Below are positions 1 through 47,990 of a DNA stretch of 47,990 bases, piece after piece. The translations under genes and the position numbers were made by a program. The notes below the pieces were generated by a model, which did no database searches, was not told the DNA's origin, and was given only the letters and a program-made list of their open reading frames with translations. The stretch covers positions 1 to 47,990 of the forward strand of contig NZ_JAOPXP010000055.1 in NCBI RefSeq assembly GCF_025965085.1, written 5' to 3'. This stretch comes from Marmoricola sp. (GTDB lineage Bacteria > Actinomycetota > Actinomycetes > Propionibacteriales > Nocardioidaceae). Each line of letters opens with the position of its first letter. Positions within the stretch are counted from its first letter, which is position 1.

Positions 1-13
1 CCAGCGCATCATG

Positions 14-511
14 TCAGTGACCCACCTCGAACTCGGTGCCGTAGAGCTCGGCTGCTCCGGTCCCGACGACCGTGGTGCCGACCCCGGGGCCGCTGGTGAG
101 GATCGCCCGATGACCGTCCACGGCCGCCACCTCGACAACGTGCCGACGGAACTGGAGCGGAGCTCCCACAGAGGCGTAGACCCACACGGTGCCGTCCGCG
201 CCGTGGATCAGGGCGCCGTACGGGACGGCATGCTTGCCGGCGGGGTGGCTCGCGGGCACTACCCGCGCCAGCTCCAGACCTATGTTGTCGGCCCCGGCGG
301 GGGTCAGGGTGACGATCGAGAACTCGCTGCCCTCGACCGCTTGCACCGTCCCCGGGGTGGGGTGCGCGACTTCGGCCTGACCGCTCTGGCCGGCGGTTCC
401 AGCCCAGACAGCCAGCGCCAGCACGAAGACGACGGCGACGAGCGACAACACCCGGTGGCTGGTGGTGACGCTGCTGCTCTTGCGCGCCCCCGCCGTCGCC
501 ATGGACATCAC
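14..511 (-). CDS. Short RND-efflux-associated adaptor-like protein
   Basis: 165 residues with one N-terminal membrane anchor (about 20-40), then a small beta-rich extracytoplasmic part ending in a G-T-G-A-A-E-L-Y-G-T-E-F segment. That ending resembles the C-terminal membrane-proximal domain of HlyD/CusB-type periplasmic adaptors. It lacks the lipoyl and alpha-hairpin domains of a normal adaptor of 350-400 residues. The GTG start overlaps the RND permease stop as GTGA, and an ATG two codons in gives a TGATG overlap, so the genes are translationally coupled. Function by context: accessory partner of the RND permease at the outer face of the membrane. The family call rests on the C-terminal resemblance and the operon only. 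Confidence 0.6.
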   Translation of the reverse strand: MMSMATAGARKSSSVTTSHRVLSLVAVVFVLALAVWAGTAGQSGQAEVAHPTPGTVQAVEGSEFSIVTLTPAGADNIGLELARVVPASHPAGKHAVPYGALIHGADGTVWVYASVGAPLQFRRHVVEVAAVDGHRAILTSGPGVGTTVVGTGAAELYGTEFEVGH

Positions 512-3500
512 GCCTGGACCGGGGCAGGAAGGGCCAGGTCTTCGACGAGGTCCGATTCGCGATGCTCGCCCCAGCGCAGGTAGAGGGTCGGGAACAGCAC
601 GAGTGGCGCCAGCGTCGCGGTCACCGCACCGCCGATGACGACGACGGCCATCGGATACAGGATCTCGAGCCCAGGTCGCGCACCGGCGAACGCCACGGGC
701 AGCAGCACCGCCAGGACCACAGCGCCGGACAGCACGGTCGGCACGCCGCGCTCGGCCGCGCCGCGAATGGCGAGGTCAGCGCCGAACGGTACGTCCTGGG
801 CCGCACGCAACGCGTGGTAGTAGCCCACGAGCCCCAGGAGGTTGCGCACCGCGAGGCCGAGCACCGCGGCGAAGCCCAGCACCGCGCCGATCGTCAGCTC
901 GGCCCCTGTGAGGCCGAGGGCGAGCAGGCCCCCCGCCATCGAGAAGGCGATGACGGCCAGGGCGGCGGCGACCAGCCTCCAGCTCCGCACCGCGGCCTGG
1001 AGCAGCAGGATCATGGCCGCCAGCGAGCAGCCCCCCCAGAGGAGGAGCCGGCCGAGGTCCACGGCGTTCTTCGAGTTCCCGATCACCTCGGCGTGGTACT
1101 CGCGGGGAAAGTCGACCGTTGCCAGAGAGGCCTCGATCGCGTCTGCGGCGTCGGCGCGGTCGCCGGACACCGTCACCACGAGGTCCAGTCGACGCGAGAC
1201 CGACTCGCGGTTGATCACCGAGAACGACGTGCCCTGGCGGACGTCGGCGACCTGGTCGAGTCGAACCGTCCCACCGTCGGGGGTGTCGATCGGCAGCTCA
1301 CCGATCCGGGCAGGATCCTCGAAGTACCCGCGGGCACCGTTGACGACGACGTCGAAGACCTTCTGCTCCTCGAAGAGGCTGCCGGCCTTGAGCCCGGCGG
1401 CCAGTGTGGTCGCTGCCCGACGGATGTCGCCCGGCTTCAGGCCGTGGCGTTTCGCCGCCGCGAGGTCGACCTCGACCTCGAGGTTCGGCCCGACCGGAGG
1501 GAGCTCCACCTTGACCTTCGTGACGCCGTTGACGCCGGACAGCGTGCGCTCGATCGCCTTGGCCTGCTCTGCGAGCACGGGGAGCTCTTCGCCGTACACC
1601 CGCACCACCACTTCGTCGTCGCGTGCCTCGACCCGACCGCGGTCGGTGTCCGAGATCAGGGCTCCGCCGGCCTCGAGTCGGTCGGAGAAGTAGGAACGCA
1701 CCTCGGCCGAGGCGCGGTCGTACCCCTCGGTCACCGCCCGAACATCTGCGACTGTCTCGGCGTAGTCCGCCTCGGCGTCGATCCCGACCCACAGCTCGCC
1801 CTGACCGATGCCGTTGACCCGGTCGGACAGGACGGCGCGACCCACGTGCCCGCCGACGTTGCGCACCCCGGGGACGGCCCGCAGCTCGGCACCGAGCTCC
1901 GCGGCGATGGTCGTCATGCCGGTCCGCGAGATCCCCGGGTTCCCGCGCCAGCTGACCACCAGATCCGATTCCTTGAACCGGGGAAGCAGCCCCGGTTCCT
2001 GCGACGCACGCAGGAAGGGAACGACGAGCGCACCCGCCACGACCGCGAGGGCGAGAACGACAAGGACGGGCCGAACTGCATGGACGGCACGGCGGGAGAG
2101 GTCGGCGACGGCGGCTTCGAGCCACAGCGAACCTCGTGGCCCGGTCACCGGACCCCCGCGGAGCAGCACCGAGGACAGCGCCGGCGTGACGGTGAGGGCG
2201 ACGATCATCGAGGTCACCGTGGCGAGGGCGAAGGCCACCAGGGCCGGCCGGTAGAACGCCTCGGACAGAGGGTCGAGCACCAGCAACGGGACCAGGGCCA
2301 CGAGCACGATTGCCGTCGCGAACCCCATGGCCCGTCGCATCTCGAGGCTGGCGTCGCGAATGACCGACACGGGGGTCACCTCGGCTTTCGGACGCCCGCG
2401 GAGTCGGCGCACGACGTGCTGCACGTCGACCACCGAGTCCTGGACGAGCACGGTGGTGGCCAGCGCCAGTCCGGCCAGGACCATGCTGTCCAGGGCCATG
2501 CCGAGGACCTCCAGGAGCACGGCGGTGCCGGAGAGGGACACCACGGTCGAGACGAGGACGATCAGTGTCGCCCGGAGATGCAGCAGGAACAGCAAGGTGA
2601 GCAGCAGCGCCAGGAGGAGTCCTGCACCGAGGGTGATCACGTAGTTGTCCCGTGCCTGGTCCACGAAGGTGGCCGGCCTGAACAGGTTCGTGTCCACCGA
2701 CACCCCGTCGAGTCCCGGTCGCAGCGTCTCCAGCGCCGCTTCGATGCCCTTCGTGACCTCCACGGTGTTCGCGCCGGGGAACTTCTCCACCACCATCACC
2801 AGACCCGGACCGTCGTTGACGACGGCGTCACCGATGAGCGGCTGGTGGTCCTCGGTGACCCGGGCGACGTCACCCAGGGTCAGCCCGTTCGCCCCCGGCG
2901 AGCCGGGCGGTCGTTCGAGGGCGACCTGGCGCAGGTCCTTGGGGGAGACGATCGGGGAGACGTGCCGGATCTCCAGTCGCGTGCTCGGGCTGTCGACGAA
3001 CCCTCCCGTCCCTGGTGCGGACGCGTTGAGGAAGGTGAGCGGGGAGACCCACAACGCGTTGCCTGTCGTGTTGATGACCTGCTGCAGGGTGACCCCATGG
3101 CGCGCGAGGCGCCTGGGTTGCACCTGCACCTGCAGCTGCCGTTCGCGCTGTCCGAAGATCGACACGTTGGCCACGCCCGGGACTCCGAGCAGCTGGGGGC
3201 GGATCGTCCAACGGGCGAGCACTGACATCTGGATGGGTGACACCCGCTGGGAGCGGAAACCGACCACCAGCACCCGGCTGGAGGATGACCGCGGCTGGAC
3301 GATGACGGGGGGCTCGGTGAGGTGAGCCAGGAGGCGCTGCTGGGTGAGCCGCTCCTGCACCACCTGGCGAGCCTCGAGCGGGTCCGTGCCCCGCTCGAAG
3401 ATCAGCGTGATCGACGACAGCCCGTTCACGGACTCCGAGCGGATGCCGTCGAGGAACGCCACCCCGTTGAGCAGCAGGTTCTCCATGGGAGCGGTGATCA

Positions 3501-3696
3501 GCTGCTCGACCTCCTCCGCGGAGAGGCCCAGCGCCTCCGTCTGCACCTCGACGTAGGGCGGCGAGAACTCCGGGAGCACCTCGGTCTGGGCCTCGCGGGC
3601 CTGCAGCGTGCCGAGCACGACCAGCACTCCGGCGACCGTGAGCACGAGAACGCGGGCTGCCATCGCGCGCGAGATCAACCAGGAGGTCACCGTCAT
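508..3696 (-). CDS. Heavy-metal-type (CusA/CzcA-like) RND efflux permease
   Basis: 1062 residues, the usual RND length. TM1 is near residues 10-30 and is followed by the porter-domain segment with E-V-L-P-E-F and a Q-L-I-T-A-P-M-E stretch typical of HME-RND pumps. Further TM blocks lie at about 350-480, 530-570 and in the C-terminal 180 residues. Family role: substrate/proton antiport by a trimer. In TM4, where the family has V-D-[DA]-A...E-N, this protein has V-Q-D-S...Q-H (Q419, Q426, H427); I checked these against the DNA (codons CAG, CAG, CAC). It overlaps the short adaptor gene downstream. No TolC-like partner is present, as expected without an outer membrane. Substrate unknown. Confidence 0.88.
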   Translation of the reverse strand: MTVTSWLISRAMAARVLVLTVAGVLVVLGTLQAREAQTEVLPEFSPPYVEVQTEALGLSAEEVEQLITAPMENLLLNGVAFLDGIRSESVNGLSSITLIFERGTDPLEARQVVQERLTQQRLLAHLTEPPVIVQPRSSSSRVLVVGFRSQRVSPIQMSVLARWTIRPQLLGVPGVANVSIFGQRERQLQVQVQPRRLARHGVTLQQVINTTGNALWVSPLTFLNASAPGTGGFVDSPSTRLEIRHVSPIVSPKDLRQVALERPPGSPGANGLTLGDVARVTEDHQPLIGDAVVNDGPGLVMVVEKFPGANTVEVTKGIEAALETLRPGLDGVSVDTNLFRPATFVDQARDNYVITLGAGLLLALLLTLLFLLHLRATLIVLVSTVVSLSGTAVLLEVLGMALDSMVLAGLALATTVLVQDSVVDVQHVVRRLRGRPKAEVTPVSVIRDASLEMRRAMGFATAIVLVALVPLLVLDPLSEAFYRPALVAFALATVTSMIVALTVTPALSSVLLRGGPVTGPRGSLWLEAAVADLSRRAVHAVRPVLVVLALAVVAGALVVPFLRASQEPGLLPRFKESDLVVSWRGNPGISRTGMTTIAAELGAELRAVPGVRNVGGHVGRAVLSDRVNGIGQGELWVGIDAEADYAETVADVRAVTEGYDRASAEVRSYFSDRLEAGGALISDTDRGRVEARDDEVVVRVYGEELPVLAEQAKAIERTLSGVNGVTKVKVELPPVGPNLEVEVDLAAAKRHGLKPGDIRRAATTLAAGLKAGSLFEEQKVFDVVVNGARGYFEDPARIGELPIDTPDGGTVRLDQVADVRQGTSFSVINRESVSRRLDLVVTVSGDRADAADAIEASLATVDFPREYHAEVIGNSKNAVDLGRLLLWGGCSLAAMILLLQAAVRSWRLVAAALAVIAFSMAGGLLALGLTGAELTIGAVLGFAAVLGLAVRNLLGLVGYYHALRAAQDVPFGADLAIRGAAERGVPTVLSGAVVLAVLLPVAFAGARPGLEILYPMAVVVIGGAVTATLAPLVLFPTLYLRWGEHRESDLVEDLALPAPVQA

Positions 3697-4159
3697 GACC
3701 GGCCTGCCCAGTCGACGCCGGGCCGGCCCATGGTCTCCGGACGCCTCACCACGGGGTAGCAGGCACAGGGCGGCCCCGGCGACGTCACAATCGCAAGGAT
3801 CCCGATGCGGCGCATGTGCGGCCTCCCCGAGCGCGTGCCCAATGGTTTGCTGACCATACGAGCGGTTCCCGCACCCGGAAATAGGCTCATGAGTCCGGTC
3901 CAGACCGCGGTGCGTGGTTGGTTCCCGAACTCACCGCTTGGCGCGGGACGTCACAACGGTCCGCAATGCGAGGTCAAGCGGCAGCTCCGCTGGGAACGGG
4001 ACGCCGACATCAGACGATCGCCGTGGGCGTGGGCGTGGGCGTGGGGGTGGGCGCGCTCCCGGACCGTGCGGACCGTGCGGTCCGTGCGGTCGTTGCGCGC
4101 ACCCGAAGTACTCCACCTGATCCGTGCCGGTCGCCTTCACGGATTGGCTGGCCAGGTGA
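3697..4159. other. Intergenic stretch with two tandem-repeat tracts
   Basis: No convincing gene in these 463 bases between the AI-2E-type gene and the RND operon, both on the minus strand. It must hold the RND promoter, but no clear -10/-35 pair stands out. The main structure is a hexamer array followed directly by a nonamer array (see the repeat entry). Confidence 0.6.
4023..4097. repeat. Adjacent GTGGGC hexamer and GACCGTGCG nonamer arrays
   Basis: Positions 4023-4052 hold five GTGGGC units (the fourth reads GTGGGG). Positions 4062-4097 hold four 9-base units: GACCGTGCG twice, then GTCCGTGCG and GTCGTTGCG. Both unit sizes are multiples of three, so length changes would keep frame in the minus-strand open frame here, but no known protein is recognisable in it. 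Non-coding slippage repeat is the simplest reading. Confidence 0.85.
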
Positions 4160-5317
4160 TCATCCGGCCGCGTCGGACCGCCCGGTTGCGACCGCGTCGG
4201 ACGCGGAGTCTGCTGGTGTTCGGTCCTCTCCGACCGTGGGCCGGCCCTTGGGTCGCCCGCGGCGGTGGTCCCAGAGGTCGCGGGCGATGACCTGGATCAT
4301 GCTGGCCACCGGGATGGCCAGGAAAGCGCCGAGAATGCCGGCAAGCTCGGCGGCCACCAGCACGGCGATCAGCACCGTGAGTGGGTTGAGCTTCACGGTG
4401 CGGGACAGGATCACCGGCTGGAGCAGGTGGTTCTCCACCTGCTGGTAGACGACGAAGAAGATCGCAACCGTGATCAGCGCCGGCAGTGAGTGGATCGCCG
4501 CGGCGATCAGGGCCACCGTGGCGCCGAGCGTCGCGCCCACGAGGGGGATCAGGTCGGCGACCGCCACGAACAACGCGATGAGTCCCGCGAAGGGCACTCC
4601 GGTGGCCAGCAGCACCAGGAAGGTGAGCGCCCCGGCGATCACCGAGATCAACAAGTTGCCCGAGAGGTAGCCCGTGACGGACCTGGCGCAGTCGGCGCCC
4701 ACAGCCCGCACGCGTGCCCGGGTCGTGGTGTCGTCCAGGAGGTTGAGGCTTCCCTGGACCACCTTCGGGCCCTCCAGCACCATCAGGTAGGCCAGCACGA
4801 AGATCGTGACCGCCCCCGCGACACCGGAGACCACACTTCGCAGCACGCCCGTCAACGGTGTCGTCAGGCCCTTGGCGAAGCTGCTGACCTGGCTCTGGTG
4901 CTGTTGCAGATAGGTCAGGACGTGCGTGCGCTGGAGAAAGTGACCCACGGGGCCCCTGCCGGCGCGCGCGTCGGCGAGGATGTGCGGCAACTGCCCGGCG
5001 AACGCCGTCGCCTGCTGTGCCAGCGGCACCGTGAACTCGGCGATCAGCGCGACGATCACCAGCACCACGAGGACGAACACGAGCAGGGTGGCGAGCGCTC
5101 GCCGGCCTCTCGTGACGCGACGTTCCACCCACCCCACCACGGGATACAGCGCCACTGCGAAGAACACCGCCACGACGATCCAGACGGCGACTCGGCTGAC
5201 CTGACGCAGTACCAGCAGCGCCAGCACCGTGCCCAGGACCATGGCGATGGTCGCGGCAATGGTGCGGACCGGCACCGGCTGCCGAGTGCTCACGTCGTTC
5301 TGCATGGCTGGAGACAT
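4160..5317 (-). CDS. AI-2E family transporter (TerC/YdiK/PerM-type membrane protein)
   Basis: 385 residues from the chosen ATG; the open frame extends 40 codons further but that part is Arg/Pro-rich. Layout is typical of AI-2E/PerM proteins: two N-terminal TM segments, a third at about 80-105, a less hydrophobic central region, then a bundle of five C-terminal TM segments containing the G-Y-L-S-G-N-L and D-L-I-P-L-V-G-A motifs. Family members export small molecules or act as Na+/H+ antiporters; autoinducer export is shown for few. The tail is hydrophilic (Arg/Asp/Ala). A second ATG four codons downstream is possible. Neither has a strong ribosome binding site, so the start is uncertain. Confidence 0.88.
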   Translation of the reverse strand: MSPAMQNDVSTRQPVPVRTIAATIAMVLGTVLALLVLRQVSRVAVWIVVAVFFAVALYPVVGWVERRVTRGRRALATLLVFVLVVLVIVALIAEFTVPLAQQATAFAGQLPHILADARAGRGPVGHFLQRTHVLTYLQQHQSQVSSFAKGLTTPLTGVLRSVVSGVAGAVTIFVLAYLMVLEGPKVVQGSLNLLDDTTTRARVRAVGADCARSVTGYLSGNLLISVIAGALTFLVLLATGVPFAGLIALFVAVADLIPLVGATLGATVALIAAAIHSLPALITVAIFFVVYQQVENHLLQPVILSRTVKLNPLTVLIAVLVAAELAGILGAFLAIPVASMIQVIARDLWDHRRGRPKGRPTVGEDRTPADSASDAVATGRSDAAG

Positions 5318-5598
5318 GCCTGCACGTACCCGAACCGACGGTCGTAAAAGCGCGTGCGGACGACGCGGGCGGGGTGATGCCTTCTCCGCGAGGCCCGCCG
5401 GCGACCTTGCCGGGCTCCGCTCGTCCGAGTGGTTCACCCCAGGACGTGGGCCGGCGGATGCCGGACGGCCCCGACGACGCGTTGGCCTCCGTCTTCGGCG
5501 CAGGTCTGCTGCAGGACCTGGTCGAGGCGCGATGGGAGGAGCGTCCGGTTGCCGAGCGCGGAATCAGGCCGACCGCCCGTCACCCGTGTCCGCCGTAC

Positions 5599-5614
5599 TA
5601 ACGTGTCACCCGTG
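5599..5614 (+). promoter_or_regulatory. Putative leaderless promoter of the TetR gene
   Basis: TAACGT (5599-5604) fits a TANNNT -10 box. Its end lies seven bases before the GTG at 5612, so the predicted transcription start falls on or next to the start codon. No Shine-Dalgarno sequence precedes this GTG. Confidence 0.4.
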
Positions 5615-6232
5615 AGCAGCGCTGGCGCCGAGGGTGCCCCCGGCCCCAGCGCCTCGGCACCCGATTTTCGCCGGCGGCTGCTCGACGGGATGGCCGCGGC
5701 GCTGCGGGAACGCGGTTACCGCGAGACCACCATCGCCGATGTGGTCCGCCAGGCGCGGACGTCGCGGCGCACGTTCTACGAGCACTTCTCCGGGAAGCAG
5801 GACTGCTTCGTCGCGCTGCTTCGGGAGACCAACGCGGACACCATCGAACGCATCAGGAGCGCAGTCGAGCCATCGGCTCCGTGGCCGACGCAGGTGCGTC
5901 AGGCGATCGAGAGCTGGATCGCAACCGTCGTGCTCGACCCGACCATCACGCTCAGCTGGATCCGTGACGTTCCCGCGCTCGGCGACGAGGCCCGACAGCT
6001 CCAGCGCGACACGATGGAGGACTTCGTCGTGCTGCTCCAGACGCTCACCGACACGCATGACCTGTCGAGCGTCGGGGTCCGGCCGCCGTCGCACGGGCTG
6101 GCGATCATCCTTCTCGGCGGGCTGCGCGAGCTCATTGCGACCACCGTCGAGGACGACGGGGACCCGGCGGCCATCGTCGAGCTCGCCGTCGAGACTGCGA
6201 CGGTCGTGCTCGGCCCCCGCGGCGCCGCGTAG
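5612..6232 (+). CDS. TetR/AcrR family transcriptional regulator
   Basis: 206 residues. The N-terminal helix-turn-helix runs at about 20-65, with the family signature R-G-Y-R-E-T-T-I-A-D-V-V followed by T-S-R-R-T-F-Y-E-H-F, then a K-Q-D-C-F-V-A-L-L linker and an alpha-helical ligand-binding domain. The frame is open 61 codons further upstream but that part looks non-coding. GTG 5612 was chosen because a -10-like TAACGT places transcription start at this codon; GTG 5603 is the alternative. It is convergent with the ferredoxin gene (17 bases between stops). A plausible regulator of the P450 and monooxygenase operons, but no GGTAC-N6-GTACC site precedes it, so that link is inference. Confidence 0.9.
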   Translation: MSSAGAEGAPGPSASAPDFRRRLLDGMAAALRERGYRETTIADVVRQARTSRRTFYEHFSGKQDCFVALLRETNADTIERIRSAVEPSAPWPTQVRQAIESWIATVVLDPTITLSWIRDVPALGDEARQLQRDTMEDFVVLLQTLTDTHDLSSVGVRPPSHGLAIILLGGLRELIATTVEDDGDPAAIVELAVETATVVLGPRGAA

Positions 6233-6249
6233 CGGGCGGCGACGGCCGA

Positions 6250-6453
6250 TCAGCCCTCGAGGAGGCGAAGCGCACCGGTCGGACAGCTGGCCACGGCGTC
6301 CTCGACGTCCTCGTGGAGCTGGCCGGCGGGCGCCGACCGGTCCGGCTCCCGCACGACCATGGTGTGGTGGTCATTGACCTCGAAGACCGACGGCGCGATG
6401 GACTCGCACACGCCGAGGGCGGCGCACCGTGTGCGGTCGACCTCGATCCTCAT
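6250..6453 (-). CDS. Ferredoxin, [3Fe-4S]/[4Fe-4S] type, P450 partner
   Basis: 67 residues, the usual length for P450-associated actinobacterial ferredoxins. Cys10, Cys16 and Cys57 form a C-x5-C...C-P pattern. Ala11 replaces the second Cys of a C-x2-C-x2-C motif, which favours a [3Fe-4S] cluster. The ATG overlaps the P450 stop as ATGA, so the two are made together. Role: single-electron transfer from a ferredoxin reductase to the P450. No dedicated reductase gene lies beside it; the reductase domains of the desaturase fusion 5 kb away are a conceivable but unproven donor. Confidence 0.92.
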   Translation of the reverse strand: MRIEVDRTRCAALGVCESIAPSVFEVNDHHTMVVREPDRSAPAGQLHEDVEDAVASCPTGALRLLEG

Positions 6454-7793
6454 GCCGAGACCACGGCGGGGGCGGTGGACGCGGGCGAGTCCCCGGTGGC
6501 GCGCCGCCGGACCACGGCGAGACCCTTTCGGCCCGGCGCGATCGCGATGCCCCGGGAGTGCCAGCTCTCGTCGGGTTGGTCGGTCGGGAGCAGCGTGAAG
6601 TCGCGGAGCAGGGTCCGCAGGACGACGTCGAGCTCCATGGTCGCGAACGCGGCGCCGATGCAGCGTCGTACGCCGCCACCGAACGGTATCCAGCCGTAGG
6701 TGTCCGGACGGGCGCCCACGAACCGGTCCGGGTCGAAGGTCGCGGCGTTCTCGAACAGTTCTTCGTCGGCGTGCATGAGCGCGATGCTGACCAGCACGGT
6801 CTGTCCGCGTGGCAGGCTCCACCGCCCCAGCGTCAGTGACTCGGCGCGCACCTGCCGCGCCGTGAGGTCGATGACGGGTCGGACGCGCTGCACCTCGATC
6901 AGCGCGGCCTGCCGGAGCTCCGAGCCGCCGGCGTCGACCTCCTCGACCAGGCGGCGCAGCACGTCGGGGTGGCGGCGCAGACGTTCCACGGTCCAGGCCA
7001 GCGTCGTGGCCGTGGTCTCGTGGCCGGCGCTGAGCATGGTCAGGAGCTGGTCGGCGACGTCGCTGCGGCTCATGGCCGTCCCGTCGTCGTACGTCGCCTG
7101 CAGCATCATCGACAACACGTCCTGCCGCCCGTCGAGATCAGGGTCGCGGAGGGCCTGGTCGATGAGGCGGTCGACGATCGCGTCGTACCGGGCACGCTGG
7201 GCCTCGAAACGCTTCCACGGGGCATATCGCCCGGGAAGGTTGCGCGGGACGGGCACCACCGCGAGCCTGCTGCCGAGCGTCACCATCCCGGGCAACAGGC
7301 GACGCAGCTCGTCGAGCTCGGCGCCGTCGGCTCCGAAGACCGTGCGCAGGATCGCGTTGAGGGTGATCCGCATCATCGAGTCCATCGTCGGGAACTCGCG
7401 CACCTCGGGCCAGGTGGCCATCTCCAGCACCGCCTCCCGCTCGATGAGCTCCTCGTAGACCTTCAACCGGCGGCCGTGGAAGGGCGGGGTCAGCAGCTTG
7501 CGCTGCCGGCGGTGCTCCTGTCCCTCCAGGGCGAACATCGACCCGGGGCCGAGCACCGACCCGAGGTTGGCGTCGATCGTGTCGGCCAGCTCGGGGCTCG
7601 TCTGGAAGAGCTGCTTGACCTCGCGAGGGTCGCTGAGCACCAGCGTCCTGCCGAACACCGGCATCTGCACCATGAAGGCGGACCCGTAGCGCCCACGCAG
7701 CCGCCGCATCGTGCGGTTCCGGTCGAGGAGGAGCTGCGCCGACTGCAGCAGGCGCGGGGTGGTCGGGCCCTCGGGCAAGGTCACGGTGCTCAC
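6450..7793 (-). CDS. Cytochrome P450
   Basis: 447 residues from GTG 7793. I-helix motif A-G-H-E-T-T at about 256-261, K-helix E-x-x-R (E-V-Q-R) near 300, and the haem-binding loop F-G-G-G-V-R-R-C-I-G with Cys378 as axial ligand. Soluble bacterial class I P450, expected to hydroxylate a hydrophobic substrate using NAD(P)H through reductase and ferredoxin. The frame continues 38 codons upstream, but that part covers the operator palindromes; a GAGAGG box about eight bases before GTG 7793 supports that start. First gene of a two-gene operon with the ferredoxin. Substrate unknown. The neighbouring monooxygenase, hydrolase and dehydrogenase suggest a catabolic or lipid-modifying route. Confidence 0.93.
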   Translation of the reverse strand: MSTVTLPEGPTTPRLLQSAQLLLDRNRTMRRLRGRYGSAFMVQMPVFGRTLVLSDPREVKQLFQTSPELADTIDANLGSVLGPGSMFALEGQEHRRQRKLLTPPFHGRRLKVYEELIEREAVLEMATWPEVREFPTMDSMMRITLNAILRTVFGADGAELDELRRLLPGMVTLGSRLAVVPVPRNLPGRYAPWKRFEAQRARYDAIVDRLIDQALRDPDLDGRQDVLSMMLQATYDDGTAMSRSDVADQLLTMLSAGHETTATTLAWTVERLRRHPDVLRRLVEEVDAGGSELRQAALIEVQRVRPVIDLTARQVRAESLTLGRWSLPRGQTVLVSIALMHADEELFENAATFDPDRFVGARPDTYGWIPFGGGVRRCIGAAFATMELDVVLRTLLRDFTLLPTDQPDESWHSRGIAIAPGRKGLAVVRRRATGDSPASTAPAVVSA

Positions 7794-7808
7794 GGTCTGC
7801 CTCTCGTT

Positions 7809-7850
7809 CGGTACATCTACGTACCGAGGGGACGGTACGCATGCGTACCG
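7809..7850. promoter_or_regulatory. Two CGGTAC-N6-GTACCG operators upstream of the P450 gene
   Basis: Site 1 is CGGTAC/GTACCG at 7809-7826; site 2 is the same at 7833-7850, and with its flanking bases forms a perfect 20-base palindrome (7832-7851). Arms and spacer length are identical; centres are 24 bases apart, a little over two helical turns. Site 1 begins 15 bases upstream of the P450 start. Dimeric helix-turn-helix repressor sites are the likely reading. Confidence 0.7.
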
Positions 7851-7901
7851 TGACGGCGCAAGGGGTCGGGTCGAACGTCGGCACACCCGGGCATGATGGT
7901 T

Positions 7902-7950
7902 CGTCACGATGTGACGCGCGTCTCACTGGCGTCGGGACCGTCGAGGTCCC
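7902..7950. promoter_or_regulatory. Two further inverted repeats in the divergent promoter
   Basis: CGTCAC-N3-GTGACG at 7902-7916 and GGGACC-N5-GGTCCC at 7934-7950, each with perfect six-base arms. They lie between the GGTAC-type operators and may bind other regulators or be chance palindromes in GC-rich DNA. Confidence 0.4.
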
Positions 7951-7954
7951 ATGC

Positions 7955-7972
7955 TGGTACCCCGTCGTACCA
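7955..7972. promoter_or_regulatory. Third GGTAC-N6-GTACC operator, before the monooxygenase gene
   Basis: TGGTAC-N6-GTACCA has the same core and spacing as the two P450-side sites. It ends 13 bases before the ATG at 7986 and directly precedes the ribosome binding site, so a bound protein would block transcription of the monooxygenase operon. Confidence 0.65.
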
Positions 7973-7985
7973 CCAGGGAGAGCCG

Positions 7986-9500
7986 ATGACTCAGACACCC
8001 AGCCCGACCGAGCACGTCGACGTCCTCGTCGTAGGCGCCGGCATCTCCGGGATCGGAGTCGGGCGCTACCTGAGGACCGAGCACCCCAAGAAGAGCTTCG
8101 CGATCCTCGAGGCGCGTGGCGCCTCCGGCGGGACGTGGGACCTCTTCCGCTACCCGGGCATCCGCAGCGACTCGGACCTGCACACCTTCGGGTACGAGTT
8201 CAAGCCGTGGCGAGACCGCGAGTCGATCGCAGCCGCGCCCCGCATCCTCGGCTACCTCCGTGAGGCGGCGACGGAGAGCGGGTTGGACCCGCACATCCGG
8301 TACCACCACCGTGTCGTGTCCGCGGCGTGGTCGACCGAGGACGCCCGATGGCTGGTGGAGGTGGAGCGGACCGACACGGGGGAGCGCCTGCAGCTCACGG
8401 CGGGCTGGGTCTTCGCTGCCTCCGGCTATTACCGGTACGACGAGGGACACACCCCGCACTTCGAAGGGCGCGAGCGGTTCCGGGGCCAGATCGTGCATCC
8501 CCAGCAGTGGCCAGAGGACCTCGACCACAGCGGCAAACGCGTGGTGGTCATCGGTAGCGGCGCCACCGGTGTCACGCTCGTCCCTGCGATGGCCGCGACC
8601 GCCGCACATGTGACGATGCTGCAGCGGACGCCGAGCTACATCCTGCCGGTGCCGACGGAGGACGCGATCGCCAACCTGATGAAGCGAGTGCTCGGCGAGC
8701 AGCGCGCCTACCCGCTCATCCGACGCAAGAACATCGCCCAGCAGCGGGCGATCTGGCGGTTCTGCCAGAAGTTCCCCCGGGCCGCACGGAAGCTCATCCG
8801 GGCCGTCAACGTCAAGCAGCTCCCCGAGGGGTTCCCGGTCGACGAGCACTTCAACCCGCCGTACGACCCCTGGGACCAGCGCCTGTGCGTCGTCCCGGAC
8901 GGCGACCTCTTCCGGTCGATCCGCAACGGGCAGGCGTCGGTGGTGACCGACCGGATCACCACGTTCACCGAGACGGGCCTCCTGCTGGAATCCGGCCAGG
9001 AGCTCGAGGCCGACATCGTCGTCACGGCGACCGGGCTGACCCTGCAGCTGTTCGGCGGGATCGAGCTCACGGTGGACGGCCGCCCCGTCTCGGCGCCGGA
9101 CACCGTGGTCTATCGCGGCATGATGCTCAGCGGCGTTCCGAACTTCGCCCTGGCGATCGGCTACACCAACTCGTCCTGGACGCTCAAGGTCGGGCTGCTC
9201 TGCGAGTACTTCTGCCGCCTGCTCGCGCACATGGAGGTCCACGGGTACGACACGGCCTGGGCGGTCGCGGACCCGGAGATGCCGCGGCGGCCCCTGCTGG
9301 ACTTCGGCGCCGGCTACGTGCAGCGCTCCCTCGACCAGCTGGTCAAGCAGGGCCAGGAAGCGCCCTGGCTGATGTCGATGAACTTCCACGACGATCGCAA
9401 GCTGCTCCGCGGCGGTGATGTCGCCGACGAGCACCTGCACTTCTCCTCGCCGGCCACCCGTCGCGCGGCCTACGACCAGCAGGCGCAGGTCGCCGGATGA
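7986..9500 (+). CDS. Flavin-containing monooxygenase, Baeyer-Villiger/MymA-EthA-like
   Basis: 504 residues. FAD-binding G-A-G-I-S-G near residues 13-18, the Baeyer-Villiger/FMO fingerprint F-x-G-x3-H-x3-W (F-R-G-Q-I-V-H-P-Q-Q-W) near 160-171, and the NADP-binding G-S-G-A-T-G near 184. Type I flavin monooxygenases of this class insert oxygen next to ketones or oxidise heteroatoms using NADPH and O2. The ATG at 7986 has a good AGGGAG box; the frame is open 31 codons upstream across the operators, which I exclude. The stop overlaps the next ATG (ATGA). The order monooxygenase, alpha/beta hydrolase, SDR matches the start of the mycobacterial mymA-lipR-sadH operon. Substrate not determinable. Confidence 0.9.
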   Translation: MTQTPSPTEHVDVLVVGAGISGIGVGRYLRTEHPKKSFAILEARGASGGTWDLFRYPGIRSDSDLHTFGYEFKPWRDRESIAAAPRILGYLREAATESGLDPHIRYHHRVVSAAWSTEDARWLVEVERTDTGERLQLTAGWVFAASGYYRYDEGHTPHFEGRERFRGQIVHPQQWPEDLDHSGKRVVVIGSGATGVTLVPAMAATAAHVTMLQRTPSYILPVPTEDAIANLMKRVLGEQRAYPLIRRKNIAQQRAIWRFCQKFPRAARKLIRAVNVKQLPEGFPVDEHFNPPYDPWDQRLCVVPDGDLFRSIRNGQASVVTDRITTFTETGLLLESGQELEADIVVTATGLTLQLFGGIELTVDGRPVSAPDTVVYRGMMLSGVPNFALAIGYTNSSWTLKVGLLCEYFCRLLAHMEVHGYDTAWAVADPEMPRRPLLDFGAGYVQRSLDQLVKQGQEAPWLMSMNFHDDRKLLRGGDVADEHLHFSSPATRRAAYDQQAQVAG

Positions 9501-10408
9501 GCGCGGACCGCTTCGCCGACCTTCCCGACGGCATCCGGCTGTGCCACCGCACGCGCGGCGAGAGCGACGGCGTACCGCTCGTCCTCGTCTCCGGGCTGGC
9601 GTGCGACCTCACCTGGTGGCCCGAGGCGCTGCTCGACGGCCTCGCGGACCGTGGCTTCCGCGTCGTGCACTTCGACAACCGGGACTGCGGCCGGTCCACC
9701 ACCGTCGATGCCACGCCCCCGAGCACGTGGCGGCAGCTGCTCGCCAGGCCTCGCTCCGACGCCTACACGCTCGCCGACATGGCCGAGGACACCGTGGGCC
9801 TGATGGACCACCTTGGCATCGAGCAGGCGCACCTGGTCGGTGGCTCGATGGGCGGCATGATCGCGCAGACGGTCGCCGCCACCCACCCGCAGCGGGTCAG
9901 GACACTCACCTCGATGCTCTCGACCACGGGTGCCACGAAGATCGGTCAACCGGCCCGGTCGACGCTGTGGAAGCTGCTCAAGCCGCCTGCCGGAACCAGG
10001 CAGGAGTCAGTGGCGCGCCACCTCGCCATGGTGCGCCACCTGGCCGGCACCGCGTTCCCGGTCGACGAGGCGACCGAGACGGCTCTGGCCGAAGGGGTCT
10101 GGGACCGAGCCGGGGGCGATGAAGCGGGACCGCGCAACGCACGTCAGATCCAGGCCATCCAGGCATCCGGCGACCGGACCGCGCAGCTGCGCCGGATCAC
10201 GGCCCCGACTCTGGTCGTCCACGGTGACCGCGACCTCATCGTCCATCCCAGCGGAGGGCGGGCCACCGCCCAGGCCATCCCGGGCGCCCGCCACGTCACC
10301 GTGCCGGGCATGGGCCACCACTTTGCCGCGGGCGCCGTCCCGCACCTCGTCGACCTCATCACCCAGCACACCCAGCACGCCAGTGCAGAGCAAGGAGCGC
10401 AGTCATGA
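9497..10408 (+). CDS. Alpha/beta-fold hydrolase (esterase/lipase)
   Basis: 303 residues. Nucleophile elbow G-G-S-M-G-G (Ser near 117), oxyanion region V-S-G-L-A-C near 34-39, acid in V-H-G-D-R-D-L-I-V-H near 240-248 and catalytic His in G-M-G-H-H near 270: the full triad is present. The ATG overlaps the monooxygenase stop and its own stop overlaps the SDR start, so it is the middle gene of a coupled operon. A hydrolase after a Baeyer-Villiger-type enzyme commonly opens the ester or lactone just formed, which is the likely role. A general alpha/beta hydrolase on acylated substrates remains possible. Confidence 0.9.
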   Translation: MSADRFADLPDGIRLCHRTRGESDGVPLVLVSGLACDLTWWPEALLDGLADRGFRVVHFDNRDCGRSTTVDATPPSTWRQLLARPRSDAYTLADMAEDTVGLMDHLGIEQAHLVGGSMGGMIAQTVAATHPQRVRTLTSMLSTTGATKIGQPARSTLWKLLKPPAGTRQESVARHLAMVRHLAGTAFPVDEATETALAEGVWDRAGGDEAGPRNARQIQAIQASGDRTAQLRRITAPTLVVHGDRDLIVHPSGGRATAQAIPGARHVTVPGMGHHFAAGAVPHLVDLITQHTQHASAEQGAQS

Positions 10409-11244
10409 CCCAGGTCCGCGACAAGGTCGCCGTCGTCACCGGAGCAGGATCCGGCATCGGCCGGGCCCTGGCCGTCGAGCTGAGCCGGAGGGGCGCCCGT
10501 GTGTCCGGGTGCGACGTCGACGAGGTCGGCCTGAAGGAGACCGCGGCCCTCTGCGCCGGCGACATGCACCAGGCCCTGGTCGACGTCGGTGACCGGGAGG
10601 CAGTGTTCGCCTACGCCACCGAGGTCGAGGACCACTTCGGCGCGGTGCACCAGGTGTACAACAACGCCGGCGTCGCCTTCAGTCGAACGGTGCTGGACAG
10701 TGAGTGGGCCGACTACGAGCGGGTCCTGAGCGTCAACCTGTACGGCGTCATCCACGGCACGCAGGCCTTCCTCCCGCGTCTGATCGCCTCCGGCGACGGC
10801 CACGTCGTGAACATCTCCAGCCTCAACGGCTACCTGGCCCAGCCGAAGATGTCGCACTACTGCACGTCGAAGTTCGCCGTGCGCGGCTTCACCGAGACGC
10901 TGCGCACGGAGATGGCCCTGGAGAACCTGCCGGTGCGGGTCAGCGTCGTGCATCCCGGCGGGATCGCCACCAGCATCGCGGACAACTCCCTCGCGCACGC
11001 GCTGGCTGCCGGCCTCCCGGTGACGCCCGAAGACGAGGCGCGCCGCGACACGTACAACAAGGAGATGCTCCGCATGGCCCCGCAGAAGGCGGCGCAGATC
11101 ATCGTCGACGGCGTCGAGAGGAACCGGTTCCGGATCCGCGTCGGGCAGGACGCGGTGATGGTCGACCGCATCGTCCGGCTGCTCCCGACGGCCTCTGGCC
11201 GGCTGGCCACCGCCCTCGAGCGCAGGATGCTGAAGAAGCGCTGA
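10405..11244 (+). CDS. Short-chain dehydrogenase/reductase (SDR), SadH-like
   Basis: 279 residues. NAD(P)-binding T-G-A-G-S-G-I-G at about 13-20, N-N-A-G near 88-91, catalytic Ser in N-I-S-S-L-N-G near 138 and Y-C-T-S-K (Tyr/Lys 152/156). A classical SDR with an extended C-terminus of about 50 residues. The ATG overlaps the hydrolase stop. It probably oxidises an alcohol to a ketone or aldehyde, or the reverse, in the same pathway; supplying the ketone to the monooxygenase is the simplest scheme. It resembles the SadH protein of the mymA operon in position and size. Confidence 0.92.
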   Translation: MTQVRDKVAVVTGAGSGIGRALAVELSRRGARVSGCDVDEVGLKETAALCAGDMHQALVDVGDREAVFAYATEVEDHFGAVHQVYNNAGVAFSRTVLDSEWADYERVLSVNLYGVIHGTQAFLPRLIASGDGHVVNISSLNGYLAQPKMSHYCTSKFAVRGFTETLRTEMALENLPVRVSVVHPGGIATSIADNSLAHALAAGLPVTPEDEARRDTYNKEMLRMAPQKAAQIIVDGVERNRFRIRVGQDAVMVDRIVRLLPTASGRLATALERRMLKKR

Positions 11245-11288
11245 CACGGCCGCCGTCCCACGTCGAGTGTGATGTCGATGACCCGGGG

Positions 11289-11328
11289 TTGACGCGCCAG
11301 CACTTTACAAACAGACTCTCGTTGTAAA
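11289..11328 (+). promoter_or_regulatory. Promoter with TTTACAA-N11-TTGTAAA operator
   Basis: TTGACG at 11289-11294 is a good -35 box; a 17-base spacer gives a weak -10 (CAGACT, 11312-11317). The inverted repeat TTTACAA (11304-11310) / TTGTAAA (11322-11328) straddles that -10. Arm sequence and spacing are typical of TetR-family operators controlling fatty-acid or alkane oxidation genes in actinobacteria. Different from the GGTAC-type sites, so probably a different repressor. Confidence 0.6.
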
Positions 11329-11371
11329 CCGCGGCGTCCGGATGGTCGCTGCCCTGCACATGGGAGCACCG

Positions 11372-13363
11372 ATGACGGCACCGACGGTCCAACGCCCACC
11401 GGCCGAGGCCAGACAACCGGTCCAAGGTCTGCCCGACCCGGGCGAGCAGGTGCCCGGGCTGGCGTGGCCCACGGCCGCCCTCTTCGTGGGCACGCTCGCG
11501 CTGTTCGCGCTGGAGACCTGGGCCGTGCTGGTGGTGCAGAGCCCGCCGTGGCTGACCGTCCCCATGGGGGCGGCCGTGACGTTCCTGATGTTCTCGGTCC
11601 TCCACGAGGCCACGCACCACGCCATCAGCACGCACACCCGCGTCAACAACGCCTTCGGGCACCTGTCACAGCCCTTCGTGGCGGTGTACACCACGTTCCC
11701 GCTGATGCAGTTCATCCACATCGAGCACCACCGCAACACCAACGAGCCCAAGGCCAGCGACCCCGATGCCTGGACCAGTGAAGGTCCGTGGTGGCAGCTG
11801 CCGTTCAGGTGGGCGACGATCGACGTCTGGTACATGGCCTTCTACCTGAGGCGCGTCAACCAGCGGCCGCGGGCCGAGGTCGTCACCACTCTCGGGACGT
11901 TCGCGGCCGTGGCGGCCGCGTTCGGTGCGGTGATCGCCAGCGGCCACCTCTACGAGCTGGTCGTCCTGTACGTCGTGCCGCAGCGAATCGGTCTCACGGT
12001 GCTGGCGTGGTGGTTCGACTACCTCCCGCACCACGGGCTCACCGCGACCCAGCGGCAGGACAAGTACCGGGCGACCCGCGTCCGGGTGGGTGGCGAAGCC
12101 TGGCTGACGCCGCTGTTCGTCTACCAGAACTACCACCTGGTGCACCACCTGCACCCGAGCGTGCCGTTCTACCGCTACGTGCGCGCGTGGCGCCGCAACG
12201 AGCAGGCCTACCTCGATCGCAACGCGGCCATCTCCACCTGGTTCGGCCGTTCCCTGACGCCGAGCGAGTACCGCACCTGGCGACGACTCACCGACCAGTT
12301 GCCCGTCCCGACCGCCTCGGGGCGCCGGCCGGCCTTCCACCCGCTGCGCGTCGCCTCGGTCGAGTCGCTCACCGAGGACAGCGTCGTGGTCTCCTTCGCC
12401 GTGCCGGCCGACCTCGCGGACCAGTACCGCTACGTGGCCGGCCAGCACCTGACGCTGCGCGCCGTGATCGACGGCCAGGACGTACGACGCAGTTACTCGC
12501 TGTGCGCCCCCGCGTCGACCGGTCAGCTGCGGGTGGCGGTCAAGCGGGTTCAGGGTGGCCTCTTCTCCGGATACGTCAACGAGCAGGTCCGCGTCGGCGA
12601 CATCCTCGACGTGATGACGCCGACGGGCCGGTTCGGGACCGTGCTGGAGGACGGCACGAAGCGGTCGTACGTCGGCGTGGTCGCCGGCTCGGGCATCACG
12701 CCGGTCCTCTCCATCCTGGCCACCGCCCTCGAGGTCGAGCAGCGCAGCACCTTCGACCTCGTCTACGGCAACCGGAGCGCGGCCACGACCATGTTCAGGG
12801 ACGAGCTCGAGGACCTGGTCTCCCGGTTCGGCGAGCGCCTGCGTGTCCACCACGTGCTGTCCCGCGAGCCGGGTGGGCTGACGGGTCGGATCGACGGGAG
12901 CATGGTGAACACCCTTCTGGCCGACCGTCACACGTCGGTGGACGCCTGGTTCCTGTGTGGTCCCCAGGCGATGGTCGAGGATGTGACCGCAGGGCTGGTC
13001 GAGGCAGGAGTGGGCCACGAGCGCGTGCACAGCGAGCTCTTCCACAGCGTGGCCGCGCCCGTGAGCGAGGTCAGCAGCGACCTGGTCAGCCAGGTGAGCG
13101 TGACCGTTGACGGGGAGGAGACCTCCTTCGAGCTCCGTGCGTCCGGGGAGACCGTGCTCGACGCCGCGCTGTCGGCCGGCGTCGACGCGCCGTACTCCTG
13201 CGCCGGGGGTGCCTGCGGCACCTGCCGAGCCAAGGTCGTCCTGGGCACGGCGACCATGGACCAGAACCACGCCCTCGACGACGCCGAGGTGGCCGAGGGG
13301 TACGTGCTGACCTGCCAGGCGCATCCCACCAGCGAAGCGGTGCGCCTCCAGTACGACGACTGA
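11372..13363 (+). CDS. Fatty acid desaturase/hydroxylase fused to ferredoxin reductase and [2Fe-2S] ferredoxin
   Basis: 663 residues, three parts. (1) Membrane di-iron desaturase/hydroxylase domain with histidine clusters H-E-A-T-H-H (78-83), H-I-E-H-H (116-120) and H-L-V-H-H (255-259), plus TM segments at about 30-75 and 175-225. (2) FAD/NAD(P)H reductase domain at about 320-560 with R-S-Y-S-L and G-S-G-I-T-P. (3) Plant-type [2Fe-2S] domain at about 575-663 with C-A-G-G-A-C-G-T-C plus a downstream Cys. It carries its own electron chain, so it should oxidise a lipid or hydrocarbon using only NAD(P)H and O2. ATG 11372 was chosen for its GGGAG box; ATG 11342 is in frame. Confidence 0.9.
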   Translation: MTAPTVQRPPAEARQPVQGLPDPGEQVPGLAWPTAALFVGTLALFALETWAVLVVQSPPWLTVPMGAAVTFLMFSVLHEATHHAISTHTRVNNAFGHLSQPFVAVYTTFPLMQFIHIEHHRNTNEPKASDPDAWTSEGPWWQLPFRWATIDVWYMAFYLRRVNQRPRAEVVTTLGTFAAVAAAFGAVIASGHLYELVVLYVVPQRIGLTVLAWWFDYLPHHGLTATQRQDKYRATRVRVGGEAWLTPLFVYQNYHLVHHLHPSVPFYRYVRAWRRNEQAYLDRNAAISTWFGRSLTPSEYRTWRRLTDQLPVPTASGRRPAFHPLRVASVESLTEDSVVVSFAVPADLADQYRYVAGQHLTLRAVIDGQDVRRSYSLCAPASTGQLRVAVKRVQGGLFSGYVNEQVRVGDILDVMTPTGRFGTVLEDGTKRSYVGVVAGSGITPVLSILATALEVEQRSTFDLVYGNRSAATTMFRDELEDLVSRFGERLRVHHVLSREPGGLTGRIDGSMVNTLLADRHTSVDAWFLCGPQAMVEDVTAGLVEAGVGHERVHSELFHSVAAPVSEVSSDLVSQVSVTVDGEETSFELRASGETVLDAALSAGVDAPYSCAGGACGTCRAKVVLGTATMDQNHALDDAEVAEGYVLTCQAHPTSEAVRLQYDD

Positions 13364-13449
13364 CACCTGCGTGCTCACAGGTCGCCAGCCCGAACGTCGG
13401 TGGTGACGCATTGCCTCGGGGGAGGGTCGGGGCGAGGATGGAAGGTGCC

Positions 13450-13480
13450 GGCGACGCCGCCGGGGCGTCGCCTCTTCTTG
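13450..13480 (+). terminator. Hairpin with T-rich tail after the desaturase fusion
   Basis: Perfect nine-base arms GGCGACGCC (13450-13458) and GGCGTCGCC (13464-13472), a five-base loop, then TCTTCTTG. It lies 87 bases after the desaturase stop and only 12 bases before the ribosome binding site of the next gene, so it could also act as a 5'-leader attenuator for that gene. Confidence 0.5.
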
Positions 13481-13494
13481 GAGGGAGGTGGACC

Positions 13495-14121
13495 ATGGAC
13501 GCCTGCGCACGCTCCGTCACCGTCATGGCCCAGCCCGATCGCATCGACGACGGCATTGCACTGAACAGCGACCTGGTGCCCGTGATGACCCGCATCGACG
13601 GCTGTCTGGGCCTGTCCATGCTCGTCGAGCGCTCGACCGGCCGCTGCATCACCACGAGCTCGTGGGACTCCAAGGAGGCCATGCACGCCAGCAACGAGCA
13701 GCTCAGACCAGTCCGACAACGCCTGCTGGAGACCCTTGGTGGGGACAGCCTCGAGGTCGCTGAGTGGGAGGTTGCGATCTTCCACCGTGACCACGAGTCG
13801 CCTGCGGGGGCCTGCGCTCGAGTGACGTGGTCCCGGCCGCCGGCGGGTCGGCTGGACGCCGCGCTGGAGGCTTTCCGGGCGAACGTCCTGCCGCAGCTGG
13901 AGCAGCAGCGCGGCTTCTGCAGCCAGAGCATGCTCGTGGACCGTGAGAACGGAGTGCTGTGTGGCACGACCTGCTTCGACAGCATGGCTGCACTCGAGGC
14001 CACTCGGGAGTTCAGTGCCGAACGACGAGCCGAGATGGCCGAGCGGACCGGAATGGAGTTCATCGACGTCATCGAGTGCGAGCTTGCGGTCCACCATCTC
14101 CGGGTGCCAGAGCTGGTCTGA
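13495..14121 (+). CDS. Double ABM-like (dimeric alpha/beta barrel) protein
   Basis: 208 residues from ATG 13495, which has a strong GGAGGTG box. Two similar halves of about 95 residues; each holds a ferredoxin-like alpha/beta pattern with an M-L-V-[ED]-R motif (residues about 43 and 147) followed by an aromatic/Thr strand and a D-S segment. This is typical of antibiotic-biosynthesis-monooxygenase (ABM) folds that dimerise within one chain. Such proteins include haem-degrading and cofactor-free monooxygenases, but also uncharacterised stress proteins; no catalytic residues are assignable here. A separate gene with the same two-half plan lies at 44.0-44.6 kb. Confidence 0.75.
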   Translation: MDACARSVTVMAQPDRIDDGIALNSDLVPVMTRIDGCLGLSMLVERSTGRCITTSSWDSKEAMHASNEQLRPVRQRLLETLGGDSLEVAEWEVAIFHRDHESPAGACARVTWSRPPAGRLDAALEAFRANVLPQLEQQRGFCSQSMLVDRENGVLCGTTCFDSMAALEATREFSAERRAEMAERTGMEFIDVIECELAVHHLRVPELV

Positions 14122-14180
14122 ACAGCCCGGGGCCGTCGCCCTTCCGCGGTCGCGGAGGCACCCTGAGATCGAGGCAGTGC

Positions 14181-14195
14181 TAGCGTCCGAAAATG
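14181..14195 (+). promoter_or_regulatory. Putative leaderless promoter of the isomerase gene
   Basis: TAGCGT (14181-14186) ends six bases before the ATG at 14193, so transcription would begin on the A of the start codon. There is no Shine-Dalgarno sequence and no recognisable -35 box. Confidence 0.4.
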
Positions 14196-14972
14196 GCGGC
14201 GGTCGTGTGGATCGGCACGAGTTGGAAGATGACCAAGACGCTGGGCGAGAGCCGGGCGTTCGCGCGGTCGTTGGCTGCGGCACCGGTGCCGGAGGGCGTC
14301 CAGCCGTTCGTCCTCCCCGCTCACACCAGTCTCGCGGCGGTCCGCGACTGCTTGCCCGAGGACTCGCCGGTGCTGCTCGGTGTCCAGAACGCTCACTGGG
14401 CGCCCGAGGGGGCTGCGACGGGGGAGATCTCGATGCGAATGGCGGCCGACGCCGGCGCTCGGCTGGTCGAGATGGGACATTCCGAGCGACGCGAGCAGTT
14501 CTGCGAGACCGACGACTCCGTCTCGCGCAAGGCGCGGGCGGCGCTCGACGCCGGTCTTGTGCCGCTCGTGTGCGTGGGTGAGCCGGCGGCGGTGCGCGAC
14601 GCCGGCCAGGCCGAGGAGTTCGTGACCGCCCAGGTGAGGGCGGCCCTGTCCCGGCTGCTTGCCGAGGAGGTGGCCGACACGATCGTTGCCTACGAGCCGG
14701 TCTGGGCCATCGGCGAGGCAGGTCGCCCGGCGACACGAGCAGAGGTGTCTCCCGTGACGGCAGCCATTGCCCGGGAGTCCGAGCGACTGGGTGGCGGCCG
14801 CGGCTGTCGAGCGCTCCTGTACGGCGGCAGCGTCAGCGTCGACAACGCCACCGTGCTCCTCGAGGACCCGCACACCTCGGGGTTGTTCGTGGGCCGTGCC
14901 GCGTGGGAGGTCGAGGGCTTCCAGGCGCTCATGGCGATCGGCGGTGCCCACGCTGCGAGGGTCGATATCTGA
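14193..14972 (+). CDS. lerI: Triosephosphate-isomerase homologue, likely L-erythrulose-1-phosphate isomerase
   Basis: 259 residues, TIM fold. Catalytic Lys in G-T-S-W-K-M (residues 8-13), His in M-G-H-S-E-R-R (near 94-96), Glu in Y-E-P-V-W-A-I-G (near 168) and phosphate loop Y-G-G-S-V. Housekeeping TpiA has G-N-W-K; the S-W-K-M form is, as I recall it, shared with erythritol-pathway isomerases (EryH/LerI). With kinases, dehydrogenase and RpiB homologue downstream, the likely reaction is L-erythrulose 1-phosphate to D-erythrulose 4-phosphate. The start lacks a ribosome binding site; a -10-like TAGCGT fits leaderless expression. The alternative, a second TpiA for the kinase products, is less likely given the signature and neighbours. 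Confidence 0.85.
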   Translation: MAAVVWIGTSWKMTKTLGESRAFARSLAAAPVPEGVQPFVLPAHTSLAAVRDCLPEDSPVLLGVQNAHWAPEGAATGEISMRMAADAGARLVEMGHSERREQFCETDDSVSRKARAALDAGLVPLVCVGEPAAVRDAGQAEEFVTAQVRAALSRLLAEEVADTIVAYEPVWAIGEAGRPATRAEVSPVTAAIARESERLGGGRGCRALLYGGSVSVDNATVLLEDPHTSGLFVGRAAWEVEGFQALMAIGGAHAARVDI

Positions 14973-14975
14973 CCG

Positions 14976-15054
14976 TTGACACATGCCGGACCGGCGGCGT
15001 AGACCTGAGGAAACCCGAACCGCGTCACGACCACATGAACCTCACACTGTGACG
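14976..15054 (+). promoter_or_regulatory. Promoter and palindromes ahead of the polyol transport operon
   Basis: TTGACA (14976-14981), an 18-base spacer and TAGACC (15000-15005) form a plausible promoter starting just after the isomerase stop. Downstream lie a perfect TCACA-C-TGTGA palindrome (15042-15052) and a wider CGTCAC (15023-15028) / GTGACG (15049-15054) pair. As these follow the predicted start site, a repressor bound there would block elongation or initiation. Confidence 0.5.
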
Positions 15055-15102
15055 GCCGGCCTCTCTGCATCCCAGCGTCGTCCGACCGGTAGAGGGGAAG
15101 CC

Positions 15103-15135
15103 ATGCGGGGACATCAACCCGGACCGAGCCCATGA
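15103..15135 (+). CDS. Ten-codon leader ORF coupled to the DUF2291 gene
   Basis: ATG 15103 follows a strong AGAGGGGAAG box. It encodes M-R-G-H-Q-P-G-P-S-P and ends at a TGA that overlaps the downstream ATG (ATGA at 15132-15135). The DUF2291 start itself has no good ribosome binding site, so translation of this leader probably delivers ribosomes to it. The peptide has no runs of a single amino acid that would suggest attenuation. Confidence 0.4.
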   Translation: MRGHQPGPSP

Positions 15136-15788
15136 GCGAGTCGCCTGCGCGGCGACGGCGAACTGGTCTGACCCGCTCGGCGAAGCGAGCGATCCTGGTG
15201 GCGGGCGTGGTCGTGCTGCTCGTCGCCATGGGCCTGAGCACCAAGGTCGTCAGCAGCGGCTCCTCCGCTGCGGCGGGCGCGCAGGCCTTCAACCCGACCA
15301 CCTGGGCCAAGGAGAACTTTCCCAAGGTGCAGGCCGCCATCGAGAAGCGCGCCGTCGACGCCCGCGTCCTCGCGGCTGCCTTGGCCAAGGACCCCACCGG
15401 GGCCGCCAAGAAGTACGGCGTCCAAGCAGGCACCGGCCCGGAGCTGTGCGTCAAGTTCAGCGGCGTGGTCGGCAAGGGGGATGCCGGGATCTACGAAGTG
15501 AAGGTCCCCGGAATGCCCAAGAACCTGCTGGTGCGGATCCAGACCGGCCCTGCCATCAACGGGACCGACCTGCGCGACGCCACGGGCACCATCAACTTCG
15601 GCCAGTTCACCAACCAGATCGACTACCAGAACGCGGCCGCTGCGCTCAACGACCAGCTCAGGAAGCAGGTGCTCTCCAAGATCGACACGGCGCACCTCAC
15701 CGGCAAGCAGGTCACGGTCGTCGGGGCCTTCCAGCTGATCAACCCAGACGCCTGGCTCGTGACGCCGGTGAAGCTGAGTGTCGCGTGA
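15132..15788 (+). CDS. DUF2291 family protein of a sugar/polyol ABC locus
   Basis: 218 residues. A basic N-terminus is followed by a single TM segment (about 18-38) with no lipobox Cys, then a soluble extracytoplasmic domain with the conserved P-x-x-W-A-x-x-x-F-P-K start (W near 58) and D-A-R-V-L-A segments. DUF2291 proteins occur beside Ery/Rbs-type ABC transporters for C4/C5 sugars and polyols; their function is not established, and a chaperone or accessory role at the outer membrane face is a guess. Its stop overlaps the ATPase start (GTGA), which ties it to transporter synthesis. Translation is probably coupled to the short leader ORF. Confidence 0.85.
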   Translation: MSESPARRRRTGLTRSAKRAILVAGVVVLLVAMGLSTKVVSSGSSAAAGAQAFNPTTWAKENFPKVQAAIEKRAVDARVLAAALAKDPTGAAKKYGVQAGTGPELCVKFSGVVGKGDAGIYEVKVPGMPKNLLVRIQTGPAINGTDLRDATGTINFGQFTNQIDYQNAAAALNDQLRKQVLSKIDTAHLTGKQVTVVGAFQLINPDAWLVTPVKLSVA

Positions 15789-17332
15789 ACAGGGCCAGCG
15801 CAGCCGGGAACGGGAACGGGGTCGACGAGGTCGTGCTGTCGGCCCGCCACGTCGTCAAGACGTACGGCGGAACCCAGGCGCTCAGGGGCGTGAACTTCGA
15901 CATCCATCGCGGCAAGGTGACGACGCTGTTCGGCGAGAACGGCGCAGGCAAGTCGACGCTCATGAAGATCCTGTCCGGCGTCGAGCAACCCACGTCGGGT
16001 GAGATCCTCCTGCACGGCGAGACGGTGTCGTTCCACTCGACCGTCGACGCGCGCGACCGTGGCATCTCGATCATCCACCAGGAGCTCAGCCTCGCCCCCA
16101 ACCTCAACGTCCGCGACAACATCTTCATGGGCCGTGAGATCCGCACCGGGACGGGCATCGACTTCGCCGAGGAGGCGCGGCAGACCCAGGAGCTGATGGA
16201 GCGGCTCGAGGAGGACATCTCGCCGTTCACGCCGGTGGCGGACCTGCGGCTCGGACAGCAGCAGATCGTCGAGATCGCCCGGGCGCTCTCGGTCGACGCG
16301 CGGATCCTCATCATGGACGAGCCGACGTCGGCGCTGAGCGCCTCCGAGGTGGAGGTGCTGTTCAAGGTCATCGCGGACCTCAAGAGCTCGGGTGTCTCGA
16401 TCGTCTACATCTCGCACCACCTGGAGGAGGCGCTCCAGATCACGGACTTCGCCGTGGTGCTCCGTGACGGCAACATCACGGCGACCGCCGAGGTCAGGGA
16501 CATCGACCTCGAGTGGATCGTCCGACGCATGGTCGGCGAGCACTTCAGCCTCGGTGAGGCGCCGTCGGTCGACGAGTTCGGGCCCATCGCGCTCTCGATC
16601 GAGGACGTCAGCGTGGCCGACGTCGAGAACCCCCAGCGTTCGATCGTCGACAACTTGTCCCTGGAGGTGCGGTCCCGCGAGGTCGTGTGCATCTACGGGT
16701 TGATGGGCGCCGGACGTACCGAGCTCCTCGAGGCCGTGGCGGGCCGGGTGCCGCTGACCGGTGGCCGCGTGGTGCTCAACGGCGCCGACGTGTCGGGCCT
16801 GTCGATCTCGGAGCGGATCGACGCGGGCCTGTGCCTGGTTCCTGAAGACCGCCAGCGGGACGGGCTCGTGCAGACGATGTCGGTCGGCCAGAACCTCACG
16901 CTCGCCAGCCTCACGTCCTTCGTCAAGGGGCTGTTCCTGTCGCGGTCAGCGGAGGAGGCGCGCGTGCAGGAGTCCATCAAGGACGTACAGGTGAAGACCG
17001 AGAGTCCCGCAGCGCCGATCGGGGCGTTGTCGGGCGGCAACCAGCAGAAGGTCGTGATCGGGAAGATGCTGGCGACACACCCGCAGGTGATCCTGCTGGA
17101 TGAGCCCAGCCGCGGCATCGACGTCGGCGCCAAGGCGGAGGTGTTCCGGCTGCTGGCGGAGCGTGCCGGGTCGGGCCTTGCCGTCGTCTACTCCACTTCC
17201 GAGGTCGGAGAGTGTCTCAGCATCGCCCACCGCATCATCGTGATGCGCCGCGGGCGGATCTCCGCCGAGTTCGGACCCCACACCAGCAAGGAAGAGATCA
17301 TGGCCGCCTCCGGCGAGGCCGTGGTCGCCTGA
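15785..17332 (+). CDS. Sugar/polyol ABC transporter ATPase, two ABC domains (RbsA/EryE-like)
   Basis: 515 residues. First ABC domain: Walker A G-E-N-G-A-G-K-S-T (near 49-57), signature L-R-L-G-Q-Q-Q, Walker B I-L-I-M-D-E-P. Second domain: degenerate Walker A G-L-M-G-A-G-R-T-E (near 302-310), intact signature L-S-G-G-N-Q-Q and Walker B V-I-L-L-D-E-P. The altered second P-loop is normal for RbsA-type importers. GTG 15785 overlaps the DUF2291 stop (GTGA), which fixes the start although the frame is open much further upstream. It powers import of the polyol together with the permease and binding protein that follow. Confidence 0.94.
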   Translation: MNRASAAGNGNGVDEVVLSARHVVKTYGGTQALRGVNFDIHRGKVTTLFGENGAGKSTLMKILSGVEQPTSGEILLHGETVSFHSTVDARDRGISIIHQELSLAPNLNVRDNIFMGREIRTGTGIDFAEEARQTQELMERLEEDISPFTPVADLRLGQQQIVEIARALSVDARILIMDEPTSALSASEVEVLFKVIADLKSSGVSIVYISHHLEEALQITDFAVVLRDGNITATAEVRDIDLEWIVRRMVGEHFSLGEAPSVDEFGPIALSIEDVSVADVENPQRSIVDNLSLEVRSREVVCIYGLMGAGRTELLEAVAGRVPLTGGRVVLNGADVSGLSISERIDAGLCLVPEDRQRDGLVQTMSVGQNLTLASLTSFVKGLFLSRSAEEARVQESIKDVQVKTESPAAPIGALSGGNQQKVVIGKMLATHPQVILLDEPSRGIDVGAKAEVFRLLAERAGSGLAVVYSTSEVGECLSIAHRIIVMRRGRISAEFGPHTSKEEIMAASGEAVVA

Positions 17333-17356
17333 CCTCGAAGGAACGGACGCCCGCTT

Positions 17357-18496
17357 ATGACAACCTCCACCCAGGGCCGCAACCGCAGCCGTCCGGCCGC
17401 GCTCGCCGGGGGCTTCGATCTTGGCAAGATCCTGCTCGAGGGGCGGGCGTTCCTGGCCCTGATCGTGATCATCGTCGTGTTCTCGATCCTCTCCCCGAAC
17501 TACCTCACCACCAGCAACGTGCTCTCCATGGCCTCGCACGTGGCGGTGTACGCCCTGCTCGCGATCGGCATGCTGCTGGTCATCCTCAACGGCGGTATCG
17601 ACCTCACGGTCGGCTCCATCCTTGGCCTGTCGGGCGTCATCGCAGGCTGGCTGATGCAGGGCGTCCGTCTCAAGGCCCTCGGTGACGTGACGCTCTTCCC
17701 GGCGGTCTGGGTGGTGGTTGTCCTGGCTGCCCTGGTCGGCGCGGTGATCGGCCTGGTCAACGGTGTCCTCGTCTCGCGGTTCAAGGTGGCGCCGTTCGTG
17801 GCCACCCTCGGGATGCTGTACGTCGTGCGCGGCATCGCCCTGCTGATGACGAACGGGCTGACCTACAACAACCTCGACGGGAAGCCTGAGCTCGGCAACA
17901 CCGGGTTCAGTTGGCTGGGCTTCAACCGCATTCTCGACCTCCCCATCGGCGTCATCGTCATGGTCGTCGTCGCGGTCATCGTGAGCCTGGTGCTGCAACG
18001 CACCGTGTTCGGCCGGTGGCTGTACGCCTCTGGCGGCAACGAGAGAGCGGCCGAACTGTCAGGTGTGCCCGTACGCCGCGTCAAGGTGTGGGTCTACGTG
18101 GCCTCGGGGGTGTGCGCGGCCATCGCCGGCCTGATCCTGTCCTCCGAGCTCACCTCGGCGAGCCCGACCGCGGGCTCGTCGTACGAGCTGACGGCCATTG
18201 CCGCAGTCGTGATCGGTGGCGCCGCCCTGAGCGGTGGCCGCGGCAACGTCCGGGGCACCCTGCTCGGCGCCTTCGTCATCGGCTTCCTCTCCGACGGCCT
18301 GGTGATCGTCGGGGTCTCGGCCTACTGGCAGACCGTCTTCACCGGCGCCGTCATCATCCTCGCCGTGCTGCTCAACGCAGTGCAGTACCGGGGTCGGCGC
18401 AAGGCTCCGGCCTCGAGCGGTGACGCACAGGGCCCGTCGTCCGAGCCCGAACCCGCCGACGCCACCTCGCCGCAGACCGCACGCACGACCGGCTGA
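17357..18496 (+). CDS. Sugar/polyol ABC transporter permease (RbsC/EryF-like)
   Basis: 379 residues with eight to ten TM segments between about 25 and 345, including the family motifs N-G-G-I-D-L-[ST]-V-G-S near 75-84 and G-G-A-A-L-S-G-G-R-G-N near 285-295. BPD_transp_2 family, expected to form a homodimeric pore. The tail of about 30 residues is hydrophilic (Ser/Pro/Glu). It starts 24 bases after the ATPase stop with an AAGGAA box somewhat far from the ATG. Same operon as the ATPase and binding protein. Confidence 0.94.
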   Translation: MTTSTQGRNRSRPAALAGGFDLGKILLEGRAFLALIVIIVVFSILSPNYLTTSNVLSMASHVAVYALLAIGMLLVILNGGIDLTVGSILGLSGVIAGWLMQGVRLKALGDVTLFPAVWVVVVLAALVGAVIGLVNGVLVSRFKVAPFVATLGMLYVVRGIALLMTNGLTYNNLDGKPELGNTGFSWLGFNRILDLPIGVIVMVVVAVIVSLVLQRTVFGRWLYASGGNERAAELSGVPVRRVKVWVYVASGVCAAIAGLILSSELTSASPTAGSSYELTAIAAVVIGGAALSGGRGNVRGTLLGAFVIGFLSDGLVIVGVSAYWQTVFTGAVIILAVLLNAVQYRGRRKAPASSGDAQGPSSEPEPADATSPQTARTTG

Positions 18497-18548
18497 TCGC
18501 GTCTCGGCATCCCGCAACCCACCCCGGTATCGAACGAAGGAAGAACGC

Positions 18549-19538
18549 ATGTTTCGCAAAACCGCAGTCGCCGTCGTCGCCAGCGTCACCGCCCTCACCC
18601 TCGCTGGATGCGGATCGGGGGGATCCTCCAGCAGCAGCTCGTCGGGGGGCTCGGGCGCCAAGACCAAGGGCGGCCTGATGACGATCATCGTCAACGACCC
18701 GTCGAACCCGTACTGGAAGACCGAGGGCAGCGTGGCCGCCGCCGAGGCCAAGAAGCTCGGCTACAAGGCCAACGTGGCCGCCTCGAAGGGGGACACGAAC
18801 ACCGAGAGCACCCTGATCGACACGGCGATCACGAACAAGTCGGTGGCCATCATCCTCGACCCCGCCAACGCGAGCGGCTCGGTCGGCGCGGTGAAGAAGG
18901 CGAACGCGGCCAACATCCCCGTGTTCCTGGTGAACGCCGAGATCAACCAGTCGGGGCTCGCGAAGGCCCAGCTGGTCTCCAACAACGCCCAGGGTGCCGC
19001 TCTCGGCGCCCAGCAGTTCGTGAAGGTCATGCCGAAGACGGCCGAGTACGTCGAGCTGTACGGCGCCCCCTCGGACAACAACGCGCAGACACGCTCCAAC
19101 GGCTACGCCACCGTGCTCTCCCAGTACCCCGGCCTGAAGAAGGTCGGCAAGGAGGTGGCGAACTGGGACCGCACCCAGGGTCACGACAAGATGCAGTCCC
19201 TCCTGCAGGCCCACCCGAAGATCTCCGGGGTGATCTCCGGCAACGACGAGATGGCCCTCGGTGCCATCGCAGCGCTCAAGGAGGCCGGGAAGCTCTCCCA
19301 GGTGAAGGTCGGCGGGTTCGACGGGTCGCCTGACGCCGTCGACAGCATCAAGAAGGGCGAGCTGCAGTACACCGTGCTCCAGCCCGTGGCGAGCTTCGCC
19401 AAGAAGGCCGTCGACGAGGCCGACCAGTTCCTCAAGACCGGCAAGACCGGCAGCACGGCCGAGAAGCAGGCCTTCGACTGCATCCTGATCACCAAGGACA
19501 AGGTGAACGACTTCATCGGTCCCTTCACGCTCAAGTGA
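18549..19538 (+). CDS. Substrate-binding lipoprotein of the polyol ABC transporter
   Basis: 329 residues. Lipoprotein signal with lipobox L-A-G-C (Cys21) followed by a Gly/Ser linker, then a periplasmic-binding-protein type 1 (RbsB-like) fold from about 40 on, containing N-D-P-S-N-P-Y-W and G-G-F-D-G-S-P motifs typical of sugar binders. ATG 18549 has a GAAGGAAG box; the frame is open 43 codons upstream but without a signal sequence. Expected to sit on the outer face of the membrane and hand an erythritol/threitol-type polyol to the permease. The exact ligand is inferred from the downstream enzymes. Confidence 0.94.
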   Translation: MFRKTAVAVVASVTALTLAGCGSGGSSSSSSSGGSGAKTKGGLMTIIVNDPSNPYWKTEGSVAAAEAKKLGYKANVAASKGDTNTESTLIDTAITNKSVAIILDPANASGSVGAVKKANAANIPVFLVNAEINQSGLAKAQLVSNNAQGAALGAQQFVKVMPKTAEYVELYGAPSDNNAQTRSNGYATVLSQYPGLKKVGKEVANWDRTQGHDKMQSLLQAHPKISGVISGNDEMALGAIAALKEAGKLSQVKVGGFDGSPDAVDSIKKGELQYTVLQPVASFAKKAVDEADQFLKTGKTGSTAEKQAFDCILITKDKVNDFIGPFTLK

Positions 19539-19614
19539 TCGCCGGGTGACCGCCACGGTCCGGAGCGGCCACCCACCACCCACCACGTCCGGACCGGCGC
19601 CAGGAAGGACGTCC

Positions 19615-21351
19615 GTGAGCTATCTGCTGAACGACCCTTCCGACTTCGCCGACGAGATGGTCGAGGGATTCGTCTCCGCTCACCCCGACCTCGTCCGGCG
19701 GGTGGAGGGCGGCGTTGCCCGCAGGACTCGCACCCCGGCAGGTGAGGTGGCCGTCGTCATCGGTGGGGGGTCCGGTCACTACCCCGCGTTCGCAGGCCTG
19801 GTCGGGGCCGGGCTGGCCCACGGGGCTGCGCTGGGAAACGTGTTCGCCTCCCCGTCGGCCCAGCAGGTCTGCTCCGTCGCCAGGGCGGTGGCTGCGGACG
19901 CGGGCGTGCTCCTCGCCTTCGGGAACTACGCGGGCGACGTCCTGAACTTCACCCAGGCCAAGGAGCGGCTGGTCGCGGAGGGAATCACGGCACGGACGAT
20001 CGCGGTCACCGACGACATCTCCAGCGCTCCCGCCAGCGAGCGCCATGACCGTCGAGGCGTCGCCGGAGACATGGTGGTGTTCCGCGCCGCGGCCTGGGCG
20101 GCAGAGCAGGGACGCACGCTCGACGACGTCTGGGCGCTGGCCGCTGAGGCGAACGAACGCACCCGCACGCTCGGGGTCGCCTTCTCCGGCTGCACACTCC
20201 CCGGCGCCGAGGAGCCGTTGTTCACAGTCCCGCCGGGGCGGATGGCCCTCGGCATGGGCATCCACGGCGAACCAGGCCTGGAGGAACTGCCGATGCCGAC
20301 CGCGGACGCCCTCGCCGACCTGCTGGTCAGCCGCCTGCTCGAGGAGTTCCCCGCCGCCGGAGAGCTCAGCGGCAGCCACGTGGCCGTCATCCTCAACGGT
20401 CTGGGATCGGTCAAGTCCGACGAGCTGTTCGTCACCTACCGCCGTGTGGCTGCCCTGCTGGGCGATGCCGGGGTCACGGTGGTACGTCCCGAGGTCGGTG
20501 AGCTGGTCACCAGCTTCGAGATGGCCGGTGTCTCGCTCACACTCGGGTGGCTCGACGACGAGCTGGAGGCGGCGTGGACCGCGCCGGCGGAGACACCGGC
20601 CTACCGGCGCGGGACGGACCACCCGACCACCGGCGAGGAGGCCGCGGTGGAGGACTCGGAGCCCACCCACGTCGCGCCGGCGACCGCGGTGTCCCAGCTG
20701 GCCGCGGGAACCATCCTGGCGGCCCTGCTCGCCATCGCGGCAACCATCGACGAGAACGCCGAGGAGCTGGGCCGGCTGGACGCGGTGGCCGGCGACGGCG
20801 ACCACGGCATCGGCATGCAGCGCGGTGCCAACGCCGCCGTGCGTGCCGCGCAGGAGGCGGTCGAGGCGGGAGCCGGAGCGGGGACGACGCTGCGCTCGGC
20901 AGGCGAGGCGTGGGCCGGCCGCGGCGGCGGCACCTCGGGTGCGCTGTGGGGCACGGGCCTGCGAGCAGCCGGCGACGAGCTCGGCGACCAGGCTCCTCCC
21001 GACGCCGCCCGGGCGGTAGCGGGCGTCACCGTGGCAGCGGAGGCCGTCGCAGATCTGGGCAAGGCCGGCGTGGGGGACAAGACCATGGTGGACGCCATGG
21101 TGCCGTTCACCGAGGAGCTGCGCCGCAGGGTCGCGGGCGGTGACGACCTCGCGGTCGCCTGGAGCGGTGCCGCTCGGGCCGCGACGGACGCCGCGCAGGC
21201 CACCGCCGAGCTGCTTCCTCGCATCGGACGTGCCCGTCCACACGCGCAGAAGAGCGTCGGGACCCCGGACCCTGGTGCCGTGTCGTTCGCCCTGGTCGTC
21301 ACCGCTGTCGCCGACGTCATGGCCCGACTGCAGCTAGCCGAGGGGACGTGA
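19615..21351 (+). CDS. DhaK-DhaL fused kinase 1, probable erythrulose kinase
   Basis: 578 residues. DhaK (substrate) domain at about 1-330 with G-G-G-S-G-H-Y-P, N-Y-A-G-D-V-L-N-F and the G-I-H-G-E-P-G loop whose His forms the hemiaminal link to the keto sugar. DhaL (ATP) domain at about 365-578 with the G-D-G-D-H-G Mg-ATP motif, G-T-S-G-A-L-W and D-K-T-M-[VL]-D-A. ATP-dependent single-chain type, like the LerK/DerK erythrulose kinases of mycobacteria rather than the PTS form. GTG 19615 has an AGGAAGGA box. Which erythrulose enantiomer it uses cannot be told from sequence. A dihydroxyacetone kinase role is the alternative. Confidence 0.88.
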   Translation: MSYLLNDPSDFADEMVEGFVSAHPDLVRRVEGGVARRTRTPAGEVAVVIGGGSGHYPAFAGLVGAGLAHGAALGNVFASPSAQQVCSVARAVAADAGVLLAFGNYAGDVLNFTQAKERLVAEGITARTIAVTDDISSAPASERHDRRGVAGDMVVFRAAAWAAEQGRTLDDVWALAAEANERTRTLGVAFSGCTLPGAEEPLFTVPPGRMALGMGIHGEPGLEELPMPTADALADLLVSRLLEEFPAAGELSGSHVAVILNGLGSVKSDELFVTYRRVAALLGDAGVTVVRPEVGELVTSFEMAGVSLTLGWLDDELEAAWTAPAETPAYRRGTDHPTTGEEAAVEDSEPTHVAPATAVSQLAAGTILAALLAIAATIDENAEELGRLDAVAGDGDHGIGMQRGANAAVRAAQEAVEAGAGAGTTLRSAGEAWAGRGGGTSGALWGTGLRAAGDELGDQAPPDAARAVAGVTVAAEAVADLGKAGVGDKTMVDAMVPFTEELRRRVAGGDDLAVAWSGAARAATDAAQATAELLPRIGRARPHAQKSVGTPDPGAVSFALVVTAVADVMARLQLAEGT

Positions 21352-21489
21352 TGACGATGCCGTCCGACCGGGTCCCACCGCGTCCCCCGTCCGACGCCGC
21401 AGCCGGGCCGCCGGCGGGCGGACACACGCGCCGTCGCCACCGACGGCTCAGGACACCGATGACCGGAGCAGAGTAGGAAGGAACGACCG

Positions 21490-22602
21490 ATGACTCAGAC
21501 ACAGACGACCGCGACGAGCAGCGCGATCCCCGAGAAGATGCAGGCGGTGGTCTGCCACGGGCCCGAGGACTACCGCCTCGAGGAGGTGGCCGTGCCCTCG
21601 CCCGGACCGGGCCAGGCGCTGGTGCGGGTGGAGGCAGTCGGCATCTGTGCGAGCGACCTCAAGTGCTACCACGGCGCTGCGAAGTTCTGGGGCGACGCGA
21701 ATCGTCCCGCCTGGGCCGAGACCGAGGTCATCCCGGGCCACGAGTTCGTCGGCGAGGTGGTCCAGCTCGACGACGCCGCCGCCCGACGGTGGGGCATCGC
21801 GGTGGGCGACCGCGTGGTGGCCGAGCAGATCGTGCCCTGCTGGAAGTGCCGCTACTGCCTGCGGGGTGAGTACTGGATGTGCGCGCCTCACGACATGTTC
21901 GGCTTCAAGCGCCGCAACCCGGGCGGCATGGCGTCGTACATGCTCTTCCCGGTCGAGGCCCTCGTGTACGGGATCGACAAGGGCCTCCCACCGGCACACG
22001 CTGCTTTCACCGAGCCGCTCTCCTGTGCACTGCATGCGGTCGAGCGGGCCGGGATCCTCTTCGAGGACGTCGTGGTGGTCGCCGGCTGCGGGCCGATCGG
22101 TCTCGGCATGATCGCCGGGGCGGTCGCGAAGTACCCCGCCGCGGTCGTCGCCCTCGACATGTCCCCCAGGAAGCTGGAGCTGGCCAGGAAGTGCGGGGCG
22201 ACGCACATCGTCAACATCGCCGAGCAGGACCCGGTGGCGTACGTCAAGGACATGACCGACGGGTACGGCGCCGACGTCTACCTGGAGGGCACCGGGCACC
22301 CCGCTGCGGTGGGGCAGGGGCTGAACCTGCTGCGCAAGCTCGGCCGCTACGTCGAGTACAGCGTCTTCGGGTCGGACGTGACCGTCGACTGGAGCATCAT
22401 CAGCGACGACAAGGAGCTCGACGTGCTCGGCGCCCACCTCGGCCCGCACTGCTGGCCGGCCGCGATCCGGATGCTGGAGTCGAGGCTCCTGCCGATGGAC
22501 GAGATCTGCTCCCACCAGCTGCCGCTCGAGAAGTTCCAGGAGGGCCTGGAGCTTGTCGCCGACGGGACCACGTCGATCAAGGTCACCCTGATCCCCGCCT
22601 GA
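21490..22602 (+). CDS. Zinc-dependent polyol dehydrogenase, erythritol/L-threitol type
   Basis: 370 residues, medium-chain dehydrogenase. Catalytic zinc ligands Cys in G-I-C-A-S-D (near 43) and the G-H-E-F-V-G-E pair (near 84-85); structural zinc lobe C-W-K-C-R-Y-C-L-x6-C near 117-131; Rossmann motif G-C-G-P-I-G-L-G near 199-206. Closest in style to the erythritol/L-threitol dehydrogenases found with DhaK-type erythrulose kinases. Likely reaction: erythritol or L-threitol + NAD+ to L-erythrulose. ATG 21490 has an AGGAAGGA box. It sits between the two kinases, so its product feeds directly into phosphorylation. Confidence 0.9.
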   Translation: MTQTQTTATSSAIPEKMQAVVCHGPEDYRLEEVAVPSPGPGQALVRVEAVGICASDLKCYHGAAKFWGDANRPAWAETEVIPGHEFVGEVVQLDDAAARRWGIAVGDRVVAEQIVPCWKCRYCLRGEYWMCAPHDMFGFKRRNPGGMASYMLFPVEALVYGIDKGLPPAHAAFTEPLSCALHAVERAGILFEDVVVVAGCGPIGLGMIAGAVAKYPAAVVALDMSPRKLELARKCGATHIVNIAEQDPVAYVKDMTDGYGADVYLEGTGHPAAVGQGLNLLRKLGRYVEYSVFGSDVTVDWSIISDDKELDVLGAHLGPHCWPAAIRMLESRLLPMDEICSHQLPLEKFQEGLELVADGTTSIKVTLIPA

Positions 22603-22673
22603 GCAGACCCGCTGCGCCGACGGATCGCCCCGTCGGACCCGGCGTCCGGGGCTCCGCACGAAAGGACACGCAC

Positions 22674-24440
22674 ATGACTCGCATCTTCGACGATCCTGCG
22701 ACCTTCACCGAGGACATGCTCGCCGGGTTCGTCGACGCCAACCAGCGCTACGTGGCCCCGGTGCCCGGCGGGGTCGTCCGGGCGACGGAGACCCCCACGG
22801 GCAAGGTCGCGGTCGTGGTCGGCGGCGGCTCGGGCCACTACCCGGCGTTCTGCGGCCTGGTCGGTCCCGGCTTCGCCGACGGGGCCGTGGTCGGCAACGT
22901 CTTCACCTCTCCCTCAGCCGCCGACGCGGTGTCCGTCGGGCGAGCGGCCGACGGCGGTGCGGGAGTCGTCTTCAGCACGGGCAACTACGCCGGTGACGTC
23001 ATGAACTTCAACCAGGCCGTCGCGCGTCTGGCCGAGGAGGGCATCGACGCTCGGTATGTCCTGGTCACCGACGACATCGCCAGTGCGCCGCCGAACGAGC
23101 GAACAAAGCGGCGTGGGATCGCCGGCGACTTCACGGTCTTCAAGGTCGCCTCGGCCGCAGCCGAGGCCGGCTACGACCTCGACGGGGTCCAGCGAGTGGC
23201 GGAGCGCGCCAACGACAGGACCCGTTCGCTCGGGGTTGCCTTCGACGGTTGCACCTTGCCCGGAGCCGACAAGCCGTTGTTCACCGTGGACGAGGGAAAG
23301 ATGGGGCTCGGACTCGGCATCCACGGCGAGCCCGGCATCGCCGACTACCCGCTCCCTTCGGCGGCGGAGCTGGCCAAGATCCTGGTCGACGGGGTGCTGG
23401 CCGACGCGCCGGAGGACGCGGGGACCCGCGTGTGCGTCATCCTCAACGGCTTGGGACGCACGAAGTACGAGGAGCTCTTCGTGGCGTGGAGAACCGTGAG
23501 CAGGCTCGTGCGTGAGGCTGGCCTCGACGTGGTCGAGCCGGAGGTCGGCGAGCTGGTGACCAGCCTCGACATGGCGGGCTGCTCCCTCACGGTGATGTGG
23601 CTGGACGACGAGCTGGAGAAGTTGTGGTCCGCCCCGGCTGACAGCCCCGCCTACCGGAAGGGTGCGCTGATCTCCTCCGACGCGGGCCAGCGGCGCACCG
23701 GCGCCGACACAGCGGCCGTCGCGTCGGGCCTTCCCCAAGGACCGGCTGACGAGGGTGCGCGCGCGGCAGCGGCCACGATCGTTGCCGCACTGGAGGCGAT
23801 GGCAGGCGCGGTGGCGGACGCCGAGGAGGAGCTGGGACGGATCGACGCCGTTGCAGGCGACGGGGACCACGGCCGCGGCATGGTGCGTGGCACCGGCGCG
23901 GCCGTCGAGGCGGCACGCGAGGTCTCCGCGGCTGGGGCGGGTCCGGCCACCACGCTGACGGCTGCCGGGGACGCCTGGGCGGCCAGGGCCGGCGGGACGT
24001 CCGGTGTGCTGTGGGGCGCCGCCCTCGCGGCGGTCGGCAGGGCCCTGGGAGATGCGGGCCGCCCCGACGCCCGGCGCGTCGCTGAGGGGGTGCGCGCCGG
24101 CTACGAGGCGCTGGTCCAGCTCGGGGGCGCGAAGCCCGGCGACAAGACGATGCTCGATGCGTGGCTGCCCTTCAGTGACGCACTCACCACCGCGGTCGGG
24201 CACGGCGAGTCCCTCGTCGACGCGTGGTCGGTTGCTGTGGGGGAGGCCCAGTCGGCTGCACAGGCCACGGCGGCCCTTCGCCCGAAGGTGGGCCGCGCCC
24301 GCCCACTTGCGGAACGAAGCCTCGGGACCCCCGACGCGGGTGCGGTGTCGCTGGGAATGTGTGTCGCAGCGGTGGCGCGGGTGCTCAGCGAACGGGACGG
24401 CGGCGGTGAGGCCGCACCTGACGAGGGAGGCGGGTCCTGA
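22674..24440 (+). CDS. DhaK-DhaL fused kinase 2, probable erythrulose kinase
   Basis: 588 residues, same two-domain plan as kinase 1: DhaK domain at about 1-330 with G-G-G-S-G-H-Y-P, N-Y-A-G-D-V-M-N-F and G-I-H-G-E-P-G; a linker of about 35 residues; DhaL domain with G-D-G-D-H-G, G-T-S-G-V-L-W and D-K-T-M-L-D-A. All catalytic motifs are intact in both copies, so neither looks like a decayed duplicate. They differ throughout, which argues for an old duplication with different substrates, for example D- versus L-erythrulose. ATG 22674 follows AAAGGAC. Confidence 0.88.
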   Translation: MTRIFDDPATFTEDMLAGFVDANQRYVAPVPGGVVRATETPTGKVAVVVGGGSGHYPAFCGLVGPGFADGAVVGNVFTSPSAADAVSVGRAADGGAGVVFSTGNYAGDVMNFNQAVARLAEEGIDARYVLVTDDIASAPPNERTKRRGIAGDFTVFKVASAAAEAGYDLDGVQRVAERANDRTRSLGVAFDGCTLPGADKPLFTVDEGKMGLGLGIHGEPGIADYPLPSAAELAKILVDGVLADAPEDAGTRVCVILNGLGRTKYEELFVAWRTVSRLVREAGLDVVEPEVGELVTSLDMAGCSLTVMWLDDELEKLWSAPADSPAYRKGALISSDAGQRRTGADTAAVASGLPQGPADEGARAAAATIVAALEAMAGAVADAEEELGRIDAVAGDGDHGRGMVRGTGAAVEAAREVSAAGAGPATTLTAAGDAWAARAGGTSGVLWGAALAAVGRALGDAGRPDARRVAEGVRAGYEALVQLGGAKPGDKTMLDAWLPFSDALTTAVGHGESLVDAWSVAVGEAQSAAQATAALRPKVGRARPLAERSLGTPDAGAVSLGMCVAAVARVLSERDGGGEAAPDEGGGS

Positions 24441-24591
24441 TGGGCCCCGTGGTCCGCGCCCCTCGCACCGCCGCCGGGAAGCAGGCAACCGACGCCTGCG
24501 CGCAGTCCTCGGACGAGCACCGGGCGCGCCTGCAGGTGAACGCTCTTGACGGATCAGGCCGTCGAACGGGGGAACTTCGAAGGAGACAGGC

Positions 24592-25080
24592 ATGACGGAT
24601 GAAAAGCTCCGAATAGTGGTGGGCAGCGATGACGCCGGACTCGCCTACAAGTCGGTGATCGCACAGGATCTGCGGTCCGACGACCGGGTCAGCGAGGTCG
24701 TCGACGTCGGGGTCGACGAGGACGAGGACACGCACTACCCCCACGTCGCCGTGGCCGCGGCCCGCCTGATCTCCGAAGGGAAGGCCGACCGGGCACTTCT
24801 GGTCTGCGGAACGGGTCTGGGGGTCGCGATCAGTGCCAACAAGATCAAGGGCATCCGCGCCGTCACGGCCCATGACGGTTACTCGGTGGAGCGCGCGGTG
24901 CTCAGCAACGATGCACAGGTCCTGTGCTTCGGTGAGCGAGTGGTCGGCCTCGAGCTCGCCCGTCGGCTGGCCAAGGAGTGGTTGGGATACCGGTTCGACC
25001 CCGCCTCGGCCTCGGCCGAGAAGGTTGCCGCGATCGCCGCCTACGAGTCGACCGGGACCGACCTCCCCGCCGAGGCCTGA
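24592..25080 (+). CDS. derI: RpiB/LacAB family isomerase, likely D-erythrulose-4-phosphate isomerase
   Basis: 162 residues. Family motifs G-S-D-D-A-G near 11-16 (RpiB itself usually has G-[SC]-D-H-A-[AG]; the D-D form occurs in pathway isomerases), the C-G-T-G-[LI]-G-V-A-I-[SA]-A-N-K active-site segment near 66-78 and a conserved N-D-A-Q/V-L-C segment near 106-111. Predicted step: D-erythrulose 4-phosphate to D-erythrose 4-phosphate, which enters the pentose phosphate pathway. ATG 24592 has a GAAGGAGA box. Last gene of the C4 polyol locus. Ribose-5-phosphate isomerase activity remains possible. Confidence 0.88.
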
Positions 25081-25140
25081 AGCCGATCTGACGCGGAGCG
25101 CTGAGGAGTGGGCGAGTTGCAGGGGTGGCTCATCAGGAGC

Positions 25141-25168
25141 GCGGCGGGTGGACAGCGTCCGCCGCCGC
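25141..25168. terminator. GC-rich hairpin between convergent genes
   Basis: GCGGCGG...GGAC (25141-25153), an AGC loop and GTCC...CCGCCGC (25157-25168) form a stem of 4 + 7 pairs with a small interior mismatch. It has no T tract, so it may be a bidirectional structure between the isomerase and the convergent protease gene. Confidence 0.35.
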
Positions 25169-25206
25169 ACCCTCGCGGAAGAAGGTGACGAGCGCCCCGC
25201 GACGGC

Positions 25207-26301
25207 TCAGTCGAGGAATCCCCGGACGTGCGGTGTCGGAGCCGCCCGACCATCGGGGGACGGCGCCTCGGTGAGGCAGCCACCTCGTGCTCCGAGGTTG
25301 GTCAGCCCGGCCACGTCACCAGCACCCCAGGTCGCGTACTTCCGCCCCATCACCGGATACATCATCTGCACCTTGTTGGGAGCCTCCATGGTGGTGTGGC
25401 CCAACCCCATCGCGTGGCCGAGCTCGTGCATGAGCAGCTGGCCACGGGTGCCCTGCCAGCCGCTCGACCCGAGGCCGAAGCCGGCCGGGAGGGCCTTGAC
25501 GATGTCCAGGTTGAGGGCCACGAAGCCCTGGGTGAGCTGCCCCTGGACCCCGGACGTGGTGTTGACCGTGCGCCCGGAGGCGCCGCCCATGCCGGCGAGG
25601 CCACGGCCTGTGGCGTCGGCCGGGATCAGGTCGCTCTGACCTGGCTTCACGTACCCGATGAGCAGCTGCTCGCCGTTGGTGGCGTACTCCTGGGACCGCG
25701 ACGGCAGCGCGCTGCTGGCGCCCAGGTACCTGAACTTGAGCCCGGACGCCGCGGTCACCCGCTGGAGCGCGCCCGTGACATCGGCATTCCATCCGGAGGG
25801 GGCGCCGTTGGGGTTGACCCGGTAGGCGATGGGTCGACACGGGTTCCAGCGGAACTTGGTCCCCATGAGGTAGCTGAACGCGGTCTTGCTTCCCAGGGGC
25901 GTGCTCGCCATCCCGGGTCTGGCCACCAACCTCACCGTCCGGGCACGGGACGTGGCGGCCCGGTGCCGCCCGGCGGCCGGCGAGTAGGCCCTGAGGACGA
26001 ACCTGCCTGTGGTGGCGGGCACGGAAAGGGAGACCGAGTAGCGTCCCGCGGACGTGGTGGTGCCGCGCCCCGCGGTGACCCAGCCGGAGCCGGAGCGGTG
26101 CTGGACCACGACGGCGCGCTTGGCGGCAGGGCGGATCTGGCCGGAGAGGCGGAGCGCGGACCCGGCCGCGACGCGGGCCGGCGCGGTCAGAGTCGCGGAG
26201 GAGGCGCGCCTCGTGGCGGCCGTCGCGGTGGTCGGGAGTGCGGCCACCAGGACCATCACGATCCCCACGCCGAGAGCGCGCACGCGCGTGGCATGCGGCA
26301 T
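25207..26301 (-). CDS. Secreted metzincin-type zinc metalloprotease
   Basis: 364 residues from the chosen ATG. Signal peptide at about 8-30 (hydrophobic core ending P-T-T-A-T-A-A), then a beta-rich Ig-like/bacterial domain at about 35-130 (V-V-V-Q-H-R-S-G-S-G-W pattern), then a catalytic domain with H-E-L-G-H-A-M-G-L-G-H (the HExxHxxGxxH zinc motif, near 283-293) and a Met-turn-like M-Y-P-V-M-G about 15 residues later. The spacing is that of matrixin/astacin-like metzincins. The frame is open 55 codons upstream, but ATG 26301 starts a proper signal sequence and has a GGAGG box. Substrate unknown; exported protease. Confidence 0.85.
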   Translation of the reverse strand: MPHATRVRALGVGIVMVLVAALPTTATAATRRASSATLTAPARVAAGSALRLSGQIRPAAKRAVVVQHRSGSGWVTAGRGTTTSAGRYSVSLSVPATTGRFVLRAYSPAAGRHRAATSRARTVRLVARPGMASTPLGSKTAFSYLMGTKFRWNPCRPIAYRVNPNGAPSGWNADVTGALQRVTAASGLKFRYLGASSALPSRSQEYATNGEQLLIGYVKPGQSDLIPADATGRGLAGMGGASGRTVNTTSGVQGQLTQGFVALNLDIVKALPAGFGLGSSGWQGTRGQLLMHELGHAMGLGHTTMEAPNKVQMMYPVMGRKYATWGAGDVAGLTNLGARGGCLTEAPSPDGRAAPTPHVRGFLD

Positions 26302-26414
26302 CACAGCGAGGCCTCCATCGGCGGAGCCGGCCGGCGCACTGGCGAAAGGGTCATGAGCAGGTGATTTCTTCCTGTGCGCCGCGCCACCGGCAACGACAGC
26401 CGGGGTCACCATCA

Positions 26415-26443
26415 TGTATAGGGGCTGGCATTCCTTATTGCAG
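26415..26443 (-). promoter_or_regulatory. Candidate promoter of the protease gene in an AT-rich pocket
   Basis: On the minus strand CTGCAA (26443-26438), a 17-base spacer and TATACA (26420-26415) form a fair sigma-70-type promoter, giving a leader of about 100 bases. The pocket 26410-26480 is much richer in A/T than its surroundings. Confidence 0.35.
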
Positions 26444-26454
26444 GCAAACGTCCC

Positions 26455-26474
26455 AAAATAGCCCAAAAGGGCTA
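26455..26474 (-). terminator. Intrinsic terminator of the CaCA exchanger gene
   Basis: On the minus strand a TAGCCC-TTTT-GGGCTA hairpin is followed by TTTT, 74 bases after the exchanger stop. It is the only classic Rho-independent terminator with a T tract that I found in the window. Confidence 0.65.
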
Positions 26475-26547
26475 CCTATAGCGGCGGCACTGAACGCCGC
26501 GGCTCAGGAACCGGCCGACCCGAGCCATTCCCGGGTCCGGGTGGCGT

Positions 26548-27600
26548 TCAGCCAGCGACGGCAACCAGTCCGGCGAGTCCTACGAGGTAGAGCGCGACGA
26601 CCGTCACCGAGTCCACGCCCATGCCGAGCACGCGGCGGGAGGGGCGGAAGAGCAGACCGACCGCGTAGACCAGGGTCAGCAGGATGGCGAGCGCGGTGAG
26701 ATAGATGTCGGTGCTTCCGGCAGAGGGCAGGATCGCCTTCCCGGAGATGACGGTGGCCACGAGGAACAGCACCGGCAGGAAGGCGTTGCCGCCGAAGATG
26801 TCACTGATGGCGAGGTTGTCGTCTCCCAGGCGCACGGCCTGCAGCCCCGTCGAGATCTCAGGGAGCGAGGTCGCGAGGGCCAGGACGGTCGCGCCGTAGA
26901 GCACGCCGGAGAGGCCCACCTGGGACGAGGCCGCTTCTCCGGACTGCTCGAGGACGACCCCGGCCACGAGGGTCGTCACCGCGGAGACGGCGAAGATCGC
27001 GACGGACCTGGCTGTGGAGGGGCCGCGCTCGGTTCGCACGCGGTGGCCCTTCCGGTGCGGGCTGCTGTTGGGTGCCTCTCCGTCCTCGTGCCACGGCAGG
27101 CCATGACCCGCGCGCTGGACCAGCAGCAGCCCGGTCGCCCACAGCAGGGCGATCAGGAGGACGTCGGGAGTCATCCGGGCCACGACCAGGGTCGCGGGCA
27201 GCTGGCTGCCCGCGACCACGGCGGCGAGCACCCCCACGACGACGAGAGCCTCGAGCACCAGGGTCAAGGAGGCGGCACGGTAGGTCAGCGGCTTGACCCC
27301 GTGCCCGCGTCTGCCGAAGAGGTCGATCACGGCGATCACGACGGTCTGGATCGCGATGCCGCCCAGGATGTTGCCGACAGCCACCTCCACGTTGCCGGCC
27401 AGGGCTGCGCTGACGGTGATCGCAATCTCGGGCAGGTTGGTGGCCACGGCCAGGAGGATCAGGCCACCGAACGCGCTGCCGAGGTGGAGCCGTGTGTCCA
27501 GCACGTCGGTGGTCTCGGAGAGCTTGACGCCCGCGCCCCAGATCGCGGCTGCCGAGGCCACGAAGATGACGATCAGCAGCCAGAGAGGTTGAGAGTCCAC
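26548..27600 (-). CDS. Ca2+/cation antiporter (CaCA family)
   Basis: 350 residues with about ten TM segments. The two inverted alpha repeats are clear: A-T-N-L-P-E-I followed by G-N-I-L-G-G (near 55-81), and A-T-S-L-P-E-I followed by D-I-F-G-G-N-A (near 245-273). The Glu in each P-E motif is the family's ion-binding residue. A charged cytoplasmic loop lies at about 170-195. GTG start with a GGAGGA box. Family role: export of Ca2+ (or another divalent cation) in exchange for Na+ or H+. It is divergent from the NhaA gene, 198 bases apart. Confidence 0.92.
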   Translation of the reverse strand: MDSQPLWLLIVIFVASAAAIWGAGVKLSETTDVLDTRLHLGSAFGGLILLAVATNLPEIAITVSAALAGNVEVAVGNILGGIAIQTVVIAVIDLFGRRGHGVKPLTYRAASLTLVLEALVVVGVLAAVVAGSQLPATLVVARMTPDVLLIALLWATGLLLVQRAGHGLPWHEDGEAPNSSPHRKGHRVRTERGPSTARSVAIFAVSAVTTLVAGVVLEQSGEAASSQVGLSGVLYGATVLALATSLPEISTGLQAVRLGDDNLAISDIFGGNAFLPVLFLVATVISGKAILPSAGSTDIYLTALAILLTLVYAVGLLFRPSRRVLGMGVDSVTVVALYLVGLAGLVAVAG

Positions 27601-27798
27601 CGGCCACTCCTCCGAGTCCTCGACGACATGTGTGCCTCCGCCAGCATCGCATCGCCCGGGCCGTACGGCGCCGCCGTCGATCGATCCGGGTTCTGCCGGG
27701 CACGCGTTCCGAGCGTCGCCCTGCGCCCGGTAGGGTGGTCACCGGTGAGCCGGGAAGACTGGTCGGCAACAACGACCCGACCGCGAGAGTGACCTCCC

Positions 27799-29121
27799 AT
27801 GGCTCAGAACCGTCCCCCACGCACGTTCATGGGCCGAGGGTCCTTCAGTGAGGCCATCCGCATCGCCGAGGTGCTCCGGAAGGAGACCGTCGGCGGCGCC
27901 CTGCTCCTGCTCGCCACGGTGGTGGCGCTGGTGTGGATCAACTCCCCGGCCTCTGACTCGTACGAGGCCCTGCGCGGCTACACGATCGGGCCCGAGGTGC
28001 TGCACCTGCGCCTCTCGCTGGAGACCTGGGCGGCGGACGGGTTGCTGGCCGTCTTCTTCTTCGTCGTGGGGCTCGAGCTCAAGCGGGAGTTCGTCGCGGG
28101 GGACCTCCGTGATCCGTCCCGGGCAGCGTTGCCCATCCTGGCCGCCCTCGGCGGGGTGGCGGTGCCGTCCTTGGTCTACGTGCTGGTGAACCTCGGCACG
28201 GGCGGTGGTGCACTCAGGGGCTGGGCAGTCCCCACGGCGACGGACATCGCGTTCGCCCTCGCCATCCTGGCCATCATCAGCACGCACCTGCCCACCGGAC
28301 TGCGCACGTTCCTGCTCACCCTGGCCGTGGTCGACGACCTGGTGGCGGTCACCGTCATCGGCATCTTCTACACCGCCCAGCTGCACCTGCTTCCACTCCT
28401 GGGCGCCCTCGTCCCGCTGGGATTGTTCGCGCTGGCCGTGCAGCGCCGCATCCGGTGGTGGTGGCTGCTGTTGCCGCTGGCCGCGGCCACCTGGGCGCTG
28501 GTCCACGCCTCCGGGGTGCACGCGACGGTCGCCGGTGTGCTGCTCGGGTTCACCGTGCCGGTGACCAGGTCCCGGGCCGCAGGGGGGCCCGGCGCCGGGC
28601 CGGGGCTCGCCGAGCACTTCGAGCACCTGCTGCGACCCGTCTCCGCCGGAGTGGCCGTGCCGCTCTTCGCCTTCTTCGCCAGCGGCGTCGCTGTCGGTGG
28701 TCTGACCGGCCTGGGGGAGTCACTGGGCGATCCCGTCGCCCTGGGTGTCATCGCCGGGCTGGTGCTGGGCAAGCCGATCGGGATCTTCGGCACCGCCTGG
28801 CTGACAGCCCGGTTCACCCATGCCGCCCTCGACGACGAGCTGAGCTGGCTCGACGTGCTCGGCGTCTCCGTGCTCGGCGGTGTCGGCTTCACCGTCTCCT
28901 TGCTGATCGGTGACCTGGCCTTCGCTGCTGGCAGTGCCGCTGACCAGCACGTGAAGGTCGGCATCCTCACCGGTTCGCTGGGAGCCGCGCTGCTGGCCGG
29001 AGTGCTGGTGAAGTCGCGAGACCGCACCTACCGGCGCATCGAGGCCGCCGTGACGGCTGACGAGGACGGCGACGGGGTGCCGGACGTGTACCAGCAGCCC
29101 CGGCCCCCACGGGGTGAGTAG
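27799..29121 (+). CDS. nhaA: Na+/H+ antiporter NhaA with acidic EF-hand-like tail
   Basis: 440 residues, longer than the classical 390 or so. Twelve TM segments; the transport Asp pair is in A-V-V-D-D-L (near 176-177), with P-T-A-T-D-I-A-F-A (near 144-152) on the preceding helix. The C-terminal tail carries D-E-D-G-D-G-V-P-D (421-429), a DxDxDG-like calcium loop as in EF-hand or thrombospondin type 3 repeats. Function: electrogenic Na+/H+ exchange for pH and sodium balance. A TAGGGT at 27731-27736 is a possible -10 box. The stop is followed 40 bases later by the convergent CoA-transferase gene. Confidence 0.95.
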
Positions 29122-29160
29122 CAGTACAGCAGCGCCACGGGGTGCTCGCCCCTGAGCCTG

Positions 29161-30675
29161 TCACGGCAGGCGCATCGTCCCGGTCTCCATGAACCGCGTG
29201 TGCCAGCTCAGGGCCTCGCCCAGCAGGTGGGGCGTCTGACGTCCCCACGCCCCGGACACGGCCCTGTCGAAGTAGTCCTGCAACATGGGCCGGTAGTCCG
29301 GGTGGGCACACTGGTCGATGATCCGCTGTGCCCGCCTGCGGGGGGCGAGCCCACGAAGGTCCGCCAACCCCTGCTCGGTGATGACGACGCCGACGTCGTG
29401 CTCGGTGTGGTCGACGTGGGAGACCATCGGGACGATGCACGACAGCGCGCCGCCCTTGGCGGTGGAGGGCGTGACGAAAGCGGAGACGTAGGCGTTGCGG
29501 GCGAAGTCCCCCGATCCGCCGATGCCGTTCTGGATGGCCGACCCCATGACGTGGGTCGAGTTGATGTTGCCGTAGATGTCGGCCTCGATCATGCCGTTGG
29601 TGGCGATGACACCGAGGCGGCGGATCACCTCTGGGTGGTTGGAGATCTCCTGGGAGCGCAGCAGGACGCGGCCCTGGAAGCTCCCGATGTTCTCGTTGAA
29701 GTGGGCCGCCCCTGCCGGGCTGAGGGAGAACGCGGTCGCCGAGGCGAAGCGCAGGGTGCCCGACTCCAGCAGGTCCAGCATGCCGTCCTGGAGGACCTCG
29801 GTGTAGGCGGTGAGTCCGCGGTGCCGCGTGTCACCGAGCCCGGCGAGCACGGCGTTGGCGATGTTGCCGACGCCCGACTGCAGGGGCAGCAGGTCCGCAG
29901 GCATCCGTCCGGCCTTCACCTCGAGCTCGAGGAAGTCGATCAGGTGGCCCGCGATCGCCCTGGAGTCCTCGTCGATCGGCTTGAAGAGGGTGTGTCGGTC
30001 GGGAGCGTCGGTCTCGACGATGGCGACGACCTTGTCCGGCGGGCACGCGAAGTGCGGGACGCCGATGCGGTCGTCGGGTCGGGTGATCATCAACGGTCGA
30101 CGGTTGGGGGGCAGTGCGGTGCCGTAGTAGATGTCGTGCATGCCGTCGAGCTCGAGCGGCTGGCGGGTGTTGACCTCGAGGATGACCTTGTCCGCCAGAT
30201 CGATCCAGGTCTTGTTGTTGCCCACGGAGGTGGACGGCACGAGGTCGCCCTCCTCGGTGATTCCGGCGACCTCGACGAGGGCGACGTCCAGCCTTCCGAG
30301 GAACCCCTCCCACGCCATCTGTGCGACGTGGGAGAGGTGGACGTCGATGTACTCCATCGTGCCCGCGTTGATCTTGGCCCGGCTCACGGGGTCGGACTGG
30401 TAGGGCAGTCGCAGCTCGATGCCGTCGGCCTCGGCGAGTGCCCCGTCGAGCTCAGGCGCGGTCGAGGCTCCCGTCCAGACGCCGATCCGGAAGTCCTCGC
30501 CCCGGGCACGGTGCTCGGAGAGCATGTCCGCCAGCGCCCGGGGAACGGCCTTGGGGTGGCCGGCGCCGGTGAAACCGCTCATGCCGACGTTGTCCCCCGG
30601 CCGGATGTGTGCCGCTGCCTGGGCGGCGGACACGACCTTGCTCCTCAGTCCCCGGTGGGCGATGCGTCCGCTCAT
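29161..30675 (-). CDS. Acetyl-CoA hydrolase/transferase, succinate CoA-transferase type
   Basis: 504 residues, the length of SucC/AarC-type CoA transferases. N-terminal G-D-N-V-G-M-S-G-F-T-G-A-G-H-P-K (near 27-42), central V-G-N-N-K-T-W-I-D and C-terminal Y-T-E-V-L-Q-D-G, N-G-M-I-E-A-D-I-Y-G-N-I-N-S-T-H and G-I-G-G-S-G-D-F-A-R-N blocks match the family. Expected reaction: transfer of CoA between acetate/propionate and succinate (or acyl-CoA hydrolysis). Start ATG with GGGAGA box. It stands alone on the minus strand; no acyl-CoA synthetase or mutase genes are adjacent, so it probably serves general acyl-CoA overflow or acetate reuse. Confidence 0.93.
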   Translation of the reverse strand: MSGRIAHRGLRSKVVSAAQAAAHIRPGDNVGMSGFTGAGHPKAVPRALADMLSEHRARGEDFRIGVWTGASTAPELDGALAEADGIELRLPYQSDPVSRAKINAGTMEYIDVHLSHVAQMAWEGFLGRLDVALVEVAGITEEGDLVPSTSVGNNKTWIDLADKVILEVNTRQPLELDGMHDIYYGTALPPNRRPLMITRPDDRIGVPHFACPPDKVVAIVETDAPDRHTLFKPIDEDSRAIAGHLIDFLELEVKAGRMPADLLPLQSGVGNIANAVLAGLGDTRHRGLTAYTEVLQDGMLDLLESGTLRFASATAFSLSPAGAAHFNENIGSFQGRVLLRSQEISNHPEVIRRLGVIATNGMIEADIYGNINSTHVMGSAIQNGIGGSGDFARNAYVSAFVTPSTAKGGALSCIVPMVSHVDHTEHDVGVVITEQGLADLRGLAPRRRAQRIIDQCAHPDYRPMLQDYFDRAVSGAWGRQTPHLLGEALSWHTRFMETGTMRLP

Positions 30676-30825
30676 GGCTCTCCCGAATCCGTTGGACCGT
30701 GACTCGCCAGACTATGCCCGCAGTCCGGTCCAGACCGACACCACGAGACGACGCTCGCCCCTGTTCAGCCCGCTGTCGAGGTCGCAGGCTCGTAGGTGAC
30801 ACCCGGGACTCTGGAGATGATGGCG

Positions 30826-31536
30826 ATGGTCACGACGTTCCCCTTGCGTGTGGACGCCGAGCTGCAACCCGGTCTGAGCCGCTGGCTGTGGCTGGTCAAG
30901 TGGGTGCTGCTGATCCCGCACTACATCGTGCTGGTCTTCTTGTGGCTGGCCTTCTTCCTGCTCAGCGTGGTGGCGTTCTTCGCCATCTTGTTCACGGGTC
31001 GTTATCCCCGGGGCATCTTCGACTTCAATGTCGGAGTACTCCGGTGGTCCTGGCGGGTGAGCTTCTACGGGTACGGCGCCCTCGGTGTCGACCGCTACCC
31101 GCCCTTCACCCTCCGCGAGGTGCCCGACTACCCGGCCCACCTCGAGATCGACTATCCCGAGCGGCTGTCCCGGGGGCTCGTGCTCGTCAAGTGGTGGCTG
31201 CTGGCGATCCCGCACTACCTCGTGGTCGGCGTGTTCGTCGGTGGCAGTTCGTACGTCACGACCGAGAACGGGCAGGTCGTGTCGTCTGGCGCGGGTCTGG
31301 TCAACCTGCTGGTGCTCTTCGCCGGGGTGTTCCTGCTGTTCACCGCCGGCTATCCCGTGCGGCTCTTCGACCTCGTGGTCGGGCTCGACCGCTGGGTGCT
31401 GCGGGTCGCGGCCTACGCCGCTCTGATGACCGACCAGTACCCTCCGTTCGCGCTCGACCAGGGCGGTCACGAGGAGAGCCTCGACCCGGCGGGGCCAGCC
31501 CATGCCTCCGCGGTCCCCCCCGCGCCGCTGCCCTGA
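30826..31536 (+). CDS. Membrane protein with two DUF4389 repeats
   Basis: 236 residues. The two halves are clear repeats: each has [LV]-V-K-W-x-L-L-x-I-P-H-Y, a hydrophobic hairpin, F-T-[GA]-x-Y-P-x-x-[IL]-F-D, W-x-x-R-V and D-[RQ]-Y-P-P-F (about 20-95 and 110-200). DUF4389 has no defined function. The protein should span the membrane four times with both Y-P-P-F loops on one side. ATG 30826 was chosen because GGAG at 30813-30816 lies nine bases upstream; ATG 30817 and 30820 are alternatives. The tail is short and Pro/Ala-rich. Transcribed alone. Confidence 0.85.
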   Translation: MVTTFPLRVDAELQPGLSRWLWLVKWVLLIPHYIVLVFLWLAFFLLSVVAFFAILFTGRYPRGIFDFNVGVLRWSWRVSFYGYGALGVDRYPPFTLREVPDYPAHLEIDYPERLSRGLVLVKWWLLAIPHYLVVGVFVGGSSYVTTENGQVVSSGAGLVNLLVLFAGVFLLFTAGYPVRLFDLVVGLDRWVLRVAAYAALMTDQYPPFALDQGGHEESLDPAGPAHASAVPPAPLP

Positions 31537-31777
31537 CCCGGGCGGCCACCACGGCCCCTGCGTCTGGCAAGCCGGTCTGCGAGCGCTGCCCAACGACTGC
31601 ACGCTGAAGCGGTCGCCCGGGCCCAGCAGCACCGAGGGCCTCATCGACGTCAGCCGGCTCATCACGGAAGGCGCGCGGCGTCACGGGGAACGAGGACGAC
31701 GTCAAGCATTGCGCACAGAAGTGCTCTGCACCCCCCGACCACCCCACGACGTCCCGGTCGGCGCGGTCACGTCGTGC

Positions 31778-33520
31778 TCACCCGGTGGTCGAGCCGGTGA
31801 CGGCGAAGCTGCCGGCTGTGACAACGGCGTTCAGATCCTGGTCCTGGACCGTGAGGGTGACCTTCCAGGTGCCACTGAGCGGGAACCGGTAGCGCGCGCC
31901 CCACAGGCGGGAGCGTTCGACCATGGGCACCGGGATGGCAGCCACGCCGCGGCCGGGGTTGCTGACCTTCAGGTCGACACGCGTCAGCCTGACGGGTCGA
32001 CCGCTGCTGTCGGTGACCACCAGGTTGAGCAGGCTGCCGTCGGTCGTCGCCGGAAGGACAGCGAGGACGGCGGTGCGTCCGTCTCCGAGAGGCATCTGCA
32101 CCTGCTGATTCCTGGCTGGCGACTCCCCGCGAGCGGCTGCCGCCGGGCGGCCCGCGGCGGCGGCCTCACTGGGTGGCGGCGTGGTCATGCTCAGCACCGC
32201 CGTCATCAGCAGTACCGCCGCCGTGAGGAGCGCTTCGACCCGGACCGACAGCAGCGGGATCCGATGCTGCCTGAGGCGTTGCCGTGAGACCGCCGCACCG
32301 ACCAGCGCTGCCCCGACCAGGGCCAGCTTCGCAAGCAGCAGCAGACCGTAGCGGGTCCAGAAGAGCTGGTCGACGGCGTGCACGTGCTGGAGAGCGTTCA
32401 CCACGCCGGTGGCCACGAGGATGAGCACGGAGAGCATGGCCAGGGCAGAGAATTCCGCGATGGCGTCCCGGTCGACCGATCGCCCCAGGACGGTGAGGGC
32501 CAGCAGACCACCGACCCAGATCCCCGCGGTGAGGACGTGCACCGCGACCACGGCGAGGTCGCTGATCCGGCCCGAGGCGGCACCATGACCGGCTGCCGCG
32601 ATCGCCACGGCGGTTCCAGCGACCGCGGCAGGGATGAACCAGCAGTTGGGTCGGTTGGTCACGCTGGGCAGCCGCCAGGCCAGAGGTACCAGCACCGTGT
32701 ACAGGGCCAGCCGCCACAGCATCGCGAGCCCGAACGGGGTCGAGAGCGTTTCTCGCAGGAGGCTCGGGTCGAGCAGGTGGCTCATTCCCACCCCGGCTGT
32801 GTAGGGACCCTGGAGGAGCAGGCCCACCAGCGCTCCCACGATGCCGCCGCTGAGTCCGAGCCGTGCGAGCTTCTGCAGCCCGGGGGCGGTCCTGGCTGCG
32901 GGGCCGCATCCGAGCACGAAGGCGACGACGCCCGTGAAGGCCGCGAACGCCAGGTAGCCGGCGAGTCGAGCAGCCAGGACCGGCCATGGAGCGGTCGACA
33001 CGGACGCTCCCGTGCTGCTCCCGGTGGCGGAGTCCGGGATCACGTGCGCGGCTGCGCCCACTCCGAAGGAGAAGGCGCCAGAGACTGGATGCCCGTCGGA
33101 GGAGATCACCCGCCAGGTCACGACGTACGACCCGGGGGGAAGGTCCGCAGGCATCGGCCAGGTGACGGTGCGCCCGGCCGACACCGGGGCCGCAGTCGTC
33201 ACCGTGGCGCCCCCGGGGCCGACCAGGCGCATGCCACCTTCGATCAGGTTCACCGACTCGGTGAACCTCAGCCGGACCTCCGGCGGCGGGGCCTCCAGTC
33301 TCGCTCCGTTGGCCGGTGTGCTCCTGACGAGCTCCGCATGTGCCGAGGCGGGGGTCACGAGCCCCAGGCCGAACACGGCAGCCAGCACCATCGGAACGAT
33401 CCCGCAGCGCACGGCTCGTCGCAGCAACGGCACGAGGACCGCCCTGCTCGCCGGGGACACCCGACCGTGCCGGGGACGCGACACCGTGAAGGCGGACACC
33501 CGCCGAGAGGCACGACACAC
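31778..33520 (-). CDS. CopC-CopD fusion, copper resistance/uptake membrane protein
   Basis: 580 residues. A long N-terminal signal anchor ends at A-S-A before His61, so the mature protein begins with the CopC copper-ligand His; the second CopC site motif S-D-G-H-P-V-S-G has Asp142/His144. The CopC domain ends near 155. The CopD part has eight or so TM segments (about 175-450). It is followed by a second extracytoplasmic beta domain (about 480-575) like the YtkA/CopC-terminal domain. GTG start with GGGAG box, 15 bases after the YcnI stop. Role: bind copper outside and move it across or hold it at the membrane. Confidence 0.92.
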   Translation of the reverse strand: MCRASRRVSAFTVSRPRHGRVSPASRAVLVPLLRRAVRCGIVPMVLAAVFGLGLVTPASAHAELVRSTPANGARLEAPPPEVRLRFTESVNLIEGGMRLVGPGGATVTTAAPVSAGRTVTWPMPADLPPGSYVVTWRVISSDGHPVSGAFSFGVGAAAHVIPDSATGSSTGASVSTAPWPVLAARLAGYLAFAAFTGVVAFVLGCGPAARTAPGLQKLARLGLSGGIVGALVGLLLQGPYTAGVGMSHLLDPSLLRETLSTPFGLAMLWRLALYTVLVPLAWRLPSVTNRPNCWFIPAAVAGTAVAIAAAGHGAASGRISDLAVVAVHVLTAGIWVGGLLALTVLGRSVDRDAIAEFSALAMLSVLILVATGVVNALQHVHAVDQLFWTRYGLLLLAKLALVGAALVGAAVSRQRLRQHRIPLLSVRVEALLTAAVLLMTAVLSMTTPPPSEAAAAGRPAAAARGESPARNQQVQMPLGDGRTAVLAVLPATTDGSLLNLVVTDSSGRPVRLTRVDLKVSNPGRGVAAIPVPMVERSRLWGARYRFPLSGTWKVTLTVQDQDLNAVVTAGSFAVTGSTTG

Positions 33521-33535
33521 AGGAGCTCCCGCGGC

Positions 33536-34357
33536 TCAGGCTCGGCTGTTCTCGGGCGTCTGCTTGGCGGAGACCCCCGAGGGTCGGTCCGACCGGCCCC
33601 GGCGCCACGAGAGCAGCGCCGCGAGGAGCGAGACCGCGAGCGCTGCCGCCGACAGTGCGAGCGCCAACACAGTGTGGGAGCCGTTGCTGTTCGTACCAGC
33701 CGCGGCAGTCGTCGCTCGCGAGGCACCTGTACCCCCGGTGGTGCTCGCGTCGGTGCCGGGCCCGTTCGCGGTCGTGCCCTGCCCGGCGGCCGCCGGTGTG
33801 ATCCGCAGCGTGGGTGCCGGGTGCTCGGGCTCCACGGACTTGTCGGCCGAGACCTCGTTCCAGTTCACCTGCTCGCCGTTGGAGTAGGTCTGCACGGCCC
33901 TGAACACCATCTCCCCGGACTCGGGGAGTTGGCCGAGGCTCAGGCTGAAGTCCTGGAACTGTCCGGGCGCGAGGCCGCGGTTCGTGGCGGTCCAGGTGAC
34001 CTGGGAGACGACCTTGCTCAGCTTCTCGCCGAACAGGGTGATCGGCCTGGCGAGCGTGCGCATGGACGTGGCGACCGACCAGCCGGGGACGGGAGTGGTC
34101 TGGACCGAGCCGATCGGGTGGTCGTCGGGAAGAACCACCCGCAGGCGGGTCGTGCGCGTGTCGTCGCGCTCGTTCGGGACCCGGAACGCGACGACGGAGA
34201 AGCTGCCGGCCTCGGCGGCGTCGGGCTCGACGGTGACGTGCGCCGCCGCCACCCCGGGAAGGGCGATCGTTGCGGCGAGGCCCGCACTCAGGGCGGCCCC
34301 GATCCTGACGAGAACGCGGAATGGGGAGGTGGACGACGTGGGCGTGCGCTGGAACAT
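33536..34357 (-). CDS. YcnI family copper-binding membrane protein (DUF1775)
   Basis: 273 residues from ATG 34357. The signal peptide ends A-A-A before H-V-T-V-E-P (His40), so the mature N-terminus is the YcnI copper-ligand His. A DUF1775 beta domain runs at about 40-185, including the F-R-V-P-N-E segment whose Glu is the family's second ligand and an early Trp (P-G-W). Then comes a Thr/Gly/Ala-rich linker and one C-terminal TM helix followed by W-R-R-G-R. The upstream ATG 26 codons earlier lacks a signal sequence in the right place. Same strand and 15 bases before the CopC-CopD gene: a copper operon, though the sensor is not nearby. Confidence 0.92.
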   Translation of the reverse strand: MFQRTPTSSTSPFRVLVRIGAALSAGLAATIALPGVAAAHVTVEPDAAEAGSFSVVAFRVPNERDDTRTTRLRVVLPDDHPIGSVQTTPVPGWSVATSMRTLARPITLFGEKLSKVVSQVTWTATNRGLAPGQFQDFSLSLGQLPESGEMVFRAVQTYSNGEQVNWNEVSADKSVEPEHPAPTLRITPAAAGQGTTANGPGTDASTTGGTGASRATTAAAGTNSNGSHTVLALALSAAALAVSLLAALLSWRRGRSDRPSGVSAKQTPENSRA

Positions 34358-34484
34358 GGTGAAGTCTCGATTCGTGACGAAGGTCGGTGATCCGTGCTGG
34401 GCGACGTGCTCGCCTCGGAGACCTCGGGACATCACCGTGTGCGGCGTCGCGCCTCACGAGCCGCGCAGGCGTGCGACAGAGGTC

Positions 34485-35156
34485 TCAGGCGATGCAGCTC
34501 CGCGGAGGACCGCGCCGTGAGACCCCGGAGCCGACCCAGGCCGTCGACCGGGCCGGCTCGGGCAGCCGCCAGCCCGGCAGGACGCCCGGCGACGAGGTGA
34601 GCACGGGACCGGCGGCTGCCGACTTCCACAGGTCCCTCAGGGTCAGCAGGGCAGAGACCGCGGGAGCCGTCGCCACCGACACCAGCGTCCAGGCCGCGCG
34701 CTCCCCGGCGGCGAGCCACAGGCCGACGGCCACCGCGGCAGCCGAGTGGGCCAGCAGCATGCCCAGATGCGATCCGGGCGGGATGACCGACGAGAGTGCG
34801 GCCCCGTGCACTGCTGTGCCGTGGACGGCCGTGCCGTGACCCACGGCCTGCGACAGGGCAGCCCCGGCGGGGATGCCGTCCGGCGACGGCGCTGGGCCCG
34901 CGTGGCCGACGGCCGTCGTTCCGCTGATCAGCTGCAACACGACGTGGAGCACGACTTGGCCCGCGACGAGCAACCCGGTGACCCGTCGAGCCGATGCGGG
35001 CTGGTCGAGGAACGGTGCAGCACACACGGTGAGCACCACGATCACCGGCAGCAGCAGCGAGACCGACGGGGCGACACCATAGGCGGCGACGTGTCCCGCG
35101 ACGCTGGTCGCGGACATGACCACCGCCAGCACGAGCGCGCGTATCCAGCGCAACAC
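34485..35156 (-). CDS. Histidine-containing membrane protein of the copper group
   Basis: 223 residues, unrecognised family. About five hydrophobic segments at 5-25, 27-48, 60-80, 130-150 and 160-180. The loop between segments three and four carries six histidines, including H-G-T-A-V-H-G-T-A-V-H-G, encoded by a short tandem repeat, then G-S-H-L-G-M-L-L-A-H-S. A His/Met loop in a small membrane protein next to YcnI and CopC-CopD suggests metal binding. GTG 35156 has an AGGGGG box; the frame is open 32 codons further. 127 bases separate it from YcnI, so it may head the operon. Confidence 0.65.
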   Translation of the reverse strand: MLRWIRALVLAVVMSATSVAGHVAAYGVAPSVSLLLPVIVVLTVCAAPFLDQPASARRVTGLLVAGQVVLHVVLQLISGTTAVGHAGPAPSPDGIPAGAALSQAVGHGTAVHGTAVHGAALSSVIPPGSHLGMLLAHSAAAVAVGLWLAAGERAAWTLVSVATAPAVSALLTLRDLWKSAAAGPVLTSSPGVLPGWRLPEPARSTAWVGSGVSRRGPPRSCIA

Positions 35157-35315
35157 CGTGTCACCCCCTCGCGACCTCACGGCCAACTGTCCTCCCGGTT
35201 GTCCAAGGTCGCACCCACACCTTGCACTTACCTCGGCCCCACCACCCCGCACCCTCGGACCTGCGGCCGGGGAGTGCGAGCCCGGCCGGCGCGCCTGACG
35301 GCGGCCGTCGGGGGG

Positions 35316-35753
35316 TCAGGACTCCAGGATCGCCTTCGCCTTCTCCAGGTTGGAGCGCACGTCGCGGGAGTACAGCTTCGCGACCATCGGGCCCGCGACC
35401 TTGAGGAACCCCGTGAGGGACTGCACCTCCTGGTGCCAGGTCACCTTGGTGGCTCCGCCCTCGCCATCGTCGTAGGTGACCGTGAGCGTGTAGGGGATGG
35501 TGGCCTGCACCGAGGCGATCCTGGCCCGCCGACCCGGCTCGACCTCCACGAGCTCATCGGTGAACTCCAGGCGCCGCCCGGCCATCCTCACCGCCCCGCG
35601 ACTGCGCCGCCCGACCTCGTGCTTGTCTCCCGAGACCAGCTCGTACTCGATGATGTTGCTCGCGTAGACCGGGAGGTTGTCGGGATCGATCAGGAATTCC
35701 CAGACCTCGTCGCGCGGCTTGTCGATGAGGATGGACGCCTCAACGCTCGGCAT
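35316..35753 (-). CDS. SRPBCC (START/polyketide-cyclase-like) family protein
   Basis: 145 residues. N-terminal strand V-E-A-S-I-L-I-D-K-P then helix D-E-V-W-E-F-L-I-D-P-D-N-L-P; a central beta sheet (about 40-110); and a C-terminal long helix (about 115-143) with L-K-x-A-K-A-I-L: the helix-grip fold of SRPBCC proteins. Such proteins bind hydrophobic ligands in a deep cavity; many are uncharacterised. ATG 35753 has a GGGAGG box; an upstream in-frame ATG at 35795 has none. Single gene. Confidence 0.85.
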   Translation of the reverse strand: MPSVEASILIDKPRDEVWEFLIDPDNLPVYASNIIEYELVSGDKHEVGRRSRGAVRMAGRRLEFTDELVEVEPGRRARIASVQATIPYTLTVTYDDGEGGATKVTWHQEVQSLTGFLKVAGPMVAKLYSRDVRSNLEKAKAILES

Positions 35754-36146
35754 GAGGACCCTCCCTTCGCGGGACCGGTCCGAGCGACCGGTCACTTCGG
35801 ACGCTAGACCTCGGTGATCTGGACCGGGGAGAGCCGTGTCCGGGCTGTCGCTTTCGCACGACGACCGGGTTAGACCGGCCTGACGCTCCGCTCTGCGCCG
35901 CGGGGACAGCCGTCAGCGTCAGCCACCCGTGCGCTCGGGACGCGTTGGGCTATACCGGGTCGGCAGGTCTCCAGAGCCGAAGCTTTGTCCCCCTTCGTCC
36001 GACGGCATCCGCCTGAATGTCGGCGGAACGCGCGGATGCACCCGCTCGGTGAGGGTTGCGCCTTTCGCAACCATTGACACCAAGCGCCGCGCACGACAGC
36101 GTCCGACAGACCGCGGGCTCGCCCCGCACTGCGACGGGAGACCTCG
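35754..36146. other. Divergent intergenic region with inverted repeat and -35-like box
   Basis: No gene in these 393 bases between divergent genes. GGTTGCG (36054-36060) and CGCAACC (36066-36072) form a perfect inverted repeat with a five-base loop; TTGACA (36074-36079) follows directly, but no good -10 box is found at 16-18 bases, so the promoter may need an activator bound at the repeat. Nothing else stands out. Confidence 0.5.
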
Positions 36147-37901
36147 GTGAAGAAGTTCAGAACGGTGGCGCTGGCCACCGCGTCGGTGGTGGTAGCGGCA
36201 CTGTCCGTGGGCGGGGCCTCGGCCAGCGATGCCAGCGCCCGGGACCGCGGCCCCGCGCCGGCGAACCGGGTCGTCATCGTCCTGTTCGACCAGATGCTCC
36301 CGCAGTACGCCGACCAGTTCCACATGCCCAACTACCGCAAGATCCGCGACCGCGGCACCAACTACCAGCAGGCCTACCTGGGCTACATGGCGTCCGAGAC
36401 CGTGATCGCGCACAACGTGATCACCTCCGGCCTTGCGCCGAAGAGCATGGGTTACACCGACGAGGCGTACCGCGACAGCGCGAATGTCTTCGGCAAGGGT
36501 GTCGACGCCATGCACATCACGGGCGACCTGAGCCTGGCCGACTTCGCGACGATCGAGAAGAACGACGGCCAGCCGTACCCGAAGCTGGCCGACTACCTGC
36601 ACAGCGGACGCCCGGGCGCCAAGTTCATCACCGTCGGCGAGAAGTCCTATGCCGTCGAGTCCGCCACCGGCTCCGGCGGCGACATCGCCGTGCGACTCTC
36701 CAGCAGGCGATCGAACGTCGTCGACGACTACCCGACGGGTTGCCGCAACCTGTCGATCCCGGGGGTCCCCGGCAACGGGGCGTGGCGTTCGCCCGCCGGC
36801 AAGAACGTGCCGACGTACCTCACCACCCCCGACAGAACCGACCCGACGCTGTGCGGGCGGTACTTCATCAACTCCGACAAGGCCAACCACTACGGCACCA
36901 AGGACGCGTTCCCCTCGTGGCTGTACCCCTCCGAGGGCAACCGGTTCTGGCCCGGAAACGACCCCGCCCACCTGGGCGGGGACAACTGGGTGGCCGACGC
37001 GGCCGTCGAGATGATGGCGAGGGAGAACTGGTCGGGCATGTTCGTCACGCTCGGTGCCATCGACAAGGCGGGCCACATGTGGGGTGCCCAGGACGACACC
37101 TCGCCGCAGGACTGCACCACGCTGGCGGGCATGACGCACGTGCGCTGTGCCGCTGAGAACGCCGACGTCCAGTTCGGCAAGCTGTTGGGGCAGATCAAGA
37201 AGGTCGATGCAAAGCGTGGAGGAAAGACCCTGGTGGTGCTCACGGCCGACCACGGCGCCACCTTCGGTGAGAACTTCTACGGCAAGACAGCGGCGGACTC
37301 GAGCGACAGCAACTGGTACAACGCACCCGCGGAGCTGGGCGTGTACGACGCCGGGTCCGGCGCCGGCGCCCCGGACAAGGTGACCTACTCCAACCCCTCC
37401 GAGGCCGTCAAGGCGCTCAACGCAGATGGCAACCTGCAGTTCTCCTACCAGTCGTCAGCCATCGAGTCCTGGCTGGTCGACCACTCCGTCACCAAGAAGA
37501 AGGCCGGTGCGCAGACGATGCTCGGCATGCCGGGGGTCACCGCGTCCTACTGGCGAGACGGGGACCACTTCGTGCTCCACGGGACCAACGCGATGACGAA
37601 GTCCGAGAAGTCATGGTGGAAGCGGCACGGCCAGGAACTCGTCGACACCATGGCCGCGCCCGACGGTCCGGACGTGGTCGGCCTCGAGCACGATCGCACC
37701 AGCTACGGCGTCTACGGCGACCACGGCGGCGCGCAGGAGAGCGTCCAGCGCGTCCCGATGGTCTTCTGGACACCGGGCATGGAGGGCAGGAAGACCTCCG
37801 AGAGCTTCCGCACGCTGGATGTCACCCCGACGATCCTGCGGGCCATGGGCATTCCCGTCACCACCACGATGGACGGACGGGCGCACAGTCTGCGCCGCTG
37901 A
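36147..37901 (+). CDS. Exported alkaline-phosphatase-superfamily phosphodiesterase
   Basis: 584 residues. Signal peptide at about 1-27 (basic M-K-K start, A-S-A end). AlkP-superfamily metal ligands: first Asp in I-V-L-F-D-Q (near 48), D-K-A-G-H (near 309-313), A-D-H-G (near 371-373) and a C-terminal G-D-H-G (near 539). The nucleophile region reads A-S-E-T-V-I-A-H-N (near 82-90), so Ser or Thr there is the candidate. It looks like a type I phosphodiesterase/nucleotide pyrophosphatase-related enzyme; substrate unknown. GTG start with GGGAGA box. It stands alone and is probably secreted or surface-held. Confidence 0.87.
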   Translation: MKKFRTVALATASVVVAALSVGGASASDASARDRGPAPANRVVIVLFDQMLPQYADQFHMPNYRKIRDRGTNYQQAYLGYMASETVIAHNVITSGLAPKSMGYTDEAYRDSANVFGKGVDAMHITGDLSLADFATIEKNDGQPYPKLADYLHSGRPGAKFITVGEKSYAVESATGSGGDIAVRLSSRRSNVVDDYPTGCRNLSIPGVPGNGAWRSPAGKNVPTYLTTPDRTDPTLCGRYFINSDKANHYGTKDAFPSWLYPSEGNRFWPGNDPAHLGGDNWVADAAVEMMARENWSGMFVTLGAIDKAGHMWGAQDDTSPQDCTTLAGMTHVRCAAENADVQFGKLLGQIKKVDAKRGGKTLVVLTADHGATFGENFYGKTAADSSDSNWYNAPAELGVYDAGSGAGAPDKVTYSNPSEAVKALNADGNLQFSYQSSAIESWLVDHSVTKKKAGAQTMLGMPGVTASYWRDGDHFVLHGTNAMTKSEKSWWKRHGQELVDTMAAPDGPDVVGLEHDRTSYGVYGDHGGAQESVQRVPMVFWTPGMEGRKTSESFRTLDVTPTILRAMGIPVTTTMDGRAHSLRR

Positions 37902-38083
37902 CTGACCGGCGGGCTGGGTGCGTTGATCTCGCCCACCAGCGCCGCCGTGAGCGACAGGAGCGGCGGTCACGCCACGCAGCGTGCAGAGGGTCAGGGCGCC
38001 CAGCCGGAGAGCCGGCAGGGTCCGTCCCCGACCGGCGTCGTCCGGGGGTTGTGCGCGGCCGCAGATCGGGGTTTGTTGGTTCC

Positions 38084-40156
38084 ATGGCGGAGCATCACGG
38101 GGCGCGGGGCACGAGTCACCGACTCGACGTCTCGGCGCCCGAGAAGATACGCAACGTGGTCCTGGTCGGGCCGAGCCAGTCGGGCAAGACCTCGTTGGTG
38201 GAGGCGCTGCTGCTCGCGTCGGGGGTTCTCACCCGGGCTGGGACCATCGCCGACCAGAACACCGTCAGCGACTTCGACGACCTCGAGCGCCTCCACGGGC
38301 GGTCCAGTGCGCTCGCGGTCGTGCCCACCACGCACTCCGGCTTCAAGATCAACCTGCTCGACACTCCCGGATACGCAGACTTCGTCGGGGAGGTGCGGGC
38401 CGGTCTACGTGCCGCCGACTGTGCGCTGTTCGTGATCGCCGCGAACGAGCAGATCGACGAGAGCACCCGTGAGCTCTGGCGGGAGTGCGCCACGGTCGGG
38501 ATGCCGCGGGCCGTGGCGGTGACCAAGCTCGACCACGCACGCGCCGACTTCGACGCGACGTTGCGGGCGGCACGCGAGGCCTTCGGGGACCAGGTGGTGC
38601 CGGTCGTCGTACCCAAGGACGGTGCCGTCACCGGACTGTTCACCGGCACGAAGGACGATGACCGTCGGGCCGCGCTGATCGAGGCGGTCATCGAGGAGTC
38701 CGAGGACGAGACGCTGATGGAGCGCTACCTGGCCGGTGAGCAGGTGGACGAGGACCTGCTGGTGCGCGACCTGGAGAAGGCGGTGGCCTCGGGCCGGCTG
38801 CACCCCGTGCTCGCGGTCTGCGCGACCGACGGCCGGGGGTGCACGGAGCTGCTCGACCTGTGCGTGCGCGGCTTCCCTGCTCCCTCCGAGCACCCGGCCC
38901 AGGAGTGCTACAGGCTGAACGGCGCCAGCGCCGGGAACGTGTCGGGCGACCCGGAGGCGCCCTTGGTCGCCGAGGTCGTGAAGACCAGCAGCGATCCGTA
39001 TCTCGGGCGGGTCAGCATCGTGCGGGTCTTCTCGGGGACGTTGTTGCCCGACACCCCGGTTCACGTGTCCGGTCACTTCTCCGCCTTCTTCCCCCAGGAC
39101 GCCGGCCACGAGGACCACGACGAGGACGAGCGCATCGGGGCACTGGCCCATCCCTTCGGCCAGCACCACCAGCAGGCGGCACGCGTGCTGGCGGGTGACA
39201 TCGCCGTGGTCGGCAGGCTCAGTCGAGCCGAGACGGGCGACACGCTCTCCGGTCCGGACGAGCCCCGGGTGTTGCGCCCGTGGACGATGCCGGTGGGCCT
39301 GCTGCCAGTCGCGATCGAGGTCATGTCCCGTTCCGACGAGGACAAGCTGTCCCCGGCCCTGAGCCGGCTCCGTGCCGAGGACCCAAGCCTCCGGATCGAG
39401 CAGAGCGCCGAGACCGGACAGGTCGTTCTGTGGGTGATGGGTGAGGCACACGCTGAACAGGCGTTGGACCGACTGCGCAACAGGTACGGCGTGGCGGTGG
39501 AGCAGCGGGAGGTGCTGGTCCCGCTTCGGGAGACCTTCACCTCTCCCGCCAAGGGGCACGGTCGACACGTGAAGCAGTCGGGCGGCCACGGCCAGTACGC
39601 CATCTGCGACATCGAGGTCGAACCGTTGCCGCAGGGCGCCGGCTTCGAGTTCGTGGACCAGGTGGTCGGCGGCGTCGTGCCGAGGCAGTTCATCGGGTCG
39701 GTCGAGAAGGGCGTTCGCGCCCAGATGGAACGTGGTGTCGTCCGTGGGCACCCCGTGGTGGACATCCGGGTGACGCTCACCGACGGGAAGGCGCACAGCG
39801 TCGACTCCTCCGACGCCGCCTTCCAGAGCGCGGGCGCACTGGCATTGCGAGAGGCGGCGGGGGAGGGCGTCATCGCCCTCCTCGAGCCGTACGACGAGGT
39901 GGTGGTCGTCGTACCCACACCCCACGTCGGTGCGGTCATGAGTGACCTTTCGGGCCGAAGGGGGCGCCTTCTCGGCACCGAGGAAGCAGGCGGGGACCGT
40001 ACGTCGGTCCGGGCGAGCGTGCCCCAGAAGGAGCTCTTGCGGTACCCGATCGACCTCCGCGCCCTCACTCACGGCGCCGGCACGCTCGCCCGCACCTTCG
40101 CCCACTACGAGCAGATGCCCGAGGACCTGGCCCGCCGGGTGCCGGGTCGCAGCTGA
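38084..40156 (+). CDS. Elongation factor G-like protein EF-G2
   Basis: 690 residues. G1 loop G-P-S-Q-S-G-K-T-S (29-37), G3 D-T-P-G (93-96), G4 T-K-L-D (147-150) and a full set of EF-G domains II-V (G-H-G-R-H-V-K-Q-S-G-G-H-G-Q-Y near 500 is domain IV). Domain II carries an acidic/His-rich insert G-H-E-D-H-D-E-D-E...H-P-F-G-Q-H-H (331-362) that appears to be common in actinobacterial EF-G2. In Mycobacterium smegmatis EF-G2 is reported to bind GTP but not to replace EF-G in translocation. The start lacks a ribosome binding site, so leaderless or uncertain initiation. An upstream extension of 157 codons is non-coding in character. Confidence 0.92.
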   Translation: MAEHHGARGTSHRLDVSAPEKIRNVVLVGPSQSGKTSLVEALLLASGVLTRAGTIADQNTVSDFDDLERLHGRSSALAVVPTTHSGFKINLLDTPGYADFVGEVRAGLRAADCALFVIAANEQIDESTRELWRECATVGMPRAVAVTKLDHARADFDATLRAAREAFGDQVVPVVVPKDGAVTGLFTGTKDDDRRAALIEAVIEESEDETLMERYLAGEQVDEDLLVRDLEKAVASGRLHPVLAVCATDGRGCTELLDLCVRGFPAPSEHPAQECYRLNGASAGNVSGDPEAPLVAEVVKTSSDPYLGRVSIVRVFSGTLLPDTPVHVSGHFSAFFPQDAGHEDHDEDERIGALAHPFGQHHQQAARVLAGDIAVVGRLSRAETGDTLSGPDEPRVLRPWTMPVGLLPVAIEVMSRSDEDKLSPALSRLRAEDPSLRIEQSAETGQVVLWVMGEAHAEQALDRLRNRYGVAVEQREVLVPLRETFTSPAKGHGRHVKQSGGHGQYAICDIEVEPLPQGAGFEFVDQVVGGVVPRQFIGSVEKGVRAQMERGVVRGHPVVDIRVTLTDGKAHSVDSSDAAFQSAGALALREAAGEGVIALLEPYDEVVVVVPTPHVGAVMSDLSGRRGRLLGTEEAGGDRTSVRASVPQKELLRYPIDLRALTHGAGTLARTFAHYEQMPEDLARRVPGRS

Positions 40157-40252
40157 CCTGTGGGAGGTAGGCCGGCCGCGGAGCAGTGAGCTCTCAGGGC
40201 GGCAGTCCGACCGCTTGAGCATCCGGGGCCAGCGGGTGGGTACACGGCAGGC

Positions 40253-40411
40253 ATGACGACCACACCGAACGAACCCCTCGAGGACCCCGACGTCGTCCCC
40301 TCCGGTGAGCCCGGCGTGGGGCCGGGCGAGGACCCTGGCTCCCAGCCCGACGTGATCGCTGACCCCGACGCCGGCCGGGAGGCCGATCCGGAGACCGAGA
40401 GCGGGCTCTAG
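40253..40411 (+). CDS. Small acidic proline-rich protein
   Basis: 52 residues, Asp/Glu/Pro/Gly-rich with only one basic residue, no cysteine, no TM segment. Codon use has high GC at third positions and an even spread of amino acids over D/P/E/G, like real small disordered proteins. TACACG at 40241-40246 ends six bases before the ATG, fitting a leaderless promoter. Function unknown. It ends 11 bases before the convergent LLM gene. Similar short acidic proteins occur in other actinobacteria (from memory). Confidence 0.6.
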   Translation: MTTTPNEPLEDPDVVPSGEPGVGPGEDPGSQPDVIADPDAGREADPETESGL

Positions 40412-40421
40412 GACGTCTTGC

Positions 40422-41492
40422 TCAACCCGTTGGTGCACTGCTGAGCAGCTCCCGCACGCGCGGGATGACCTCCTCGCCGTAGAGCCGGATCGACTCCAGG
40501 CGCCGTTCGTGGGAGAGGTCGCCGACGGCGTACTTGAGCTGGAAGCGGGAGAGTCCAAGGGTCCGCAGGGCCCAGGCGATCTTCTGCGCGACGGTCTCGG
40601 GAGACCCCACGAAGTAGGCCCCGGTCGGTCCGGCCTGGGCGTCGTAGTCCGCCCGGGTCAGGGGACTCCAGCCGCGTTCGCGTCCGATCCGTGCGAAGTT
40701 CTCGCGTTGGGCCCAGAAGTGCTCCTCGCGTGCCTGGTCGTCGGTGTGTGCCACGTGGCCCGGGCTGTGCATCGCGATCGGTAGCGTGGGCCTTCCTGCC
40801 TCGGCCAGTGCTCGGCGGTAGAGCTCGACGAGGGGCGAGAAACGGGCGGGGGAGCCGCCGATCACGGCCAGCACCAGCGGCAGGCCGTACGTCGCCGCAC
40901 GCACCACCGACTGCGGGGTCCCGCCGACCCCGATCCAGGTCGACAGCTGTCCTGACTCGGTGTGGGGGAAGGCCTGCAGCCCCTCCAGCGGGGGGCGCGT
41001 CGTTCCCTGCCAGTACACCGGCTTCTCCTCGAGCAGCTTGGTGAACAGGTCCAGCTTCTCGGCGAACAGCAGCTCGTAGTCGTCCAGCGAGTAGCCGAAG
41101 AGCGGGAAGGACTCGATGAAGGACCCCCTCCCCAGGGTCACCTCCGCTCGGCCGTGGGAGACGGCGTCGAGGGTGGCGAACCGTTCGTAGACGCGTACGG
41201 GGTCGTCGGAGCTCAGCACCGTGACGCCGGTTCCGAGCCGGACCCGCTCGGTCTGGCCGGCGACGGCAGCGAGCACGACGTCGGGGGAGGTGACCGCGAA
41301 GTCCGCGCGATGGTGCTCGCCGATCCCGAAGTAGTCGACTCCCACCCTGTCGGCCAGGACTCCTTCGGCGACCACCTGGCGGATGGCTTCGGGGTGGCCC
41401 ACCGGCCGCCCGTCGGGTCGGTCTGAGACGTCGCCGAACGTGTCCAGGCCGAACGTCGGGTGCTCCGGTGTGCCCAGGACGTCGAGGGGCAT
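40422..41492 (-). CDS. LLM class (luciferase-like) flavin/F420 oxidoreductase
   Basis: 356 residues, bacterial-luciferase TIM-barrel. Family marks: G-I-G-E-H-H near 56-61, R-L-G-T-G-V-T-V-L-S near 85-94, E-V-T-L-G-R-G-S-F near 117-125 and the C-terminal S-R-F-Q-L-K-Y. Uses FMNH2 or F420 and often O2; the substrate cannot be told. ATG 41492 has an AGGAGAGA box. It diverges from the DUF1330 gene. Confidence 0.9.
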   Translation of the reverse strand: MPLDVLGTPEHPTFGLDTFGDVSDRPDGRPVGHPEAIRQVVAEGVLADRVGVDYFGIGEHHRADFAVTSPDVVLAAVAGQTERVRLGTGVTVLSSDDPVRVYERFATLDAVSHGRAEVTLGRGSFIESFPLFGYSLDDYELLFAEKLDLFTKLLEEKPVYWQGTTRPPLEGLQAFPHTESGQLSTWIGVGGTPQSVVRAATYGLPLVLAVIGGSPARFSPLVELYRRALAEAGRPTLPIAMHSPGHVAHTDDQAREEHFWAQRENFARIGRERGWSPLTRADYDAQAGPTGAYFVGSPETVAQKIAWALRTLGLSRFQLKYAVGDLSHERRLESIRLYGEEVIPRVRELLSSAPTG

Positions 41493-41587
41493 GCATTCTC
41501 TCCTGAGGTCTCAGCGGCGGAGTGGCAGAGCAGCCGATTCTCCCACGCGCCGCGCCCGTGACCGGAGGCTGCGGGCAGGATGGCGTC

Positions 41588-41878
41588 ATGACTGCCTACT
41601 GGATCAGTGTCTACAAGGAGATCGTCGACGAGGCCAAGGTCGCGGCGTACGCCGAGCTGGCGGGTCCCGCCCTGCGGGGTGCGGGCGGGAGGTTCATCGC
41701 CCGCGGCATGCCGGATCAGACCTACGAGGCCGGTGAGAGGACACGCACCGTGCTCATCGAGTTCGACTCGGTCGACGCAGCCCGAGCCGCGCACGACAGC
41801 CCGGCGTACCAGGAGGCACTCGCGGTTCTCGACGGCGGCGCCGTGCGGGACCTGCGCGTGGTGGCCGGGGCGGACTGA
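41588..41878 (+). CDS. DUF1330 family protein
   Basis: 96 residues, the usual length. A dimeric alpha/beta-barrel fold is expected from Y-W-I-S-V-Y at the first strand, A-Y-A-E-L-A-G-P-A in the first helix, G-G-R-F-I-A-R-G (near 33-40), the R-T-V-L-I-E-F-D-S-V-D-A-A segment and S-P-A-Y-Q-E-A-L. Function unknown. No ribosome binding site; CAGGAT ends six bases before the ATG, so expression may be leaderless. Confidence 0.88.
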   Translation: MTAYWISVYKEIVDEAKVAAYAELAGPALRGAGGRFIARGMPDQTYEAGERTRTVLIEFDSVDAARAAHDSPAYQEALAVLDGGAVRDLRVVAGAD

Positions 41879-41929
41879 GGCCGGGGGCCCCGGACTCCCA
41901 CGTGCGGAACGGAACACTCCCGGCAGAAC

Positions 41930-41985
41930 AGTTGACGCTACAACTATTTCGGAGTAGGCTCGTGCCCAGTAGTTGAAACTTCAAT
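41930..41985 (+). promoter_or_regulatory. yceI promoter with two MarR-type operators
   Basis: TTGACG (41932-41937), a 17-base spacer and TAGGCT (41955-41960) form the promoter. AGTTG-N6-CAACT (41930-41945) covers the -35 box. A second site, GTTG-N6-CAAT (41972-41985, with TTGAA/TTCAA symmetry), lies just downstream of the predicted start. Centres are 41 bases apart, about four helical turns. The same GTTG-N6-CAAC core occurs before the marR gene. Confidence 0.65.
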
Positions 41986-42001
41986 CTCAAGGAGTCATGT
42001 C

Positions 42002-42643
42002 ATGGGCATGTTCAACCGTTCCAGCAAGTCGGCCGCCCCGGCCGCCACCACCGAGTCCGCGGCACCGGCCGTCTTCGACCCGGGCACCACCGCGATCGAC
42101 GACATCTCCGGCGACTACGTCCTCGACGTCACGCACACCCGCATCGGCTTCTCCGCGCGGCACGCGATGGTGACCACCGTCCGCGGCCAGTTCGGCGAGT
42201 TCGAGGGCTCGGCCCACATCGACACCGCGAACCCGGGTTCCTCCAGTGCCAAGGTCACGATCAAGGCCGCCAGCATCAACACCAGCCAGGCCGACCGCGA
42301 CGGCCACCTGCGTTCCGGCGACTTCTTCGACGTGGAGCAGTACCCCGAGATCGACTACGTCGTCACCGGCGTGACGCGCACGGACGCCACCACCTGGCGC
42401 CTCTCCGGCGACCTCACCATCAAGGGCGTCTCGAAGCCGGTCTCCGTCGACTTCGAGTCGACCGGCTCCGCCCGCGACCCCTTCGGCAACCTGCGCGTCG
42501 GCTTCGAGGGCAGCACCACCATCAACCGCAAGGATTGGGGCCTGGTCTGGAACGCCGCGCTCGAGACCGGCGGTGTGCTGGTCAGCGAGAAGATCAAGCT
42601 GGAGTTCGACGTCTCCGCGATCGCCGTCCCGGCCGCCGCCTGA
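42002..42643 (+). CDS. YceI family lipid-binding-type protein
   Basis: 213 residues. A Ser/Ala-rich N-terminal extension of about 33 residues without a signal peptide precedes the YceI lipocalin-like domain: G-D-Y-V-L-D-V-T-H-T-R-I-G-F (near 37-50), F-x-G-x-A-H-I-D-T, D-x-H-L-R-S-x-D-F-F-D (near 98-109) and L-T-I-K-G-V-S-K-P-V (near 138-147), N-R-K-D-W-G-L-V-W. YceI proteins bind polyprenoid quinones or amide lipids. ATG 42002 follows a GGAG box by seven bases. Probably induced together with the VOC gene (14-base gap) when the MarR protein releases the promoter. Confidence 0.93.
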   Translation: MGMFNRSSKSAAPAATTESAAPAVFDPGTTAIDDISGDYVLDVTHTRIGFSARHAMVTTVRGQFGEFEGSAHIDTANPGSSSAKVTIKAASINTSQADRDGHLRSGDFFDVEQYPEIDYVVTGVTRTDATTWRLSGDLTIKGVSKPVSVDFESTGSARDPFGNLRVGFEGSTTINRKDWGLVWNAALETGGVLVSEKIKLEFDVSAIAVPAAA

Positions 42644-42657
42644 CGCAGGTCGACACG

Positions 42658-43170
42658 ATGACCATCGCTGCCGTCCGCCTCAACCACGCGGTGCTGTTCG
42701 TCTCCGACCTGGAGCGGGCCGTGGAGTTCTACTCCCGGGCGTTCGGCACCGAGGTGGTCGCCCGGGAGCCCCGCGCGAACGCCGCGTTCCTGCGGATGCC
42801 GCGCTCGGGCAACCACCACGACCTCGGCCTGTTCGGGATCGGCGCCGGCGCCCCGCCGCGCCGGCCCGGCACGGTCGGGCTCTACCACCTGGCGTGGCAG
42901 GTCGACACCATCGAGGACCTCGAGCAGGCCAGGCTCACCCTGGCCGCCCTCGACGCCTTCACCGGCGAGTCCAGCCACGGTGCGACCAAGAGCGTCTACG
43001 GCGTGGATCCGGACGGCAACGAGTTCGAGGTCATGTGGATGCTGCCCCGGGACGCCTGGGGGGAGTACGAGCATGCCGCTCCGGTGGAGGCGCTCGACCT
43101 GGCCGGTGAGGTGCGCCGTTGGGGTGGCCGGCACACCGCTGGTCGCATCGTGGAGGAACCAGCGTCGTGA
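42658..43170 (+). CDS. VOC family (glyoxalase/ring-cleaving dioxygenase-like) protein
   Basis: 170 residues. One VOC unit pair: L-N-H-A-V-L-F-V-S-D-L (metal His10), a second His in G-L-Y-H-L-A-W-Q-V (near 80) and Glu in N-E-F-E-V-M-W (near 125), the 2-His-1-Glu pattern of ring-cleaving dioxygenases and glyoxalases. In other bacteria a MarR protein, a VOC dioxygenase and an esterase form quinone-defence loci (MhqR/MhqO/MhqD); that analogy rests on gene content, not on measured similarity. The stop overlaps a GTG that would start the damaged esterase gene. Confidence 0.88.
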   Translation: MTIAAVRLNHAVLFVSDLERAVEFYSRAFGTEVVAREPRANAAFLRMPRSGNHHDLGLFGIGAGAPPRRPGTVGLYHLAWQVDTIEDLEQARLTLAALDAFTGESSHGATKSVYGVDPDGNEFEVMWMLPRDAWGEYEHAAPVEALDLAGEVRRWGGRHTAGRIVEEPAS

Positions 43171-43328
43171 CCTGCTCGGCGGCGCCCGGACGAGCAGCAG
43201 ATCGCCCCGGTGGTCGACCACGTGCCCGCCGGGCGCGAGTACGCCGCGGTCCCGGCGGGCACGGCATCAGCCAGCAGACCCTCGCCGAGCTGGGTGACTG
43301 GCTCCGGCAGGTGGTCCGTCCGGCCTGA
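43167..43328 (+). pseudogene. Remnant of a phospholipase/carboxylesterase gene
   Basis: About 160 bases carry pieces of an Abhydrolase_2 (MhqD-type) esterase. In the frame starting at 43189 it reads D-E-Q-Q-I-A-P-V-V-D-H-V-P-A-G-R-E-Y-A-A-V, which matches the segment after the H-G-x-G motif at the family's N-terminus. From 43257, in a different frame, it reads G-H-G-I-S-Q-Q-T-L-A-E-L-G-D-W-L, which matches the C-terminal catalytic-His region. About 130-150 codons between them, including the nucleophile Ser, are missing. Internal deletion plus frameshift is the simplest reading. The match to the family is from memory of its pattern. Confidence 0.6.
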
Positions 43329-43331
43329 GGC

Positions 43332-43838
43332 TCAACGGCCCTGCGGGTCCGCGTCGTGGCGCTCGTAGGTGGCCTTCATCGAGCCCTCCGGGTCGACCCT
43401 CTGCAGGATGGCATCGGTGATGGCGCCCAGTTGGGCGACCTGCTCGGGGGTCAGGGCGTCGATGACGTGCTTGCGGACGTTGGCGACGTGTCCCGGTGCG
43501 GTGGCGCGCACCTTGCGCCAGCCGGCAGCGGTCAGCCGCGCGTTGGTGGCCCGGGCGTCTTCGGGGCTGGGGAACCGCTCCACCAGGCCGCGGTCCTCCA
43601 GCCGGCGCACCACGTGCGAGAGCCGGGGAAGTGTTGCGTTGGTCTCCCTCGCGAGGGCGGTCATCCGCAGCGTTCTGCTCGGCGCCTCGGAGAGCATCGC
43701 GAGGACGTAGTACTCGAAGTGCGTGAGCTCCGCGTCGCGACGCAGCTGTGCGTCGAGTACGCCGGGCAGCATCTCGAGCACCGCGGCCAGCCGGACCCAG
43801 GCGGCCAGCTCGTCCTTGCTCAACCACTCCTCGTCCAC
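43332..43838 (-). CDS. MarR family transcriptional regulator
   Basis: 168 residues. Winged helix-turn-helix at about 50-115 with L-R-M-T-A-L-A-R-E-T-N-A-T-L-P-R-L-S-H-V-V-R-R-L (helices 2-3) and the wing D-A-R-A-T-N-A-R-L-T-A-A-G, the MarR D-x-R signature. No Cys, so not a thiol-based quinone sensor of the SarZ/YodB kind. GTG start. An AGGTTG-N6-CAACCT inverted repeat lies 20 bases upstream and its core recurs at the yceI promoter, so autoregulation and control of yceI-VOC are likely. Convergent with the esterase remnant. Confidence 0.93.
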   Translation of the reverse strand: MDEEWLSKDELAAWVRLAAVLEMLPGVLDAQLRRDAELTHFEYYVLAMLSEAPSRTLRMTALARETNATLPRLSHVVRRLEDRGLVERFPSPEDARATNARLTAAGWRKVRATAPGHVANVRKHVIDALTPEQVAQLGAITDAILQRVDPEGSMKATYERHDADPQGR

Positions 43839-43857
43839 GCGCCCATGTTCCCAGACA

Positions 43858-43875
43858 AGGTTGTCGCCTCAACCT
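43858..43875 (-). promoter_or_regulatory. MarR operator before its own gene
   Basis: AGGTTG (43858-43863), six bases, CAACCT (43870-43875): a perfect inverted repeat sharing GTTG-N6-CAAC with both yceI sites. Flanking ACAAG/CTTGT adds a wider, slightly offset symmetry. Confidence 0.6.
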
Positions 43876-43903
43876 CTTGTCCGGGACCTGCGCCAGAAAG
43901 GTC

Positions 43904-43931
43904 GCGGCATGCCTTAAACAGGGGATGCCGC
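43904..43931 (+). promoter_or_regulatory. GCGGCAT-N14-ATGCCGC inverted repeat
   Basis: Perfect seven-base arms (43904-43910, 43925-43931) around an A/T-containing centre (TTAAACA), 69 bases upstream of the second double ABM-like gene. Possible operator; different from the GTTG-N6-CAAC type. Confidence 0.4.
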
Positions 43932-44000
43932 AATGTGGGGCAGCGGGCAGATTCAGGACTCACGGAGACACGGCGGCTGCTCGGCCTGAAGGGGGCGGAC

Positions 44001-44612
44001 ATGCATCTACGACTCACGATGCTCACGGCTGATCCCCTGAAGTTCGGGGAGGCGACCGACTTCATCGAGAGGGACGCACGGCCACTCATCGAGGCCGAGC
44101 CCGGCAACGTGGGGATGTCCCTGAAGGTGAAGGAGACACTCGGGGTGGCGCTGGTGGAGACCTTCTGGGTATCCGGTGACGCGATGCGCGAGAGCGACCG
44201 CAATGTGCGGGCCACGCGCGTCGAGGCGGCTCATCGGGCCAACGCCACCCTTTCCGTCGAGAGCTTCCAGGTGGCCAGCCTGGTCCGGACGGCGTCGTGG
44301 GAGCGGGGGAACGGCGTGCGCGTCACCCGACTGTGCGCGCGCCCGGCGGAGCTCGACAAGATGGTGGCCACCTACGAGGACACTGCGCTTCCCCGGCTCA
44401 CCGAGACCGACGGGTTCCGCGGCGCGGTGCTGGTGGCGCACCCGCGCACCGGGGAGACGATCAGCGAGACGCTGTGGGAGGACGAGGCGGCGCTGGTCGG
44501 GAGCAGGAGTGCGGCGGCTGGCATCAGGGTCGACACGGTGAACGCCACCGACACCACCGTGAAGGGCCTCGAGGAGTACACCCAGGTCTTCAACTCGGCG
44601 CGGAGCGTGTAG
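44001..44612 (+). CDS. Double ABM-like (dimeric alpha/beta barrel) protein 2
   Basis: 203 residues. Two halves of about 95 residues, each starting with a beta strand (M-H-L-R-L-T-M-L near 1-8; V-R-V-T-R-L-C-A-R near 106-114), then an amphipathic helix, a G-[NF]-x-G/R strand (G-N-V-G-M-S-L-K; G-F-R-G-A-V-L-V) and a T-x-[FL]-W/E-D segment. This is an ABM/ferredoxin-like fold in tandem. No active-site residues are assignable. ATG 44001 has an AGGGGG box. Same plan as the 13.5-14.1 kb protein, but low visible identity. Divergent from marR. Confidence 0.72.
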   Translation: MHLRLTMLTADPLKFGEATDFIERDARPLIEAEPGNVGMSLKVKETLGVALVETFWVSGDAMRESDRNVRATRVEAAHRANATLSVESFQVASLVRTASWERGNGVRVTRLCARPAELDKMVATYEDTALPRLTETDGFRGAVLVAHPRTGETISETLWEDEAALVGSRSAAAGIRVDTVNATDTTVKGLEEYTQVFNSARSV

Positions 44613-44938
44613 CCGCGGGTTCCGCTCGGGCAGTGCGTGCTCGGGACGTGGTCGGGGGCGCTAACATTGATCCAGCACCTGTGGTCGGGTCCGGTCGTCG
44701 TACGACGACTCCAGCCCGGTGACCGGTGTCCGGCCGCCGAGGTGGTGGCCGTAGGTTCCACACCGCAGGCGGCCCTTCAGCCCCCGCGTCGATCTGTTGC
44801 AGATTCGTGGCACCGAATCGCGTCGCGGAGCAGCCCCACGGCCCGCTTCGCCCGTTGTCCGTTCGGCCCCGGCCGCGCGATCGCGTGCGGGTGTCCATCC
44901 CGAGGCAACGCGTCCGGGTTCTCCAGAGGAGGAGTTAC
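44613..44938 (+). other. Leader region of the SNF2-type helicase gene with two inverted repeats
   Basis: No separate gene seen. TAACAT (44662-44667) is a possible -10 box. Two adjoining inverted repeats, ATCTG-N3-CAGAT (44792-44804) and GATTCG-N6-CGAATC (44802-44819), lie about 120 bases before the helicase start. The helicase frame stays open back to 44726, but that part encodes Arg/Gly-rich low-complexity sequence. Confidence 0.45.
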
Positions 44939-47074
44939 TTGGCTCGACGAGGCACGCGCCAACCGAGCGCTCGCCGTAGCGCTCCGCGCCCCCGGAAACG
45001 TGCGCGGGTGCTCGACAACGACGGCATCATCCCGGTGCTCGCCCGAGCGGTGCGCGAGGTCGAGGCTGCGGCTCAACGTGGTCCCGTGACGCCGTCGGTA
45101 CGCACCAAGTTCCAGGTGGTCGCCTTGCTGATGCGCGAGGAACGCGCCCGGGCGAAGGCCGACACCACCAGCAGCGAGGCCAGCCGGGCGGACGAGCTCA
45201 AGCGCCTCGACGGGATCGCGACGATCCTGGCCAAGGCAGCCGCCCGCGACACCTCGCTCCTCGGCGTGCTCGCCGAGGACGCGGAGGTCTCCGACTCGGC
45301 CAAGTCCTTGCGGCGCGACATGCTGCGGACCGCGGGCGTCGAGGCCGGTCCCGAGGAGGTCGTTCCCGCCGACCCCTCCGTCGTCACCGCTCCCGGCGAA
45401 CGCAGGGTCGTCCCGCAGTCCGTGGTCTCACGACAGCTCGCGAACCCCTTCATGGTCCCCGACTTCTCCCACGCCACTCCGCGCACCTCCGGGCCGCGAC
45501 AACTGGCCACCTGGGAACTGCTCGGGCCGCTCCTCACGTCCTTCGAGCGCGCGACCAACGCAGCCACGGCGTGCATGAAGCTGCCCGAGCCCGGCTCGCT
45601 GCAAGCCCCGGGCAGGCTGGAGCTGATGCCCCACCAGGCGCAGCTGGTGGCTGCGGCTGCGTCGGGCCACCGCACGTTCCTGCTGGCAGACGAGCCCGGC
45701 CTCGGCAAGACGGCCCAGGCACTGCTGGCCGCCGAGGCGGCGAACGCCTTCCCGCTGCTCGTCGTCGTGCCGAACGTCGTGAAGACCAACTGGGCCCGCG
45801 AGTCGGGTCTGTGGACCCCGAGGCGCACGGCCACCGTGATCCACGGTGACGGCCACTCGATCGACGGGTTCGCCGACATCGTCATCGTCAACTACGAGGT
45901 CCTCGACCGGCACATCGGCTGGCTCGGCGCTCACGGGTTCCGCGGCATGGTCGTCGACGAGGCGCACTTCATCAAGAACCGCTCCTCGCAGCGGTCCCAG
46001 CACGTGCTCCAGCTCGCGGACAAGATCCGCTCCCGCGTGACCCGGCCGCTGATGATGGCCCTGACCGGTACTCCGCTGATCAACGACATCGAGGACTTCA
46101 AGGCCATCTGGCAGTTCCTCGGCTGGATCGACGAGAAGAAGCCGCTCGGTCAGCTGATGGAAGAGCTCGAGCACATCGGCCTGACACCCGCCGACCCCGG
46201 GTTCTACCCAGCTGCTCGCCGCGCCGTGGTCAACCGCGGCATCGTGCGGCGGCGCAAGGTCGACGTGGCCGCGGACATCCCCGCCCGCCGCATCGCCGAC
46301 CTCCCGGTCGAGCTTGACGACGAGGCCGGACGCTCGATCCGCGAGGCTGAGCGGGAGCTCGCCCGCCGCCTGGTCTCGCGCTACGAGAACGCCCTGGCGA
46401 CGCGCACCTCGGGAGCCGTCGTCGACGGCATCGACCACGAGCTCGTACGCCGGGTCGCCGTCTGGGAACGCGACGACACGACGACCACGAAGACCGACGA
46501 AAACGTGTTCAGCATGATGCGACGCATCGGGCAGGCGAAGGCCGGTCTTGCCGCCGACTACACCGCCCAGCTGGCGCGCAACGTCGGGAAGGTCGTGTTC
46601 TTCGCCAAGCACGTCGACGTCATGGACGTCGCGGAGGAGACGTTCGCGAGGCGTGGCATCCGCTACTCCTCGATCCGCGGCGACCAGACGCCGAAGTCGC
46701 GCGAGAAGAACATCGACGCCTTCGTGAACGACCCCGACGTCTCCGTCGTCGTCTGCTCGCTGACTGCGGCCGGTGTGGGCCTGAACCTGCAGGTCGCCTC
46801 GAACATGGTGCTCGCCGAGCTCTCCTGGACCGACGCGGAGCAGACGCAGGCCATCGACCGCATCCACCGCATCGGTCAGGTGGAGCCGGTCACGGCCTGG
46901 CGCATCATCGCCTCGCAGACGATCGACACGAGGATCGCGGAGCTCATCGACAGCAAGGCAGGTCTGGCGGCCCGGGCACTCGACGGGTCCGACGAAGAGG
47001 TCTCGTCCTCGGTCGACGTACAGCTCGAGGCGCTGGTGGCCCTGCTGACCGATGCTCTCTCGGAAGCCGCGTAG
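44939..47074 (+). CDS. SNF2-type DEAD/DEAH helicase with N-terminal extension
   Basis: 711 residues from TTG 44939, chosen for the GAGGAGGAG box six bases upstream. A basic N-terminus (about 1-28, nine Arg) and a mostly helical region (30-210) precede the two helicase lobes. Walker A D-E-P-G-L-G-K-T-A (near 257-265), D-E-A-H in V-V-D-E-A-H-F-I-K-N (near 340), A-L-T-G-T-P-L-I-N, then C-terminal T-A-A-G-V-G-L-N-L-Q and I-D-R-I-H-R-I-G-Q: all SNF2 motifs intact. Probable ATP-driven translocase on double-stranded DNA or nucleoprotein. No restriction-modification or other defence gene is adjacent, so a housekeeping DNA-repair or transcription-related role is as likely. Confidence 0.9.
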   Translation: MARRGTRQPSARRSAPRPRKRARVLDNDGIIPVLARAVREVEAAAQRGPVTPSVRTKFQVVALLMREERARAKADTTSSEASRADELKRLDGIATILAKAAARDTSLLGVLAEDAEVSDSAKSLRRDMLRTAGVEAGPEEVVPADPSVVTAPGERRVVPQSVVSRQLANPFMVPDFSHATPRTSGPRQLATWELLGPLLTSFERATNAATACMKLPEPGSLQAPGRLELMPHQAQLVAAAASGHRTFLLADEPGLGKTAQALLAAEAANAFPLLVVVPNVVKTNWARESGLWTPRRTATVIHGDGHSIDGFADIVIVNYEVLDRHIGWLGAHGFRGMVVDEAHFIKNRSSQRSQHVLQLADKIRSRVTRPLMMALTGTPLINDIEDFKAIWQFLGWIDEKKPLGQLMEELEHIGLTPADPGFYPAARRAVVNRGIVRRRKVDVAADIPARRIADLPVELDDEAGRSIREAERELARRLVSRYENALATRTSGAVVDGIDHELVRRVAVWERDDTTTTKTDENVFSMMRRIGQAKAGLAADYTAQLARNVGKVVFFAKHVDVMDVAEETFARRGIRYSSIRGDQTPKSREKNIDAFVNDPDVSVVVCSLTAAGVGLNLQVASNMVLAELSWTDAEQTQAIDRIHRIGQVEPVTAWRIIASQTIDTRIAELIDSKAGLAARALDGSDEEVSSSVDVQLEALVALLTDALSEAA

Positions 47075-47271
47075 GCCCCTGGTCTCGGGATGGCGCGTCC
47101 ACGTCCTATGGCCGTCCGGAGGGCACGACCTCGTGGTGGATCCGGGCGAGCTCTCGCCGCTGACCGTGGACGGTCAGACCTGCTTCCCGATGTCGCCCGC
47201 TCGAGCACCTGCGTCGCGAACTCGTGGAACCGGGTCGCCCTGAGCGCGGTCCGCCTCCGTGCGGCGCCGAC

Positions 47272-47990
47272 TCAGGGGATCTCGATGACCTCGAGCGGCA
47301 GCGTGAACCAGAAGGTGCTCCCGGCACCAGGCGTGCTCTCTGCCGAGATGGAGCCGTTCATCAGCCCGACCAGCTCCTGACAGATCGCGAGGCCGAGTCC
47401 TGCGCCGTCGTAGGCCCGCGTGCTCGAGGCGTCGGCCTGGGTGAAGGACTGGAAGAGGTAGCCGATCTGCTCGCACGGTACGCCGATGCCGGTGTCCTCG
47501 ACCAGGAAGCGCACCTCCGCGGTGTTCCCGTGCCGGCTCAGCACGTCGAGGGAGAGGCGGACGTGGCCCTTCTGGGTGAACTTGACGGCGTTGTCGAGCA
47601 GGTTGGTCAGCACCTGGGAGATGCGCAGCGCGTCCCCGGACACGTATCCGGGCAGCTCAGGGTCGAGCGCCCAGGAGAAGCCGAGGTTCTTCCGCTCGGC
47701 GTGCGGCGCGGCCCAGCAGGCGACCTCCTCGGCGACCGCGCGCAGGCTGATGGGAGCGTCCTGGACCTCCACCGACCCGGCTTCGAGCCGGGAGAAGTCG
47801 AGGATGTCGTTGACCAGCCGCAACAACCGTTCACCGGAGCGTTCGATGATCTCCACGAAGTGGCGCTCCGGCGAGGCGAGGTCGCAGTCCGCCAGCATCT
47901 CGGTGGCCGCCAGCACGCTCGTCAGCGGCGTTCGGACCTCGTGGCTCATGTTCGCCAGGAACAGCGACTTCGTGACACTGGTCTCCTCGG
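47272..47990 (-). CDS. Sensor histidine kinase, C-terminal part (gene runs off window)
   Basis: At least 238 residues; the frame is open to the window edge, so the N-terminal sensor part is not visible. HisKA box S-H-E-V-R-T-P-L-T, N box N-L-L-D-N-A-V-K-F-T, G1 D-T-G-I-G-V, F box F-Q-S-F-T-Q-A-D and G2 G-A-G-L-G-L-A-I. No receiver domain follows the ATPase domain. Autophosphorylation at the His and transfer to an unseen response regulator are expected. Convergent with the helicase gene, with 197 non-coding bases between. Confidence 0.93.
   Translation of the reverse strand, partial: EETSVTKSLFLANMSHEVRTPLTSVLAATEMLADCDLASPERHFVEIIERSGERLLRLVNDILDFSRLEAGSVEVQDAPISLRAVAEEVACWAAPHAERKNLGFSWALDPELPGYVSGDALRISQVLTNLLDNAVKFTQKGHVRLSLDVLSRHGNTAEVRFLVEDTGIGVPCEQIGYLFQSFTQADASSTRAYDGAGLGLAICQELVGLMNGSISAESTPGAGSTFWFTLPLEVIEIP

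Follow-up and report, generated by a model that had tools for sequence, protein, structure and literature searches.

Three matching palindromes in the divergent promoter of a P450 and a monooxygenase operon of Marmoricola sp., probable operators of the neighbouring TetR-family regulator

Between two divergent operons of Marmoricola sp. lie three palindromes with nearly identical arms, and the question raised by this locus is which protein would bind them and to what effect. The window, which is the whole stretch of DNA analysed here (47,990 nucleotides), carries them at the following positions:

7809 to 7826, no strand: candidate operator site 1 (P450-proximal), CGGTAC-N6-GTACCG, score 22.3
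7832 to 7851, no strand: candidate operator site 2 (P450-distal), perfect 20-bp palindrome ACGGTACGCATGCGTACCGT, score 24.3
7955 to 7972, no strand: candidate operator site 3, putative in its role, TGGTAC-N6-GTACCA, score 18.4

The first-pass annotation had described two sites with identical CGGTAC/GTACCG arms, 24 bases apart, on the P450 side and one with TGGTAC/GTACCA arms on the monooxygenase side, and both the positions and the letters were borne out. The core of site 1 (7810-7825) reads GGTAC ATCTAC GTACC and lies 16 bp from the P450 start codon (GTG, 7793, minus strand); that of site 2 (7834-7849) reads GGTAC GCATGC GTACC, 24 bp from site 1 when measured start to start. Site 3 (core 7956-7971, GGTAC CCCGTC GTACC) is found 14 bp before the monooxygenase start codon (ATG, 7986). 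A different inverted repeat, GGGACC-N5-GGTCCC, was noticed directly before site 3, at 7934-7950 of the same promoter region.

Our search of the 3.55 Mb own genome, an assembly of 243 contigs that is 95.9% complete and from which something may be missing, revealed that the three sites of the window are its only perfect GGTAC-N6-GTACC matches, with 0 for a reversed-pattern control. When up to one mismatch was allowed in the window, 3 matches were obtained against 0.48 expected, a number reached in 1 of 100 shuffles. These figures agree with the annotation's view that three like sites in one promoter are not chance, and they complete the genome-wide search that it had proposed. With one mismatch, 52 places were found in the own genome against 40 for the reversed-pattern control, and no clear further sites stood out among them; a wider regulon in this genome is thus unsupported. 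The weight of the evidence is in the clustering and the conservation of the sites and not in any single one, and a chance palindrome or a simple repeat is rejected on the genome-wide rarity together with the locus conservation and the pair-first genome scan described below.

The genes concerned are the following:

5612 to 6232, plus strand: TetR-family regulator, proposed binder; PF00440 5.7e-12 (for the longer open reading frame), the start codon being a choice
6250 to 6453, minus strand: 67-aa ferredoxin-like protein; its start overlaps the P450 stop; three cysteines
6450 to 7793, minus strand: cytochrome P450; PF00067 8.1e-59; heme motif FGGGVRRCIG
7986 to 9500, plus strand: Baeyer-Villiger-type flavin monooxygenase (BVMO); PF00743 4.2e-15; FRGQIVHPQQWP
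9497 to 10408, plus strand: alpha/beta hydrolase; PF00561 2.9e-33; GGSMG
10405 to 11244, plus strand: short-chain dehydrogenase (SDR); PF00106 1.2e-47; YCTSK

Overlapping stop and start codons join BVMO, hydrolase and SDR on the plus strand, and catalytic motifs were found in the enzymes of the cluster. Type I Baeyer-Villiger monooxygenases are marked by FxGxxxHxxxW(P/D) and two Rossmann motifs, and the BVMO contains all three (FRGQIVHPQQWP, GAGISG and GSGATG); its nearest solved relatives include steroid and phenylacetone monooxygenases, and those of the P450 are CYP51 and CYP120 entries. The 67-aa protein, which we take to be a ferredoxin from its cysteine pattern and location, had no match in NCBIfam and is not common to related clusters, just 2 of 103 other loci having a match.

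The regulator is convergent to the P450 operon and points at it from the other side. Its N-terminal DNA-binding domain scored 45.7 bits against a PF00440 cut-off of 24, and an alternative, longer reading frame is open from 5429. The structural model (pLDDT 91.2) is all-helical and matched TetR proteins best, with TM-scores of up to 0.77 among the matches listed; FadR, EthR and others were nearest, at 16-22% identity among the 50 matches listed, and BkaR and FasR were also found. The best fold match, FadR of Bacillus (3whc chain F, E 1.7e-06), is likewise of the TetR type, yet it is only 18% identical and has different targets. A lipid-like ligand is hinted at by these fold matches. In none of the 11 NCBIfam families listed did the protein exceed the curated cut-off, the best being the ScbR type with 35.6 against 150 bits. 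Among 98 relatives searched, own genome included, three further TetR proteins proved clearly close (46-54%); the best of 10 plasmid records reached 35.5%, and the window protein was not firmly placed in a tree of 96 TetR rows.

A profile of the window protein and its three close relatives was then used to find related loci, and of 426 the best 80 were kept; the ranking followed the protein match, and the operator played no part in it. The palindrome was present in 78 of these 80, with 154 sites in all, although the loci are not independent, since 39 of the 96 tree rows belong to one Nocardia group and 13 to one Amycolatopsis group. By title 19 named genera are represented among the 80, 18 of them with sites; the two loci lacking a perfect site are L116, with a partial P450 match, and L127, in which no P450 was found. 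Other spacer lengths between 0 and 15 yielded 0 to 17 matches each in the same loci, and 14 of the 17 matches at spacer 11 were half-sites next to true pairs. No palindrome was found in 38 control loci (125 kb), of which 26 surround TetR relatives of 24-32% identity and 12 surround one-mismatch places of the own genome. The loci of the three close relatives carry two sites (L046), one (L047) and none (L048). A palindromic operator for this TetR is thus indicated by conservation alone, and the nearby TetR, which the annotation had left open as regulator, can be named as the candidate from the locus comparison. Both conditions that would have counted against the annotation's reading thus turned out in favour of it, the sites being conserved in related loci and a candidate regulator being at hand. 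An extra overlapping half-site, GGTACGGTAC, was seen beside the pair, around 6920, in L081, L083, L087 and other Amycolatopsis loci.

A search that began from the pattern led to the same set of genes. Pairs of sites were present in 5 of the 341 genomes scanned from the window's family and in 19 of 394 from its class, the own genome being counted in both, and reversed pairs occurred in 0 and 2 genomes, respectively. Among 21 distinct other pair-bearing genomes, 19 had a homologue of tetR, P450, SDR or BVMO (E up to 1e-4) in the 3 kb locus, including G114 and G332 with a weak TetR relative only (26% and 35%); no cluster homologue was near the pair in G644, a simple repeat, or in G568. At a TetR threshold of E up to 1e-20, the 394 genomes divided into 16 with pair and TetR, 3 with the pair alone (G114, G568, G644), 16 with TetR alone and 359 with neither, that is, TetR in 16 of 19 pair-bearing against 16 of 375 other genomes (Fisher 4e-17, a value that treats the genomes as unrelated). 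From 31 other TetR-positive genomes 29 loci were compared, and at least one perfect site was present in 25 of them, all except L173, L175, L177 (contig end) and L180. In 16 of the 29 (L181-L188, L190-L193, L195-L198) the pair lies between tetR and P450 with a spacing of 33 or 34 bp, not 24, which is beyond the gap limit of the scan; 10 of the 16 genomes scored as TetR alone are such cases. A spacing of 31-35 bp was found in 0 of 334 genomes of the window's family. Pairs are rare in that family (5 of 341), and horizontal arrival there is possible. Two operator pairs stood without a close cluster relative, at L170:8021-8062 (none) and L151:8046-8083 (a 26% TetR only), and other targets are possible for them.

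The consensus from 152 sites, after exclusion of two of the 154 that lie far from the cluster (L058, L111), is YGGTAC-RYNNRY-GTACCR, and a pyrimidine occupies the outer base, which was not part of the search pattern, in all 304 half-sites. Members of a pair are 24 bp apart, start to start, in 64 cases, 23 in 8, and 19 and 26 in 1 each; a median gap, over 79 of 83 loci, of 18 bp separates the nearest site from the P450 start. We then aligned the P450 promoters of 92 loci by adding to the best 80 the window, L046 and ten f7 loci that had been chosen after their P450 matches had been seen; family f7 is presumably the mycobacteria, a named Mycolicibacterium row joining an f7 row in the TetR tree. 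Only promoters in which exactly two sites fall within the 120 bp next to the P450 start were counted, which left 85 and excluded 7. The distal site ends in TACCGT in 82 of the 85 and in TACCAT in 3; in all 85 a TTG stands 10-12 bp before it, and the spacer is 17-18 bp long in 84 of them. In the proximal site the corresponding position carries the hexamer's final T in none of the 85, and this site starts 6 bp past the hexamer in 67 of 85. The window fits this anatomy, with its proximal site from 7825 and the following elements, read from sequence:

7856 to 7861, minus strand: predicted -35 of the P450 promoter, TTGCGC (7861-7856)
7832 to 7837, minus strand: predicted -10 of the P450 promoter, TACCGT (7837-7832), part of site 2

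A generic sigma-70 scan returned 0 promoters, the predicted P450 promoter of the window included. The distal operator is thus predicted to lie between -35 and -10, with the -10 included, and the proximal operator near the expected transcription start. An operator that overlaps the -10 and the start is in the usual place for repression, and this position argues for repression by blocking of the polymerase; that the regulator would repress rather than activate is what the promoter anatomy of the relatives suggests.

The relatives also differ from the window in gene order. In the stretches compared for the 80 loci, a related P450 was found in 79, a BVMO in 66, an SDR in 60, a hydrolase in 50 and all four in 48. 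In 39 of the 80 (9 without a BVMO in reach) the tetR gene is found downstream of the P450 in the same orientation, where it may be an end gene of the controlled operon; in 40 (4 without a BVMO) it is divergent from the P450, and most of these have the sites in the interval that separates tetR from the P450. The usual order is sites-P450-hydrolase-SDR-BVMO, and where related loci possess these genes, the whole set mostly stands behind one operator pair. The window differs in that the set is divided between two divergent operons, with the pair before the P450 and the third site before the BVMO, a triple arrangement not seen in the other loci examined.

These comparisons make it very probable that the three palindromes are bound by the nearby TetR. 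Against it, another regulator could bind them and the adjoining TetR be a bystander, as the annotation had also considered on the ground that this TetR has no such site before its own gene. The missing site was confirmed: the best score in about 5350-5640 was -13, where the three sites themselves reach 18.4, 22.3 and 24.3, and a degenerate operator there was rejected at the same value. Of the two explanations offered at the time, a TetR that is not autoregulated or a different binder, the comparison of related loci makes the former likelier, and the missing site is weak evidence against the TetR, because the tetR genes of the relatives are downstream or divergent and the link would have been lost in the rearranged locus. 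Six f7 genomes (G424, G551, G575, G614, G628, G683) also speak for a different binder, with a pair before a P450 or SDR gene and the close TetR elsewhere; this suggests action at a distance, and near four of these pairs are weak TetR relatives of 28-31% (L160, L162, L164, L165), so that a local regulator may act there instead. VnfA of Azotobacter is a sigma-54 activator, unrelated to TetR, with far-upstream sites. The suggested site for VnfA, GTAC-N6-GTAC (PMC7294313), is similar, and as printed it is without the outer G/C of the window operator. A different binder would nevertheless have to account for a palindrome that accompanies the TetR in 78 of 80 loci and 25 of 29 further ones, for a palindrome-first search that recovers the TetR at genome level in 16 of 19 cases, and for an own genome without a second close TetR copy, where the next relative is just 25% identical; we give it very little credence. 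That the TetR, once bound to the sites, works mainly as an activator is quite improbable: certain TetR proteins do activate, for instance FasR, which is named 'activator' in the NCBIfam family list and is among the fold matches of our model, but here the sites cover the -10 and the expected start.

The doubt that concerns site 3 alone is somewhat larger, and we still regard it as unlikely that sites 1 and 2 are real and site 3 has arisen by chance or is vestigial, with the BVMO operon not under its control. Site 3 is solitary and has the lowest score, one exceeded in 1 of 20 shuffled windows, so that a single such site is not very rare; no partner palindrome for it was found, the inverted repeat of 7934-7950 being all that turned up, and related P450 promoters carry a pair and not a triple. 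No -10 was recognisable before it, nor any BVMO promoter, the sole TA steps of 7851-7985 falling inside the site itself. Its core is, however, one of just three in the genome that match perfectly, it stands 14 bp before the start codon, beside the median of 18 bp on the P450 side of related loci, and its outer bases are conserved, the flank GTACCAC being the commonest proximal form (58 of 85). Moreover, a second split cluster, L161, has sites ahead of both halves, with one site (1976-1991) for P450-hydrolase and two (7988-8028) for SDR-BVMO. The arms in L161 are variant (GGGTAC or AGGTAC) and its TetR is diverged (35%), the recognition helix and the operator arms both differing, and protein and operator may be changing together there.

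We therefore return to the TetR of 5612-6232 as a regulator of both operons, and consider it likely, with good confidence, that the three palindromes are its operators and that it represses the P450 and BVMO operons together. The annotation's proposal of one dimeric regulator for both operons remains the best reading of the locus comparison, its dimer, its binding and the role of site 3 being deduced. A TetR dimer would sit on each palindrome; bound at the -35/-10 gap and the transcription start, it would exclude RNA polymerase from the P450-ferredoxin operon, and site 3, before the BVMO start codon, would extend the control to the BVMO-hydrolase-dehydrogenase operon. A substrate or intermediate acting as the presumed inducer would bind the TetR and release both operons. 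The P450 would then hydroxylate, the dehydrogenase make a ketone, the BVMO give an ester or lactone and the hydrolase open it, a series that is plausible from the enzyme types, with the substrate conjectural; the gene neighbourhoods of four relatives offered no clear clue to it.

A like gene set is known from M. tuberculosis, where BVMO, hydrolase and dehydrogenase adjoin in the mymA-lipR-Rv3085 operon, which is under VirS, an AraC-type regulator and not a TetR; the likeness to the BVMO operon of the window is one of description alone. KstR and BkaR have operator letters and target genes other than those of the window. As catabolic repressors of the TetR family they share with the proposed regulator the TetR fold and palindromic operators (PMC4482099). 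The same source reports, for the mycobacterial TetR Rv0135c, a highly significant palindromic motif (6.0E-80) in its divergent promoter, and Rv0136 is CYP138A1 (PMC6469627). Rv0135c is numbered next to cyp138, and f7 genomes with divergent tetR and P450 carry the window-type operator. The literature searched by operator letters and gene set described no TetR with this operator, and a TetR with these predicted operators and targets appears, on well-supported grounds, to be new among TetR repressors.

A broader proposal, which we hold to be about evenly balanced, is that one TetR family and one 18-bp operator form an undescribed catabolic regulon across many actinobacterial families, in which the operon can be split, moved or scattered, each new unit keeping or gaining the operator. 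The third site here, the split L161 cluster and the remote P450 or SDR operons of the six f7 genomes led us to it, and cyp138 may be a branch, the Rv0135c motif being the nearest literature lead. For a TetR group that had not been studied, with its operator in 18 named genera among the best 80 loci, the analysis supplies a predicted operator, predicted targets and a predicted promoter mechanism, and it links orphan P450s to a route of BVMO, hydrolase and dehydrogenase. Further members can be sought by way of the operator, and the regulator is a potential biosensor once its inducer is known.

Some minor features of the region were also recorded. Short simple repeats of GTGGGC and CGGACCGTG type units lie between genes at about 4020-4095 of the window. 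An AI-2E family transporter gene is near the cluster both in the window (4160-5437) and in L110 (724-2232), perhaps by coincidence. Beyond the SDR gene, at 11304-11328, an inverted repeat TTTACAA-N11-TTGTAAA precedes a desaturase-reductase fusion gene (11342-13363) and looks like the operator of another regulator.
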